NCBI GenBank assembly: GCA_014607495.2
Contig: CP053150.1
Coordinates: 9,444,495-9,508,494 of the forward strand
Direction: 5' to 3'
Length of the DNA: 64,000 nt
From: Carposina sasakii
Taxonomy: Eukaryota; Arthropoda; Insecta; Lepidoptera; Carposinidae
Position 1 is the first letter of the stretch; each line of letters begins with the position of its first letter. Under the pieces are notes generated by a model. That model saw only the letters and a program-made list of their open reading frames with translations. It did no database searches and was not told where the DNA came from. Both the position numbers and the translations under genes were made by a program. Positions 1-64,000 of the stretch are shown here, one piece after another.

Positions 1-663
1 TTGCAAAATAATGATTGGCGAAGAAAGATTGGAGCAAGTGACAGAGTTTGTGTATCTGGGGACTTTGTTTACAAGGTAAGCATGACAAAAATATTGTAAG
101 AAGAGTGAATGCAGGGAATCGGGCGAATGGGGTATTTAATTCTTTTATGAGTAGCCAGAAAGTGTCGCAAACGCCACGTCTGGCTGTTCATAGAGGTGTT
201 TTGGTGCCGACTCTTATGTATGGTAGTGAAAGTTGGGTATGGCAGAAACCAAAACACTAAAGTCAAGTGAATGCGGTGGAAATGAGAGCATCGAGAAGTA
301 TGTGTGGAGTCACTTTGAAAGATAGAATAAGAAATGAGGTTATCAGAAAGAAGTGTGGTATAAATGAGGACGTTGTGGCGAAGATTGAGAAAGGTAAGTT
401 GAGATGGTTTGGGCATGTGGAGAGGATAGATGAAAGTAGATTGACAAAGAAAGTGTACAACGGAAGAGTGGATGGAAGGGTTAGAAAGGGAAGACCTCAC
501 CGGACTTTCACCGATCACATTGGTGAAATTCTAGAGAAAGGTCAGGTCAAGAGTACCCTAAACCGACGAACGTGCATGTCAAGAGTACCCAAATGGAGAA
601 TCTCTGCCTACCGAGGCGTGATTTTTATGTATGTATATATTATGTAAGTGGGTGAGTGATTTG
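1..663 (+). pseudogene. LINE reverse transcriptase C-terminal fragment (RTE-like), degenerate
   Basis: This is the 3' part of a non-LTR retrotransposon ORF. Readable pieces in different frames are TLMYGSESWV (about 210-240), RNEVIRKKCGINEDVVAKIE (about 330-390) and LRWFGHVERI (about 400-430), the usual order in the region after the polymerase domain of RTE-like and related insect LINEs. The frame breaks near 68 and 260, so the copy is dead. It is truncated by the window edge on the left and ends in a short ATGT-type tail near 627-645. A second copy of the same family lies at 46270-47355 and is closely similar base by base. Clade assignment is an inference; membership of a LINE family is firm. 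Confidence 0.8.
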
Positions 664-861
664 AAAACTGTGAACTATTTGTGCATGTCTAAGAATACTC
701 ATGAACTTAGCTAGATTGAAGCGAAAGAGGTGTGTCAGGATCGTAGCAAATGGAGATCCGTGATCTCTGCCTACCCCTCCGGGAAAGAGGCGTGATTTTT
801 ATGTATGTATATATTATGTAAAAAGTGGGTGAGTGATTTGAGAACTGTGAACTATTTGTGG
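600..861 (+). repeat. Direct duplication of the LINE 3' end plus flank
   Basis: The LINE tail (ctctgcctacc ... gaggcgtgatttttatgtat) followed by gtgggtgagtgatttga and aactgtgaactatttgtg occurs at about 600-684 and again at about 765-861. The first unit lacks a short piece of the coding tail. The second retains the fuller ending also seen in the 47.3-kb copy. Because non-LINE flank is duplicated too, this looks like a local segmental duplication and not two independent insertions. Confidence 0.75.
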
Positions 862-1139
862 AGAAACCGCCGAGCAGCAAAGAAGCGTTTACATCTAGTT
901 ATACTTAACGACACGTTACGTCACGTCACCCTCCTCATACTTGGCAGTTCTTGATGATAAATGTGCGGAAAGTCGTGCATTCGTGCATTGTATCTTGCAT
1001 TGTTTGGACTTATAGTCACAGGAATGCCTTTGGTTGGAACAAATAGCTCAAATAACTGGACCCTAGAGTTGGCATAGATAGCATTCAGCCACAGACCTAC
1101 TCTTGAAACACAATCTAAACTATGTAAATCAAATTTCTT

Positions 1140-1379
1140 GGTGCCTATACTAGCTGTTGTTCGCGTGGACTGCAGAAAAAAACTAAATGTCAAAATTATC
1201 CGGGATAAAAATATTTACCCGTAATAAAAGTAGCCTATGTGTTTAACCCTGGATTAACACATAGGCTACTTTTATCTCAGTTAGCTCCACTCTCAATTTT
1301 ATTAAAATCACTCCAGCCGTTTAGACGTGAAGAAGTAACCAACATACACACTCAAACTTTCGCCTTTATAATATTAGTG
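1140..1379. mobile_element. Non-autonomous Helitron-like dispersed repeat, copy 1
   Basis: Contains gcgtggactgcag, gggataaaaatattt, aaaagtagcctatgtgt, ttttattaaaatc, cagccgttt.acgtgaa and aaactttcgc, in the same order as a second copy at about 13470-13690. The other end of this family (gcggacgaagtcg.gggc) is found next to Helitron helicase remnants near 7.3 and 7.97 kb, so I infer a Helitron-derived family. Terminal bases of this copy are not resolved. Confidence 0.6.
1224..1275. repeat. Perfect 20-bp inverted repeat inside the Helitron-like copy
   Basis: Arms 1224-1243 and 1256-1275 are exact reverse complements (ataaaagtagcctatgtgtt and its complement) around a 12-nt loop. The copy at 13.5 kb has only one arm, so here part of the repeat is followed by its own inverse. 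Confidence 0.85.
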
Positions 1380-1412
1380 TGATAAATAAACTAAGTACAT
1401 ATATAGCAATAT

Positions 1413-1558
1413 GGTCGATTCCGGCAGTCACACTTAATCCTAAACGTAAATTTAGTCCTACCTGTCCTTTTCTCTCTCGGCCATTTATGTTAAGAACGGA
1501 GAGAGATAGACCTGACTAAGATTAGGTTTACGTTTAAGTGTGACTGCCGGAATCGACC
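1413..1558. mobile_element. Short fold-back MITE (146 bp)
   Basis: Left end ggtcgattccggcagtcaca and right end tgtgactgccggaatcgacc are perfect inverted repeats. Weaker complementarity extends inward (taatcctaaacgtaaa against tttacgtttaa). Nothing in it codes for protein. The target duplication is not clear, so the superfamily is open. Confidence 0.7.
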
Positions 1559-1820
1559 CTAATGTGTAGGTTAGGTGTAAAGGTAAGTAAGTGTACAGTC
1601 TACTGGAAGTCTGGGATAATGGCTGATAGAGTTAAGTTGAAAAAAGAATACAGAAGTAAATGAAAGCAGAACAGGAAGAAGTGTAGATATATTTTTTGCT
1701 TTAATCAAGTCATATGTATTTGTAATTTAATATTGGTTAATAGAGTCCGCTCCTATAGTATTTGTCTGAATTTCGGTTTCGGGGAACGGTTGACAACATT
1801 ATTATTCTCGAATATTAAAT

Positions 1821-2042
1821 ATGCTGATGCGGAGTTTTACTAGATATACATGAGCTGCATCTCTTTCCGTGCATGTCGTAAGAGTCGACTAAAGAACTCA
1901 AGAGAGGTTCCTCAGGCGATAAGCTAGCAACTTATCACTGAGCATTAACATCTAAACCCGCTATGCTAAGCGTGGCTGTAAGGATCTCCTTCACAATCTT
2001 GTAGCTCTGACTACTCCATTTTGACGATACAGCCGTGTGAAT
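1821..2042 (+). repeat. Dispersed repeat B, near full-length copy
   Basis: Reads gctgatgcgg ... gagctgcatctctttccgtg ... tgtcgtaagagtcgactaa ... ggcgataagctagcaactt ... gctatgctaagcgtggctgt ... ggatctcctt ... gtagctctgactactccatt. The same blocks in the same order recur at least eleven more times in the window. Origin unknown; no coding potential and no clear tRNA head seen. Confidence 0.7.
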
Positions 2043-3722
2043 ATTATGTATTTGTTGATTTTGTTTGCGAGTCGATATCGTTTTAGTCAGAGTGTATAAA
2101 AAATTTCGTGCTTCGTCACCCTGACAGATTTTGATGTCTATTAGGTTTAAAATAAGTATTCAGATGTTTTTCTTAGTTGAGGGCATTGCGCTGTGGCTGC
2201 GCTTATTTGTCACTTGCTAAAAGCTAAGTTTGAGGTTAAACTTAGTCTAGATTAGTATTTTTTAAGTCCAGCACTTTATAATTTAACCTAACCAGTCATT
2301 AAAATAATTACTAATATAAATTCTAGGCTTACTTTGCTCTTAGAATTATTGCACTCTTCTATTAGTTCGAGCGGCGTAGAGAACGTTAAAGCATTAATAA
2401 TGGGAAAATTGGAAAACTTTAATTAAAATAATTGAAGTTTAGGAATGTTTTGAGCAAAATAGTTGACTAATTTGGTCCTGTCTCGACATAGTACACGATA
2501 ACAAAACTATAAGTTGATTGAACTTTTTACGTTTATGGTCGTATTTTGCAGGCTTTTATAATTTTATAACTTCGTTTTTAGTTTTGCATATCCAATTAAT
2601 AATTCGCTTGAGTCAGCAAAAATATGATGACATAAGTTTTTGATTTTCGGTACCCTAAATCCAAAGTAATTTAAATCAAACTTCCTCAATGTTTATTAAT
2701 ATAAAGAAGTCTAGTCCAACAAAAATCCATGTCCAGCTAAACTTGTAACCTATAAATTTTATTTATAAAAAATGCGTTTGGTACCATAAATAACATAGCT
2801 TAATGAATTTAGTTTTGTTTGTTTGAGCCTTTATTCAAGTTTGTAATGGCTTTTGATATGTAGCTAGGTATACGGGTAGGTATCCTAAAAATTGTAAACA
2901 TAATCATAATACATACGTTTTACGCTCTACAGCCGCGTTTTATCACTTAATAGGTACAATAATAATTATACTCAGTAGATATAGTTTCTTTTATGCGCCT
3001 CCTTGAGCTGGATCAATGTAATGAAAATCTCTTATTTCCTTCGAAAAAAGGGCTCGGGCCCACCAGTAGGGCTCATATTATAGACTGTTTTATGTCTTTT
3101 TATATTACCCTGTTAAGTTGCATTGAATACTACCCCCTTAAATCTACGCACGGAAATCGTAAAAACTGATCTATGACCATATCCATCTATGTTATGCTTT
3201 AGGCCTGTAAGCTGATGACATAAACGTTTTGTGCACTGGGCATCACAGTAGGTACCTAGTAAAGCGTTAGGCAAATCGCCAACGGTAAAACTGCCAAATG
3301 TGTTAGAAACGTAATATCACGTTGGGCGCAAACAGGGCTAATAAAAATATGACTGAGAATGGTCGAAAGCCAATCTAGTAAACAATTTACGGTAGGATAA
3401 TCTTTCCTTTCCGATTTCTATTTCATATTTTATTCAAGCGCGTCACCATTTCAGCTTTACGATATCTAGGGATGTATTTTCTGTCAATAATAGGAAAAAG
3501 AAAATTTACGAGCAGCAGCGGTATACATACAAAACTGAATAGTATATTGCAAGTCAGCTCACGTTTGGAAAAAATATTGCATTCACACATTTCCTTGTCA
3601 TTGTTGTCTGCATTGTGTGTGATGTTAATTTGAAATTATTTTATGAATGGAATATTTTGTGAGTAAAAGTACATTTTACCGTATTGAGGAAACCTGGTCT
3701 TTGTCTACCAAAGCTATATACA
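2043..3722. other. No gene recognised
   Basis: AT-rich sequence without any open frame of note on either strand and no repeat that I could match elsewhere in the window. Confidence 0.6.
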
Positions 3723-3835
3723 CATCGTAGGCCTCCCCCAAGGCATGCCACAAGGCTACATAGGGGTATTGCCCATAGTCACCGCCACCGGTCAGGCGGG
3801 TTGGTGACTATGGTTCGAACTATGTCTATATATTT
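3723..3835 (-). mobile_element. LINE-derived 3' end (family A), copy 1, truncated
   Basis: Contains the reverse of the family A core: taggcctcccccaaggc, gccacaaggct, tgcccatagtcaccgc and ggcgggttggtgac. It lacks the outer stretch with the gcagtccactgc block present in the better copies at 16.4 and 58.3 kb. Confidence 0.65.
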
Positions 3836-3934
3836 AAGCCTATGATATCATCATTTCCTTACATGCCGTTTTCAACACATGAGATGAAATCTTTAAAAAT
3901 TGATATAGAAAAGTGTAGGTATTTAGAAGATAAC

Positions 3935-4096
3935 AAAAATAGGAACATTACGACTGTAGTGTCTTGTGTTCGTGACCATGAGTCGGCAGATCCGAGGGTC
4001 AGCGGAGGGTGTAGGGCTCGGTGGTGGGCGATCCCTCGATGGAAATTTGAACTTCCGAATAGTGACGCCTGATACAATTAAATAAAAATAGGAACA
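3935..4096 (+). mobile_element. Short retroposon (136 bp) with 13-bp target duplication
   Basis: A perfect 13-bp direct repeat (aaaaataggaaca, 3935-3947 and 4084-4096) encloses 136 bp ending tttgaacttccgaatagtg ... cctgatacaatta. The same 3' end appears at 46956-46990 inside a LINE, also with a target duplication. That is strong evidence for a retroposed family mobilised from its 3' end. No convincing A and B boxes of a tRNA head are visible, so the copy is either 5'-truncated or of another origin. A 76-codon frame across it is accidental. Confidence 0.75.
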
Positions 4097-6383
4097 GCAA
4101 TTGCAGAAAACATGAACTTGGCTATTCTATGCCGACACCGGCACACACTTTACAATTTAGTTAACAATCTCAGTTCATTAGATCAACAACTGCTCCGGTA
4201 TTCTAACAAAACCTTCATGGAGTGTTGCCTCATGAGAAAAAAAACTCCGAATCGAATTGATAAGTCGCTCAACATTCCGACCGTGATTATAATCTTATAT
4301 TCTATCGGAAGCCGAAAACAAATTACTCTATATCAACTGTTCCTACATACCATTATGAGGCGAAGTGTGTAATAAAACTATTTGGAATTTGAATAATAAT
4401 AGGTCTGTTAGTGTTGCACCATCCTCGATACACGCTATGAGAGTTAACTATAAAAAACCTTTTTATGTGGATATAAATAACCGAGGTGCTTATAAAAAGA
4501 GGAACCTAAAACGGCTAATAAAACTGTGTAGGTAATAGATGAGTTTATAAAAAAGATGGGAGATGCTTTGGATAACGATGGTGTAGTAGGAAGCAGGAAT
4601 TCAGTTACTATAATACCTATAAATAATCTGTTAAAATGCGACAGTATGGGTAAATATCAATAATTAGCTTGATCCGTTTCAAGATTTTTTATAATATGTA
4701 TTATGATAAAAATCGTAGAAAGAATAATATTTTCTTCTGGGTCAACATTCCAGTAATTCTGCTCTATGAGTTCATGGTTACGTTTCACATTATTGATTAA
4801 TTTGTAAATTATGTAATGCAATAATGGACCAACGTCTTCTTACCAAGAAAAATCTTATGGTCACCTGATTCCATATGTGTAAGATACCGGTTAGATAGGT
4901 ATATGTATTTTGAAATTATAAACCTCAGGACTACCTACATACCGTAGGTATGCGATATAAGTAAAACTCTACGAATTGTGAAGGTATCGTATATGTAGAG
5001 AGGATAGTAGGTAGTTTAAACTGTTAATTCCCAACATACCTATTACAAGATATATATTACAAGATATATACTACAAAATACAAGACGTATTCACCTAAAT
5101 CTATATATGTACTCACACAATTCTGTCAATGTCCTTCAAAAATGACTTTCTGCATTTTATACTACGTAGGTGCTTTATTTTCAGGGTTCCCGTCCCGAGG
5201 TTTATAATTGAAGCATATACCGAGGACTTGTGTAGTGTATTAAGGCCTGCAATGCGGACCGGATGCCGTGGAGGCTGCAGAAAAACATCAGCTAATTGAT
5301 TTCCTCGTAGCGGGCAGCAAGCCGGTCCTCTGCGCGGCAGCGGACAAACAAACACTACAGGAAATAGCTGCTAATCAACGTTGATTATCTGAAGAATGGT
5401 AATATATCTGTGTGCTCCTAGAAGGTACACTTACATCCACTAAATCTGATTAATTACCTTAATCTGAGAAAAACTATGGTATTTACATATTTATCGGATT
5501 AATTTATATCAGGAAAAGTGAGCACACTATGACTATGAATTTGAGGTGTTTGATAGTTATGATCTTGTGATACAGCGGCGTCAGACTGCTAACGCCATCT
5601 AATGGAAGCGACGCGCAACTTGCGGGGCTGTCAAATAAACCATCCACATAATATTATGTATAGACGTATAGTAGAATTTTCACACATAGAGCTGAATAAA
5701 AAGCTTCTAATATGTAACATGATCCAGTGACCCTTCTACTCCTAATATTATCACATAGACGTGAGAGTATAATAAGAATAGGTGTTTGGATGATAGGTAC
5801 TCGTTCACGCAGACAGACACTACAGATTTTTATGAAACTTGCATCAGAATAACACATAAGCTATACCAGTATACACAGACGTTCGGGAGTCCGCTAGTCA
5901 TCAATAAATATAAAAAGAGTTATCGTCTCTAGTACAATTCTCACCAGACCCTTCAATACCAATCAGCCCTAATAGAACTAATAGAATTGAAATTGCTTAA
6001 CGAAGGACGTGAACATACACTCTACATAATTCGAGCAGTTGAAAGAGTTATACTGGACCGTAACGCGACTAGTAAAATTTCACTTTAATCACTGGTATTG
6101 ATATGCGATAACTTGCGAAACGGAGCGCCTAATCCGAGACGTGGACTAAATTATTCACTTCGCGTCTACTCTGATTTGCCGGCGGCTGCCGGCTTTGTCA
6201 CGCGGACGAACTCTACATAAACAAGCGTTCGAGCTTAGCGTCCATCTTGTTTTCATTTCAATCTTTTCAATGCTAAATGCTAAATTGCCCCGACAACCAG
6301 CTTTTTTTAATGCTAAATTAACCAGCTTGACTATACTGCCCTTATAGCCTATTTGAAGGTAAACTCTCATTTGGACTAGGAAC
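4097..6383. other. No gene recognised
   Basis: Only short unrelated open frames (up to 86 codons at 4112-4372) with no recognisable motif. A small imperfect tandem of tattacaagatata lies near 5040-5075. A GC-richer patch (about 6110-6230) shows no codon periodicity that I can defend. Confidence 0.55.
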
Positions 6384-6525
6384 TAAGGGGCGTTCTTTCA
6401 GGCAATAAACTAGCAACTTGTCACTGACCTTTTACATCGGGCTCCGCTGTTATACGCGTTGCTGAAGGATCTTTTTCGTGATACTGCAGTTATGGTTACT
6501 CCATTTTGAAATTCAGCCATGTGTA
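6384..6525 (+). repeat. Dispersed repeat B, partial copy
   Basis: Matches the second half of repeat B: ggcgttctttcaggc, actagcaacttgtcactga, gaaggatct and ttactccattttgaaattcag. Confidence 0.65.
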
Positions 6526-6639
6526 CCTATTTATGTACATAATATGTATATGTATGAAGGAAGGAATACTAGGTTTGACCGCAAAATAAACTCTAAATAT
6601 AATAAACAACGGCAAAATAAAATCTATAAGCTGGTTCTT

Positions 6640-6930
6640 CTTCCTCTTCAGCCTATTGCAGTCCACTGCTAGACGTAGGCCTCCCCCAGGGTACGCCACA
6701 AAGCTACTGCCACAGGGGGGTTTGACCATAGTCACCACGCTGGGCAGGCGGGTTGGTGACCGCAGTGTGATTTTCGGACTATGTTGTACGGGAGGCAGTG
6801 CCCACCTCCCGGGAGGCAGGGGTGGTACAAACTCAACTCTGCCGGCACCACGCGGCTGCCCACTGGTATGAATCAATAATTCAAACTCGGGGGCACAAAC
6901 TCAACTCTGCCGGGTGAAAGGCACCTATAA
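6640..6930 (-). mobile_element. LINE-derived 3' end (family A), copy 2
   Basis: On the minus strand this reads ... gggggaggcctacgtctagc then agtggactgcaatagg, i.e. the EAYVQQWTA-type C-terminal codons seen in other family A copies, here mutated. The stretch actcaactctgccgg occurs twice (about 6830 and 6898), a small internal duplication. The open frames of 71 and 126 codons across it are by-products. Confidence 0.7.
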
Positions 6931-7159
6931 ACATAATAGTGGTGCGGCTATATATTTAAGTAGTTATTAGCAGCGATCTATTTAGTTTGTTTGTTTGTTT
7001 GTTGTTCTCTGTTTGCGATTTGAGTTTTTCTTTTCTAGAGATAGTAAACCCCTTAGAATAAAATCTGTTACCGCATAGCAGCCCCTAAACTTTTAAGTAC
7101 TCCCAAACATAATAGTGAAGGTGCCTATGGTAAGTAGTTCACGAAAAGTCAACATTTTA

Positions 7160-7330
7160 AAAGCAGTAAGTTAGCTGTCAGGGAACTCTTTACCGCTTTT
7201 CACACACTTTGAGGGACTGTATGTTCTTCTGCCACAAGAAAATAAAACAAATAATATATTTACGCAGAAGTACTTTAAAATATTTTATTCTGTTTTTGAC
7301 GCGGACGAAGTCGCGGGCAAAGCTATATAA
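7160..7330 (+). pseudogene. Helitron helicase C-terminus remnant, copy 1 (frameshifted)
   Basis: About 7226-7270 reads YVLLPQENKT followed by a one-base loss that shifts out of the NIIYAEVL ending kept intact in copy 2. It is followed by the same untranslated block, gacgcggacgaagtcgcggg. Helitron Rep/helicase proteins commonly finish in a motif of this kind. The element is a dead fragment. Confidence 0.65.
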
Positions 7331-7762
7331 TATATATATATAATATTATAAACTGAAGAGTTTGTTTGTTTGGTTGACGCGCTAATCTCCGGAACTACTG
7401 GGTCGAATTAAAAAATTCTTTTGTGTTGGATAGTACTTTCGAGGAAGGCTTTAGGCTATAAATCACAGTGCGACCAATAGGGACGAAGAATAAGAGGAAA
7501 AGTGGAAAAAAGAAAATTATTCAACTTTGGAGATCCGTTTGCGCTTACGGTTCAAGTTATCCAAAAATATGTATGAAAGAATAAAATATAGAAATGTGAA
7601 AGAAAAAAATGAAGGTACTGCCTGTGAACCCTTAGCAGCCCAGCTAAACTTTGAGAGATATGAAAATACCGTCTTAGGAAAATCAGCATATAAGCACTTT
7701 CTAATGTATGTATGTGCAGAACCCTTAACAGCCCATATGAGAGTGAAAATACCGTCTTAGGA
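7331..7762 (+). repeat. Helitron-like 5' end repeat and local duplication
   Basis: Starts with ataatattataaactgaag, gtttgtttgtttggttgacg, gcgctaatctccggaactac, a repeat I recognise as common in butterflies and moths, probably a Helitron 5' end. At 7618-7762 the block 'gaacccttagcagcccag ... gaaaataccgtcttaggaaa' occurs twice in tandem, about 85 bp apart. The 77-codon frame at 7527-7760 spans this duplication and I do not consider it a gene. Confidence 0.5.
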
Positions 7763-7990
7763 AAAGTTATTCAACATAAAAGTATTCCCTGTATATCTTT
7801 TGCTGTCAATTAATAAATCACAGGGGCAAACGTTTAAACACGTTGGAATTAAGTAGCTTTTCAGTAGTTTGCGGAGAAAAATTAGTTCTTTGCCACAAGA
7901 AAATAAAACAAAAAATATAATTTACGCAGAAGTACTTTAAAATATTTTATTCTATTTGTGACGCGGACGAAGTCGCGGGCAACAGCTGTG
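7763..7990 (+). pseudogene. Helitron Rep/helicase remnant, copy 2
   Basis: From 7787 the plus strand reads FPVYLLLSINKSQGQTFKHV, then GIK and a stop. INKSQGQTF is the signature of the last part of the PIF1-type helicase domain in Helitrons. After a deletion, 7896-7941 reads PQENKTKNIIYAEVL and a stop, the expected protein end. The block gacgcggacgaagtcgcggg (7961-7980) follows and is followed by gcaacagctg, close to a Helitron CTRR-type terminus. Internally deleted and not functional. Confidence 0.75.
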
Positions 7991-8254
7991 TTTAATATTT
8001 TAATAATTTAGTTTTTAATATGTTTCTTTTGCACATACTTGCCCTCTATAATTTACGGCCGTTTTATAAGTGGCCCTGTGCAGCGCCATAGGTCCTGGGT
8101 TGTCCCGGTAGGTGCAAACATTGATATGATGAATATTGATGTTTGTTTCCGAGTCATGGTGCACTTATTTATGTATTTATATACCGTTGCTTACCCACGA
8201 CACAAGCCTTATGGATCTTAATGTGGGACTATAATTGTGTAACAAATTTTTTGC

Positions 8255-8375
8255 TTGGGTTTGCTGGAAGAAATCTCTTAAAGAGATAAGCTCGCCTTTG
8301 TACACTTTCTGTGTAACTATGTTAAGTCACTATATCGTCTTATGTTTGTGTGTACAATAAAGAATACAAGAAGAA
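8255..8375 (+). mobile_element. LINE 3' UTR-like fragment with AATAAAG signal
   Basis: Contains gctggaagaaatctcttaaa, gagataagctcgcctttgta and, about 65 bp on, tgtacaataaagaata. I recognise this as a 3' tail typical of lepidopteran CR1/Jockey-type LINEs. A more decayed copy is at 10521-10635. No coding part is attached. Confidence 0.6.
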
Positions 8376-9861
8376 GGTCATTATAAAATTAAGTTAATTG
8401 GTATTTTTTAACATTGTAACCGTAGTGTCTCTAGGCAGCGGCGATACTACATTTACAATTTGGAATGAACCAACATAATTAATATCAATGCGCAGTAAGA
8501 TTAGCCCTGGGTTGAGAGCTGTTGACTACTCAATATTCTAGCCAGAGGCTCAGCTGTTGTACCATAGCATAGCATAGTTCAAGCTACTGCTTCAATGACT
8601 TCGAAATTGGTCAGCATATTCATGTTAATATTGTGTAAATATTAAGATGGTAAATCGTTGAATAATCGAAACAATATTCGGTGAGTATATGAAGTATCAA
8701 AATACAATTATTCAAATCCTTCCTTACCTATCTGCTCAAACATCCAGTATACATTATGCACGTATAATTATTACTAGGAATATTTCGGTACTAACACAAG
8801 ATATTGTAGGTACAAGACTGTCATTGTTTGTTTCAGTTGTAACTTATTGAGCATTTTCACCAAGCTTTTAGGGAATTTACAAAACGCATACAACTGCAAT
8901 AAATCCCAAATAAGCCGCACATTGTCCAAAGTTGCATTGTTATTCCCGAATCATGTCCCACGTCCGAATGATACCCAGCATTGAACGCCGGTTCAGCAGC
9001 ACAAAGGGCAACGCAAATTGTGGCTCTATTATCTGCCGTCGGATGCGGAAGGGATTTACATAGGAATGGAGACATTGCTGCAGTTAGAAGGTTCCGCAGG
9101 CCGCGGGGCCGAGCCTCGCGCTTTGCCTCACCAGATGATTACATAGGCCAACCGGGACGCTCGTTCATAACTCGGGCGAAAACGTTCACCAACTAAATCT
9201 GCATAAACGCCCCATTACGACAGCACAAATCTAATTTTGTGACGGCAGCTGCAGCGTAACTGCATTTGTAATTTCAGTTGGCTCGATTGAAAGTTTTTTT
9301 AGAGGATGCCATGTATTTTTTAAAATATAAGTATGTAGGGTTATATTTTAGATGTATCTTGAATAGGGCCATCAGAACCAGAGTATCAAGAAGATCTCAC
9401 AACTATATTTAGCGAGCACAATAATAGGTAATATGCGAGGTCTGTACAAGTAATTCTAGTAACTAACGTTACTTGCCCTAAGTTCCTTAGTGAATTTTAC
9501 GACATGCACTGGAAGAGATGCAGTTGACGTATTCTAATGAATCCCCGGATGAGTTAGGTACTAGGCTTTTTTTCTTAATAAATATGTGGCCATGAGGTTT
9601 TTGTCTCATACCAAAGGTTTGCTATGCGAATATTACAACATGATACTAAATAAGTATTTAGCAAACAGCTGTTTCTTCATCATTGAGACTGAATATTGTT
9701 TATTAGCAATTAATTTACCTTCGGTCAGTCGGGCCGGGTCAGGCCAGTTAGAGTGGTTTGCGTAATGATGACGTATTGCACCCGCCTGCGCTCGTGCCGA
9801 TTTCTGCATTAACCTTGGACTAGTTGATCGGTAACGAAGGGTTTTAAATCATGAGCGACTA
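8376..9861. other. No gene recognised; GC-richer patch at 8981-9190
   Basis: Mostly AT-rich. The patch at about 8981-9190 is much richer in G, C and CpG and holds a 71-codon frame (AQRATQIVALLSAVGCG ...) matching nothing I know. It could be an old exon, a regulatory island or a GC-rich repeat fragment; I cannot choose. Confidence 0.45.
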
Positions 9862-10247
9862 TACAGGATGTTTTTTCGTGGCCACCCTTAACGAAGGGTA
9901 CGTACTCTATAAATCAAATAAAGTAAGTTTATGCCAAAAAAAATTCTGAGAAACGATGTAAATTTTATTGAATTTTTTTTTTATTACTTGATCGGGCGAA
10001 ATTTATAGTATCCAGTGTTTATGCTAGTTTTTTCATAGACAGATATTAATTATTTCTCGTGAAAAAATCTTGATACACGCGTCAATGTACATTTATGTAG
10101 AAAAACGCAGTTTATTTACTCAACTTTGGACCCTAATATTTTGGAAACCAGACACTTCCCAGGTATGCTTCCACGGAGAAAAATGATGGTGATGATGGGG
10201 AGATTCCGTAGTTTTCGGAAACGTTGACGACCAAAAATCATCCTGTA
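9862..10247 (+). mobile_element. CAGGATG-ended MITE, copy 1 (about 386 bp)
   Basis: Ends are tacaggatgtttttt and aaaaatcatcctgta, inverted repeats flanked by TA. The interior (gtacgtactctata.atcaaa, gatcgggcgaaattta, ccagacacttcccaggtatg) is found in reverse orientation at 37683-38014. TA flanks would fit a Tc1/mariner-type target, an inference. No coding sequence. Confidence 0.75.
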
Positions 10248-10520
10248 TACTTAATTGTAATATTAATATGGCACTTTGGTTTGTTTAGTCTATTATTATA
10301 TTAGTACCTATAACTTAGTTTGACAAGATTCTCCAGAGAAGCTTCTCATGGAAAGAAACTTAATAAAGCCAAGGAAGCTTTCTTTGGCATAGTAATATAA
10401 AAGTACGAGCTTGTCCGTTTTTATACCTAATAATGATAATTATGTAATTTTTATTAAATTTTATTTTGGTTTTTTGGTCTAACCAGGTTTGTTCGAGTAT
10501 CTTTTGATATTACCTAATTG

Positions 10521-10635
10521 GTTGGCTGAATGAAAATCTCTGTTTAGAGATAAGCTCCCATTTGTACATTATGCTTGTTAAATGATAATTCCACTTGTAT
10601 ATTTTGTTTAGGTTCAATAAATAATAGAAATATTT
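10521..10635 (+). mobile_element. Decayed LINE 3' UTR-like fragment
   Basis: Contains gaatgaaaatctctgtttag, agataagctcccatttgtac and a terminal ttcaataaataata. Same arrangement as 8255-8375 with more substitutions. Confidence 0.5.
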
Positions 10636-12902
10636 CTAACAGGACAAAAAGCTTAACCATGGCTTTATTAAAATAATATATCCAATAACATGCTGTGTAG
10701 TAACATCACATAGCAATTTTCTCTCGTAACCTAAACTTGACCCAGCATTTCCTGACTTACAACAGTGTGACCCGCATGACCCATTCACTTATCTGCGACT
10801 GCAAAACGCAGGCCCCGTGTTAAATGAACGACATGAAACCACTCGGAGGTTAAACGGAAGACGGAGCTTTAAAGCTCACCATAAAATTACAATTAAACAT
10901 AGGTACGAGTATGTACTAGCCCGACGACGGCCGAAACTTGGTTCATGTGAACTTTTTGCTTACATGTTACGAGTATCATTGGAATGCATAAGCTACAAGT
11001 AACAAACTGCCAATTTTCATCAAAATTCATAAGCTAGTTTTGTCGAGAAACAAATATCCATTAGCTGCATTCATAAGTAGCATTTTATCTTGTTGCGGGA
11101 TAAAATTTGAGTAATTTTGGGGTGTGGAGAAAAATATGACATTCAAATAAACCGGATCATATGTATATTCTTAGTTTATGTAGTTAAAACTCTGAATTAC
11201 TCACGAAGCCTCATGGAACTGTAAATAATCGCTTATGTGAATTACCTCCAAAGGTGTGATGTTATATGCAATAACACCTCCTCTATGCTTTCAGCGTCCG
11301 TGTAAAAACCCACTCGATCGTGATAACTTATGTCATATCGTGATAAGATTTGTAATTGGGACCTTGATAATGTGCTCAATACAAATACTGCCGATAAATA
11401 GTGTGATAAATATGCCAATTTATTTGGTATCGGTATTGTTTTTTGGTGTTCGTTGGTTTTTTGTGAAGATTGGGACATTGCACTTTTTATTACGAAAAGA
11501 CTGTTGTTGACTTGATTTTTGCCGTTTAATATCGCCTGTGCTTTTAGTAGGATGTATTTTAGAATAACCAAATATTAGGCATTATCTCGTTCTACTTAAA
11601 CAAAATAAGCATAGTGTATTTTTGTTGTAAAAAAATAATGGAAAAATCAGATATTGCACAACTTTCCGGTGAAAGTTTTTATGGTTTTTTAGCTTCAGAA
11701 TCATGATTTGAAGTCAGCAATTAATATTATTTGGCTGCCAGTACCTAGGTCGACTTAAGTACTCGTACACTCTGTGTATTCATAAGAGAAAATCTTAAGC
11801 AAATATCAAAAGTATTTCAACGAAACACAATGTTCATTCTTTGTTTTCGCGCCAGAATCTGGCGAAGCATCTCTCTTTCAGAAATCTAATATGAAATTCA
11901 ACCACCATTAGATGGGGTGATAAAATCTCTTCAGATCAGGGCCAATCTCCAAATCAATGAGACGCAAAGATCATAATCCACAGACGGAACCCTGTCTCGG
12001 CGGTAATCCCGGGCCTACCGTTTCTAATACGTCGATAACACTGTGTTGTATAGCTATGTGACTGCAAAGATAGTACGCGCTGTCTATAAGTTAGTATATC
12101 CAAGTGTTTTTGAGGGTGTGCTTATTAAGTTTCTGTTTATTTAATATTGTGATACTTGCATTTTTAATTGTGCGTTATCCATTATAGTTTTTTCAAATTA
12201 TGCCTATTTATAGGTAATTTTGTGTAAAACATTTTTCCTAACATGGATATAATTTTGTGTATTCCGCGGTTTGTGTTATAGCATTGAAAAGGTAGGTAAG
12301 GTAAGTAAGTCTATTAATAGTCTAGATACCTAATCTACACGATATATTCAAGTAGGTGTATAAGTTTCGTTGATTTATGCTTGTCCTGTGTGAGATAGGT
12401 TAAGACTGAGAGAGTATTACTTAATGTTGAATTAAATTAACAATACAACATTAAATAAACAACCGCACGCTAGGTAGGTAAGTACCTAAAAATAAAAAAT
12501 TTAAAGGATTATAATATTAAAGGAAAATGGTAATATTATCTTCCAAAATACATAAAAACAAGAAGCAAAAAATAAGAAATCCTATAAAATTGCACTCCAC
12601 GTGAATCGCCAGATAAAATTAAAGAATTATGAAGAGCTCTTTGAATCGTAAAGGAAATTTAATTTCGGTCAGATGCTCGAAGAAGTGGTTTTATTTCAAA
12701 AAACACGTTTAATAATTTAAAATATGACTGCGGCATCCTTCATGTACCCGGTAAGCGGCTTAAGCGGCTTAAGCATTGCGTTTGCTAGATACGTAATAAG
12801 TGGGCAGGTCACTATCTTGTACCTTTCTACATACCAATTCGGTGAATAATTTTGAACTCTATTTATTTTAACCTGTAATTCGTTGTAACATCACATACAC
12901 AC
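10636..12902. other. No gene recognised
   Basis: AT-rich. Short overlapping frames at 11242-11571 show no motif. A patch of mixed composition at 10740-10960 could be regulatory, but nothing specific supports this. Confidence 0.5.
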
Positions 12903-13095
12903 ATCAGCCGTATTGCAGTTCAATGCTGAATATAAGCCTGCCTCCCGTAGGGCACGTCATAATAAGGCTTCTGCCATAGGGGTTTTCCCATAGTAAACGC
13001 GCTGGGCACAACACGGGTTGGTAACCGCAGTGTATGTTGTTAACACGGAAGGCGCTGCTGCCCACTCCTGGAAACCTTTAATCTCATCTAATGAT
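12903..13095 (-). mobile_element. LINE-derived 3' end (family A), copy 3, decayed
   Basis: Contains tattgcagttcaatgctga, cctcccgtagggcacg, gggttggtaaccgcagtgt and acacggaaggcgctgctgcc in family A order, with many substitutions and small gaps. Confidence 0.65.
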
Positions 13096-13469
13096 ACGCA
13101 TTTACCATCTTTCCTCAGAATTATATTAGTTTAACCTAGAATAAGGTTTAAAGATTAAGGTGAATGGTTGAGTAAACATGAGACTTGGGTCACCGGAAAT
13201 CACAATTGGACGATAATGTGCCCGAATAGGCGTGAACTGACCTAGCGGCTATTATGGCCGATGTAGACTACGACTTCAATCACACTAAAGTAGAATAGCA
13301 GAGGAGATATTATAGTAATTTACTTAAAATAGTTCTTAATACTTGGGGCTTAGACAATGATAGCAGTACCGGCATTTGCATTTTTTGACAATTGTGCTGT
13401 TGTTCTGCCGAAGTTACGATATGGCTTATAAGGACGTTTCACACATCAGCACCGTATACTTATTTTATA

Positions 13470-13690
13470 GCGGACGCCCGCGACTTTGTCCGCGTGGACT
13501 GCAGAATAAACAAAATGTCGAAATTATCTGGGATAAAAATATTTTCCCGGGATAAAAGTAGCCTATTTGTGTGTCAGCTAACTCCATACCAAATTTTATT
13601 AAAATCGCTCTAGCCGTTTTTACGTGAAAGAGTAACAAACATCCATCCATCCATCCATTCTCACAAACTTTCGCGTTATCTACCGCTATC
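13470..13690. mobile_element. Non-autonomous Helitron-like repeat, copy 2
   Basis: Starts gcgacttt.gtccgcgtgg and continues in parallel with the 1.14-kb copy to aaactttcgcgttatctac. A (catc)n run at about 13641-13656 interrupts the end. The ORFs of 73 and 91 codons on it are accidental. Confidence 0.65.
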
Positions 13691-14359
13691 CTAGGAAACC
13701 AAAGCTTTATAAATAACACAATCGTAACGCTTGATGGCAAATGAGCTCCTAAAATCTCGTTATGGAAATTGTTAAGTTATGACCGTTTCGATCACTGCAC
13801 ATTTTGTGCCACTTTTCCGCTAATGAAAAACTCTGGGAAACATGTCAATTCTGCATTAACCCTAGTTCATGGTCATGCATGACTGAAGAGGAGCTCAGTT
13901 CGTTCCGCACGAATGCATAAAGAACCATCTCTTAAAATCAATAAGCACGCTCCGTGCATGAAATCATGGTTATCCACCTAAAATGCCAAATTTTTATATT
14001 GAGGCCTGGGTTAGATCTGGGATGTTATACACAAGCTCCTGCTTCTATGGCTCTACCTATTTTCATAGTGGAAGCAAGTCCTCGCTATAAGTAGTGTAGA
14101 GCGATATATCGCGTATGATGAAAAAAGAGGCATTTGGAAGTTAAAATTTCGTCTTCTTTCTTGAATTTAGTATGTTTTATTTAATTCTTTGTTATGTTTC
14201 TGTCTCTAATAAAGCTTTCATTCATTCATTCATTCATTTAAAACTGTTTATTTTACAATAATAACTAAATTTTATTTGAGATCGTCACAATGAGCCCTTT
14301 CGTTTGCACTTTTTAAAAGCTTTTCATTTTATAAAAAAATATTTACTTTACACATATGT
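13691..14359. other. No gene recognised; (CATT)n near 14218
   Basis: Contains a short (cattcatt)n microsatellite at about 14218-14238, just after gtctctaataaagctttc, which may be another LINE or SINE tail. Otherwise nothing is recognised. Confidence 0.5.
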
Positions 14360-14515
14360 GTTTGGGTCACAGGATTACACTAACCTACCAAATTTCATCG
14401 GATGATCCATAGATTCGGAACAAATTGCCTGTGACTGACGGACGGACAGATAGACGTACGAATGATTTTATAAGGGTACTTACCGTTTTTTATTTTTTGT
14501 AAGGAACCCTAAAAA
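14360..14515 (+). repeat. Dispersed lepidopteran repeat with 'gacggacggacag' block
   Basis: Contains accaaatttcatcggatgat, gcctgtgactgacggacgga and a terminal aaggaaccctaaaa. I recognise this end as widespread in lepidopteran genomes. Class uncertain (SINE or LINE 3' end). Confidence 0.5.
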
Positions 14516-15587
14516 TTTATATAATATTGTAAATTTGTAACAGTTGGTTTAATAGTAAAGTATAGTCAGATAACATTTACGTTGCAGGCGCTGCGCGACT
14601 TTCGATTAAATTATTTTGAGATAATTTGCAATTAGTTTGGTCACCGTTAAATAATTATTGATGCCTGCGGATTATGTGATTAAAACTGATGTAATGTGAT
14701 AGCTTCTGGTTCAAATTGTTTATAAAAATGGTAAAGCAGCACGCATATAAGCTTAATGATATGTATTTAAATTTCTGATTTATGAGATAAAGTCAATGTG
14801 CAAGACGACGAAGATCCCTAAAGAAGTTATCTACCCTAAAATATTTTGTACCTACCTAATTATTTTGTCTTCATAAACTAAAGGTTAGTGTTTTGTATTT
14901 TGGTTAAGGGTTGAGAGTAATATAACTATTTCAAGCTTATTACCATTAGTCCAAAGATTAATGTTTCCTACCAACATTTATATTACCAAAATGGGTATAA
15001 AATGATGCATAAAACGACTCAACACTTTAATAATTCATTTCATTATCATTGCTTTACAAAACAATTAAAACAGAAGCTCGTTATTGTTGCTGACTGATTA
15101 AAGCTTTTATAATAATGAAAAAGGAGTTCTGATCAGCCAGTTTAAGCCGCGGTGGTCCAACGAACGGGTTGAGTGCGTAAAAACGTGATATAACTTGTTC
15201 TGTATAACTGATGGCGGCTAATTTGGCGATGTATTTAAAGATATATTATGTAATTTATACCAATAGGTATGGCATATCAAAATATACCGAATCGTCGATG
15301 GCTTTCCAAAACAGTATATGTTCAGCGAGCGTCCCACTCTATGTCGGATGAAAGTCTAAAATAATTTTATTATTCGATTTTACATTTCTGCAACGACGAT
15401 GTTAAGATGTATTTTTTTAGGTTCCTACTTATTTTAAAATCTAGAGAGGTACTTAATATTTATGTGATATATTCTATTTATAACCGACTTCAAAAAAAGG
15501 AGGAGGTACTCAATTCGTCTGTATGTACATTATTTTATGTATTTCTATATAATTTATCTAAAATACTTAATATGCACGCAAAATAAC
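14516..15587. other. No gene recognised
   Basis: AT-rich and without a meaningful frame. At 15481-15520 the block accgacttcaaaaaaaggag resembles the start of another dispersed lepidopteran repeat, but no second copy is visible here. Confidence 0.5.
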
Positions 15588-16067
15588 TTAAGAACGCTTT
15601 CACATATAGGCGTTTTAGTCGCGCGACAGCAGCGCTTCTAAGTCGCGCTGCAGTAGCGCAACTGGGTATACATACATATTTAAGTAGCGCGATTGCAGCG
15701 CGTCAGCCGCGCGTCTGAAGCGCAACTGCAGCGTTCCGAGCTTGTGGTGGCGGATACGCCGCGTAGTCGCGTGAGATCTGTTGAGCAATCACCATTTACA
15801 CGTCGATTTTTATGTAATGGATCTATCCAGTACTGCCTCTTCCGTTTTTGTATTCGACGACGATGGCATCGGAGAAGTAGAAAAAGGAACATCGGTAACA
15901 GTGTGTCTCCATTGGAATCCATATTGGAAATGAGCTAGTCACCCCCACGTTTAACGCGCGACTGCAGCGCGACTGTAAAGCGCGGCTGTCGCTAGCGTCG
16001 GTGTCGCGACTTACGTGCAGCGCTGCTGTCGCGCGACTAAAACGCCTATATGTGAAAGCGCTCTTAA
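15588..16067 (-). mobile_element. PIF/Harbinger-like non-autonomous transposon (472 bp) between TTAA sites
   Basis: The element at 15592-16063 has ends gaacgctttcacatataggc and gcctatatgtgaaagcgctc, inverted repeats that extend to about 43 bp with one or two mismatches and are flanked by TTAA on both sides. Subterminal DNA is rich in GCGCGACTGCAGCGC-type repeats. The central part codes on the minus strand for a transposase-like N-terminus (separate entry). The flanks permit either a 3-bp TTA/TAA duplication (PIF/Harbinger) or TTAA (piggyBac). The protein remnant favours Harbinger. Confidence 0.7.
15797..15922 (-). pseudogene. Remnant of a HARBI1-like transposase N-terminus
   Basis: From the ATG at 15922 the minus strand reads MDSNGDTLLPMFLFLLLRC, then a run of basic residues and YWIDPLHKNRRVNG. 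A short acidic/hydrophobic start, an arginine-rich run and a W-[IV]-x-P-[IL] motif are typical of the first 40 residues of insect PIF/Harbinger nucleases. After about residue 42 the frame runs into the GC-rich subterminal repeats, so everything containing the DDE catalytic core is deleted. The start agrees with a position well inside the element. Homology is by motif only. Confidence 0.5.
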
Positions 16068-16360
16068 GCTTAAATGTTCTCAATTAGTCAAACTTTTTAT
16101 CTATGTGAATCTTCTGCATGCTCTTAGTGTAATTGAATTCAATGCGAATATATTATTTAGTTCAAACGTAGCATTATTTGATATTGTGCGATAGGTCGAG
16201 CCTAATAAAATTGCATTTTAGCTCATTTAAACTTGTCTCCATTTAATGTCATTTTATCGTCATATCAGTTAAAGGTTATGCCCCAAACGGGCAATTATTT
16301 CCCTGCAGTTATGGCACACTGGCTCGGCTACACATTTATCACAGTAGGTACCTACTTATA

Positions 16361-16628
16361 TCATCATCATCATCATCAGCTTATTGCAGTCCACTGCTGG
16401 ACGTAGGCCTCCCCTAGGGCACGCCACAAGACTGCCATGGGGGGTATTTGCCCAAAGTACCCAACCTGGGCAGGCGGGTTGGTGACCGCAGTTTGTATTT
16501 TGGACTATGTTGTCAACACGGAAGGCGCTGCTGCCCACCTCCCGGAAATCCTTAAGCGCCTCGTACGATATCTACTCACGGGCATGGGGTGGTACGAATT
16601 CTACTCTGCCGGCACCACGTGGCACCTA
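16361..16628 (-). mobile_element. LINE-derived 3' end (family A), copy 4, well preserved
   Basis: On the minus strand the copy ends ggggaggcctacgtccagca, gtggactgcaataagctgat and (gat)n. Translated, it gives EAYVQQWTAIS and a stop, which matches the C-terminus of RTE-clade reverse transcriptases, followed by a GATGAT tail. The rest (cggcagagtagaattcg, ggcagcagcgccttccgtgt) matches the copy at 58.2 kb. 5'-truncated. Confidence 0.75.
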
Positions 16629-16843
16629 CTTATATGGTTATTGAAAAATATTGTCTGAAACCTGGCCGAAATACTGTGCGAAATACAGGCACACATGAAT
16701 ATGGCTAACACCTGTAACACATCTCTTCAAATACGAAAAATATAAAAATTAATTAAATCTCCGTTTGCAAATTGTTACCTATTCATACCTAGTCCTACCT
16801 GTCTAGGTCTTAAAAATATTAGGCAAAAAAAACCCACGACCCA

Positions 16844-16947
16844 AAAAAAGTACGCAATTATTTTGACAAAAGGTTTAAAATGCTAAACCCTATAAAAAGC
16901 AAAAAATAACTTTTAAACCTTTTGTCATAATAATTGCGTACTTTTTT
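16844..16947. repeat. 104-bp hairpin, 37-bp arms with one mismatch
   Basis: Arms 16844-16880 and 16911-16947 are complementary at 36 of 37 positions (core gtacgcaatta and acaaaaggtttaaaa) with a 30-nt AT-rich loop. Likely a very short fold-back MITE. No target duplication stands out in the A- and T-rich flanks. Confidence 0.85.
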
Positions 16948-17193
16948 GTTTTTTTTTATTTTTAATTTAATTTTTTATTTCATGCTTTTTGAAGGAACTC
17001 CTTAATTTTTAATTCTTTCATTTAATTTCTTTTATTTTTCGCCGCGTAAAAAGTTTAGATAGGGTCGCTATATACGATCTCAACCAAAGGAAAGATTAAA
17101 CTTTGGTCATTATAGATTTTCAGCAAAAATATAAATCGGTTTATCCATTTCATTCCGGCATTCCAGGGTTTCATCCGCCCATCCCATTTCCAG

Positions 17194-17501
17194 CATCAGG
17201 TCCTCGACAATTAGAAACATGAAGAGAACCAGTCAAGACAAATTCAACGCGCCCAAACTCGATGGGTTTACTAAAAGGTAGACCAGGGTTACGTCTCCTA
17301 TCTTCGAGCACTATCATCAGACCAGCTCAGAGGTTTCAGATTTCCATCATCAGGTCCTCTTCAATTAGAAACATAAAGAGAACTACTTAAGACAAATCCA
17401 ACGAGCCCAAACTCGATGGGTTTACTAAAAGGCAGTCCAGGGTTACGTCTTCTATCTTCGAGCCCTAACAGCAGACCAGCTCAGTGGTTCCAGAAGACAT
17501 T
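17194..17501 (+). repeat. Two tandem 154-bp units
   Basis: Units 17194-17347 and 17348-17501 share catcaggtcctc, caattagaaacat.aagagaa, cccaaactcgatgggtttac, taaaagg.ag.ccagggtta and ttcgagc.ct at constant 154-bp spacing. They probably belong to the repeat that ends near 17776. Confidence 0.85.
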
Positions 17502-17599
17502 AGTGTTTCAAATGTCAGATCACATATGCTTGCAAGCAAACTGAGCGTATAACATTCCTATCACACCTAACAAACGACCTGATGGCCTTGAAGACCTGA

Positions 17600-17776
17600 C
17601 CCCAAACATAGCTAAGAACACTCTCGATTGATATACCTTTCAAACAAAAAAAACCGCATTAAAATCGGATCATCCGTTTGGGAGCTACGATGCCACAGAC
17701 AGACACATACACATTTACACACACAGAGACACGTCAAACTTATAACACCCCGTCGTTTTGCGTCGGGGGTTAAAAA
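17600..17776 (+). repeat. 3' end of a widespread lepidopteran repeat
   Basis: Contains ttgatatacctttcaaac, ccgcattaaaatcggatc, tttgggagctacgatgccac and ataacaccccgtcgttttgc then gtcgggggttaaaa. I recognise this ending from many moth and butterfly genomes. Together with the tandem units upstream it is probably one decayed element of unknown class. Confidence 0.5.
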
Positions 17777-18200
17777 AGAAAATGAACAAAGAAGTTTTGT
17801 CGGAAAAAAAGTTGCAAGACTTCACAGTGATATTACGTATCGTCGTGCACATCGGCTAGGATTATTGCCGCAATAGCTCGTTTGCAACACAAGGTCAAAA
17901 CTTTTTTGTTGTCTGATAAAAGCAGACATATAGGTAGGTCACAGAATAATAAACCCTTAGCTCAGAGGGCGGGTAATGTGTGAGGTTCGTGCATTGACCT
18001 GGATTTAGGTTGAACCACAGACATAGATACATAAGCAAGTGTAAATATTTCGCGTGCCCTTAGGGAATGCGACGTTCTCCTTTCAGGGTGTTCCAATTTG
18101 TCTGCGCTGCGACTAACGCTTCGAATGTTAATTCTAAATTAACAGAATAGGTGGTCTAATTATAATAAGAACGAAGTAAATCAAATAGCAAATTGGGGTC
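17777..18200. other. No gene recognised
   Basis: No motif-bearing frame and no repeat matched. Confidence 0.5.
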
Positions 18201-18748
18201 GATGCCAGAGGCGGCTTGTCCTAAGGAGCGCTGGTGCAGTGCACTCCCACCCACGAAGATTACACTGGCAATTTATATTTCTCTATATTTATAATTATCT
18301 TTCAATTGTACTATGTTTATACAATGGTCCCTAGGCGTTTGTCTCAAGTAAGTTGTAATCTTATGTATCGAGTGGAGGACTAGCGATCGCGCTCCAATGA
18401 AACAAAATTTGGTACAATTCCTAGTACTGTATGCAATGAGTGCGAAAGAGACATACCGTCATAGGTCGGCGCGTGAAACAGAAGATTTCGTATGAAAAAT
18501 TAGCCTAATCTGGAGGGCCGCTCACATTAATTCGCAGTGTGCGTTTTCGGCCACTAAATGTCGCTTAGCCCGAGTTAGAACGCGATATGGTTGACCTTAA
18601 TGTGTTTCATTAGGTCATCTGAATTTTAATAAGAGTGAGGTTGCATTATTTCATTCAGTAAGTACAAAACTGTAATTTTGCATGCGCTCATATTTAAAAA
18701 AATGTGAACCCCCATCTAAAAATATCACAAGCCGGCCCTAACTGATGC
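18201..18748. mobile_element. Candidate hAT-like MITE (538 bp)
   Basis: Left end cagaggcggcttgt (18206) and right end acaagccggccct (to about 18739) are inverted repeats with two differences. GATGC lies directly outside on both sides (18201-18205 and 18744-18748). The CAG...CTG-like ends recall hAT elements, but an 8-bp duplication is not seen. No coding sequence. Tentative. Confidence 0.4.
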
Positions 18749-19830
18749 TGTACAGAGTGTAACTAAAGGGGATGTTAAGTATTATAAAAATTGCTCATTG
18801 TAGATAAACATAAAATTGTAAACTCGAAATCACATATTTATTATTTTTAATATGATATTAAGATATTAGAAATTTAAGATAATTCCTGGAGAACTCAGGA
18901 ATATTTAAATAAAATCCTTAAAACATATTATGATTTTGAGTTTCTATAGATAGGTTCGCTATGTTCATAGCATTTCGTTTAACCCCTTTTGTTATATACT
19001 GGAAGTTTTTTCTTTTATTAATTAATCGTTATTTATTACACATATTATGTAAGTAGGTATATAATATTTTAAAGATGTGTGCGCAGTTCGTTAAAATGAT
19101 AAACAGGCTTTTTCATACAGGTTGAGGTACGGTTAGCATCTGCATAGATCTACATCTGTGGGCTGGAGCAAACCCTACGTGAATATTTTAGCTCGTCAGG
19201 GTTTTATAAGCCAAGCTATGTAAAGCACATAAAGGTTGAGGTGTTAAGTGGTATCTGAGTGATGTATTAGATTACCAATTTGATAAGGGTAGATTAATGT
19301 GTGAAAACGGTTGGTTAAAAGTAAATCCAAATTTAGCCTAGCAACAATTCTGGTGATAGATCATCAACTTCCCAACGCTTTTTCCATTAGGGTAGTTACC
19401 TATTTTGTTATGCTCACAGGAGTTGCAGAGGCGGGAATGAGTGGTGGGCCTATCCCGGTAGTTATTCATTAGTTTTTTTTTTACTGTCGACACTCTTGCA
19501 TAGTAAGGATTTTTGTATTTACCAAAACGCATCTGCCGATGTCTATAATCCATACACCTAACAACAATTACTTGTAATTGTAAATAGGTACCGAGCACTT
19601 TTTCCCGCGTTTATCCGCCATTTTGAAAGTGAGCCACTGCGTGACTGGTCTGAGTCAGTGGCGCGACTTCCGTTCGCTTCGTGGCATATTCTGCTGTTCC
19701 ATTTCTCCGTGATTCATTTAAATGACTAACTTTTGGAAATCCATCGACTAATTGGGTAATATTAGACTAGGGATATGTCTAAAACATTTTTCATATTTCT
19801 TTAAGCTTTAATAATTTTTTTTATTTCTAG
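18749..19830. other. No gene recognised; GC-richer patch at about 19600-19700
   Basis: The patch cccgcgtttatccgccattt ... gtggcgcgacttccgttcgc lies 150-230 bp upstream of the candidate exon at 19831 and could be a promoter or untranslated first exon, but no specific signal proves this. Confidence 0.4.
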
Positions 19831-19864
19831 TTGCAGCCATGTGGCGGCTACTGAAGATAGTCAG
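19831..19864 (+). CDS. Candidate short first coding exon of an unidentified host gene
   Basis: A good acceptor (ttatttctag) is followed by ttgcagcc, an ATG at 19839 in a GCC-ATG-T context, nine codons reading MWRLLKIV plus a split codon, and a textbook donor CAG-GTGAGT at 19865. A second acceptor, ttgcag, sits 2 bases before the ATG. The encoded start is hydrophobic and basic, as at the N-terminus of a secreted or membrane protein. No later exon is recognised within the window, so the gene would have long introns or the match is chance. Not identified. Confidence 0.3.
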
Positions 19865-21404
19865 GTGAGTTATTAATTCTTATTATCATTGTAAAGAAGA
19901 AAGTCGAGCGCTACCATTCGGCCTGTATTCTATACTTTACTTAGTCACTGGTTAGTATTAAAGTTTAACATGACTATATTCTTTCACTGATAACTATTGT
20001 GGTATACCTACAGTATACGGAGTTATGTATTATTGCTCTCTACCGAAAAAATAATACTTAGCTACTATAACTCACAACTTTTAAACCACAATATCTATAA
20101 AGAGGTTGAATCATGTCGCATGTACCTCCAAAAAAAACATTTTTTGCACTGTAGTGCTTTATAAATTGCTGTTAGTGACTTGGTATCCATTAACGGCTCT
20201 ATTACACGGCTAAATGAACGCAAAATTGCTCGCCACTGACCTTTACTTTTCAATGTTCTAATAAATTTCAATTTGATAGCGGTTTATTTAAACACCTTTT
20301 TTGGTTCAATTTAAAACCAATTTTCACTTGGCATTTTGTAGCTTCGCTATTTAAATACAATTTGTGTAGACGACTGTTACCATGAATCAAACATTATTAT
20401 ACATTATGGTGGTTATGGCCAATAATGGCCAAAACACCACGTGGTAGGTAGGTCCTCATGGATTTTCATCGGTTTTACGCTTCTAAGAATGAATAATAAA
20501 ATATATTTTATTTATCTATGTCACACGTTATTAATTATTATTCAGACAATATACATTATTAAGGGCCCCGGCTCACACTGGCCATAAAGGCCATAGATTC
20601 ACGTTAAATTCCGATAATGCATGTATGGCTATAATACAATCGATGGCAATATTGCCGTAAATTCCAGCCACTGACTACAGAATACTCATGTTTGCTGTTT
20701 GTTTAGTTAGCGCTTTAATAGATTTGCCAAAATTATATTCAACCTGCTATAGATTTTATAAATTTATATTATCCTTTTGATATAGGTTTGAGAAAATGGT
20801 GTCGCGGTTTGCACATTCCATGCAACCACGTTTTCCTGTCATTAAACCCATTGTGGTCACATGAATACAAATGATGGCCCATCATGGTATAAGAAAACCT
20901 TAATGTGAAGCGACTGCATCGCAGGGGTCAGGTAGAAAGTAGACGAAAATACATATCATTAATTGTACGGACGTATCGGTATAGGAGTGAAAGTTGATAT
21001 TATGAATATATTATACGAAGGTCGAGAAATAATTGTCTGCGCGTGTCAACATCCGTTCCTTTTTAATGAGCATGCTATCATTTTTTAAGACAACATTCAT
21101 TTACATGATAGAGATCCCTAAGGTCTTGTATCGCAGGCAGTAACGGTACTTATATACCTACACACATAATCATAGGAACATCCATTTCATTGGAAACAAA
21201 CATCGATGTTCATCATATCAATGTATCTACAAATCGAACCCGCCCCATGATGGCTTGTTCCCAAAGGTCCACGACTCTATTGTTTTCAAAATATGTAAGT
21301 TCATAGGTAATTTAATTCCCAACAGGTCCACGATATTGAAAAATAATAAACATTTTCTTTCAACGGGTCCATGAGAATGTTTGGTATGTACAATCAGCAG
21401 GAAA
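19865..21404. other. No gene recognised
   Basis: AT-rich, with several ggccataa/ttatggcc-type palindromic words at 20400-20890 but no ordered element ends. It could be intron of the candidate gene at 19831. Confidence 0.45.
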
Positions 21405-21409
21405 ACCTG

Positions 21410-21633
21410 TGTTGGGATAATAGATATATCCAGGAAACATTAATAAATATGCAAGAAATTCTAAAAGTATTTATTCACTGCACACTGGTAGTTTCTATAT
21501 CCGACCTGACATGGGTAACCCCGGACACATAAGTAGGCAAAGACAGTAGCGCTCCTAGTGAGCCAATAGTGAAACAGTTTTCTTTCTTAAATTATATAGA
21601 CTAGGACATCGATATAATATTCCATACTTAATA
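21410..21633 (-). repeat. copia 3' LTR (224 bp)
   Basis: In element orientation it begins TATTAAGTATGG and ends TATCCCAACA. A TATA-like CTATATAATTT (about 21590-21602) and an AATAAA signal (21470-21475) are visible. Ends are TA...CA, not the usual TG...CA. Confidence 0.95.
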
Positions 21634-21641
21634 CTCCCACT
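21634..21641 (-). other. Polypurine tract of copia element
   Basis: Reads AGTGGGAG on the minus strand, immediately before the 3' LTR. This is the expected primer for plus-strand DNA synthesis. Confidence 0.85.
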
Positions 21642-21671
21642 AATATTATATCAATCCTACAATAAAAAAAC

Positions 21672-24600
21672 TTAACATAGAATTTTACTTCTTATAAAAC
21701 AAAATTTTTCTGAAGGTAGAGCCTTTGTAAGAAAGTCTGCTAATTGATTAGAACTAGGTACATATTTAATGCTCAAACAGCCTTGCTCTACCTTTTCACG
21801 AATAAACATATATCTAACATCTATGTGTTTAGATCTTTGATGACAAACTGGATTGCATATCAATTTTATTGCAGCCTGATTGTCAATAAACAAATTAATA
21901 CAATTCTGAGTTTCACCTAATTCTGATAGAAATTGTCTTAGCCATAAAAGTTCTTTTGTGGCATCACAAGCTGCCATAAATTCGGCCTCCATTGTGGACA
22001 GTGCAATTGTTTGTTGTTTGCGACTTGTCCAAGTGATTGGACCATTATTCATCAAAAACAAATAGCCTGTAGTAGATTTTCTAGACTCTACATCATTAGC
22101 ATAGTCAGAGTCAGAATAACCTTTTAACTCTACATTTCCCTTATACTCAATTCCTATATTTTTAGTATCTATTAAATATCTTATTATACGTTTAACTGCT
22201 TTAACATGTTCAAAACTGGGATTATTTACATATCTGCATAGCATGTTAACAGCAAAAGAAATATCTGGACGTGAAACTGAGGCTAAAAACAACAGAGATC
22301 CAATTGCCTCTCTATAAGGAAAATTTACAGTAATATCATTATCATTATTCGAGTTTGTCAAACTAATATTACAATCAGCTGGTGTATTACAAGATTTTGC
22401 TTGTGACAAATTAAATTTCTGTATTATTTGCTCAATATAATTTGTTTGAGAAATATGAATGGACTCTTCTGACTTATGTATTTCTAATCCAACAAAACAA
22501 TTCAGATCTAAGACTTTAACATTAAAATTAGTTTTAAGTGCATCTATAACCAACTTCAAGACATCTTTGTTTGATGCAAAAATTAGACCATCATCTACAT
22601 ACAATATCAATAATACTCTCATATTGTTGAAATAGCTCCTAAATACACAATGATCAGATTCTAATTGTATAAACCCATATGACTTTAAAAATTGAGTGAA
22701 TTTCATATTCCAACAGCGTGGAGCCTGTTTGAGTCCATATAGGGATTTGTTGAGTTTGCACACTTTTCCATTTTCAACATCTACACCTTTAGGTGCTTCC
22801 ATAATAATTTCTTCTTCAAGCTCCCCATACAGAAAAGCTGTCTTTATATCAAATTGAACAACTTCATAGTTATACTTAGCAGCCAAACTAAGTAAAATTC
22901 TGATTGAGTCAAATCTAGTAGTTGGTGCAAAAGTTTCATTATAATCAACATTTTTTATTTGTGAAAAACCACGAGCACACAATCTTGCTTTGTATCTTTC
23001 AATTTTTCCTTCTTTATTTTTCTTTATTGTAAAGACCCATTTTGTTGTTATAGGTGTCTTATTAGTTTTATCTATAATTGTCCAGGTTTTATTTTCCTCA
23101 TGAGCTCTTAATTCTTCTTCTATTGCCATCTTCCATTTTCTAGCATCTGGACTCTTTATTGCATCCTCATAAGTGGATGGAACATATTCCACAAGAAATG
23201 CTTGAAAATTTCTATTATTCCTTGGTCTCAAATTAATATTTGATGGTTCAACATCCTCTAAAATTTCTTGAGATGGTTCATATAAATCATCACTCTCATG
23301 TTCACTTGTGTCTTCACTTGTAGCTTCACTTGTAATATCAATTGGCTCGGTCTGAGATATCGATGGAATAGGGGTTTCTTGTATAGATTCAGTGACTTCA
23401 AATTCTGTCATATTCTTTGTGACAGGAATATAATTCTCGTCAAAGAAAACATCTCTTGATATTTTAATTTTATTTGTACTATGGTCATACATTCTATAAT
23501 TGTGATTATCATAGCCCACAAGAATCATCTTGTTACTTTTCTTCTGAAGTTTTGTTCGGCATACATCAGGAACATGGACATATCCACATGAACCAAACAC
23601 TCTTAAATTTTTTAAGTCAGGTTTCTCACCAGTCCAGATTTCATATGGTGTCTTACTTGGAGTTTGACTGGAGGTTGTTCTGTTCTGTAAGTAGACTGCA
23701 CAGTTCACTGCTTCTGCCCATAGTGATAAAGGCAAATTACGACCATAAAGCATGGAACGCGCACTCTCAACTATTGTACGTAACTCTCGTTCTGCCCGAC
23801 CATTCTGCTGAGGTGTATAGGGGGCAGTGCATTCATGTTTTATTCCATTTCGAGTTAAAAACTCTTTAAAATTATTGTTTACATATTCTGTGCCATTATC
23901 TGTATGTAAAGTACGCACATTATGTCCAAACTGATTCTGTATTATAGCATTGTAACACTTAAAGTGATCCAATACTTCACTTTTGTGTTTCATTAAATAT
24001 ACATGTAAATAACTTGAAGCACCATCTTTAAAAAGGACAAAATACTTCATACCTTGTATTGAAGACTCACTCATAGGTCCACACACATCGCTGTAGACCA
24101 GATCTCCAGGGCTCATCACACCCCGGTGTGAAGTATGGAATTGAAGACGAGTTTGCTTTCCATACATGCACGCTTCACACACAAACTGTTCATCTTCACA
24201 ATTTTTACACTGAATAAGTCCACTTTTAATCATATTCTTCACTTCTTTTATATTCAAGTGTCCAAGTCTTTCATGCCATGTTTTTAAACTGTCAGGTGTT
24301 TGCACCACATTACAGCTAGCACTAATAATTGTTTTAAAATTCATATGATACAAATTATTTGGTGTTTGTGTTGCACTCAAAACTACTTTACTGTCCTTGT
24401 AGATTAAAGCAGTAGTATTTCTTTTAATTATTACATAGCCTAAACGCATAATAGCACCTTCAGAAAATAAATTTCTACATAGTTCAGGCACATAGATAAC
24501 TTCTTTTAGAATATTGTTCTCCCACTGTCCATTTATACACTTTCTTATGAGCACTGTACCGACACCACAAACTTTCAGGTTTTGTTGATTTCCCAACTTC

Positions 24601-25487
24601 ACTTGTCTTTTATTTTCATCTGAAAATTCTTCTATATTCAAGAAAAAATCTTTTCTGTAAGTCATGTGTACAGATGCTCCACTGTCTAATAACCACACAT
24701 CATCATTAGTTTCAGAGGTAAAGTATGCATCATCTACATGGAATGCCAACATATTGTTTTGCTCTTGACGTCTTCGACTAGATTTCTTAGCACGGCAGTC
24801 CCTTGCAAAATGACCACGCTTATTACAATTGTAGCACACAAAACGATGACGTGTATTTTCAGAATTATTATTGCTTTCTTTCGGCTTTTCTTGAGCAGCC
24901 GCTAGTGCTACTTCATTTTGCTCTTCTGAAGTTAAACTGGCTTCTTCATCCATCAAGCGAGCAGTGAGATTATGTATAGTTTGTTGAGCAGAGTCAAGCG
25001 ACATCCAGGCTTGGCGCACAGACCGATACTTGGAAGGTAATGTACTGATAATCTTTGTAATGATCGCAGTCTCACTGATTTGCTCACCATTATCTTTAAG
25101 CTGTTGCGCTAAGCTTTCTACTTTAGATATATGTTGCGCTATGCTGTCAGATGGGCTCATCTTGTATTGATAAAATCTTTCATGTACTAACATTTTATTG
25201 AATTCTGACTTCTGTTCATATATTGACTCAAGTTTTTCCATAATTTTCTTGGCACTGTCGCAATTCTCAATAAGTGCTATCTGTCTGTAGTCCATTGCAG
25301 ATGTGATGATGAACATGGCCATGCCGTCATTTTTGAGCCATGCGGTTGCTGTGTTACCATCAGTTGGTTTCGATACAGACAGATCGATTCCTTTCGCCCT
25401 TAATGCACACATGATTTGGAACTTCCATTGGCGGAAATTATTGCCATCGAACCTCTCCACATTCATTTTAAGGCCACCAACATCCAT
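21672..25487 (-). CDS. copia gag-pol polyprotein, intact (1271 aa)
   Basis: Encodes all proteins for copia retrotransposition in one frame. Gag region about 1-235, with a CCHC zinc knuckle CYNCNKRGHFARDC at 218-231. Aspartic protease with DSG at 268-270. Integrase with H405, H410, C437, C440 as the zinc site and D467, D530, E566 as catalytic residues (in SDVCGP, HTDNGTE, QNGRAERE). Reverse transcriptase about 780-1030 with YVDD at 963-966. RNase H with D1126 or D1128, E1167 and D1202. The start is the first ATG, about 110 nt inside the 5' LTR. Length is slightly below the roughly 1400 residues of Drosophila copia. No stop or frameshift is present. A single frame means Gag must be made in excess by splicing or processing; I see no obvious signal deciding which. 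Confidence 0.97.
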   Translation of the reverse strand: MDVGGLKMNVERFDGNNFRQWKFQIMCALRAKGIDLSVSKPTDGNTATAWLKNDGMAMFIITSAMDYRQIALIENCDSAKKIMEKLESIYEQKSEFNKMLVHERFYQYKMSPSDSIAQHISKVESLAQQLKDNGEQISETAIITKIISTLPSKYRSVRQAWMSLDSAQQTIHNLTARLMDEEASLTSEEQNEVALAAAQEKPKESNNNSENTRHRFVCYNCNKRGHFARDCRAKKSSRRRQEQNNMLAFHVDDAYFTSETNDDVWLLDSGASVHMTYRKDFFLNIEEFSDENKRQVKLGNQQNLKVCGVGTVLIRKCINGQWENNILKEVIYVPELCRNLFSEGAIMRLGYVIIKRNTTALIYKDSKVVLSATQTPNNLYHMNFKTIISASCNVVQTPDSLKTWHERLGHLNIKEVKNMIKSGLIQCKNCEDEQFVCEACMYGKQTRLQFHTSHRGVMSPGDLVYSDVCGPMSESSIQGMKYFVLFKDGASSYLHVYLMKHKSEVLDHFKCYNAIIQNQFGHNVRTLHTDNGTEYVNNNFKEFLTRNGIKHECTAPYTPQQNGRAERELRTIVESARSMLYGRNLPLSLWAEAVNCAVYLQNRTTSSQTPSKTPYEIWTGEKPDLKNLRVFGSCGYVHVPDVCRTKLQKKSNKMILVGYDNHNYRMYDHSTNKIKISRDVFFDENYIPVTKNMTEFEVTESIQETPIPSISQTEPIDITSEATSEDTSEHESDDLYEPSQEILEDVEPSNINLRPRNNRNFQAFLVEYVPSTYEDAIKSPDARKWKMAIEEELRAHEENKTWTIIDKTNKTPITTKWVFTIKKNKEGKIERYKARLCARGFSQIKNVDYNETFAPTTRFDSIRILLSLAAKYNYEVVQFDIKTAFLYGELEEEIIMEAPKGVDVENGKVCKLNKSLYGLKQAPRCWNMKFTQFLKSYGFIQLESDHCVFRSYFNNMRVLLILYVDDGLIFASNKDVLKLVIDALKTNFNVKVLDLNCFVGLEIHKSEESIHISQTNYIEQIIQKFNLSQAKSCNTPADCNISLTNSNNDNDITVNFPYREAIGSLLFLASVSRPDISFAVNMLCRYVNNPSFEHVKAVKRIIRYLIDTKNIGIEYKGNVELKGYSDSDYANDVESRKSTTGYLFLMNNGPITWTSRKQQTIALSTMEAEFMAACDATKELLWLRQFLSELGETQNCINLFIDNQAAIKLICNPVCHQRSKHIDVRYMFIREKVEQGCLSIKYVPSSNQLADFLTKALPSEKFCFIRSKILC

Positions 25488-25584
25488 TTTACCGGCGTCG
25501 AACTTTGAGGTTATTCACTTTGAGGTTATGTAAAAATGTAATTACTTGCACCGAGTGTTTGCTCTTTACAACTTTATTAATGAC

Positions 25585-25598
25585 CTGGGCCCATAACC
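25585..25598 (-). other. copia primer binding site (half initiator tRNA-Met)
   Basis: The minus strand reads GGTTATGGGCCCAG directly after the 5' LTR. It is complementary to the anticodon stem-loop region of insect initiator tRNA-Met (CUGGGCCCAUAACC), the internal half-tRNA priming known for Drosophila copia, not the tRNA 3' end. Confidence 0.9.
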
Positions 25599-25822
25599 TG
25601 TTGGGATAATAGATATATCCAGGAAACATTAATAAATATGCAAGAAATTCTAAAAGTATTTATTCACTGCACACTGGTAGTTTCTATATCCGACCTGACA
25701 TGGGTAACCCCGGACACATAAGTAGGCAAAGACAGTAGCGCTCCTAGTGAGCCAATAGTGAAACAGTTTTCTTTCTTAAATTATATAGACTAGGACATCG
25801 ATATAATATTCCATACTTAATA
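25599..25822 (-). repeat. copia 5' LTR (224 bp)
   Basis: Same 224 bases as the 3' LTR by eye. Contains the TATA-like box and AATAAA in element orientation, so transcription should start here and run toward lower coordinates. Confidence 0.95.
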
Positions 25823-25827
25823 ACCTG

Positions 25828-27595
25828 GTTCAATTTATTATGAAATAAAAGACAGATAATAGTTTAGATGAACAAGGAATCTTTATTATCAGACTGTCTC
25901 TTTGCACTAAAATAGGCTTATAATTAAAGGCATTAAAATCACAAAAATCATCTCAATCTTACACTGACCATCCATGGTCCTTGTCGTCTGCTGACTGACC
26001 TAAGCATTAAATAAAAACAGTTTTGGTATAATCATAGGTAGTAAATCATCTGTACAATATTCGCCTTGAAATGTCAAAGTTCCTTTGAAATTCATTTTAC
26101 GTAATACAAATTTGACAAGCAATGAGCGATTTTTGTTAAATTTTTACTATCGCTTTGCTTTTGCTAGTTAGGTAATAAGGCAGCTGGGATCTACAGCGGC
26201 AGGCAGTTAAATAAAATTGTCTCTACAATATTTAAATACTCTGATGCTCAGATCTATCTATAAATGGGAAATGAAGAGAAACTTCATATGGACTGGACTG
26301 CCAGACCTCCTGCTTAGCCAATAATTGGTGATAATATAAATATGGAAGGCACAATGGACACTTTATTTTTCGTAATTACACTTAACCATACTCGAGGCTT
26401 GCCTAAAGGCTGCCGTGATCTACAAATAAATAATTATAAGTATAGGTAATGTAAACTGTAAAATAATACAAGATCACCTTGGTATTATATTGGTAGGTAG
26501 TTACGACTTGTTGGTAGGTAGGTACCTACTTACATTAAATTACTTAATTAATAGTGTTGAAGTACCTCTACTTATTTTAACTAGTTCCCGAGATTTTTCT
26601 GGTTGTACGAACGTAATTATATAAGTGGTTTTTTTTTTTCTATCACTCGTACTGCACAAATCTGTTGGTATATAAACTGGAGAGTATTTATTTGCCCGTT
26701 AAGTTATTTTAAAGCCCGTAAGAAATATACTTATTATTTTTGTATTATGTTCCAGAGCAACAATTATTATAATACTAAAATGTATTTGCACACATTTAAA
26801 AAAGTTAAGTTATGCATTATAGCTTATGGCCTACTCACGTGCCCGCACACAGTCTACTCCCACTTATTTATTTAAGGGCCCGTTTGTCAGAAATTACGTT
26901 TTTAGATTAAGTAGTTTTTAAAGAAATTATAATAGAAATGAAATCATCATAATTAAAGTCGGAAAAAATATATCCTACAGAATCATATTCGATCTAGTGA
27001 TTTTTTTAATTCAAAACAAATTTTACTTGATAAAAAAATAAATTAGACGCAAGCAATTAAAAGCATTTTCAGTGCTTAAGAGTTGGGATTTTGTTGAAAA
27101 TTTGATGATTCAATTTCTATTCAGTTTTCCCTATTTGATTGGATAGATTTATAATAATAACATTCCAAAATGCATTTGGGGGTACAATACCATGCAACCA
27201 AACGCGAATACAATTTACAACATTTACTGCATGCTACGACCATTAGGTGCTAAATATACGCTGCATTTGATATAAATTGTGCATTTCAAATTCACATAAT
27301 AATACCACATGTGACTACTTACTAAACTATAACTTATTATGTCGTATTGTATATATTATTATATCGTGATGATCCTTCATGTTGAGCGGACAAAGCGTGT
27401 TGTTACTTTAGTAGCAAAAGCAAATCAATTATTTTAGTTCGGCAATAAGGGACAGCCGCGTAGCCGGGATGAAACGTCAACCGTCGTCAAAGTCCGGGCA
27501 ATTGTATCGAAATTTCATCAGTTGATGTGTCACATCACTACTTCTGTTACAATATGAGTAAGTAGATGTACATATCTATGACAAACGTAAAGTAC
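25828..27595. other. No gene recognised
   Basis: AT-rich. The 90-codon frame at 26603-26875 is low-complexity with no motif. Confidence 0.5.
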
Positions 27596-28020
27596 AGTCG
27601 GGGTGTTAGTCCAGTCTGATCATATGATCCGTTGCAAGTGGAAACTGATCATGCTTTGAAAATGAAAAGTATAATCCGATCGCGTGATCATATTCCACCG
27701 AGATAATGTATATAATAATGTTTACTCTGATCACATTAACTTTAAAGTGCTATAGAAAATAAGAATTTTTTGGAAATTATTTTCACCAGAAAATCTATAG
27801 GTAAGTGATTGTTACTGACATTTTCTTCTTATTGGTTGGACTAAATAAAATAATATTTCTTATTTTTTTGTAACACTTTGAAGTGAATGTAATCAGAGTG
27901 GACATTATTATATACGTTGTCTCGGTGGAATCTGATCACGCTATCGAATTCTACTTTTCATTCGTTTGATTCGAGGCGAAACTGATATCGTGATCAGTGT
28001 GGACTAACCCCAGTCGGGGT
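27595..28020. mobile_element. Long-TIR MITE (407 bp) with 10-bp target duplication
   Basis: Direct repeat cagtcggggt at 27595-27604 and 28011-28020 (one base shared with the element end) encloses an element whose two halves are imperfect inverted repeats over about 150 bp (gttagtcca, attccaccgaga, gtatataataatgt, ctctgat.acatt). TGATCA-type words recur throughout both arms. A 9-10 bp duplication does not fit Tc1 or Harbinger; 8-10 bp occurs in hAT, P and Mutator-like groups. No coding sequence. Confidence 0.75.
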
Positions 28021-28872
28021 ATAAACGGGTTCGACGGCTCAGGGTTAATTTTGGTTTACTTAAATTTTTATTAATGATTTTGGTTGTGACCTCTGTATCA
28101 TTAGTCGTTTATTCCACACTTCACTTTTCCTCCTCCATTGCTAAATAAATCTACCTCGTAGAAAACTGACACAAACTTCAATCACACTAATCACAATTTT
28201 AATTCTAAATTTTAAATTTCACTTGAAAACAAATTGACGATTAACGAAATCTGAACGACGCAAATAATCAAGATCGGTCACTTAAATTAGTCAGTCAAGT
28301 CATTGAAAACTATGTAGTATGAAAAGTGACCACTTACGTGCTTACCTTAGCAATGGCTGGTGTACGCACGAGAAGAATCATTTTTATTATTATAGTTATA
28401 GTACATATAGATAAAAACAAGCAATATAATTACAAAACACACGAACTCTAAACGAACAAAACTGGAATGACTAATTTTCTCAGTACGTCTTCACAATTTG
28501 GGTCCTTTGCTTGGGAGTATGTCTGTGGTATGGTGTTTATTGCCGTGTAGAGATGTATTTGTTATTTACAAGTTTTGTTATGTATTTTATATGCTTTCTT
28601 TCCTATATTTGTATGCCAAAATGGCGGAGCACAGAGAAGCTAAATCTATTATTGTAATACCTGTGTATCACAAGTAAATTAATTTGAATTTGAAACAATT
28701 AATTACATTTAAACACACCAACATGTCTAATTAAACAAAACAAGCCGGAATGAAAAGTCCGGGGATCAAAAGTTGGCATCTTGTAAACAGAACCTGTCCT
28801 CCGGGAACAAGTTACGGGATAATTTAACTTTGTTAACTTATTTTCCCCTACTTCGGAATTAATTATTCTTGT
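28021..28872. other. No gene recognised; LINE/SINE-like tail near 28550-28700
   Basis: About 28550-28700 ends tgtatcacaagtaaattaat and ttgaatttgaa, a repeat tail I recognise as lepidopteran. The remainder has no recognised feature. Confidence 0.45.
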
Positions 28873-28876
28873 ATTT

Positions 28877-28905
28877 CGTCGCCGTAGAGCGAAAAGTCAC
28901 TAAGT
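28877..28905 (+). repeat. Left terminal inverted repeat
   Basis: Contains the outer CGTCGCCGTAGA and the inner motif GCGAAAAGTCACTAAGT (28889-28905), which is the likely transposase-binding site because it is repeated internally. Confidence 0.88.
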
Positions 28906-29092
28906 AGATTAAAACGTGTTTTGAGTAATAGAGTTTTAAAGTTTTATAAAACGAAAAAAAATATAACATAGTTTTGCCATGAGGTAATTTAAATTTAATG
29001 GTTTTGTATTTTAGAAAATAGATAAGAGTATAAGGTGATATTAGTATTTTTAATGAATTACGTATAATTACTGAAATAATGGCAAAAAACTA

Positions 29093-29109
29093 ACTTAGTT
29101 ATTTTTCGC
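29093..29109 (-). repeat. Internal copy of the end motif (left side)
   Basis: On the minus strand reads GCGAAAAATAACTAAGT, close to the terminal motif, in inverted orientation relative to the left end and about 190 bp inside it. Confidence 0.7.
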
Positions 29110-29355
29110 CCACAAATTCTGTACTATAATATATGATTAAAGAGGTTTAGTGACATTTCTCTTGTGTCTAGGACCATTGTTAAAAAAATAATTCCATTTA
29201 GGTAGAATATTACTTATATTAGCAAGTTCAATAGATCTTTTAATGAAATTTGACTCTTTTATATACACTGTCTTTTGTTTATTATTTATCTATTTTTAAA
29301 AACAAGGCAAAGAAAAGAAGAAAACAAATTAATGCGTTATTATACTTATTATTAG

Positions 29356-29361
29356 TTTATT
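29356..29361 (-). terminator. Polyadenylation signal AATAAA
   Basis: Lies 36 nt after the stop codon of the transposase gene on the coding strand, inside the transposon. Confidence 0.7.
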
Positions 29362-29396
29362 AAAAGACACAAAGAAATTTAGCATTCATAACTAAA

Positions 29397-32300
29397 TTAA
29401 TCCGACTCTTCACTTTCATCGTTGATATCGGGTTCCATTGCCCTATCTTGAACGTCATTGCTGGTCGGTAGAGACTCAGACCACGAGTGTAGTTCTTGGG
29501 GTATGATGTCCTTGCGACAGAGACCAATAAGATCCTTTTTCTTAGCCACTGAAATTGGAAGAGGAGCAGAATAAGCCATTGGAATAGCATACGCTTTTAA
29601 TTGAGCTACTAATTCGATTCTTCTGGTTTCCGAAACACTCTCTCCTATTCCATGCTCTTCCAAAATTCTTTTTCTTTTTCTAGTTCGAGGAACCGTTTTT
29701 TCTTCTTTTTCAAATATGTCAAACTCGGAGTACGGGCCATCGTGAGTGTAACGAAACTTAACTATGCCTGGATATTGCTTTTCAAACCTAAGACATTTGA
29801 TTTTCAGCCACATAATTTTCTTTCCGTTTTTATCTCTACTTGTATTACTGATAAATTTTTCATTCAGAGCCTTGACATCAAGCATTTCATTATAATTAAG
29901 TTCCTTTACCTCATAAGGCGATGCCGTTTCCCGGTGTCTCTTTGAACGTGCACGACGCATGACTGACTTCCAGTCTATCATAGAGTAAATTGGCGTATGC
30001 CTTTGCTCTTTTTCAATTGCGCTGTGCATGGAATCGACCTCCATGTGCGTGTGTCCACTTTCCAAGTATTTCTGCTCAAAAACATCCAAATGTAAATCAG
30101 GTCTTTGAATAAGATGAACCAAAAAGGCAGTTATAAATTGGTTTCGATTTTGCCCTGCGCAAGTGTCACTATAAATACAAATTTCTTTTATAGTAGGTGG
30201 CACCTGACTGATCCACCAGTTTAAAGCACTGGCGATTTCAACGCTTCCTCTTTTACCATTAATTTCGTTCCATGTAATACAATAGGCTTCATTAGGAGGT
30301 TTTGCTGTATGAATCGTGTAGTTCTGGACATTTAGTTTCCTTGTGTAGTATAGAATGCCGACACCACAAACAGGTATGTGCAACGTAGACTGCATGTCAG
30401 CGGTGAGCACAAGATAAGTGTCGTCTGCAATAGATCGTTCCTTATCACGTTCTTTGGCAGTTTGTGCTGCAATTTTTCTCTCAATATGAGCATCATATTC
30501 TTCTTTAAGATTATCAGGTCGACCTGCACTATCGAACCGAGTACATGCCATGCAGAGATCCTTTTTTGGAGTGAAAAATGACAAGTTAAATTCAGATCCA
30601 AATATTCTTTTATAAACATATAATGAACACGGGGTATCATTAGTCGATGCTAATTTTTCTTTGTACATCTCATACATTTTGGCAATGCTGAGTTTGCTTT
30701 CCAAGTATTGCCTCCGGGAAGTTTTTCTACAATAATGAGATTCAAGTCGAGGAAAGGAATTAATGTGGTCAATAATTTTTTGCTCAGAATCGCGATCAGT
30801 TTTGTTAATAGGAACATGGGAACCACGCCCGTCTTTACCCTCAAAAATGCCGTACTCGTTCATTTGTTTGATGGCTTCATTGACCGGTCCATTTGAAATA
30901 CATAATGTTTTGAGGAAAAACTGCTTGCACACTCTCATTTTAGAACCATTTTTATAAAAATAGTATTCATATGAAGCACTTCGATGTTTATCTTTTGAAA
31001 TAAGGACTTTTAATGTTTTTACAGGTTTGGCAATTATTAATTGCAATAAAAACTGTTTTTGTGCCACATAATCTGTAATCTTCCAGTACCGTTGACAAAG
31101 TGAAACTCTATCATCTTCAGAAAAATTATTCAAACAAAGAAATCGGCATTTTGTATCACATTTTACGGGCTTAGGCATCTTAGCGGGCATTACTTTCCCT
31201 TTTTTATTTTCGTAAGGCATACAATTGTGTCTATTCGCCTTTGCTTGATTCTTTTTCCATTTACTTGGGCAGCTTTTTTTCCATCTTGTAGCTTTTTTTT
31301 CATTGTTATTAGTGTGAGCAGTGGTAGCTGATGGTAAGTTTAGATCTTCAATAGATTCTTGTACATTTGTTTCTGATTTTTCCTCTTCGACAGAGTTAAA
31401 AACGGTACCAATAGTAGCCGATGCGGAGGTTAGTGGCTCATCGGATTCCGGTATTTGTTTCTTAAATTTTTCATTTTCTTCTCCGTTGTTAGTTAATATT
31501 GTTATTTCCTGCTGTTTATTAGATTCTTCGGTTTCATTGGTAAAGGTATTAATAGATGTATTCTGATTTATATTGGAAGGTCCAGGATGATTTCCACCTG
31601 TAGCATTACTGTTTCTATTCATACTTTTTAAATAAGAATTCATCAAATCTTCGCTATCACTGCTGTCACTTAAATATTTTCTAATTACTCTTCGTTTATT
31701 CTTCATAATATATTCATAGCGTTCCTCTTCACTATCTGGATACCAAGAAACGCTTGAGTCTGAGAAAACACGAACAGGAGAACTACTCAGATTATCAACA
31801 CCGCTTATAAGAGACCAAGGACTCTTAGGTAAATCGTCGTTTTCTTGAACTAAGGTTTCCTTGAAAGCGATAGAGCTTGAACCGAGCTCTTTCGTTGGTG
31901 TTTTTGGAAGAGGATAAGGACTCTTGGTAGCAGCAACATCTTGTTGTAGTGAAATCAAGTCTTCAAGGTTAATGAGATCATCATCTGCGTCGTTTACAAC
32001 TAAAGGAGCGGACTGCGGCTGCTGAATAGTGGGCAATTTATTTGGACTGAATACAGCAGAAGGTGGAGCAGACTCATAGCAATCTCTTTTTTGAAAAAGC
32101 TCAACCTCGTCGAAGTTCTTTGACATTTCATCATTAAGAAGTCCTCCCTGAAATTAATGAATATAAATAGAACAAGGCAGAAAGCAATAAAATAAGGTGT
32201 ATTCGTATTTAGTTGCAAGTCCCGATACAAAGCCAAAACAATTTAAAATCAATGGTTATACTCTTTAGTTAGTATTACATAAGTAATGCATAAGCGTATG

Positions 32301-33252
32301 CAAGGGTCATTAGGTCAATATTTTTGGATGTTTGTCCAGTACTATAAGTGAAGATGGTTAGGTAATGATGAGGTGCAAGCCAGGGACGTCATGAAGGTAA
32401 GTTTGCTTATTAGCAAAATAAAGAAACTGCGTTCGAAAGTAATTTACGATACATTTTACACTTCCTAGCGTTAGGTACTGACTGTACCTACCTTGATTAG
32501 TCATGTTATTTTAAAATCTTTTGTTTTTACGGCCAGTTGCAGAAAGCGTCAGTAAAGTTAATTCCCCATCAAAGCTAATGTTGCACTCTTTTTGTCAATT
32601 TGTCAGAAAAAGACAGGAAGTGCTTTAATTTAATGAGGCTTTGTACAACTGGGCGTTAATGTGCCTGATATAATAACCTCATTTACATATGGAAAAAAAA
32701 CCCGACTGCGTAAAAATTTTGGGTACCTACCCAGTGTCACTCTATCGACAAAGATGAATCGAATGATACCTCTCAAGCGCAAATCCGATAAGCCGTTTAG
32801 GCTCTAGAGCATGCCAAAGAAATATACATACATACATACTCTCGAAAAACATAACCTTCTTGTGCAGTCGGGTAAAAAGAGAACACCCTTTACACTTCAA
32901 TATCGAAGAAAAGCAAGTACACACACATACACTTCAAGCTAGCAAGCTACTTTTTATTTCGGTTCCATAGCCACAATCAAAATAAAATTGCATAAAGTGT
33001 CAAGTCATTATTATGTACCACACCATACCACAACCAAAATAATTACACTTCATAAATCCTGTTTGTCGCATATTGGTCATCTGAACAAGTAGGTACCTAG
33101 AAAATACATGAAAACTGCTTTTATCGAATATTGTACCATAACTTTAAATTAATAATAATCAGTAAAGTCTAATAATAAAAACTTGAATCACTTACCTGTA
33201 CAGCAACATCTTCTTTATTCAATAAATTTAAGATTAGCTTCGCACGACTCAT
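29397..33252 (-). CDS. Putative RNase-H-fold transposase (two exons, 935 aa)
   Basis: Exon 1 is 33196-33252 (ATG, 19 codons, MSRAKLILNLLNKED...). Exon 2 is 29397-32147. They join in phase 0. Using numbering from the internal Met at 32126 (909 residues): residues 1-270 are acidic, Ser-rich and probably disordered; 277-300 basic; 323-345 Cys-rich (CDTKCRFLC, then C344); 525-528 CxxC. The probable catalytic core has D577 (LTADMQ), D654 (YSDTCAGQN) and a histidine-rich GHTHMEVDSMHSAIE at 691-705, where E696, D698 or E705 could be the third acidic residue. A basic segment follows (RRARSKR, and KRKR further on). I recall such proteins as abundant unnamed insect and cnidarian proteins (possibly Pfam DUF7869); I cannot verify this. 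Position as sole gene between TIRs argues for a transposase. No stops or frameshifts. Confidence 0.85.
32148..33195 (-). other. Intron of the transposase gene (1048 bp)
   Basis: Donor CAG-GTAAGTG (33195 inward) and acceptor ttaatttcag (ends 32148) on the minus strand. Joining the flanking exons keeps the frame and adds 26 residues before the internal Met. A small TIR repeat is inserted at 32700-32873. Confidence 0.8.
32700..32873. mobile_element. Nested short TIR repeat inside the transposon intron
   Basis: Ends acccgactgc and gcagtcgggt are perfect 10-bp inverted repeats, with gtacctacccagtgtcac and atgccaaagaaatatacata inside. I recognise this end pair as a frequent lepidopteran repeat. 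About 174 bp; no coding capacity; A-rich on both sides. Confidence 0.65.
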
Positions 33253-33330
33253 TGCTTATTCAAGTTTATAAAATCACGTATAAAAATGCAACGAGGAGCG
33301 CGTGTGCGCATCGGACGGCCAGAAAAGCAA

Positions 33331-33443
33331 GATAAAAGTCACCAAACGCTAATGCGTCGTCCAGAACGCGTGCCCCTCCAACGGCCAACGAACTCTGATA
33401 GAAGAGCAAAACTCACCAAGTCGCGCGCGAAATTCACCTAAGT
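33331..33443. repeat. Cluster of internal end-motif copies (right side, inner)
   Basis: Copies at 33331-33346 (gataaaagtcaccaaa), 33406-33421 (gcaaaactcaccaagt) and 33427-33443 (gcgaaattcacctaagt), all in plus orientation. The cluster overlaps the region just upstream of exon 1, so the protein might also bind its own promoter. Confidence 0.65.
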
Positions 33444-33622
33444 ATCGTAGCTCGAACAAATATTGATTGAAATATTCACCAAAAAGCTTCAGAGGATATT
33501 TGAAATAAATTTCGGTATCTTTAGCATTAGGATAGAACTGATCAAGTAAGTTTGATTATGTTTCGCGTTAAAATTATGTTTATGTAATAATTATAAATAT
33601 CGGTCGAGTTGTCACTAAATTG

Positions 33623-33639
33623 ACTTGGTTATTTTTTGC
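33623..33639 (-). repeat. Internal copy of the end motif (right side, outer)
   Basis: Minus strand reads GCAAAAAATAACCAAGT. It has the same orientation as the right terminal motif. Confidence 0.65.
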
Positions 33640-33977
33640 CTTCCATTTTTTATCGTACCAGTCATTCTAAAACTAATTAGGTTATTTTAGTTAATTTTAC
33701 CTTGAATTGAATCCCAGTTATGATTTATTTTGTAAAGAGGAAATTTAATCAAACCGACTTAAGTACAGAAATGCAACTCTTAACGAATAATGAAAAAGTA
33801 TTCAAGTATTTTATTTAATTTTGGACTTATGTTTTGAAAACTAAATGAAGAATTAATGGTTTTTTGCTAAATCTAAAATCAAAACTATGACACGAATAGA
33901 TATGGGTGTAAGGTTGATATTCGTAGAAAAAAATTGAGATTTTGATGACATAATCTAACTCAATTTTGGCCAAAACG

Positions 33978-34006
33978 ACTTGGTGATTTTTCGCTCTACG
34001 GCGACG
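33978..34006 (-). repeat. Right terminal inverted repeat
   Basis: The minus strand begins CGTCGCCGTAGAGCGAAAA and continues ATCACCAAGT, matching the left end except for two bases. Confidence 0.88.
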
Positions 34007-34172
34007 ATTTATCATGATAATAAGTTGAAAGGTGTCTAAGTGCGAAAATTGCGGCTAATAACGGGACTTTTTAAATTTGGTCATAAGTATCTAACGTAAA
34101 AATCGACAAATAACCAATGTCACCAATTTTTCCCCTTATACATACATACGTATTATGATGTGTAAGCAATAT

Positions 34173-34236
34173 AGGGTGGTCAGAACTAAAGGATCACGAT
34201 GGAGATCCAACAGTCACGTTTAGCATAAGGGGGAAG
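34173..34236 (-). repeat. Dispersed repeat B, partial copy
   Basis: The reverse complement reads cttatgctaaacgtgactgt, ggatctcc, gatcctttagttctgaccac, the last third of repeat B. Confidence 0.6.
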
Positions 34237-34721
34237 ATCTAAACTTATCCCTATAATTATTGTAATTGGTAGGTAATGCTTTTATGTGTTTACATCGTTT
34301 TAGATGGAAATAATACACTTTATTTAGATACTATTTGGACAGTAGACGTAAAACGTAGTAAGCTCCTTCAGAAATATTTTCATATCTATCTCTATCCATT
34401 TCACAGTAAAACAAAAATAAATTAATCACAAAGAACGGCTAATCGGATGTCCTAACGTGCACAATGACAACTGATTGTTTTGATAAATCCCCGTAATTAG
34501 TAAAACCTCGGTTAAATCAATGCTGAGCTGAGCAGCTGTTGGTTGTGACACCGGCCCGCGGTAACCCAATCACGGCTGTGCGGTGTGAATGGCGTGCCAT
34601 TTTATTAATGTGGGGAAATTCCATAAATGTTCACGTTATAAAATGTTTGGACACATAAAATTTATATAGGCACCTAGGTAGATGGTTTGGCTAATTGTGT
34701 AAAGTACTTCGCCAGAATACA
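34237..34721. other. No gene recognised
   Basis: A GC-richer stretch at about 34525-34600 (gagcagctgttggttgtgac, ccggcccgcggtaaccca) has no coding or repeat match. Confidence 0.45.
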
Positions 34722-34818
34722 TCAGTTGCTCTCCTTCCGTGTAGGTATGTCATTTCCGTGCAAGAGTTTTCCGACTAGGGATGTTCCTGTAGCCGATGAT
34801 CTAGCAACTTGTCGCATG
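34722..34818 (+). repeat. Dispersed repeat B, 5' part
   Basis: Contains catcagttgctctccttccg, ttccgtgcaagagt..tccga and gatgatctagcaacttgtcg. Confidence 0.55.
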
Positions 34819-35110
34819 TATGTAGTATTTCTATCGATGTTCTCAATTTGAAAGAAGCACAAGCCTAATTGTTAATAACGTTGATAAAAAAAGGTAAATT
34901 ATCTTTCTAATAATACAGTTTTAAAAACTTTTGGTTCGTTTATTAAAAAAGGTTGTTTTCACAGTATTTCATTAATCCACGTTAAACAAATTAGCGGTGA
35001 CATTTTACGTGAACTGCAAGCATAACCAAATTACGTTGGTTTGTGATGGAAAACCAATAATTGGTTTAACACTGTGGCCATGGGTTTAACATTTTCATTT
35101 AGATTCCTGT

Positions 35111-35226
35111 GCTGATGCGGGATTACACTAGAATACACAGCTGCATCTCCTTCCTTACATTCATACCGTAAGAGACTAAGGAACTGGGCCATTATTTCTG
35201 GCGATAAAGTAGCCACTTGTCAGAGT
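35111..35226 (+). repeat. Dispersed repeat B, 5' part
   Basis: Contains tgctgatgcgggattacact, agctgcatctccttcc, ccgtaagagactaagg and ggcgataaagtagccacttg. Confidence 0.65.
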
Positions 35227-35329
35227 ACCTAGGTATAAATAAATGAAGAATGAATGAAACCTACAATTGGCGTATATGGATAAAGCTGTTCAATTATTGT
35301 TATCTTGTTGCACGATCTTCTTGTTTCCT

Positions 35330-35620
35330 TCCTTTTCTTCACCTTCCTCTTCTTTCGCGAACTGGCCGGTGGCAGTGGCAGTTCAAGTGGCCGGGTGCAC
35401 CCTGATAACACCAGGGGTCGACTAGCCCGGCCCGCGTCCCCCCGGCCAGCCGCATCTTTCCCTTCCCAAATGGGTCAGACTCTTGACTCATGTGGCCCCC
35501 TTTAAGGGCCACTTAAGTTACCGGCGCGTTGTCGCGCGCCGAAAATTTTGCCCGGCACGGGGGTTGCGCCAAGGCCCGCAACGTATTTTTACGCCAAGGA
35601 CGACCACGTCCTGTTATCTT
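35330..35620. other. GC-rich CpG-rich island, possible retrotransposon 5' piece
   Basis: Sharply richer in G, C and CpG than its surroundings (cactagcccggcc-like words, ggcgcgttgtcgcgcgccga at about 35523-35542, which is itself palindromic). Frames of 60-80 codons cross it but none shows a known motif. Could be the 5' region of a LINE or a fragment of an LTR element. Confidence 0.4.
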
Positions 35621-36056
35621 GTTCATAATAAATATCAATGTTCATGCTACTCACGACACGACACGTGTTCCGTCTATAACCTCGTACTCTATTATCTTTT
35701 GGACCGATTTTTCCAATGACCACATTAGCCTATCCGAATGATACAGTTGAACTGTAATTTTTTTAAACGTGATCTAAATAGAGAGAGATAGTAGTAAAAA
35801 TTGGACCTTGAATTAATCGGAACTAGACATAACAATATCTATAATACAAAAATCACAGTATAAAAATAAGTACAACTACTCGTAGCTACAAAATAATTCA
35901 GAACAAAGTACAAACCCATGTAGAGAACTAAGTTAATTAACATAGAAGTTTCCGCACTACACTGCTATCAGCACATAACTAACTGCAGTAAAACCAACTG
36001 AACCTGAAAATGTCTTGGTATTTAAAAATCCTTTCTTTTATACAATTTTCTTTCTT
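35621..36056. other. No gene recognised
   Basis: Ordinary AT-rich sequence between repeat fragments. Confidence 0.5.
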
Positions 36057-36138
36057 CTGTGTCGTAAGATTCGACTAAGCAATGGCGTTTTCTTAGGCGA
36101 TAAGCTAGCAACTTGTCACTGATCTTTAACATCTGCCC
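36057..36138 (+). repeat. Dispersed repeat B, middle part, broken by an insertion
   Basis: Contains tgtcgtaagattcgactaag, ggcgttttcttaggcgataa and gctagcaacttgtcactgat, then catctgcccc, where the inverted-repeat element starts. Confidence 0.65.
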
Positions 36139-36268
36139 CCCTAGCATGACCATGCACGTGGATATCGTATCGTCTCTATACAAAATTCGACATGGCGGCT
36201 ATATTTATCGTATTTTGACAATGTCGATAAATCGGTTTATCATATCGTGTTTCGCAGGTCATGCTAGG
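36139..36268. mobile_element. Small inverted-repeat element inserted in repeat B
   Basis: Ends ccctagcatgacc and ggtcatgctagg are inverted repeats. Further imperfect complementarity is seen inside (gatatcgtatcg, cgacat/atgtcg, cgataaatcg). About 130 bp; no coding sequence; no clear target duplication. Confidence 0.5.
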
Positions 36269-36767
36269 CTGACCCATATTAGGACATACACAGCTGTACT
36301 GTAGGCATCTACATCTGCATCACCTATACAGAGTTGCAGTAAAATATGAAATATCAATTGTTCAAACTAAACTATAAAATGCGCGACATTCCATGCCAAA
36401 TCAATGCACAATTTATATGCACTTAGCTATAAATAGGTACGTACGCAAATTGTGGTGTTTTATGAATATTAATTTATTATTGTCATGATTACGTGTCACA
36501 CATGTCAATCGTTTGTTGACTATTGCAAACGTTGTATTTGGTACTCCCCGGTCCTTATATAGAAGTAGGAAACGCATGGTAACATTCCCAAAATGGCGCC
36601 TGCGTGCAAAAATTGCACATGCCCATTTGTAAAATGTAAATATCGTAATGAACTGTTCAGACCAAAATTGGCTTTGTTGTTCTTAACAAGACATGAATTT
36701 AAATAAAAAAATATTTCGTAGGCGATAAGTTTATATTCATTACTTACGTACCTACGCAACATTAACG

Positions 36768-36862
36768 TATGCAACTTGTCAATGATCATTAACACCTGTC
36801 CCCGCTATGTTAAAAGTGGCTGTGGGATCTCCTTTAAGATCCTGTAGTTCTGGAACCATTTC
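36768..36862 (+). repeat. Dispersed repeat B, 3' part
   Basis: Contains gtatgcaacttgtcaatgat, cccgctatgttaaaagtggc, gggatctcctttaagatcct and gtagttctgg. The gcgataag block is separated from it by about 50 foreign bases (36720-36772). Confidence 0.65.
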
Positions 36863-37514
36863 AGGAATGAATATCTTTTGCATTATCTATTATTACCCTG
36901 CCGTTGTTGATATATACCTAATAGAGTAGATATAATAATAATTATCCGTTCATTCTTTTGTACGCTCTGTGGAAAACTGAACATTCAAAACAAGTAGAGA
37001 AAACCCAATAGAAATTACATAGTTATATACCTACATGCATTTATTACTATCATATTGTGTATTGATTCGGCATGGAATGTTCCGTTAAACAGCGTTTTAT
37101 ACTGAAACTTATAAATTAAAACTAAGTACGGTACATTACATTTCAAGTTGATTAACCTCACCTATGCTTAGGTCCAACCTTTCAGTAGAACTTTCAATTT
37201 CATTAAAAATGAGTTCACACCAAAGGTTTGCACTTGCGTCACGCATAAATGTATTACTCTAAAATGAGGCCAGAAAAGTGATGAGTCATTTACCTCGGTA
37301 ACAAAAACCGTCTGTGCTGATGTACCTACTAAGGGCGAAGTTCTCAACCTTCATGCAAGTATATACGATTATACGGCCTAGACGAAGATGCTCAAACGTT
37401 CAGTGTTTCTAGCTACTGTGTCATGGTAGTGAAAGAATTTGTAGCAGGCGTGGTTTAAAATTAATAGGATAGTATCTGAGTAGTTGATTATTTATTTCTG
37501 TGGAAATAAATCTG

Positions 37515-37650
37515 TCCTGTGCTGATGCGGGGCTAGTATCACTAGAATACATTAGCTGCATGTCTTTCCGTGCATGTCGTAAGAGTCAACTAGGTAAGGG
37601 ATTCGGGCATTCTTACAGGCGAAAAGCTAGCAACTAGTCAGTGATCGTTT
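37515..37650 (+). repeat. Dispersed repeat B, 5' half
   Basis: Contains tgtgctgatgcggggcta, tagctgcatgtctttccgtg, catgtcgtaagagtcaacta and gcgaaaagctagcaact. It stops at the MITE copy that follows. Confidence 0.7.
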
Positions 37651-37682
37651 ATTTTGGTATACCTATTGGGTATGTATACCTA

Positions 37683-38014
37683 TACAGGTGATTTTTGGTC
37701 GTCAACATTCCTGAAAACAACGGAATCTCCTTATCATCACGTTCATTTTTTGGAAGCATACCTGGGAAGTGTCTGGTTTCCAAAATATTTGGGTCTAAAG
37801 TTGAGTAAATAGACTGCTTTTTTTCTGTATAAATGCACATTGACGCATGTAGCAAGATTTTAAAACAATATAAATTTCGCCCGATCAAGGTAATAAAAAA
37901 AATTCAAAAAAATTTACATCGTTTCCCAGCATTTTTTTTTGGCATAAACTTACTTTATTTGATGTATAGAGTACGTACCCCTCATTAAGGGTGGCAATGA
38001 AAAAACACCCTGTC
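37683..38014 (-). mobile_element. CAGGRTG-ended MITE, copy 2 (inverted relative to copy 1)
   Basis: Reverse-complement match to 9862-10247 over nearly its whole length with an internal deletion of about 50 bp (shared: gatttttggtcgtcaac, catacctgggaagtgtctgg, aatttcgcccgatcaa, gtatagagtacgtacccctc). Inserted right after a repeat B fragment. The 79-codon frame at 37649-37888 is accidental. Confidence 0.75.
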
Positions 38015-40230
38015 TATATGTATACCTTTGCATTTTGCATGCCACTTCCTTATTTGTGCTAGTCTGCCAGTATTATTAGGTACATATATCATTGGATTTC
38101 ACAACCAAGTCGAATAGACAGACTGTCTTTCCGATCAATTACGATTAAACGTCATCTACGTAAATGACATAAACTTTGAGAAACTATGTCTTAGGCTATT
38201 GATCGAGTTTCCATTGTTTGCCGTAGCTAGGGTAGAGCCTTTAATACATCAAATTCTCGTTACAAATGAACAAACAGTCTTGACAGAATAACAGTTTAAT
38301 ACGCGCTCGGGCTAAGCCAACACAAACTGAACGCTATTGGTTATTCCTTCTGTTTGAACGAGTTTAATAAAAAAAAAACCTTGATATTCTAAGGAAAGTC
38401 TTATATTATTGCGCTGAAGAAGATTTTTCTTAGTTTTTTTTGTTTGAACTGTATCATGTTGGTGTTGCTCAATAACACTTTGTTATTTTTCTATCAGCTA
38501 GTAATTTAAGAAATCTCTCTGATGTTATTGAATATTACACATATATGGGAAAAATATATACCTTCTGATTATCAAGCAAGCTAAAAGGAGAACATATTCT
38601 TGACTAAATTGAATCTTCTACATGCTGCAGTTGCATATCCGCACCGCAATCTGCCATATTAGTACATACGTTTCTATGGTACGAGTCTTTATACAAGGAA
38701 GCTGCACCTTTTGTTAAAAAATCTTTTATAAACTACATCATCACATCGCATATTCAACTTCAGATGACCTTTATGCGAAAGTTTTTGCATGTAGGTATAT
38801 AGTGATCTATCTCTATAAGAACTTACACTTCTACAGTATTGATATATTTCACATAAGCTTTCCTTATTTTTATTATGAAAGACATAAAAATAGTTTTAGG
38901 TACTTGAAATCTCTACCAAATCAGGTACTTCTTTAGATTAACTAGAAATTAATAGCTTTCTTTACATTAGAAATAAATGTATAAGTTCCTAAGTTCTGCG
39001 TAGTTATTTCCCTCTAAATGTAGGTACCTACAAGCGTACAATACAAATAAAAACACTAGGCTCTGCACAAAAATTTGTCCTGCTATACCCCAAATATAGG
39101 ACATACTGGCTTCGTTGGCGTTCCATACAATGTGCGAAATAGATAGCGATATGAGTATTCGAGTCTAGAAGTTCCATTTGGCAGATCATAAAAAGTAATG
39201 GCGCATACTGCGGGGAATCGACTCGTTTCATACTTCACCGCTTCTGCTCGCGGCAGCGGTTCATTTTGACTGTCATCTACTGTAATCTATGATAATTTAC
39301 CATTCAACTTTAATAGGTAATTCATTGTCTGCGTCTTCTGTGAAGTTGGAAATATTAAATACCCTATGGAAATTGGTTATTAGTTGTGATGCACGTTTTA
39401 GATATTTACCGGTTATATTTTACCCGAGTGTACCCGAATATCATAATATAGGTATAGCATATTAATATCTTACCTGATAGAAAATAAGTAGAAAATGGCA
39501 CATGATATCTATTTAACACAGATAGAAAAACCAAGTCGATAGCTGGAATAGTTCTTGAGCTCGACTATTTCAATTTTGCCGACCGACGAAGACACAGCAT
39601 AAGAGTTCTATTTGAACAGTTTGGTCGAAATTCTTATCTTTAATGCCATATGCCATATTTCTTTTTGTGTATGTGCAATAAAGAATAAGAATATAGACGC
39701 ACCTTAAGAAAAGATGGTAGACCACAAGGTTTGTCCCGCCGAGTTATAAACTGTATTACAGATACGAGCACGCAAATCTCAGTAACATGTCCTGACTGAT
39801 TTATCAACATCGAAGCAACACTACTGAAACGTGATATTTGGACCGTGTCTTTCTTTTATGACGTATAAATCCACAAGGATTTCCTGGAATTCCCGCAGGA
39901 ACGAAAAAAAAAGATTCTATCCAAAATTTTACGCGATGAAGTTGTGAGCGGCCGTTAGTCGACCATAATTGGGCCAAATTGAATCAAACTACGACTTCGT
40001 AACATTGGTACTTTAATCAGCAAACTTGTATGTTTAAGTTAGGTCTGTAACGTTGGCAACGAGCGCGGCGTGGTGCTTCCAGCTCAACGGCCCGCGACCA
40101 GCTTACGGACACGAATACCCAACTGCTGGATAGAGCATTGCCAAACTTTATAAGTTGTTAAACTGTCGTAAAAACTGTTGCTGTTTAGTAGGTAGGTGGT
40201 TTGTTGTGGGATTCGTGTGTTATACGTACC
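38015..40230. other. No gene recognised; weak LINE tail near 39660
   Basis: At about 39655-39690 ttttgtgtatgtgcaataaa resembles a LINE 3' tail. A GC-richer patch at about 40050-40120 (gagcgcggcgtggtgcttcc) is unassigned. No recognised protein. Confidence 0.45.
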
Positions 40231-40296
40231 TTCGGTAGAACAAGAGAACAATTGCTTTTTGCAATTTTTTAATCATTATGCTCTTGTTCTACCGAA
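40231..40296. repeat. 66-nt hairpin with 16-bp perfect stem
   Basis: Arms 40231-40246 (ttcggtagaacaagag) and 40281-40296 are exact reverse complements. Pairing continues inward with mismatches for about 6 more positions, giving about 22 bp of stem and a T-rich loop. Could be a tiny fold-back repeat or, less likely, a small-RNA precursor. Confidence 0.6.
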
Positions 40297-42102
40297 AGTG
40301 CGATGCTACGTTCTTTAAGCTTACGGTAATATTTATTAGGTAGAGATTATGCATATTTAGTTTAGTTTGTGTAGATCGTAGGCGATTGGCAGGACCGCAC
40401 TACAAATTATTGAGTCAACTTTATATTCGACTACATAACTAGATAGGTACAGTCACGCACATTATGTCCAAATTTCATCCAATCAGTTATCCTATTAATT
40501 AAGCGGTGAGCCTACTGCTGCCTCTCGGATACAAATACTAAATCTAGCAACTGGTGTCGAATTCATTGGGAAATGTTTTATAAGCTGTTTGCGCCTCCTG
40601 AGTTAGATAGGATGTACCACAGGCAGGTAAGTCTGGCTTTGGGTTCTTACGCTAGTAGATGAATCCAACAACCCTTTTAATTTTATTTATATTAAGAATT
40701 TTCATGCTCTTGCAGTAACTTTAACTTCAGCTAGTCATTTGCTCTCACAATGTGTGCTTTCACAAATGCCATTATGCAAAATAAATCGCTTTATGCATAA
40801 GTAATGGGTTTAGTAATTATAACATTACTCGGGAAAATATGCGGAATATACTTAATTGACAATATATTTTAAGGCTATGAACTACATACATATAAGTTTT
40901 CGCTTTGACAGTAGGATTACTCCACCAAGTACCGGACCCCTGAGTTGTTCAAAATTATGGTTCTTTAAGTTATGCTTATGCTCAGCAGGAAATAGATAGA
41001 TTTTAGTGTTGTAAATTTTTGTAAATGCTGAATAAATAATTTATTATTCTTTATTCTATATATAGAACCTATGAGCATTTTTTTAAGTTTGAAAAAGTTT
41101 CACCTAGGCCAAAAGCTCAAAAAATTTATGGAGAAATTGTGAATCTCATCAAAACCTCGGCATCGTAAAACATCGAATCTTTCTTTAAACAAACTCCTTT
41201 CAGTTCACATCACATATAGCAGCTGATCTCCAAGTTGCCAACATCTGACACTCTCAAAGTCCGGAGATTACGCGGCTGGCGGGGGAATGCGAAAAGTTCG
41301 TAACTTGTGCACATCTGCCTCGAGAACGTGCCAAATGTCCATAATATTGAGTGGCATAGATGCATGTGCATGTTATAAGGAAATATGAATGAATGTATAG
41401 TTGACTTATATAAAATTTTGCGAGAATTATAGGTATTTATCAGCCCAATTGTATTACACCACATACCTTACACTAATCGCGCACAAAACCGATCATACGT
41501 ACGATTTTAAAAAATGAGAATACAACCGACACAATGCCTAGTTTTGCATATACAAGTTGCTGTTACATAATTATGTAGTGTGTAATTAGGATTTATCCAT
41601 GGAGAAGAGTTCTTCATGGATTTATCCTTTGAACTATGTAGAGTACAGTACGTAGACTAATGTAGAGTGACTTGCGCTAAATATAATATGCAAGTATTCC
41701 AAAGAATATCTGAACATCCTAAGCTCCGTTTCTGCTTGCGTTCCCTCTGATTACAATTACAAATGCGCGGGCTTAGCTTATACGGTAAAAAGAACGACCG
41801 AGCATAAAGTGAAGGAAGAAATATTCGAAGGCTTAACAGCTCCTACGTCCAAAGTATCTTATTAAAAGTAATGTGCTATTGAAAATAACCTCTCAAGGCG
41901 AGCCGTTTTCCTTTTAATTCAATTACCGCTGTAAAAATCTCTTTATTATCTTATGTAGGCAATCAATTTTTTTGAGGGCGCGTTTACTTGGTTAACTACT
42001 TACTAGAAATTTATTAAGGGTCTTCCTTTTTTAACTCGGAAAAATACAGATTTTATACCGGATACTATACGTACTTACCTCAAAAATACGAGTAATTGAA
42101 AT
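40297..42102. other. No gene recognised
   Basis: Contains a gctgaataaataatttatta tail-like block near 41025-41045. The 84-codon minus frame at 41210-41464 shows no motif. Confidence 0.5.
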
Positions 42103-42255
42103 AAGCGGTGATAGCCTAGTGGTAAGACGTGCGCCTTTCAGTCGGAAGGCCAGGAATCGATCCCAGTCCTAGGCCTGTACCACTGAATTTATATTCGAAC
42201 GAAACCATATTGTGCCGACCCCATAAAAATAATGTGATAAGGGCAGGAAGATGAC
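42103..42255 (+). mobile_element. tRNA-derived SINE
   Basis: The head agcggtgatagcctagtggt carries an A-box (tagcctagtgg) and aatcgatcccag a degenerate B-box. The tail reads accatattgtgccgacccca, taaaaat, ggcaggaagatgacgaaa. The same tail occurs in reverse at 63929-64000. The tRNA fold is decayed, so it is not a functional tRNA gene. Confidence 0.75.
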
Positions 42256-42469
42256 GAAAAGTTTTTTATCCACATTTCTAATTGCTAACGTGATAAACAT
42301 ACATGTAGGTACCTACACAAAGATATTTGAAGATACTACCTGTATCAGTAAGTCAAAATGACGAAGTGTGTTAATAGCTAAGAGAACTTATCGACAATAA
42401 TTATGTATTTCCATCGATCAATGAAATCACGACCGCACATTCTTAGACATTATTATTTTAATTTTAATA

Positions 42470-42947
42470 TACAGGGTGTTTGTGACAGCCAGGCAAATAT
42501 TGATACCATGACTTCAGACCATGATTCTGAGGTGGAATACACTGAAAATTTTCGCAGGAAAATTCCAAAATTTTCCGACATTTTTTTCATATTTTCAGGA
42601 AAAAAATTGTCCGTTTAATTAGGCCTTAGATAATGACTTGAATATAAAATTTTAACTAAAAGATGATTTTCAAAAAAAAAAGTTGCCCTCAAAAAAGTTC
42701 AAAAACATGATCAACCCTAATGGAGAGTCAATAGTGATCCAAAAAACAGAAATATGTCACACAATAACCAATAAGCCTATTTAATTAGTCACATGCTCGC
42801 CCGATACAATTGGCGCGGAGAGTAAAGATTACTGATAACTCAAATCAAAAATACATTTCCTGCGAGTAATAACACTTTCGTATAACTCAACACAATGGTA
42901 CTTGTTCAGCATTTCAGTATTTTCCTGGCTGTCACCCACACCCTGTA
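42470..42947. mobile_element. CAGGGTG-ended MITE (478 bp), TA flanked
   Basis: Left end tacagggtgtttgtgacagc and right end gctgtcacccacaccctgta are inverted repeats that extend through ccagg.aaata, about 30 bp with three or four differences, flanked by TA. No transposase remains. The outer 9 bases resemble those of the 9.86- and 37.7-kb MITEs but the interiors are unrelated. Confidence 0.8.
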
Positions 42948-45900
42948 TAAGTAAATCCATTCATATTAAAACTAAATCGCTTTGTTTCTAAAGTTTGTAT
43001 ACCAACTGAAGTCTTGCGAATGGATTTGTAAAGTTATAAAGTATGCCACCGCACTGATTGTAATATCATGTAGCCAAGTCTTGTATCGGTTACCCAAAAC
43101 TTTACATCAGAGTCACGCAATGACATTGCATAAAGCATTGGCACCACTGCGTGCTTACGTAATAATATTATTATAATGTAAACATAGATCATATAGATCA
43201 CAGAGTCACCGGTAGATAATTCATTTAATATTAAAAAGTAATAAAGTAGGTACGTATATTATATAGCTACTTTCTTGAATACGTTAGCACAGCACAGCCT
43301 TTGCGGACACAACAGCAAAACATATCTAAAATGATTAAAATATTTTTCTTATTCCTTGTATGAGTATAATTTTTTTACATTTTCTTAAAAGATTTGTTGA
43401 GCCACGGGATTATCGTGATAATAAAAGATGGTATTATTATAGAAGGTTATATTAGTGTCCAATTAAATATACTATTGGTACAGGCACGCTCGTAGCCCGA
43501 CAATCCCGAGACTAGCGAGGCGATGCATTTTCAGCCCTATGCAACTATGTATACATGCATAAGTATATATGTTACATAACTAAGTGTGTTCCCACAGATT
43601 TTTAGATTTAAAGCGGCTGAATTTTGGCTAAGACACTAATTTCCTACTTCAAAGATAGCCAAATTTATATAGGAAATAGTTATGTGCAATTATAGTATAA
43701 TTCTTCAAGATTTAGACACGGGTAGAAACGTATCAATATCTAACTAAATAGAACTGTCAAGTGTGATATAACACAATAATTACCGGTGTACGAGTAACAA
43801 CGAATGTAACTGTACTGAATAGTTAAGTAAGATGAAAATGTCTGGATTGACCGCTTATGTAATGAATATTAGTATTATGTCATGTTGACGATTGACGATG
43901 ACTGTTTTGTCATATCATATAATCATAAATAATTGCACGAGACCATTGTAAAACACCAATTTGGTACAAGCTATTTAGCACGGGTAGATGGTATTTCCTA
44001 TATTATACAATCAGCTTTTTATAGACTCAACAACACACCGAACTGCAATAAAATTGTTATTGTCCAGAAATTAATAAAAAAATATAATCCCTTTACTTCG
44101 TGGAGAGAAAATCCGAATTACGTATTTACCTAAATATAAGCTACTCTATCTATGCAAAGCACGTTCAACTTTGGCTGTGAAAAAATCCCGAAAATATGTT
44201 TTTAATTAAAGAAGAACAAACATTGGAGCATCAGCTGTTAAAAGATGTCGTGTAGTCGAACTACTACATACATGAGCCTGTATAGTTTAGAAATAAGCAT
44301 CAGATAGACTTTATTAGGAACATTTATTAATTTTGTTACGTTTCGTTAGCGAAACGAAAAAGAAATTAAGGTCGCAGCCAGGTCTCAGTGGTTTAAACAC
44401 CAAAAGGGGTAATTTATTTAAATTGTCGTAACGTAGCTAATCATAAGTCCATACGTATTTTTGAGGTAGAGGTGGGAATATACGTAACAATCGAATCCTT
44501 TCAAGGACGATTAATCTTGACTAAACGGCATGTGAGACAAAGTCGCTCGTTTGCTCGCATTTCAAACAAAATCTGTTCCTCGCAGTTCCGAAATTCCCAC
44601 GTTTTTGGACGTGACTATTTGTCCATTCACAATTTTTATTGTCGTTGATAGCCATTACGGGCGAAATTGGTATTTTCCCAGTTTTTTTGGCCTGTTCTTC
44701 GTGACGTTGCATTTATGATTACCATAATCGTGGTATGCTGTTGGGTTAGGTAACTCGGCTTCACGAGCTAGTCTACGAATTAGAAATTGAAGATCGTTCA
44801 TCTGAATTATTGATTAAATCGAAGTATGAATGGATGGGTACTTAATAATGGCTATGCTTTGGGTTAAGTACTTTGGTGTTATTATGGATCGACACGTAGG
44901 TACCTATTAAAGGTGGTCCAAAAAGGGTATAAGACGATATAATTAATACCCAGAAGTCATCATAAATAATGTTCCTACGATATTGAAATGTGCGCGCAAA
45001 TACATTTATTGCATTCATTTTCTCCCAAGACCTATAATTTACCCAAGAATATAATTCAAGATTCAAGTAGTCTACGTCGTAGGTAAGTAGTTTTTCGCTC
45101 TGAAATCTCTGTCGTCGGCACAGTATCTTGAGAGGCTATCGAGTGTCCGCACGGACCAGCCCACTCTTTCTGCGATTTTAGAGTTTTCCAATTTTATTGC
45201 CGATTCGATTGCCTTTCTGACCTGGCACCATAATTTACTAGAGAACCTATGTGTTACAAGGATGGCATATTTCACTTTATTAAAAGGAAATTTTGTTCTC
45301 ATTAATTACTGGATAGCGTTGGGTTGGTTAAAAATTCTATTTCCCAGGTTTGTATTGATCTCCTTTACAAAAAAAAAAGGCTTTAGTTAGCAAGTTTTGC
45401 CCAGAACATGTCCCGAATCCCGAAACACCTAAACATGTATAAGAAATAAACAAAATGTTAGAATCGTTTAGGGTCGTACCTATTTACATTCTCGGTAGGC
45501 CGTATCAGTATAATATAAAAGCTATGTTGCGATAAGAAAATCGGTGGTTTTGTGGGAAATGTATCCGCTATAGATACGCATTGATGCCTTTTTCAAAGCT
45601 GTTTTATCAAAACTTATCGCGATTTTGTTTCTAGAAATATAACATTTATTGAACTGAAAAATACGTTTGGAAGATAAAAGTAGCGTGTATTTTAGCTACA
45701 ATCCAAAACAAAATACCAGAATGGTGCAAACAAACCCCGTTATTCTATTCGATAACTTAGGCTCACAAAACAAATTGAATTTAATACGAATAATATTTTA
45801 AAGCAATAAAAGCCATTAAATATAATTTATGTCGGTCATTCTGGTAGACAATTCGGCCACGAGCCCCGAAGGCTGGAGTAATAAGGATCGTTACTTGCAG

Positions 45901-45949
45901 AAGTAGCTCGCCTCATACTGGTTTTGTCACAGCCATAGTTTTGTAGGTG

Positions 45950-45950
<1 letters not shown>
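42948..45950. other. No gene recognised; two coding-like minus-strand frames
   Basis: Minus frames at 44521-44712 (63 aa, with CLKC near its end) and 45072-45302 (76 aa, with KIAERVGWSVRTLDSLSRYC) have less skewed composition than other short frames here and could be pieces of an old gene or transposon. I recognise neither. A small palindrome, cgtttcgttagcgaaacg, is at about 44339-44356. Confidence 0.35.

Positions 45951-46033
<83 letters not shown>
45950..46033. repeat. (TA)n microsatellite, about 41 units
   Basis: Uninterrupted TA run of about 83 bases. Its exact length is likely to vary between individuals and assemblies. Confidence 0.97.
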
Positions 46034-46035
<2 letters not shown>

Positions 46036-46269
46036 AGCTCATGCGCTAGACACACATGTTGACGTCACGACCTAGCTGTCATTTTGTACTACGAGTAAGA
46101 AAAGTCTATCAAATGATGGCGCACACGATGGCTTGTTTCAATATTAGAATATTAGAGGCTAGTATTTAGCTAGTATCCCGAAAGTTTGTAAGTAAATGGA
46201 TGTTTGTTACTCTTTCACATAAAAAGTCAGAAAATTATAGGCTACTTTTTTGAGATAATTTCGACTTTT

Positions 46270-47355
46270 GAAGGTTGAATTTGAACTTTGGAAGGTTCTG
46301 TCGACCTTCTCATTCGGGCACTGAAATCCCTCTACGAGGACTCCTTGTGTGAGAATACGGGTCCTACACAGACTGGTTTTCGAAAAGGGTGTTAGACAGG
46401 GATGTGTAGCGTCACCGTGGCTATTCAATCTATTCATGGACAGTTGTTTGCAAGGTTTGAAAGACGATGTTTGTGGTCTAAGAATGAATAGTTACTTGTA
46501 TGCCTTCTCTATGCCGATGACATGGTTTTGCTTGCGTCTTCGGAGGAGGATAGATAACAAAAATGCATGGATCATTTGAAAGTAAAGGGATGAAGATGAA
46601 TGTAAGTAAGACGAAAGTGATGGTTTTTGAAAAGGATGAGGTAAACAAAATAATGATTGGCGAAGAAAGATTGGAGCAAGTGACAGACTTTGTGTAACTT
46701 TGTTTACAAGGTAAGCATGACAAAAATATTGTAAGAAGAGTGAATGCAGGGAATCGGGTGAATGGGGTATTTAATACTTTTATGAGTAGCCAGAAAGTGT
46801 CGCAAGCGGACGTCTGGCTGTTCATGGAGGTGTTTTTGCCGACTCTTATGTATGGAAGTGAAAGTTTTGAAACCAAAACATCAAAGTCAAGTGAATGCAG
46901 TGGAAATGAGAGCATTGAGAAGTATGTGTGGAGACTTTGAAAGATAGAATAAGAAGATTTGAACTTCCGAATAGTGCCTGATACAATTCAATAGAATAAG
47001 AAATGAGGTGATCAGAAAGAAGTGTGGTATAAATGAGGACGTGGTGACGAAGATTGAGAAGGGTATGTTGACATGTGGAGAGAATGAGTGAAAGTAGACT
47101 GACAAAGAAAGTGTACAACGGAAGAGTGGATGGAAGGGTTGGAAGGGGAAGACCTCGCCGGACTTTCACCGATCAAATTGGTGAAATTCTAAAGAAAGGT
47201 CAGGTCAAAAGTACCCTAAACCGACGAGCGTGCATGAAAAATGTCATGAAAGTAGATGAAGCGAAAGAGGTGTGTCAGGATCGTAGCAAATGGAGATCCG
47301 TGATCTCTGCCTACCCCTCCGGGAGAGAGGCGTGATTATTATGTATGTATGTATG
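46270..47355 (+). pseudogene. LINE reverse transcriptase fragment (same family as 1-860), broken
   Basis: About 46290-46330 reads SVDLLIRALKSLYED. From 46370, FEKGVRQGCVASPWLFNLFM is the reverse transcriptase fingers/palm block. After a frameshift YADDMVLLASSEE supplies the catalytic YADD (about 46510). PTLMYGSES lies near 46835-46870 and a rearranged C-terminus follows. The 3' end is tccgggagagaggcgtgatt and then (atgt)n. Several frameshifts and a short insertion at 46956-46990 show it is dead. It extends the family about 400 bp further 5' than the copy at the window start. Confidence 0.85.
46944..47002 (+). mobile_element. 35-bp nested retroposon end with 12-bp target duplication
   Basis: The direct repeat atagaataagaa (46944-46955, 46991-47002) is LINE sequence duplicated around gatttgaacttccgaatagt and gcctgatacaattca. 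The insert is the extreme 3' end of the retroposon at 3948-4083. A very severe 5' truncation. Confidence 0.8.
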
Positions 47356-47357
47356 TA

Positions 47358-47416
47358 ATTTCGACATTTTGTTTTTTCTGCGGTCCACGCGGACGAAGTC
47401 GTGGGAGTCAACTAGT
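47358..47416 (+). repeat. Helitron-like 3' terminal fragment
   Basis: Reads ttcgacattttgttttttct, then gcggtccacgcggacgaagt and cgtgggagtcaactag, followed by T. It is the same end family as near 7.97 kb, and CTAG-T fits a Helitron terminus. Confidence 0.6.
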
Positions 47417-48714
47417 AACTAACTCTGAGACAAACTAGCTGTTGCGAACTTACATAAAACACAATTAGTTGTAGACAAAGTAATTAGCTAAATTACTAAG
47501 CACACAATCTTTTACTATAATATATTATTAGCGTAGAACTGTGTTTGTTTAAGTAATTTAGCTGGCTAGACAAGCAGCTATGTTGCAGCCTGCTGGATCC
47601 CGCAGGGCAAAGGTGTTGGATCATAAGAGTCACATGATAAAAAACCTAAAGGTGCTATTAATTTATATGCGTCCCTAACATGAGATGTAAGGAATTTATT
47701 AATATTAATAAATATATTATATGTACAGAATGTAACAAATAATAAAAGGGGTATGTTAAGCGAAATGTTATGAAAATAGCCCAGTATTTGAGACTGTAAA
47801 TCAGACTTTTATTTTTCAAGTTTCTCTGAATATTCCTTAGTTTTTTTTGTTGTTGTTTGCACACTTCTGCCCAACCTCTTTGGGAATTATAGGCGTGGCT
47901 ATATGTATGTATGTTTAGGAATTCTTTATACTATTCGCACATATGTTACAATAACGAACTCGTCGATGCTAAACGCCCGAAGTAGAAATTGAATTTAAGT
48001 CCTCTAGCTCAGAACTTTACCTTCGTCCCACCTCTAAAACCAGGTAGTTTAATACTTTTGATTGATGACCATACACCTGGGCAGTCGAGCGTAATATCAA
48101 AATCACAACTGCAGTCATTTTCAGTGCAATCCAGTAGGGAATTGATAGGTTATTGCAATTGGTCTAGCTTGCTGGTATGAAAACTTAGGGGTTCTGTAGT
48201 TACACATAGTTTAGTATTTATTTAGTCAATTAGGTAGCTCTACCCATATGCTCTATCCACCTGCCTCTTAATCTCTCTGCTATTATTTCATGATTAGACA
48301 GGGTAGAGACGACAAGACCAATACTTTCCTGGATTGATTCAAAATATTTACATAATTATCTCTAAAAGTTCTACAGACAGAGTCGGAATTTAAACCTAAT
48401 ACTTACTTCCCAATCCATACCGGTGTAAAAGTTGGCGCAAAACACGAAATTCTCATTGTGGTACTTGATAGATTTATTCGGCAACGCACCCCTGAAAGCC
48501 GGCAGTTCTATCCATCGCGTCCCACGAGCATAAATTTCGGCTAACAGAGCGGATGTCAGAGATGAAAAATGTAGTCGCGACTCGCAATGTAGCCCGTCAA
48601 TGCAGCTGATTGTAAATTGTACTGCGGTGCCACACCATTGTTATAATTTAGGAATTTTCCATGACGCATTTTATATTAGGTTGATAGCCAGATTTTTTTC
48701 TCCTTTATGTTCCA
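47417..48714. other. No gene recognised
   Basis: Short AT-rich frames only. Confidence 0.5.
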
Positions 48715-48752
48715 TTAGTTATGGCTACCCCATTTCGAGAATACAGCCGTGT
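48715..48752 (+). repeat. Dispersed repeat B, 3' scrap
   Basis: Reads ttagttatggctaccccatt, tcgagaatacagccgtg, the last block of repeat B. Confidence 0.55.
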
Positions 48753-51067
48753 TTATTATTTACTATAAAGAGGTAATGTATAATAACCAGATTGGTGCAG
48801 TTGCTTTACAAGTGATTCGTAAAGGTCCTTGGTTTTTAATCCAGTTTTTAATTAGTGTTTCGAAATGACTTTATAAAGAACTATATTGCAGACAAAGATA
48901 CATAACGAAAAGATTTGACGAGAAATTATCAAACAACTGTACAAAATGTATCTATCGAACAGGGCACAAGTAACAGACTTTCCATTATTCCTAGATCATC
49001 TCGGGCCTGAAGGCTGTATGACAGTTTAGCTATAGGTAGTATGACTATGGTGTAAATGGAAATTACAATAAGTAAGATACTGCGCCAGGAGATAAAATAG
49101 CCACCTGGGCTGTAACCATTGTTTTCAAAGTGACAGCTAAATCGTGACGTCACATTGTGTCAAATCGGTGTCAGGCCTAGGTTTAATAGGCCATGGTATG
49201 AATGAGTCATGTGTTGGTACAGTTTTGCCAATCGGTAACTTAGCTATCGAGCCCCTGTATCGAAGCACCCCACAGCACTCCGGCCCTCTGATTGCGTGAG
49301 TCCTCCTCATCACAGGCACACGCACGCCCCTAGATATTGGATGATAATATAATAATAACATGTAGTTATGCTGGTGTTATATTACCAGCGAGCACGTCGC
49401 TGTAGATTTAGTTCCTTTAAATTATATCATATTTATCATAATTAATCTTAATCTATAGAAAATTATGTATGTATAGTTAAAATCATCTACATCGTTAACA
49501 TAAATTAATTATGTATATATAATAATTGAAGAGTAATAATATTTCTAGCTCTTAAACAAGGTAGATACGCGTTTTCATGTTCCTAGGTAGCTTGAAAGGA
49601 CTTTTATCCTTTCTTAGAGAATGAAAATGCGCTTAATTCTTTACAGCTAACTAACTCGCTACTAGCTGTTAATGGAACAAGTGCTTAGTACTGTTACTGT
49701 TGTTAGTGATGTACGAGGTTTTGTTTGTAACATACGTGACTCCGAGCAAAAGGCCACTTTGTATCGTTTGCCCAAAAGATTGTTTTAATGGCACAATTAT
49801 ATTACGGTCTCCTTGATAATCCAATGCATAGATATAAATAACAATTACAAAGTTGTATAGACGATGGAATTAGAGTGAAACGAATAAGCTGTATGTACAC
49901 TATTTCACAGTGTAGAACGTGTCGAAAATCGTATTGCGTAAGATTTTTTTTTTACATTTTACATTTACATTATAGCTAGTCAAAAAACTTATTGGCAAAT
50001 CACCGTCATACTAGGCAAATGTGAGACAAATTACTCGTAGATTTCCATAAGCAAAATATTTGTCTCTTTTAAGAACTATAGGTATACATACAGGTAGATT
50101 TTTTAGTTTATACTTATATATTACTACTACTTTATTAGGTACTACGACTTACAATGACATATACATACATTTTATAATACCATTTTACTTATACCCACGG
50201 TTTAATTGCGAACAACAGTATTGTGACTCGAAAAACGCAAAACGGCAATTATCCCCACAAATTATCGTCTAAAAGAGGAAATTCAGAGGAAATAGGGCGC
50301 ACACGGGGTGAAAAGGTCGAAGTACACCCTATACCTACACCTCTGACGCGATGACTGTATGAATCACTGACCGAATCTAACGACTCGTGAAGCAATCATA
50401 TTATACAAATTCAAAATACATGTGAAGAAACTATGTAACAGATATTTGGACAAAGTGTGACCAAAGAATTTTGTATGAGTATCTTATTAAAATTTAAGGT
50501 GACTTGTGGTTTATGGTTTTTAATTCGGAACCATGAACTTTATGTTACATAATTATCTCATGTATTTGCTTGTAAAGCCAAAGGCAGTCATACCTAAATA
50601 TCCCGTAAGTACGTGCCTCGTCTGTATCCTGTCAGACGTTCAATTGTTATAAATGTAAGTAAAACCTAACTTAACCTAAACCTTCATTTCTATCCCGTCT
50701 GTACACAAGGTGCATTCTCATTTTGAATACCCGCATTACAAACAATTCTGTATTCTGTGCCAGTTAAGTAGAACTCACGTTAAAGGCCCTTAAGTATAAT
50801 GTGCTGGATCGTATTTGCTGAGGCACCATGCACTGGCTAATCCTACTTTAATGTAGAGCTTAAACTCTGCATTTAAACCAGTGTTGATGTTCGCAGAACC
50901 CACTCGAAATCTAATTATTGCCTATTGGGTGAAGTCATGCGAATTACTTGCTTTTTTCGAAGTCTTTGAACCTTTTAGTCGTGCATGAGTGGATAATGAG
51001 ATTATTTAATGAGAACCGTTAATGAACTCCTTCCTATATATTAAATTTAATTGCTTATATCCATAGC
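48753..51067. other. No gene recognised
   Basis: The minus frame at 49137-49361 (74 aa) has mixed composition but no motif. The rest is AT-rich. Confidence 0.45.
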
Positions 51068-51246
51068 ATAGTGGCATATGGTGTCTGTAGAGTAGAATGG
51101 CACATTACGAAACAACATAGTCCAAAAATTACGCTGCGGTTACCAGCCCGCCTGCCCAAGTGTGTTGACTACTTATAGCATAGCAGTAGCTTTATGGTGT
51201 GCCCTAGGGGATGCCTACTTTTAGCAGTGGACTGCAATAGGCTGAT
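51068..51246 (+). mobile_element. LINE-derived 3' end (family A), copy 5, decayed
   Basis: Contains agtagaatggcac, aacatagtcc, accagcccgcctgcccaa, gtgtgccctaggggatgcct and agcagtggactgcaataggc in forward orientation. Confidence 0.7.
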
Positions 51247-51910
51247 AAGTACCTATTAGCTCAGTAAACTCTACCTATAGAGTACTAGATTAATCAATAT
51301 CAAGCTCTCCGGCTCTAAACATTTTATTCTGAAAGATTGGAGCACAGTGTAGGTACTTTTTCAACTTCATCTCTATCTTGCCTTTTTTAAACGAAAATAT
51401 TATTTTACAATATTGATAGCAGCTTTTATATCCTTAGCAGGATAAATCTGAAGATAAATGCGCTGTTTCAAAAGTCCATAAGCAGCTAGCATTTGGCTTG
51501 AATTTAGTTTAATAAATGATAGAATATAGATTACTATCTCGGTTCGGCGTCCGTTTTAGATTACGAACAATCTCAGTAGCTTGGCTACAGGCTATAAATG
51601 CATTGTACCGTTTAGTCAAACAATTCACTTTCTGTATTGTTTAAGGCTATTGCCTTGAGATAACGAGCGAGATCGGTCCCCTTATGTAGGTTTTATCCAT
51701 ACTAATAAATTATAAATGAGAAAGTCAGTCTGTCTTTTGTTGCCTTCTTCTGACAAAGCAGATAGAGTACGAGTATTGTTTGAAATTTAGTACCTATAAC
51801 TATGAAAAGTAGAATATATTTTAAGGTACTCGTACCTACACTATTCCCTTTTGATACATTATTATGTACTACTTATAATTGTTCATTTTTATATAAAATT
51901 GTAAATTATT
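51247..51910. other. No gene recognised
   Basis: No frame or repeat of note. Confidence 0.5.
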
Positions 51911-52182
51911 CGTTCGATTCCCACCCGGTTGAGGAATTTTTTCCATTTCTTTATTAATAATTTTATAATATATAATATCTTGACTAAGATAAATTTATAA
52001 AAACACTTCTCCAGTAATATAATCCGTTAGGATATGGTTGATCGTTTCATCTTTAAACATTGTGCTGAGGGATTCAGCTTTGTTTGCCGAGATTTGGCTA
52101 GTGTATAGCTATCGGGATGAAAAATAACGTTGCCAATATGTAATTTAGAAAAGAGATGGTAAAATTCGTCATCCGAGTAATT

Positions 52183-52255
52183 GACCCGGTGGCTCAGTGG
52201 TTAGAGCACTGACACGCGGAATGCAGAGGTCGTGGGTTCGATTCCCACCCGGGTG
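52183..52255 (+). mobile_element. tRNA-like SINE head, copy 1
   Basis: Folds as acceptor gacccgg/ccgggtg (6 of 7 pairs), D-arm gctc/gagc, T-arm gtggg-ttcgatt-cccac. A-box and B-box are intact. The anticodon arm is damaged: ctgac against tgcag pairs at only three positions with an 8-nt loop, so no anticodon can be read. Pseudo-tRNA, not a translation tRNA. Confidence 0.8.
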
Positions 52256-52506
52256 AGGAATTTTTTCCATTTCTTTATTAATAATTGTATAATAAATAAT
52301 ACCTGGACTAAGATAAATTTATAAAAACACTTCTCCATTAATATAATCCGTTAGGATATGGTTGATCGTTTCATCTTTAAACATTGTGCTGAGGGAATCA
52401 GCTTTGTTTGCCGAGATTTGGCTAGTGTATAGCTATCGGGATGAAAAATAACGTTGCCAATATGTAATTTAGAAAAGAGATGGTAAAATTCGTCATCCGA
52501 GTAATT

Positions 52507-52579
52507 GACCCGGTGGCTCAGTGGTTAGAGCACTGACACGCGGAATGCAGAGGTCGTGGGTTCGATTCCCACCCGGGTG
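52507..52579 (+). mobile_element. tRNA-like SINE head, copy 2
   Basis: Same 73 bases as copy 1, including the damaged anticodon arm, so the defect predates the duplication. Confidence 0.8.
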
Positions 52580-52902
52580 AGGAATTTATTGCATTTCTTT
52601 ATTAATAATTTTATAATTTTACTATAAAATAATAGATTAACTCAATATTTTAATTTAGTTTCAAGTCGCATTAGTAACACAAACAAAATCAAAGTGTCCA
52701 TATGCAAGTTGTTCAAAACCAAAATGTTTTTTTTTGCAGTGTTTGTGTTCTATAATAATTGATTAGGTACTCCCAACTACATACTTTATTCATATAACCT
52801 CTACTGCCTACCTAAAAGTGTTGCAAACTATGTGCCATGAATAGAACCATAATAATGCCGCTAATTTTAATAGACGTTCGCCTAAAATATATTTTCATCT
52901 CC

Positions 52903-53125
52903 TTCATCTTCAGCCTATTGCAGTCCACTGCTGAACGTAGGCCTTCCCCAGGGTACGCTACAAGGCTACTTCCACAGGGGCTTTTGCCTATGGTCACCAC
53001 GCTGGGCAGGCGGGTTTGTGACCGCGGTGTGGTTTTCGGACTATGTTGTCAGTACGGTAGGTGCTGCTGCCCGCCTCCTGGAAACCCTTAATCGCCTCGT
53101 ACGATACCCACGGGCCGGCAGGGCA
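52903..53125 (-). mobile_element. LINE-derived 3' end (family A), copy 6
   Basis: Contains cttcagcctattgcagtcca, ctgctgaacgtaggccttcc, gctgggcaggcgggtt and ggactatgttgtcagtacgg. It ends near gggccggcagggcag. Confidence 0.7.
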
Positions 53126-54178
53126 GATATTTTCATCAGTATTCAGTTATTTCAACAGCACATAATAGGTACCGGGCCTTGTATACGTCAGTTTTAGTTT
53201 CACTTCTGTATAAAAAAGCCAAATATTCACGCTGTCGAATTCAGATATCATCATGTCGCCAAGAAGCAAAATTAATCTGCCCCTTTTTATTAAACCCCTT
53301 CTGTGGTTTGTTTCTATCAATAACCTGCAACTGAATACCCGTTAAATACCTTCCTAAAACATTTTCAACACATTTTCTTCCCTTATTTGTACCAGTATTT
53401 TTCTCGAGCCATTAACCGTTTTTTCCGAAACCTCGACCTAATCAACGTCCATCGTTAATATCATTATCCCTTTTCGTTGTTTATGGGCCCATGAGAGGGG
53501 ATTATAGCTGGTAAATAGATGATCAGGAAACGCCTATCTTGCTCCTTCCATGTTTTGAACATGGAACAAAAAAGTATATCTATAAACCGTTTACTAAGTA
53601 GATACAGCGAGAAAAAGGTTGCATTTTAAGAAGACTAAAAGATATTTCTATGTTTTTCTTTGTTTATTTATTAAGGGCTAAGACATTTATTTGAATTAAG
53701 AGCTTTCACGGAGCCTGCAAAATTAGACCATATAAATTAAAAGCAAAAGCTATATTTTAAAATCTAGATCGGATTGTTTTGATAGCGCAAGGTATTTTTT
53801 TTTTAAGCCATATGCCCTCATTTCGGCAATATTTTACGTAAAATTATTTTTGAGGTTGGTGAGATGCAAATTTTCTCCTACGCAACTAATTCTCGCTTGT
53901 GTATACTACAACTTCACCTTCTGTGCTACAACCAGACTGACACTCACTGCTGACTGTGGGAGTATCTACCAAAGGTGTGAATACACGGTTACCTCGAACT
54001 TTGCGAGATCGACAATAGTCGATGCCCTCCACTGCGAAGACGGCACTTGAATCAGTGGAATGTCAGGTTATGCAAATCATTGCAGAGATTGAGCATGGAC
54101 CTGTTGTATAATGGCCTAATATTTTATTGCTGCTGTCATAAATGTAGAATAGATTTGTCTAGATTCTTTGGTCTTTAT
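53126..54178. other. No gene recognised
   Basis: The 66-codon frame at 53850-54050 has no motif. Nothing else is seen. Confidence 0.5.
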
Positions 54179-54362
54179 TAGAATACATCAGTTGCATCTC
54201 CTTCCTTCCATGCATGTCGTAAAAGTTGACTAATGGGACTTAGAGGCGTTCTCTCAGTTGATGAACTAGCAACTTGTCACTGATTTTCTACATCTGGTTC
54301 TGCTATGCTTAATGTGGATGTAGGATTTCCTTCGTAATCCTATAATTCTGACACCCCACTTT
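54179..54362 (+). repeat. Dispersed repeat B, near full-length copy
   Basis: Contains atcagttgcatctccttcc, catgcatgtcgtaaaagttg, gatgaactagcaacttgtca, ctgctatgcttaatgtggat and tcctataattctgacacccc. Confidence 0.7.
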
Positions 54363-57300
54363 GGGAGAAAAAACACGAACGAAAAAACGAAAATCTCGAG
54401 GAAAATCCAGCAATCGGGAAAATCCTCAGGTATACCTGTAAGGGCGTTTTCGGGGAGGGAAAATAGCAAAAAAAAAATTGCGCGCGCAAGCGAAGCGACC
54501 TGATTGCACTTGGGAGTGAAAGCATTCGTAGAGTGACTCATAAGGTATTTTCTATAACTTACCTACTTAAAAATTTTAAGCACCACCTAAAATTCTATCC
54601 CATTCCCTACACCAAACCCAACGTTCTTTTTTAAGGGTATAAGAAATAATAATATTTTGAACATTGCCAACCCTAGTCCTTAAACAACAGTCCATGTTAC
54701 GTGTCTCCAATATCGGAAATGTCAGCCGCGACGCATTGATCACGATCCACTGCGATTGTTACGCAATCAAATTGTATGCGATAGCGAACTAAACTGCGCA
54801 CCACATCGAAGCCGTCGGTCGACGTATATTGGTATCGAAGGTCTACTACTTGCCTACATCTATGTACACACGCCTTAACAATACACCAGCTCAATTAGGC
54901 TTATTTGCATATAATAAAATTAAACAAACACTAATGAGTTTCACATTGTCATATACCAAAGGCCCAGGTAGGGTCGGGGATAATGTTCAAAATTCCTAAT
55001 TGCTATTATTTTACTAATATCAAAGTTTGTGAGAAAATGAAGATGGTTGATATTCATTTAAGCAAAAACTTCCACAAGGAATGTGTATATGGCTTATATA
55101 ACAAAATAATAGATATTAAGGTCTATTTACGGTCATGTAAACAAAGTGACGAGTATGAGCTAGTAACAAGCAAGCCATTTATAGGCTTTCTGTCTTTTCG
55201 TGGTACTGATAGACGATGACGATGTTTGCTTGTATGTATGTAGAACGTAAAATTATGAAATCGTTTAGCAAACAAAACATCAATGGAAAAAAGCCTTTTT
55301 CAAGATGTTTACGTGCCTACTCATGCCCTCAACTGTCCCTGTAATAGTGCTACATGTTTGAATACACACCCTTTTAGAGGATTGCTTTAAAAACTCAAAG
55401 GGCATTCAGTTCAAATCAGAGGGTCATTTTACTTTGTTCATTGTTCGTTACGGCCGACAGTCTCAGTTTACTTTGCTGTTAACGTTTTTATGTGAAGCCG
55501 GCTTAAAACGATTATCGTTTCTGATACAATGACAAAAATCAATATCTCGCTATGTGTACCGGCCCTTATATTTGCAGTGGACTGTCAATGTGGTAATTGG
55601 TAGATGAAGCTCTTTTGGCCACGTAGTTTGGGCGTAGCCATTGTGACATAGAACATAGAAAACGTATGGTGTGATGACACGCGTTACAAAACTGGACGAC
55701 AGGACTTTTGTTTCACATTGTTGATATCCTACTTATTACCTACCTACCATATATATACTTTATAAGTACTAATAACTAGGTGTATGATACGTAGGCATTC
55801 TCCTGATACCATTAATTAAATTTGATCAAACGTAACTTACTACGAGTATAAGGATAATAGTAATTGTTCTAGGTAAACAGAATCACAAGTAAATGGACTT
55901 CCTTTATTAAAGTTAAATTGCATTGGTAGGAGTGTTTTAAAGGATTGATGTAAACGGATTTTATTGAATGAAGGCGTTAATAACTAGGTGATTGTACCTG
56001 CTTAATTGGTCTTATTATTGATATCTTTTTATTTAAATTATGTTTTTATTTAAATTTCCTAGACACATCAATTTGGGGTGCTATATTTTCTACTGTAAAT
56101 TTAAGACTCAAATAAATCTTCACTACAACAAAACTAACATCATTAAACTGCTAAAAGTGTAAAGCTGCAGTACCTATCAAAATACACACAGCCCACAGCT
56201 ACCTTAATTTATCACTAAAGCCGTGTAATGAAGTGGATTGCCTAGCGCATTGCCTGCGACCGTGTTCACAACAAATTAGGTAAATTTGCTAATAATTTCC
56301 TAATGAAAGTGCGATCCCAACGTGGTTAGCTAAATTGCATGCAAATGCATGCGATCCACTCCATTAGGTTACTTAGAACGTTAAGAGAAAGTAATATACA
56401 TACCTACATAAATAACTGTTATGGTTTATTTTGTAATTGAATGTACCTAAATATGTACGAGTAAGTAATTAGTCACAGCCTCGGGGTTTTAAAGCTTTTG
56501 CATTTCTCTGGTCGCTTCTGATGATCTTGGAGTTGCAGTGGCGAGAGCGAGTGATGGGAACCCCAGAAAATTACGACTGTTCAGGTAAAATCAGAACCAA
56601 CTCTTTTTTATTAGTAAACAATGTCCTAAACATTACAGAGTTTATAATGAAACGGAAGCTAGTTTTTACCATGACGGTGTACGTAGCCTACAATTAATGC
56701 GGGGAAATCGGCAATTTTCAGCATTAATCGTTTGACAATTAACGGTATTGACACTTTCTATTTAGGTATTAATTTGCTACAGGTCATTAGCTCTTAATTT
56801 GCTTTCTAGATTTTCGATTCCAGTATTATATAAGTTAGTTAACTTAGGTTAATATATGTTACAAATATATTGCCTCTGTAATATATTTCTTTATGAAAGT
56901 TACAATCGATTTTATCAATTTGTAAATCTTTTGCGTGCGGGGAAACATAAAATTAAGTCATCGAAAGGAAAATAAGGTTTAAGTTAGCAGTTCTTGTAAA
57001 AATAGCAAAGTTCACAAAACATATTTCTCGACTAATTGTAATAATATGCCCAGACCTCACCTGTATAATACTCCACCTTACCCTATAAATACTTGTAATG
57101 GCAGTACACACGGGCGGTAGTCATGCAAGTGTGACAATGTCCTCAGGCTATACGAATGATGGCTGGGTAACACGCGTGTGAAAGAATACAGGTTGGGTAG
57201 GTTAGGTATGACTTTCGCTATGTCTGTCCACAGGTGCAGTTATTAGGTAATCTTGATGTGATTGTCTCGGTGAAACAACATTCGCGGGCACTGAAATAAA

Positions 57301-58111
57301 AGCATAAAATATCCTAGAGATCTAAATTGAACGACTGTCAATTACTTGATGCTACATGATAAGGACCAGGGTTTAACATAGTAATATTATTTCTCAACCG
57401 AATCGTTAGAGGTTCGTCTCCGATACGTTTTCTCCAATAGTTTCGCGTTCGTCAAGTCACATGATGAATTGCTATTGGTGGTAGTGTGGCGACAACGAAC
57501 GTCGATGCCAAATATGTTATTGTCTAGGCACATGGACTCAACTTTTCTCTACCATATTATCATGTTTGTTATAGATTGAAGTAATTAAAACCTCCAAATC
57601 ACTGTTAGTGATTGATGACGAAAACCGCATTTAATCGTAAAGTTTCGAAAAATATAAGAACATAGAAACTTTTATCACTTTTGATTTACAACTTGAAAAA
57701 AAAAACTATTACTGGTAAAGAGACTCAGTGGTAGGTAAATAACTTTTATACTATGTAAAGATACGACGACTATGCAATTCAAGTATAAAAATATAGCGAA
57801 ACTAGTACGTACCTACACCCAGTCCTACATACAACTTGTAAAGTGGTGGATTGGCGTGAAGTACGCTAATCCGACGTACGCTTCAAGCGCTGCAACTATT
57901 TACATAATGAGATCAGCGTACATCATGCATACGGAGCGCTTTGATTGACGATGCTCCCAGCGACATTAGGCTAGATGGTTCTGGCGGTGGACAAATTAAT
58001 CCAGTGTCTGCTATGTTAATAGGAGGAATTGTTTTCCTTCAGTACATTGGAGTATAAACAGTCGCATGCAAGATAATCATTGATCTTGTGAAAACATAAA
58101 AATAGCTGTGA
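54363..58111. other. No gene recognised
   Basis: A stretch at 54360-54510 (gaacgaaaaaacgaaaatct, aatcctcaggtatacctgta, attgcgcgcgcaagcgaagc) resembles a repeat but has no second copy here. Short frames elsewhere carry no motif. Confidence 0.45.
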
Positions 58112-58185
58112 TCTCGAAATGGGGTAGCCAGAACTGCAGGATCATAAAGGAGATGTTACAGCCATGTTTAACTTAGCTCATTGAT
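58112..58185 (-). repeat. Dispersed repeat B, 3' part
   Basis: The reverse complement reads catggctgtaacatctcctt, tatgatcctgcagttctggc, taccccatttcgagatcaca. Confidence 0.65.
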
Positions 58186-58202
58186 CTTGTTTAATATCAA
58201 GT

Positions 58203-58458
58203 TGGCCGCGTGGTGCCGGCAGAGTAGAATTCGTACCACCCTATGTCTGCCCGTGGTGGGTATCGTACGAGGCGATTAAGGTGGGCAGCAGGGCCTCCCG
58301 TGTTGACAACATAGTCTAAAATAAAAACTGCGTTCACCAACCCGCCTGCCCAGCGTGGTGACTATGGGCAAATACCCCCCATGGCAGTCTTGTGGCGTGC
58401 ACTGGGGGAGGCCTACGTCCAGCAGTGGACTGCAATATGCTGATAATGATGATGATGA
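58203..58458 (+). mobile_element. LINE-derived 3' end (family A), copy 7, well preserved
   Basis: Runs from gcgtggtgccggcagagtag to ggaggcctacgtccagcagt, ggactgcaatatgctgataa, then (tgatga)n. On the plus strand the last codons read EAYVQQWTA, matching the 16.36-kb copy. This orientation is sense with respect to the LINE. Confidence 0.75.
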
Positions 58459-58500
58459 ATATCAAGTAGTTCGTTCAGCATACATTTAGGGATTAGGGGG

Positions 58501-58655
58501 AAACTGACCTCTGGGCCGCGACCCACATTACCCACAGTGGGAACACTAGAGAAAAGATTAGATTTGGGCGTTAGCTGGAAACTGGCTTCTGAGCGGCGGC
58601 CCCTATTACAATAGTGGGAACACTAGAGAAAAATTTACAGTAGGTACACATGAGT
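58501..58655 (+). repeat. Two tandem units of about 78 bp
   Basis: aaactg.c.tctg.gc.gcg and agtgggaacactagagaaaa occur at 58501 and again at 58579. About 80 percent alike by eye. Confidence 0.75.
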
Positions 58656-61199
58656 GCGTATTAATAAGTTCCAAGACTTATCAATACCACCTAGTAAAGA
58701 CCTGTTAAAAACTCAGGTCCATCTTAAGTACTTACTAGCAAGAACAGGTACCTTATGTAAAGTTATTTTCTAAAGTTAGTTAATAGTTTATCCTAGCAAA
58801 ACCATGGATAAAACCAGCAAGATCTTCATACATCTCTTTCTCATATAAGTACCTAGTTTCAAAGGTCGTCAACGCCTGTAAGAATAAATATTCTATCATT
58901 TATCTAATCTCGGCAAAGTTAAGCCAGTTCAATCCAGTTTTTCTGGTGCAAGGAATGCAGTCGCGTGCACCTGCCTTGCTGCACTTGAAATAAATCTTAA
59001 TGGACAAACTCAAGAAGGAGTTGATACAAAATATATTTCCGTTTCTCGTCTCATTGCATACATATTGATAGCAGAGGGGCAAGTAAAATCTGATTATCAT
59101 AACAAACGGACGCGCGCTCTTTTGTGAGATGGATTTGTGAGATTGCTACATTCGAGGATCAGATGCGAACCTCGTATGTGAATTTTTTCCGAACACGATT
59201 GCAATAACCTTATTTACTTAGGTACTTACTTAAAGAAAAAACCACAAAGTGTTGACCCAGTGATTTTCACGACCAAAACTAATTTAACTTTAATGATAGG
59301 TGCTGAAATGCAACCACCCGTTTAGGCCTTACTAAAAACTTCAGATACATGACGATTCGTGATAATATACTTTATTACGTGATTTGACGAACGTGCTAAA
59401 ATAATGGGATGATACAATGTTACTTCATCTAAGTATCCACCAGTGAAAATTAAGCGCCCTAGAGCTTTTCCCTACCATGAAAGTACAATTTTTTTCTGAA
59501 CCCGTGTATCTTCAATCAATTAGGTTATAGGAAAGTAGATAGAAAAATGTCAGCCATTATAACAGTATCATAATTAGATAACTGCACGTGGCATGTTATG
59601 TTGTGGGGAAGTAATTTATTTCCCGACTAACAGAAAATACCACTACATTGTGGAAAATTTATACATATTTTTCCTTAACCTACCTTTAGGAAAACTTACT
59701 TGTAAGTACATACTATAGAATTATCTTTAATGCTAACTCCCGCAATTTCGTTTGCGTGACCGTAAAGAATAATAGGCATGTTTACAGTTTTTTTTATTGG
59801 TATTTATACCGAAAGACCATAAAATAAAAATAAAAACATTTGCGAAAGAAAAGCTTCGCTAGCATGAAAACTTTCCTGGATATAATATCAAAATCACAAT
59901 TTTAGACTTGCCAAAAAACACTCCATACAAACGGCTATCACAATTATGACGTCACTCTATTAGTAACTTGTACGCGCGTGAAAGAACTTTCGTTCTACGG
60001 CTATCTAAAATATTGCGTTTATAAACTGGTCACTAAACAAAAGTTGCTGTAAATTATGCAGGTGGTCATGTGATGTAGTAATTTTCAATTAATATCACAT
60101 TTGAACAATTGGACTTGCCCACTTAACTTTGAAGGCTTATTAGGTACTACCTCATTTGGACACTTAATCAAATTGTAATTTTACAGACAGGTATGATTTA
60201 TCCTGATAAACATAAAATGTCATTATAATTCAACAATAGTAAACATCCCTATTATTCAAGTGTCATTTGTAAAGTGTTTCACAAAATTTATCTAGTAGTT
60301 TTCAGAGAAAAAGTAAAAAAAATCATATTAATACCTTATTAAAACTTTTACATCTAGTGTTTATATTAAAGTAGGATACGGAAGGACTCTTACTAATCTT
60401 GTAAGAAAACACAACATGTCTGAAATAAGTCAGCAAAAAATATATTCGAAAAGCCATACAGAAGACATTACCATGATATCGAGATATTGTCGAACGCACC
60501 CTGCATACTTAGTAAGTGTTAAAAGTCTTGAAAACATTGATGGCATCAATATTGATGCCTAAGCGTATATGAACGATACTTCAGTTTTTATGAGCAAATA
60601 TTTTAGTTCCTTTCCAAAACTTTTTCGACAATATAGCGAGATTGACAATACTTGTTATGAAAGACTGATCGTTCTTTTTGTAAGTAAACTAAAAATATGT
60701 GTAGCTCAGAGTGGATATTCCCCAAAGAACTATAATATAAAAGAAAGTTTTATTATGAAAACCTAAATAAAGCAGAAAATTGTATGTAAGAATAAGACCT
60801 CCGATATATATCCGACCTCGATAGTTCGAAGCCGGTAGAAAAATATTTTCGTTACAATTTCCATTTATTTCCCCAGACTAGAAACTGATCGTGGAATAAA
60901 ACCGTTTTCGACGAGTAAGTACTTAGAAGTCGTAACTCAAAGTGCCTACAAGTTTTCTGTGATTTGGTAATGTATTTCTATTGACACATTATACTACATT
61001 ATAAGTATACTCAAATTAATATAAAAATATAATGTTATGTACCTACAAAAATATTAGTATGAGTATAGAGATACATACTTCCATTAGTGTAGTGGGTACG
61101 TATTTAGCTCCGGAAACTGTTAATGATTTCACTTTCATCATGACACTGTTTGGTATCTTTAAGATTATCATAGCACTTCATACTACATAATAGAAGGTA
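58656..61199. other. No gene recognised
   Basis: AT-rich. The 65-codon frame at 60569-60766 has ordinary composition but no motif. Confidence 0.5.
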
Positions 61200-61440
61200 T
61201 TCCACAGAAAATAGAGTCGCGCCGCAGCAGGGATCACTCGACTTCAGAAGTTTATTCCTATTTTACTAGCGGCCGCCTACTACTTCGTCCTCCTAAGAGA
61301 GCATTACACCCGTGTGAAACCAGGGCGGGTCCCTAATTATACCTTCCTTTCACTCTCACAGTCTCACTCTATCCATTTAAAAAAATCACATCAAAATCCG
61401 TTGCGTAGTTTTAAAGATCTAAGCACACATAGGGACAGAC
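61200..61440 (+). repeat. Decayed lepidopteran dispersed repeat
   Basis: Contains gcggccgcctactacttcgt, caccatccattt-like words, atcacatcaaaatccgttgc and catagggacagacagcggga, an ending I recognise as widespread. Possibly related to the Helitron-like family. Confidence 0.45.
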
Positions 61441-62489
61441 AGCGGGAAGTGACTTTGTCGTTATGTAGTGATTAAAGTTCATCACTCTAGTTTTAAATTG
61501 GAGTTCGTTACAGTATTTCAATACGTAGGTACTTACATTCTAGATACCCGTATCTACTATCAAAATCAGATTAAAGGCACACCGGATCCGGACGTCCATA
61601 GACAACATGTGCAGCATTCCGTTGCGAACACATTTGTAATGTGTAAAATGTGTCACAGAATGTGCGTATGAAACATTGGCATATTATATGGCAAACAGTT
61701 TGCGTGACGTGTACTTTTGCACCAATGAAGATTCATTGTTAAGCTTGATAATAAGACAAGTATTAAGATCAACTGTTATCTTAGGATGGTTTGCATTATG
61801 AAAGCGAGACGTCGATAAGCAGTGTGATATCTTGCTTTCACGATGAAAATAATCCTGCTTTTGTTCATGGTGGTAGATCCAAAGGGTAAATAAAAATAAA
61901 GTCGGGTATGGTATCATCCTCAAGTCGATCCCTAACATATTAGGTATCTACGAAAAATCTAGAGGGGATTAACTATTTTACATGGCATTTTTGGGTATCT
62001 ATTCATTTTAGTGGGTCGATTAGATACCACTGGACTAAGTTTAATCAAATTGATCTGAACACTCAAAATAACGGGCATAAAATGATTTGGTTAGTACATA
62101 CATAAGTAAGTACAACTAACTAAGCCCATATGAGTATTATGCAACGGAAGAAAGTAAGTTCCACAGGTTTACAACACAACAGATAAAATAGGTAGATTAA
62201 TGTTTCAAACAGAAGTTCCGTGGACACCAACCTACGCCAGCGTTTTCCGGTGGAACTTGCGAGCGAGAAGAAACGCTGGCTGGCTTAATCAACTTGCGTA
62301 AGTTGTACGGAACCAACAACTCCAGTGCAGCTTTAGTATTGCAAAAGTTTCACGGTGAAATATGTAACAGGTTTACTTATTGCAAACTGTAAAACCGCCG
62401 ATAAATTCACGTGAGTGTTGCAGTTACACAAATTAGGTCTTAGATTTAACTTTAGATATTTAAATACATACATACATATACACACAGCT
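61441..62489. other. No gene recognised; small hairpin near 62235
   Basis: gccagcgttt (about 62236-62245) and aaacgctggc (about 62271-62280) are 10-bp perfect inverted repeats with a 25-nt GC-rich loop. Otherwise nothing. Confidence 0.45.
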
Positions 62490-62618
62490 GTATTTTCAAA
62501 AATGGGACAGCCAGAACGGCAGGCTCTATACGGCAGGTGGCACAGCCACTTATAGCATAGCGGGGTCAGATGTAAAATACAAGTTGCTAGGTCATCGCCT
62601 GAGTAAACGCCTCTGATT
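62490..62618 (-). repeat. Dispersed repeat B, 3' two-thirds
   Basis: The reverse complement carries ggcgatgacctagcaacttg, ctgaccccgctatgct, gtggctgt and ctggctgtcccattttt. Confidence 0.65.
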
Positions 62619-63928
62619 CACCCATGAACATTATGGTTTTTACTGAGGATTTCACAGAGAATTTTGCACGGGCCTCAAATGGTATAGTTACCCCACTATA
62701 TACTAGAATCTTAGGTCCACCGCAGTTATCTACCTATGCGTGTATACCCCTGGTCGGTCAGATATACGAGCACTGCAATAACTTCAGAAATAATGAGTGG
62801 TACTGAAAACAGAGCTAAGATTAGGTCGTTAAGTAGATATTCTATGTAGACTAAAGGTTGAGCATACTCGTAGATGAGAGTTAGGTATACCATTGCTCGT
62901 ATGATGATTGTAACACCACTAAAATCTAGGCGAACCGTCATTAATTTGATACCACCAAATATTTTAGCTATTTTAAGTATTTATTTTAGAACTTGTTTGT
63001 TACAAACTCATGTCAAATTCTAATTATAGATTTTTTTTATTAAACCAAGCCATCTGGTTGAAATAATAGATTTGAAATGTGTGAACTGTTTATTTACAAA
63101 AGCCAGGAATACCCCTTCGAATATTGACCTATATTGTAAGAACACCCACGGATAGCTTCTTAACTCCAAACTATTTAAATATAATTTTGCATGGCTACCC
63201 CCAAATTTGCCCATTGGCCCAAAATAGATATTTGAATTTTATCTTCAACGTTCAAATAAAGCAATAAATTTAGGCACGTAGGACTTAATTTAACTTATTT
63301 TATATGCATGTACGCTAAATGGTGTATCATGAGCATCTCCATAATTTACGATATTTTTCATTTACATACTTATGTTATTATTAAAGTGAACCCTGCCATA
63401 ATCGTTAGGCAAGATTACGTTAGCACATTTAGAAATTTATATGGGTACCAAAGGCCATCTTTACACGGATTAAGTGGCTTATACAGGACTAGGGACCGTC
63501 CAAAAAACTTCGATGCGTCCATTTTTCCCCCCTTTTTCTCAGATATTTTGGCAATAGTAAACTAAAAAGAAGTGGGTATTGCAAGTTAATGACCAAAACG
63601 GTTAAGTGTTATCTACTACATAGACATACTTCAGATAGAAGGTCTAGTTTCCCTGCCTCATAATCAAGTGAAATTTTATTTGAGAAATCTCTAGGTAGAA
63701 TACCTCTAGGTAGAATACAAGAATGCTACTTGTACAATGTAGAGTCAGCCTTAGATATTTCTTATCTAAAAGGGGCAAGCGCAAATTAATAGTAAAATTT
63801 CGTATAATAAAGTCGTGTGTATGCGTTGGCATGACACGCCAAAATTGTGTACATTACTTTTATGATCTTAGAAATCCTATTGTGACTATTTTTCAGACGA
63901 TATTTCACCAGTTCTATTTTTTTCGAAT
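62619..63928. other. No gene recognised
   Basis: Short frames only (60-85 codons), none with a motif. Confidence 0.5.
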
Positions 63929-64000
63929 CATCATCTACCTGCCCTCCTCTCATTATTTATGGGGTCGGCGCAATATGGTTTTCAAAACTCATAATGCAAA
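63929..64000 (-). mobile_element. SINE tail, cut by the window edge
   Basis: The reverse complement reads accatattgcgccgacccca, taaataatgaga, gggcaggtagatgatga, matching the tail of the SINE at 42103-42255. The tRNA-like head should lie beyond the window. Confidence 0.7.

Follow-up and report, generated by a model that had tools for sequence, protein, structure and literature searches.

A complete DUF7869 transposon with 4-bp AWWT target duplications in Carposina sasakii, probably of the Sola superfamily

The window, the whole stretch of 64,000 nucleotides of Carposina sasakii DNA that was analysed, contains a DNA transposon of 5130 bp at positions 28877-34006. The element is probably a complete and potentially autonomous cut-and-paste transposon of the Sola superfamily, nearest to Sola2, whose family has moved recently. 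Its ends were common to copies and derivatives elsewhere in the genome. The left tip at position 28877 reads CGTCGCCGTAGAGCGAAAA... and the right tip at 34006 is its inverse, the outer tips being CGTCG. The left (28877-28905, plus strand) and right (33978-34006, minus strand) terminal inverted repeats of 29 bp showed 93% identity, with 19 identical outer bases followed by two mismatches in the next ten. The target site duplication ATTT was located at 28873-28876 and 34007-34010; element and duplication carry no strand assignment. These boundaries, repeats of about 29 bp and the flanking ATTT had been given in a preliminary description of this DNA and were exact to the base.

The host assembly (399 Mb in 31 contigs, with the window on contig 3) was searched for further copies. 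The first 224 bases of the element matched at least 38 places, window included. All 224 bases were matched at 99-100% in 11 of these, again with the window. Three places showed 86-90% over 116-219 bases and the remaining 24 matched at most 63 bases of the element end. A lack of other copies with the same ends had been named beforehand as an argument against a transposon; at least ten further near-identical copies were detected, with 99-100% over the first 224 bases. Chance inverted repeats were rejected in view of these copies, the duplications and the empty sites described below. Seven of the ten other full-match copies (L009-L011 and L014-L017) were contiguous from end to end with 99.2-99.8% identity. 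Copies L013 and L018 had both ends, with inserts of approximately 0.9 and 3.1 kb, and L012 was interrupted, its right end not being found in the retrieved sequence. The eight contiguous copies including the window copy differed by 6-31 substitutions per pair, and the pattern is star-like, with 65 singleton variable sites and four shared ones. The full exon-2 frame was intact in two of the eight, the window copy and L010. Compared with the window copy, the other seven showed 67 coding differences, comprising 16 synonymous changes, 48 nonsynonymous changes and three stops, as expected for copies without selection on each one. In these seven copies, exon 2 had a higher density of substitutions (67 in 2751 bases) than the remainder of the element (25 in 2379 bases).

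Among the short derivatives were six MITEs of 131-138 bp and a form of 444 bp. Another derivative, 1 kb long and with an interior of foreign DNA, occurred twice on G000:C3, as L026 and L027, approximately 149 kb apart. The flanks of the two were similar to the left and to the right (94-98%), which suggests that the segment was duplicated once the insertion was in place. Viral contigs gave no matches in an exact-end scan and four pattern matches in a profile scan, and 33 pattern matches were obtained from prokaryote contigs in the profile scan; none of the pattern matches was confirmed.

A perfect 4-bp duplication flanked 17 of the 20 insertions with both ends found, with 14 cases of ATAT, two of AAAT and one of ATTT. 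The remaining three duplications were off by one base. None of the 20 insertions had a 5-bp duplication, so the duplication is no longer than 4 bp. The set was compiled without L027, the duplicate of L026, and without L012, L019, L020, L022, L023, L034 and L035, for which no complete second end was located. L030 was counted with its boundaries moved to 599-884 and had three mismatches at the right tip.

Empty sites were found for copy L015. Its 150-base flanks, joined with a single ATAT, matched at 300 of 300 bases in nine other places and nearly perfectly in two further places. The first 243-249 bases of the joined flanks, reaching across the junction, were matched at 96-100% by 11 partner places. 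Three of the perfect empty sites were, letter by letter, the two flanks minus the element and one ATAT. For L015, the empty sites thus fix the boundaries and the 4-bp size of the duplication. The insertion is very recent: over 300 bases, the repeat that it interrupts has remained identical to uninterrupted copies. The host repeat holding L015 (G000:C8:7040607-7046026) was represented by 11 pairs of places approximately 6-13 kb apart, an LTR-like spacing. L014 also sits in a dispersed repeat, whose copies at L028, L022 and L034 (70-73%) continue without the element in an alignment that is not exact to the base and is broken by a gap at the junction. The preliminary description had proposed a check for empty sites with a single ATTT. 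Exact empty sites were obtained with the single ATAT of L015, whereas the joined flanks of the window copy, compared with the window only, found nothing matching across the junction. Altogether, the dispersed near-identical copies, the duplications and the empty sites of another copy uphold the earlier reading of a complete, young DNA transposon, and the termini and the 4-bp target size are defined by the copies and the L015 empty sites, as had been anticipated.

The transposase gene is located on the minus strand, where a single open frame of 918 codons from stop to stop covers positions 29397-32153. Based on this frame and on the Pfam match to DUF7869, exon 2 was predicted at 29397-32147, including the stop codon. 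A predicted exon 1 of 57 nt (MSRAKLILNLLNKEDVAVQ) lies at 33196-33252, followed by a GT donor and a predicted GT-AG intron of 1048 bp at 32148-33195. Splicing of the two exons, as read from the sequence, would give a protein of 935 amino acids. The single unbroken gene and the protein motifs quoted in the first account were present in this frame, with the gene now predicted as two exons. DUF7869 (PF25273) matched residues 658-784 of the open frame with an E value of 1.3e-10 and a score of 41.6 bits, above the Pfam gathering cut-off of 26. At E values up to 1, the open frame without exon 1 yielded DUF7869 and, below the cut-off, DUF7924 and Prefoldin_2. A PDB sequence search with the transposase gave no match.

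DUF7869 proteins of insects, sea urchins and molluscs were homologous across the core. The nearest listed homolog originated from Spodoptera exigua, with 72% over the part searched. As had been considered beforehand, the listed homologs were annotated only as uncharacterized, hypothetical, unnamed or DUF7869, save one unlikely automatic name. Unlike the window transposase, some DUF7869 proteins carry an OTU protease domain: it was detected (PF02338) together with DUF7869 in homologs P0100, P0102, P0108 and P0115, and without a listed DUF7869 in P0111 and P0125. When 16 distant relatives served as queries in a third protein search, three proteins were returned, perhaps since the search words fell in poorly conserved parts.

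In the AlphaFold model of the transposase, an RNase H core was predicted with confidence. Together with the conserved acids, the model supports the proposal of an RNase-H-like transposase, for which an AlphaFold check had been suggested. Conservation was recounted on all 168 homologs and the window sequence (169 rows, gaps set aside), because the rows of the model alignments had been hand-picked: 79 of 120 listed homologs for the first model and 95 of 167 homologs for the second. In these hand-picked alignments, the acids and the HHCC residues were present in every row. Residues are numbered in the open frame, and all codons lie on the minus strand. The first catalytic Asp in the model is D586 of LTADMQ (30396-30398; 167/168 rows) at the end of the first strand of the RNase H core, and the second is D663 of YSDTC (30165-30167; 167/168 rows) just past the fourth strand. 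The third catalytic acid is probably D707 of GHTHMEVDSMHS (30033-30035) rather than E705 (30039-30041), which would give DDE. Both are conserved equally (166/168 rows) and are modelled where the helix that follows the fifth strand begins. The catalytic core is preceded by a putative zinc site (30543-30767) composed of H463, H473, C534 and C537, conserved in 163/163, 164/166, 166/167 and 167/167 rows, respectively.

Among the structures listed, the best VIA-align matches of the model were DDE transposases and integrases, with the highest values for the mariner Mos1 and SETMAR transposases and for retroviral integrases. These proteins have the RNase H core in common with the transposase at approximately 6-12% identity. 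With the long model, Foldseek against the PDB gave no match that reached E 0.001; the best one, IstA (E 1.7e-3), was rejected as a family assignment. The core model gave one match at this threshold, Mos1, with E 8.5e-4 and a TM score of 0.30. The Foldseek lists contained transposases among RNase H, terminase, UvrC, Argonaute and MutS chains at modest scores. A fold search in BFVD was weak and returned mostly RNase H-like and other viral proteins, including two named IS4-type transposases.

A motif of 19 bases was repeated near the ends. At the left end, the putative transposase-binding motif, similar to GCGAAAAATCACCAAGTCG, occupies 28889-28907 on the plus strand and extends 2 bases beyond the inverted repeat; at the right end it lies at 33976-33994 on the minus strand. 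Internal copies were located approximately 200 bp from the left end (29091-29109, minus strand) and near the right end (33405-33423, plus strand, and 33621-33639, minus strand). Allowing up to four mismatches, these were the three sites detected between the ends, against 0.01 on average in shuffled sequences (200 dinucleotide shuffles), and no site was present in the remaining 58.9 kb of the window.

Alongside the observed ends, 4-bp insertions into AWWT, further copies, derivatives and L015 empty sites, a mechanism can be proposed. The 935-aa DUF7869 transposase would probably bind the motif GCGAAAAATCACCAAGT towards the inner side of each inverted repeat, and the three copies just inside the ends may serve as further binding sites. 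The transposase would then pair the two ends and cut at the outer CGTCG tips with its RNase H (DDD) active site; a nuclease of this type with three conserved acids is supported by the model. If the ends are then joined at positions staggered by 4 bases in an AWWT target (ATAT in most cases), gap repair would produce the 4-bp duplications. Excision would be of the cut-and-paste type, intact copies may still be active, and the MITEs would be mobilised by them.

The preliminary description had left the element in an unassigned and possibly undescribed superfamily. This was not supported: a passage of PMC10741241 gives Sola a DDD transposase and duplications of 4 bp, a passage of PMC3627910 reports the AWWT duplication for Sola2, and a Sola element is therefore the most likely assignment. 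The gap is probably one in annotation and not in biology, and the element most likely represents a new family within a superfamily that is already known. According to the passage in PMC10741241, Sola elements are mostly 2-9 kb long, with inverted repeats of 11-1124 bp; the element here has 5130 bp and repeats of 29 bp, perfect 4-bp duplications at 17 of 20 insertions together with the L015 empty sites, and, in the modelled RNase H fold, two clear catalytic Asp residues with D707 or E705 as the third acid. For Sola2 of the social amoebae Dictyostelium fasciculatum and Polysphondylium pallidum, the passage in PMC3627910 describes AWWT duplications (ATAT, AAAT and ATTT), inverted repeats of 12-21 bp, a transposase of 888 amino acids and Fanzor1 genes in those families. 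The AT-rich AWWT duplication with the same three words, short inverted repeats and one large transposase (predicted here at 935 amino acids) were shared with these elements, as far as that passage describes them, whereas Fanzor1, the host lineage and the repeat length differed. Sola sequences of Trichoplusia ni and Spodoptera exigua have been described in passages of PMC4735498 and PMC8634313 as joined to or inserted in baculovirus DNA; mobile Sola elements were thus already known from moths, and these noctuid sequences are compared here at class level. Membership in Sola is likely, drawn from the duplication type, the DDD-like acids and the dimensions, with Sola delimited by published descriptions.

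A superfamily of their own for the DUF7869 elements is improbable. The HHCC zinc site, RNase H core and 4-bp AWWT duplication would then merely resemble Sola2, and DUF7869 would denote a distinct animal superfamily of cut-and-paste transposons with a retroviral-integrase layout and some OTU-fused relatives, for which the present family would define the ends, the AWWT target and the subterminal sites. No listed homolog name mentions Sola or transposase, the term DUF7869 was absent from the one literature collection searched, and the HHCC residues are nearly invariant, all consistent with such a separation. However, the duplication set of ATAT, AAAT and ATTT is the one given for Sola2 in the passage of PMC3627910, and Sola already combines DDD with 4-bp duplications in that of PMC10741241. 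A Ginger or IS481/IS3-like integrase-type transposon is very unlikely: HHCC residues precede the core and retroviral integrases are among the best fold matches, but no integrase core was among the three Pfam families listed at E up to 1 for the frame without exon 1. The long intact frame might point to a host gene or a domesticated transposase whose inverted repeats are relicts or due to chance, but this is scarcely credible given dispersed near-identical copies with duplications, exact L015 empty sites and coding differences (48 of 67 nonsynonymous, three stops) as in unconstrained copies. Other known groups were rejected as well. PiggyBac and Kolobok were dismissed with TTAA at none of 20 sites. 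Pfam includes a model for KDZ (Zisupton and kin), and no KDZ match was obtained at E up to 1. Mariner/Tc1 needs a 2-bp TA duplication, as the passage in PMC10741241 describes for mariner, in contrast to the 4 bp found here.

Other features of the window were recorded separately. A young LTR element at 21410-25822 on the minus strand, which we take to be Copia from its motifs, has an open frame of 1280 amino acids between two 224-bp repeats of 100% identity. Two tRNA-Pro (CGG) genes are contained in a 324-bp unit with 2.2 repeats at 97% (51912-52617), and a perfect run of 41.5 TA dinucleotides is located at 45951-46033.

New here for a DUF7869 element are the termini, the target, the empty sites and the modelled active site, as well as the integrase-like HHCC layout and the repeated subterminal motifs. 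DUF7869-type proteins of several animal groups, listed as uncharacterized, can pass for host genes; once the domain is linked to complete ends, a target with its empty sites and an active-site model, such proteins become recognisable as transposases. The family is testable, with the long frame kept in two of eight contiguous copies. If the link to Sola is true, it would suggest for this superfamily a structural model as well as an HHCC arrangement like that of integrases.
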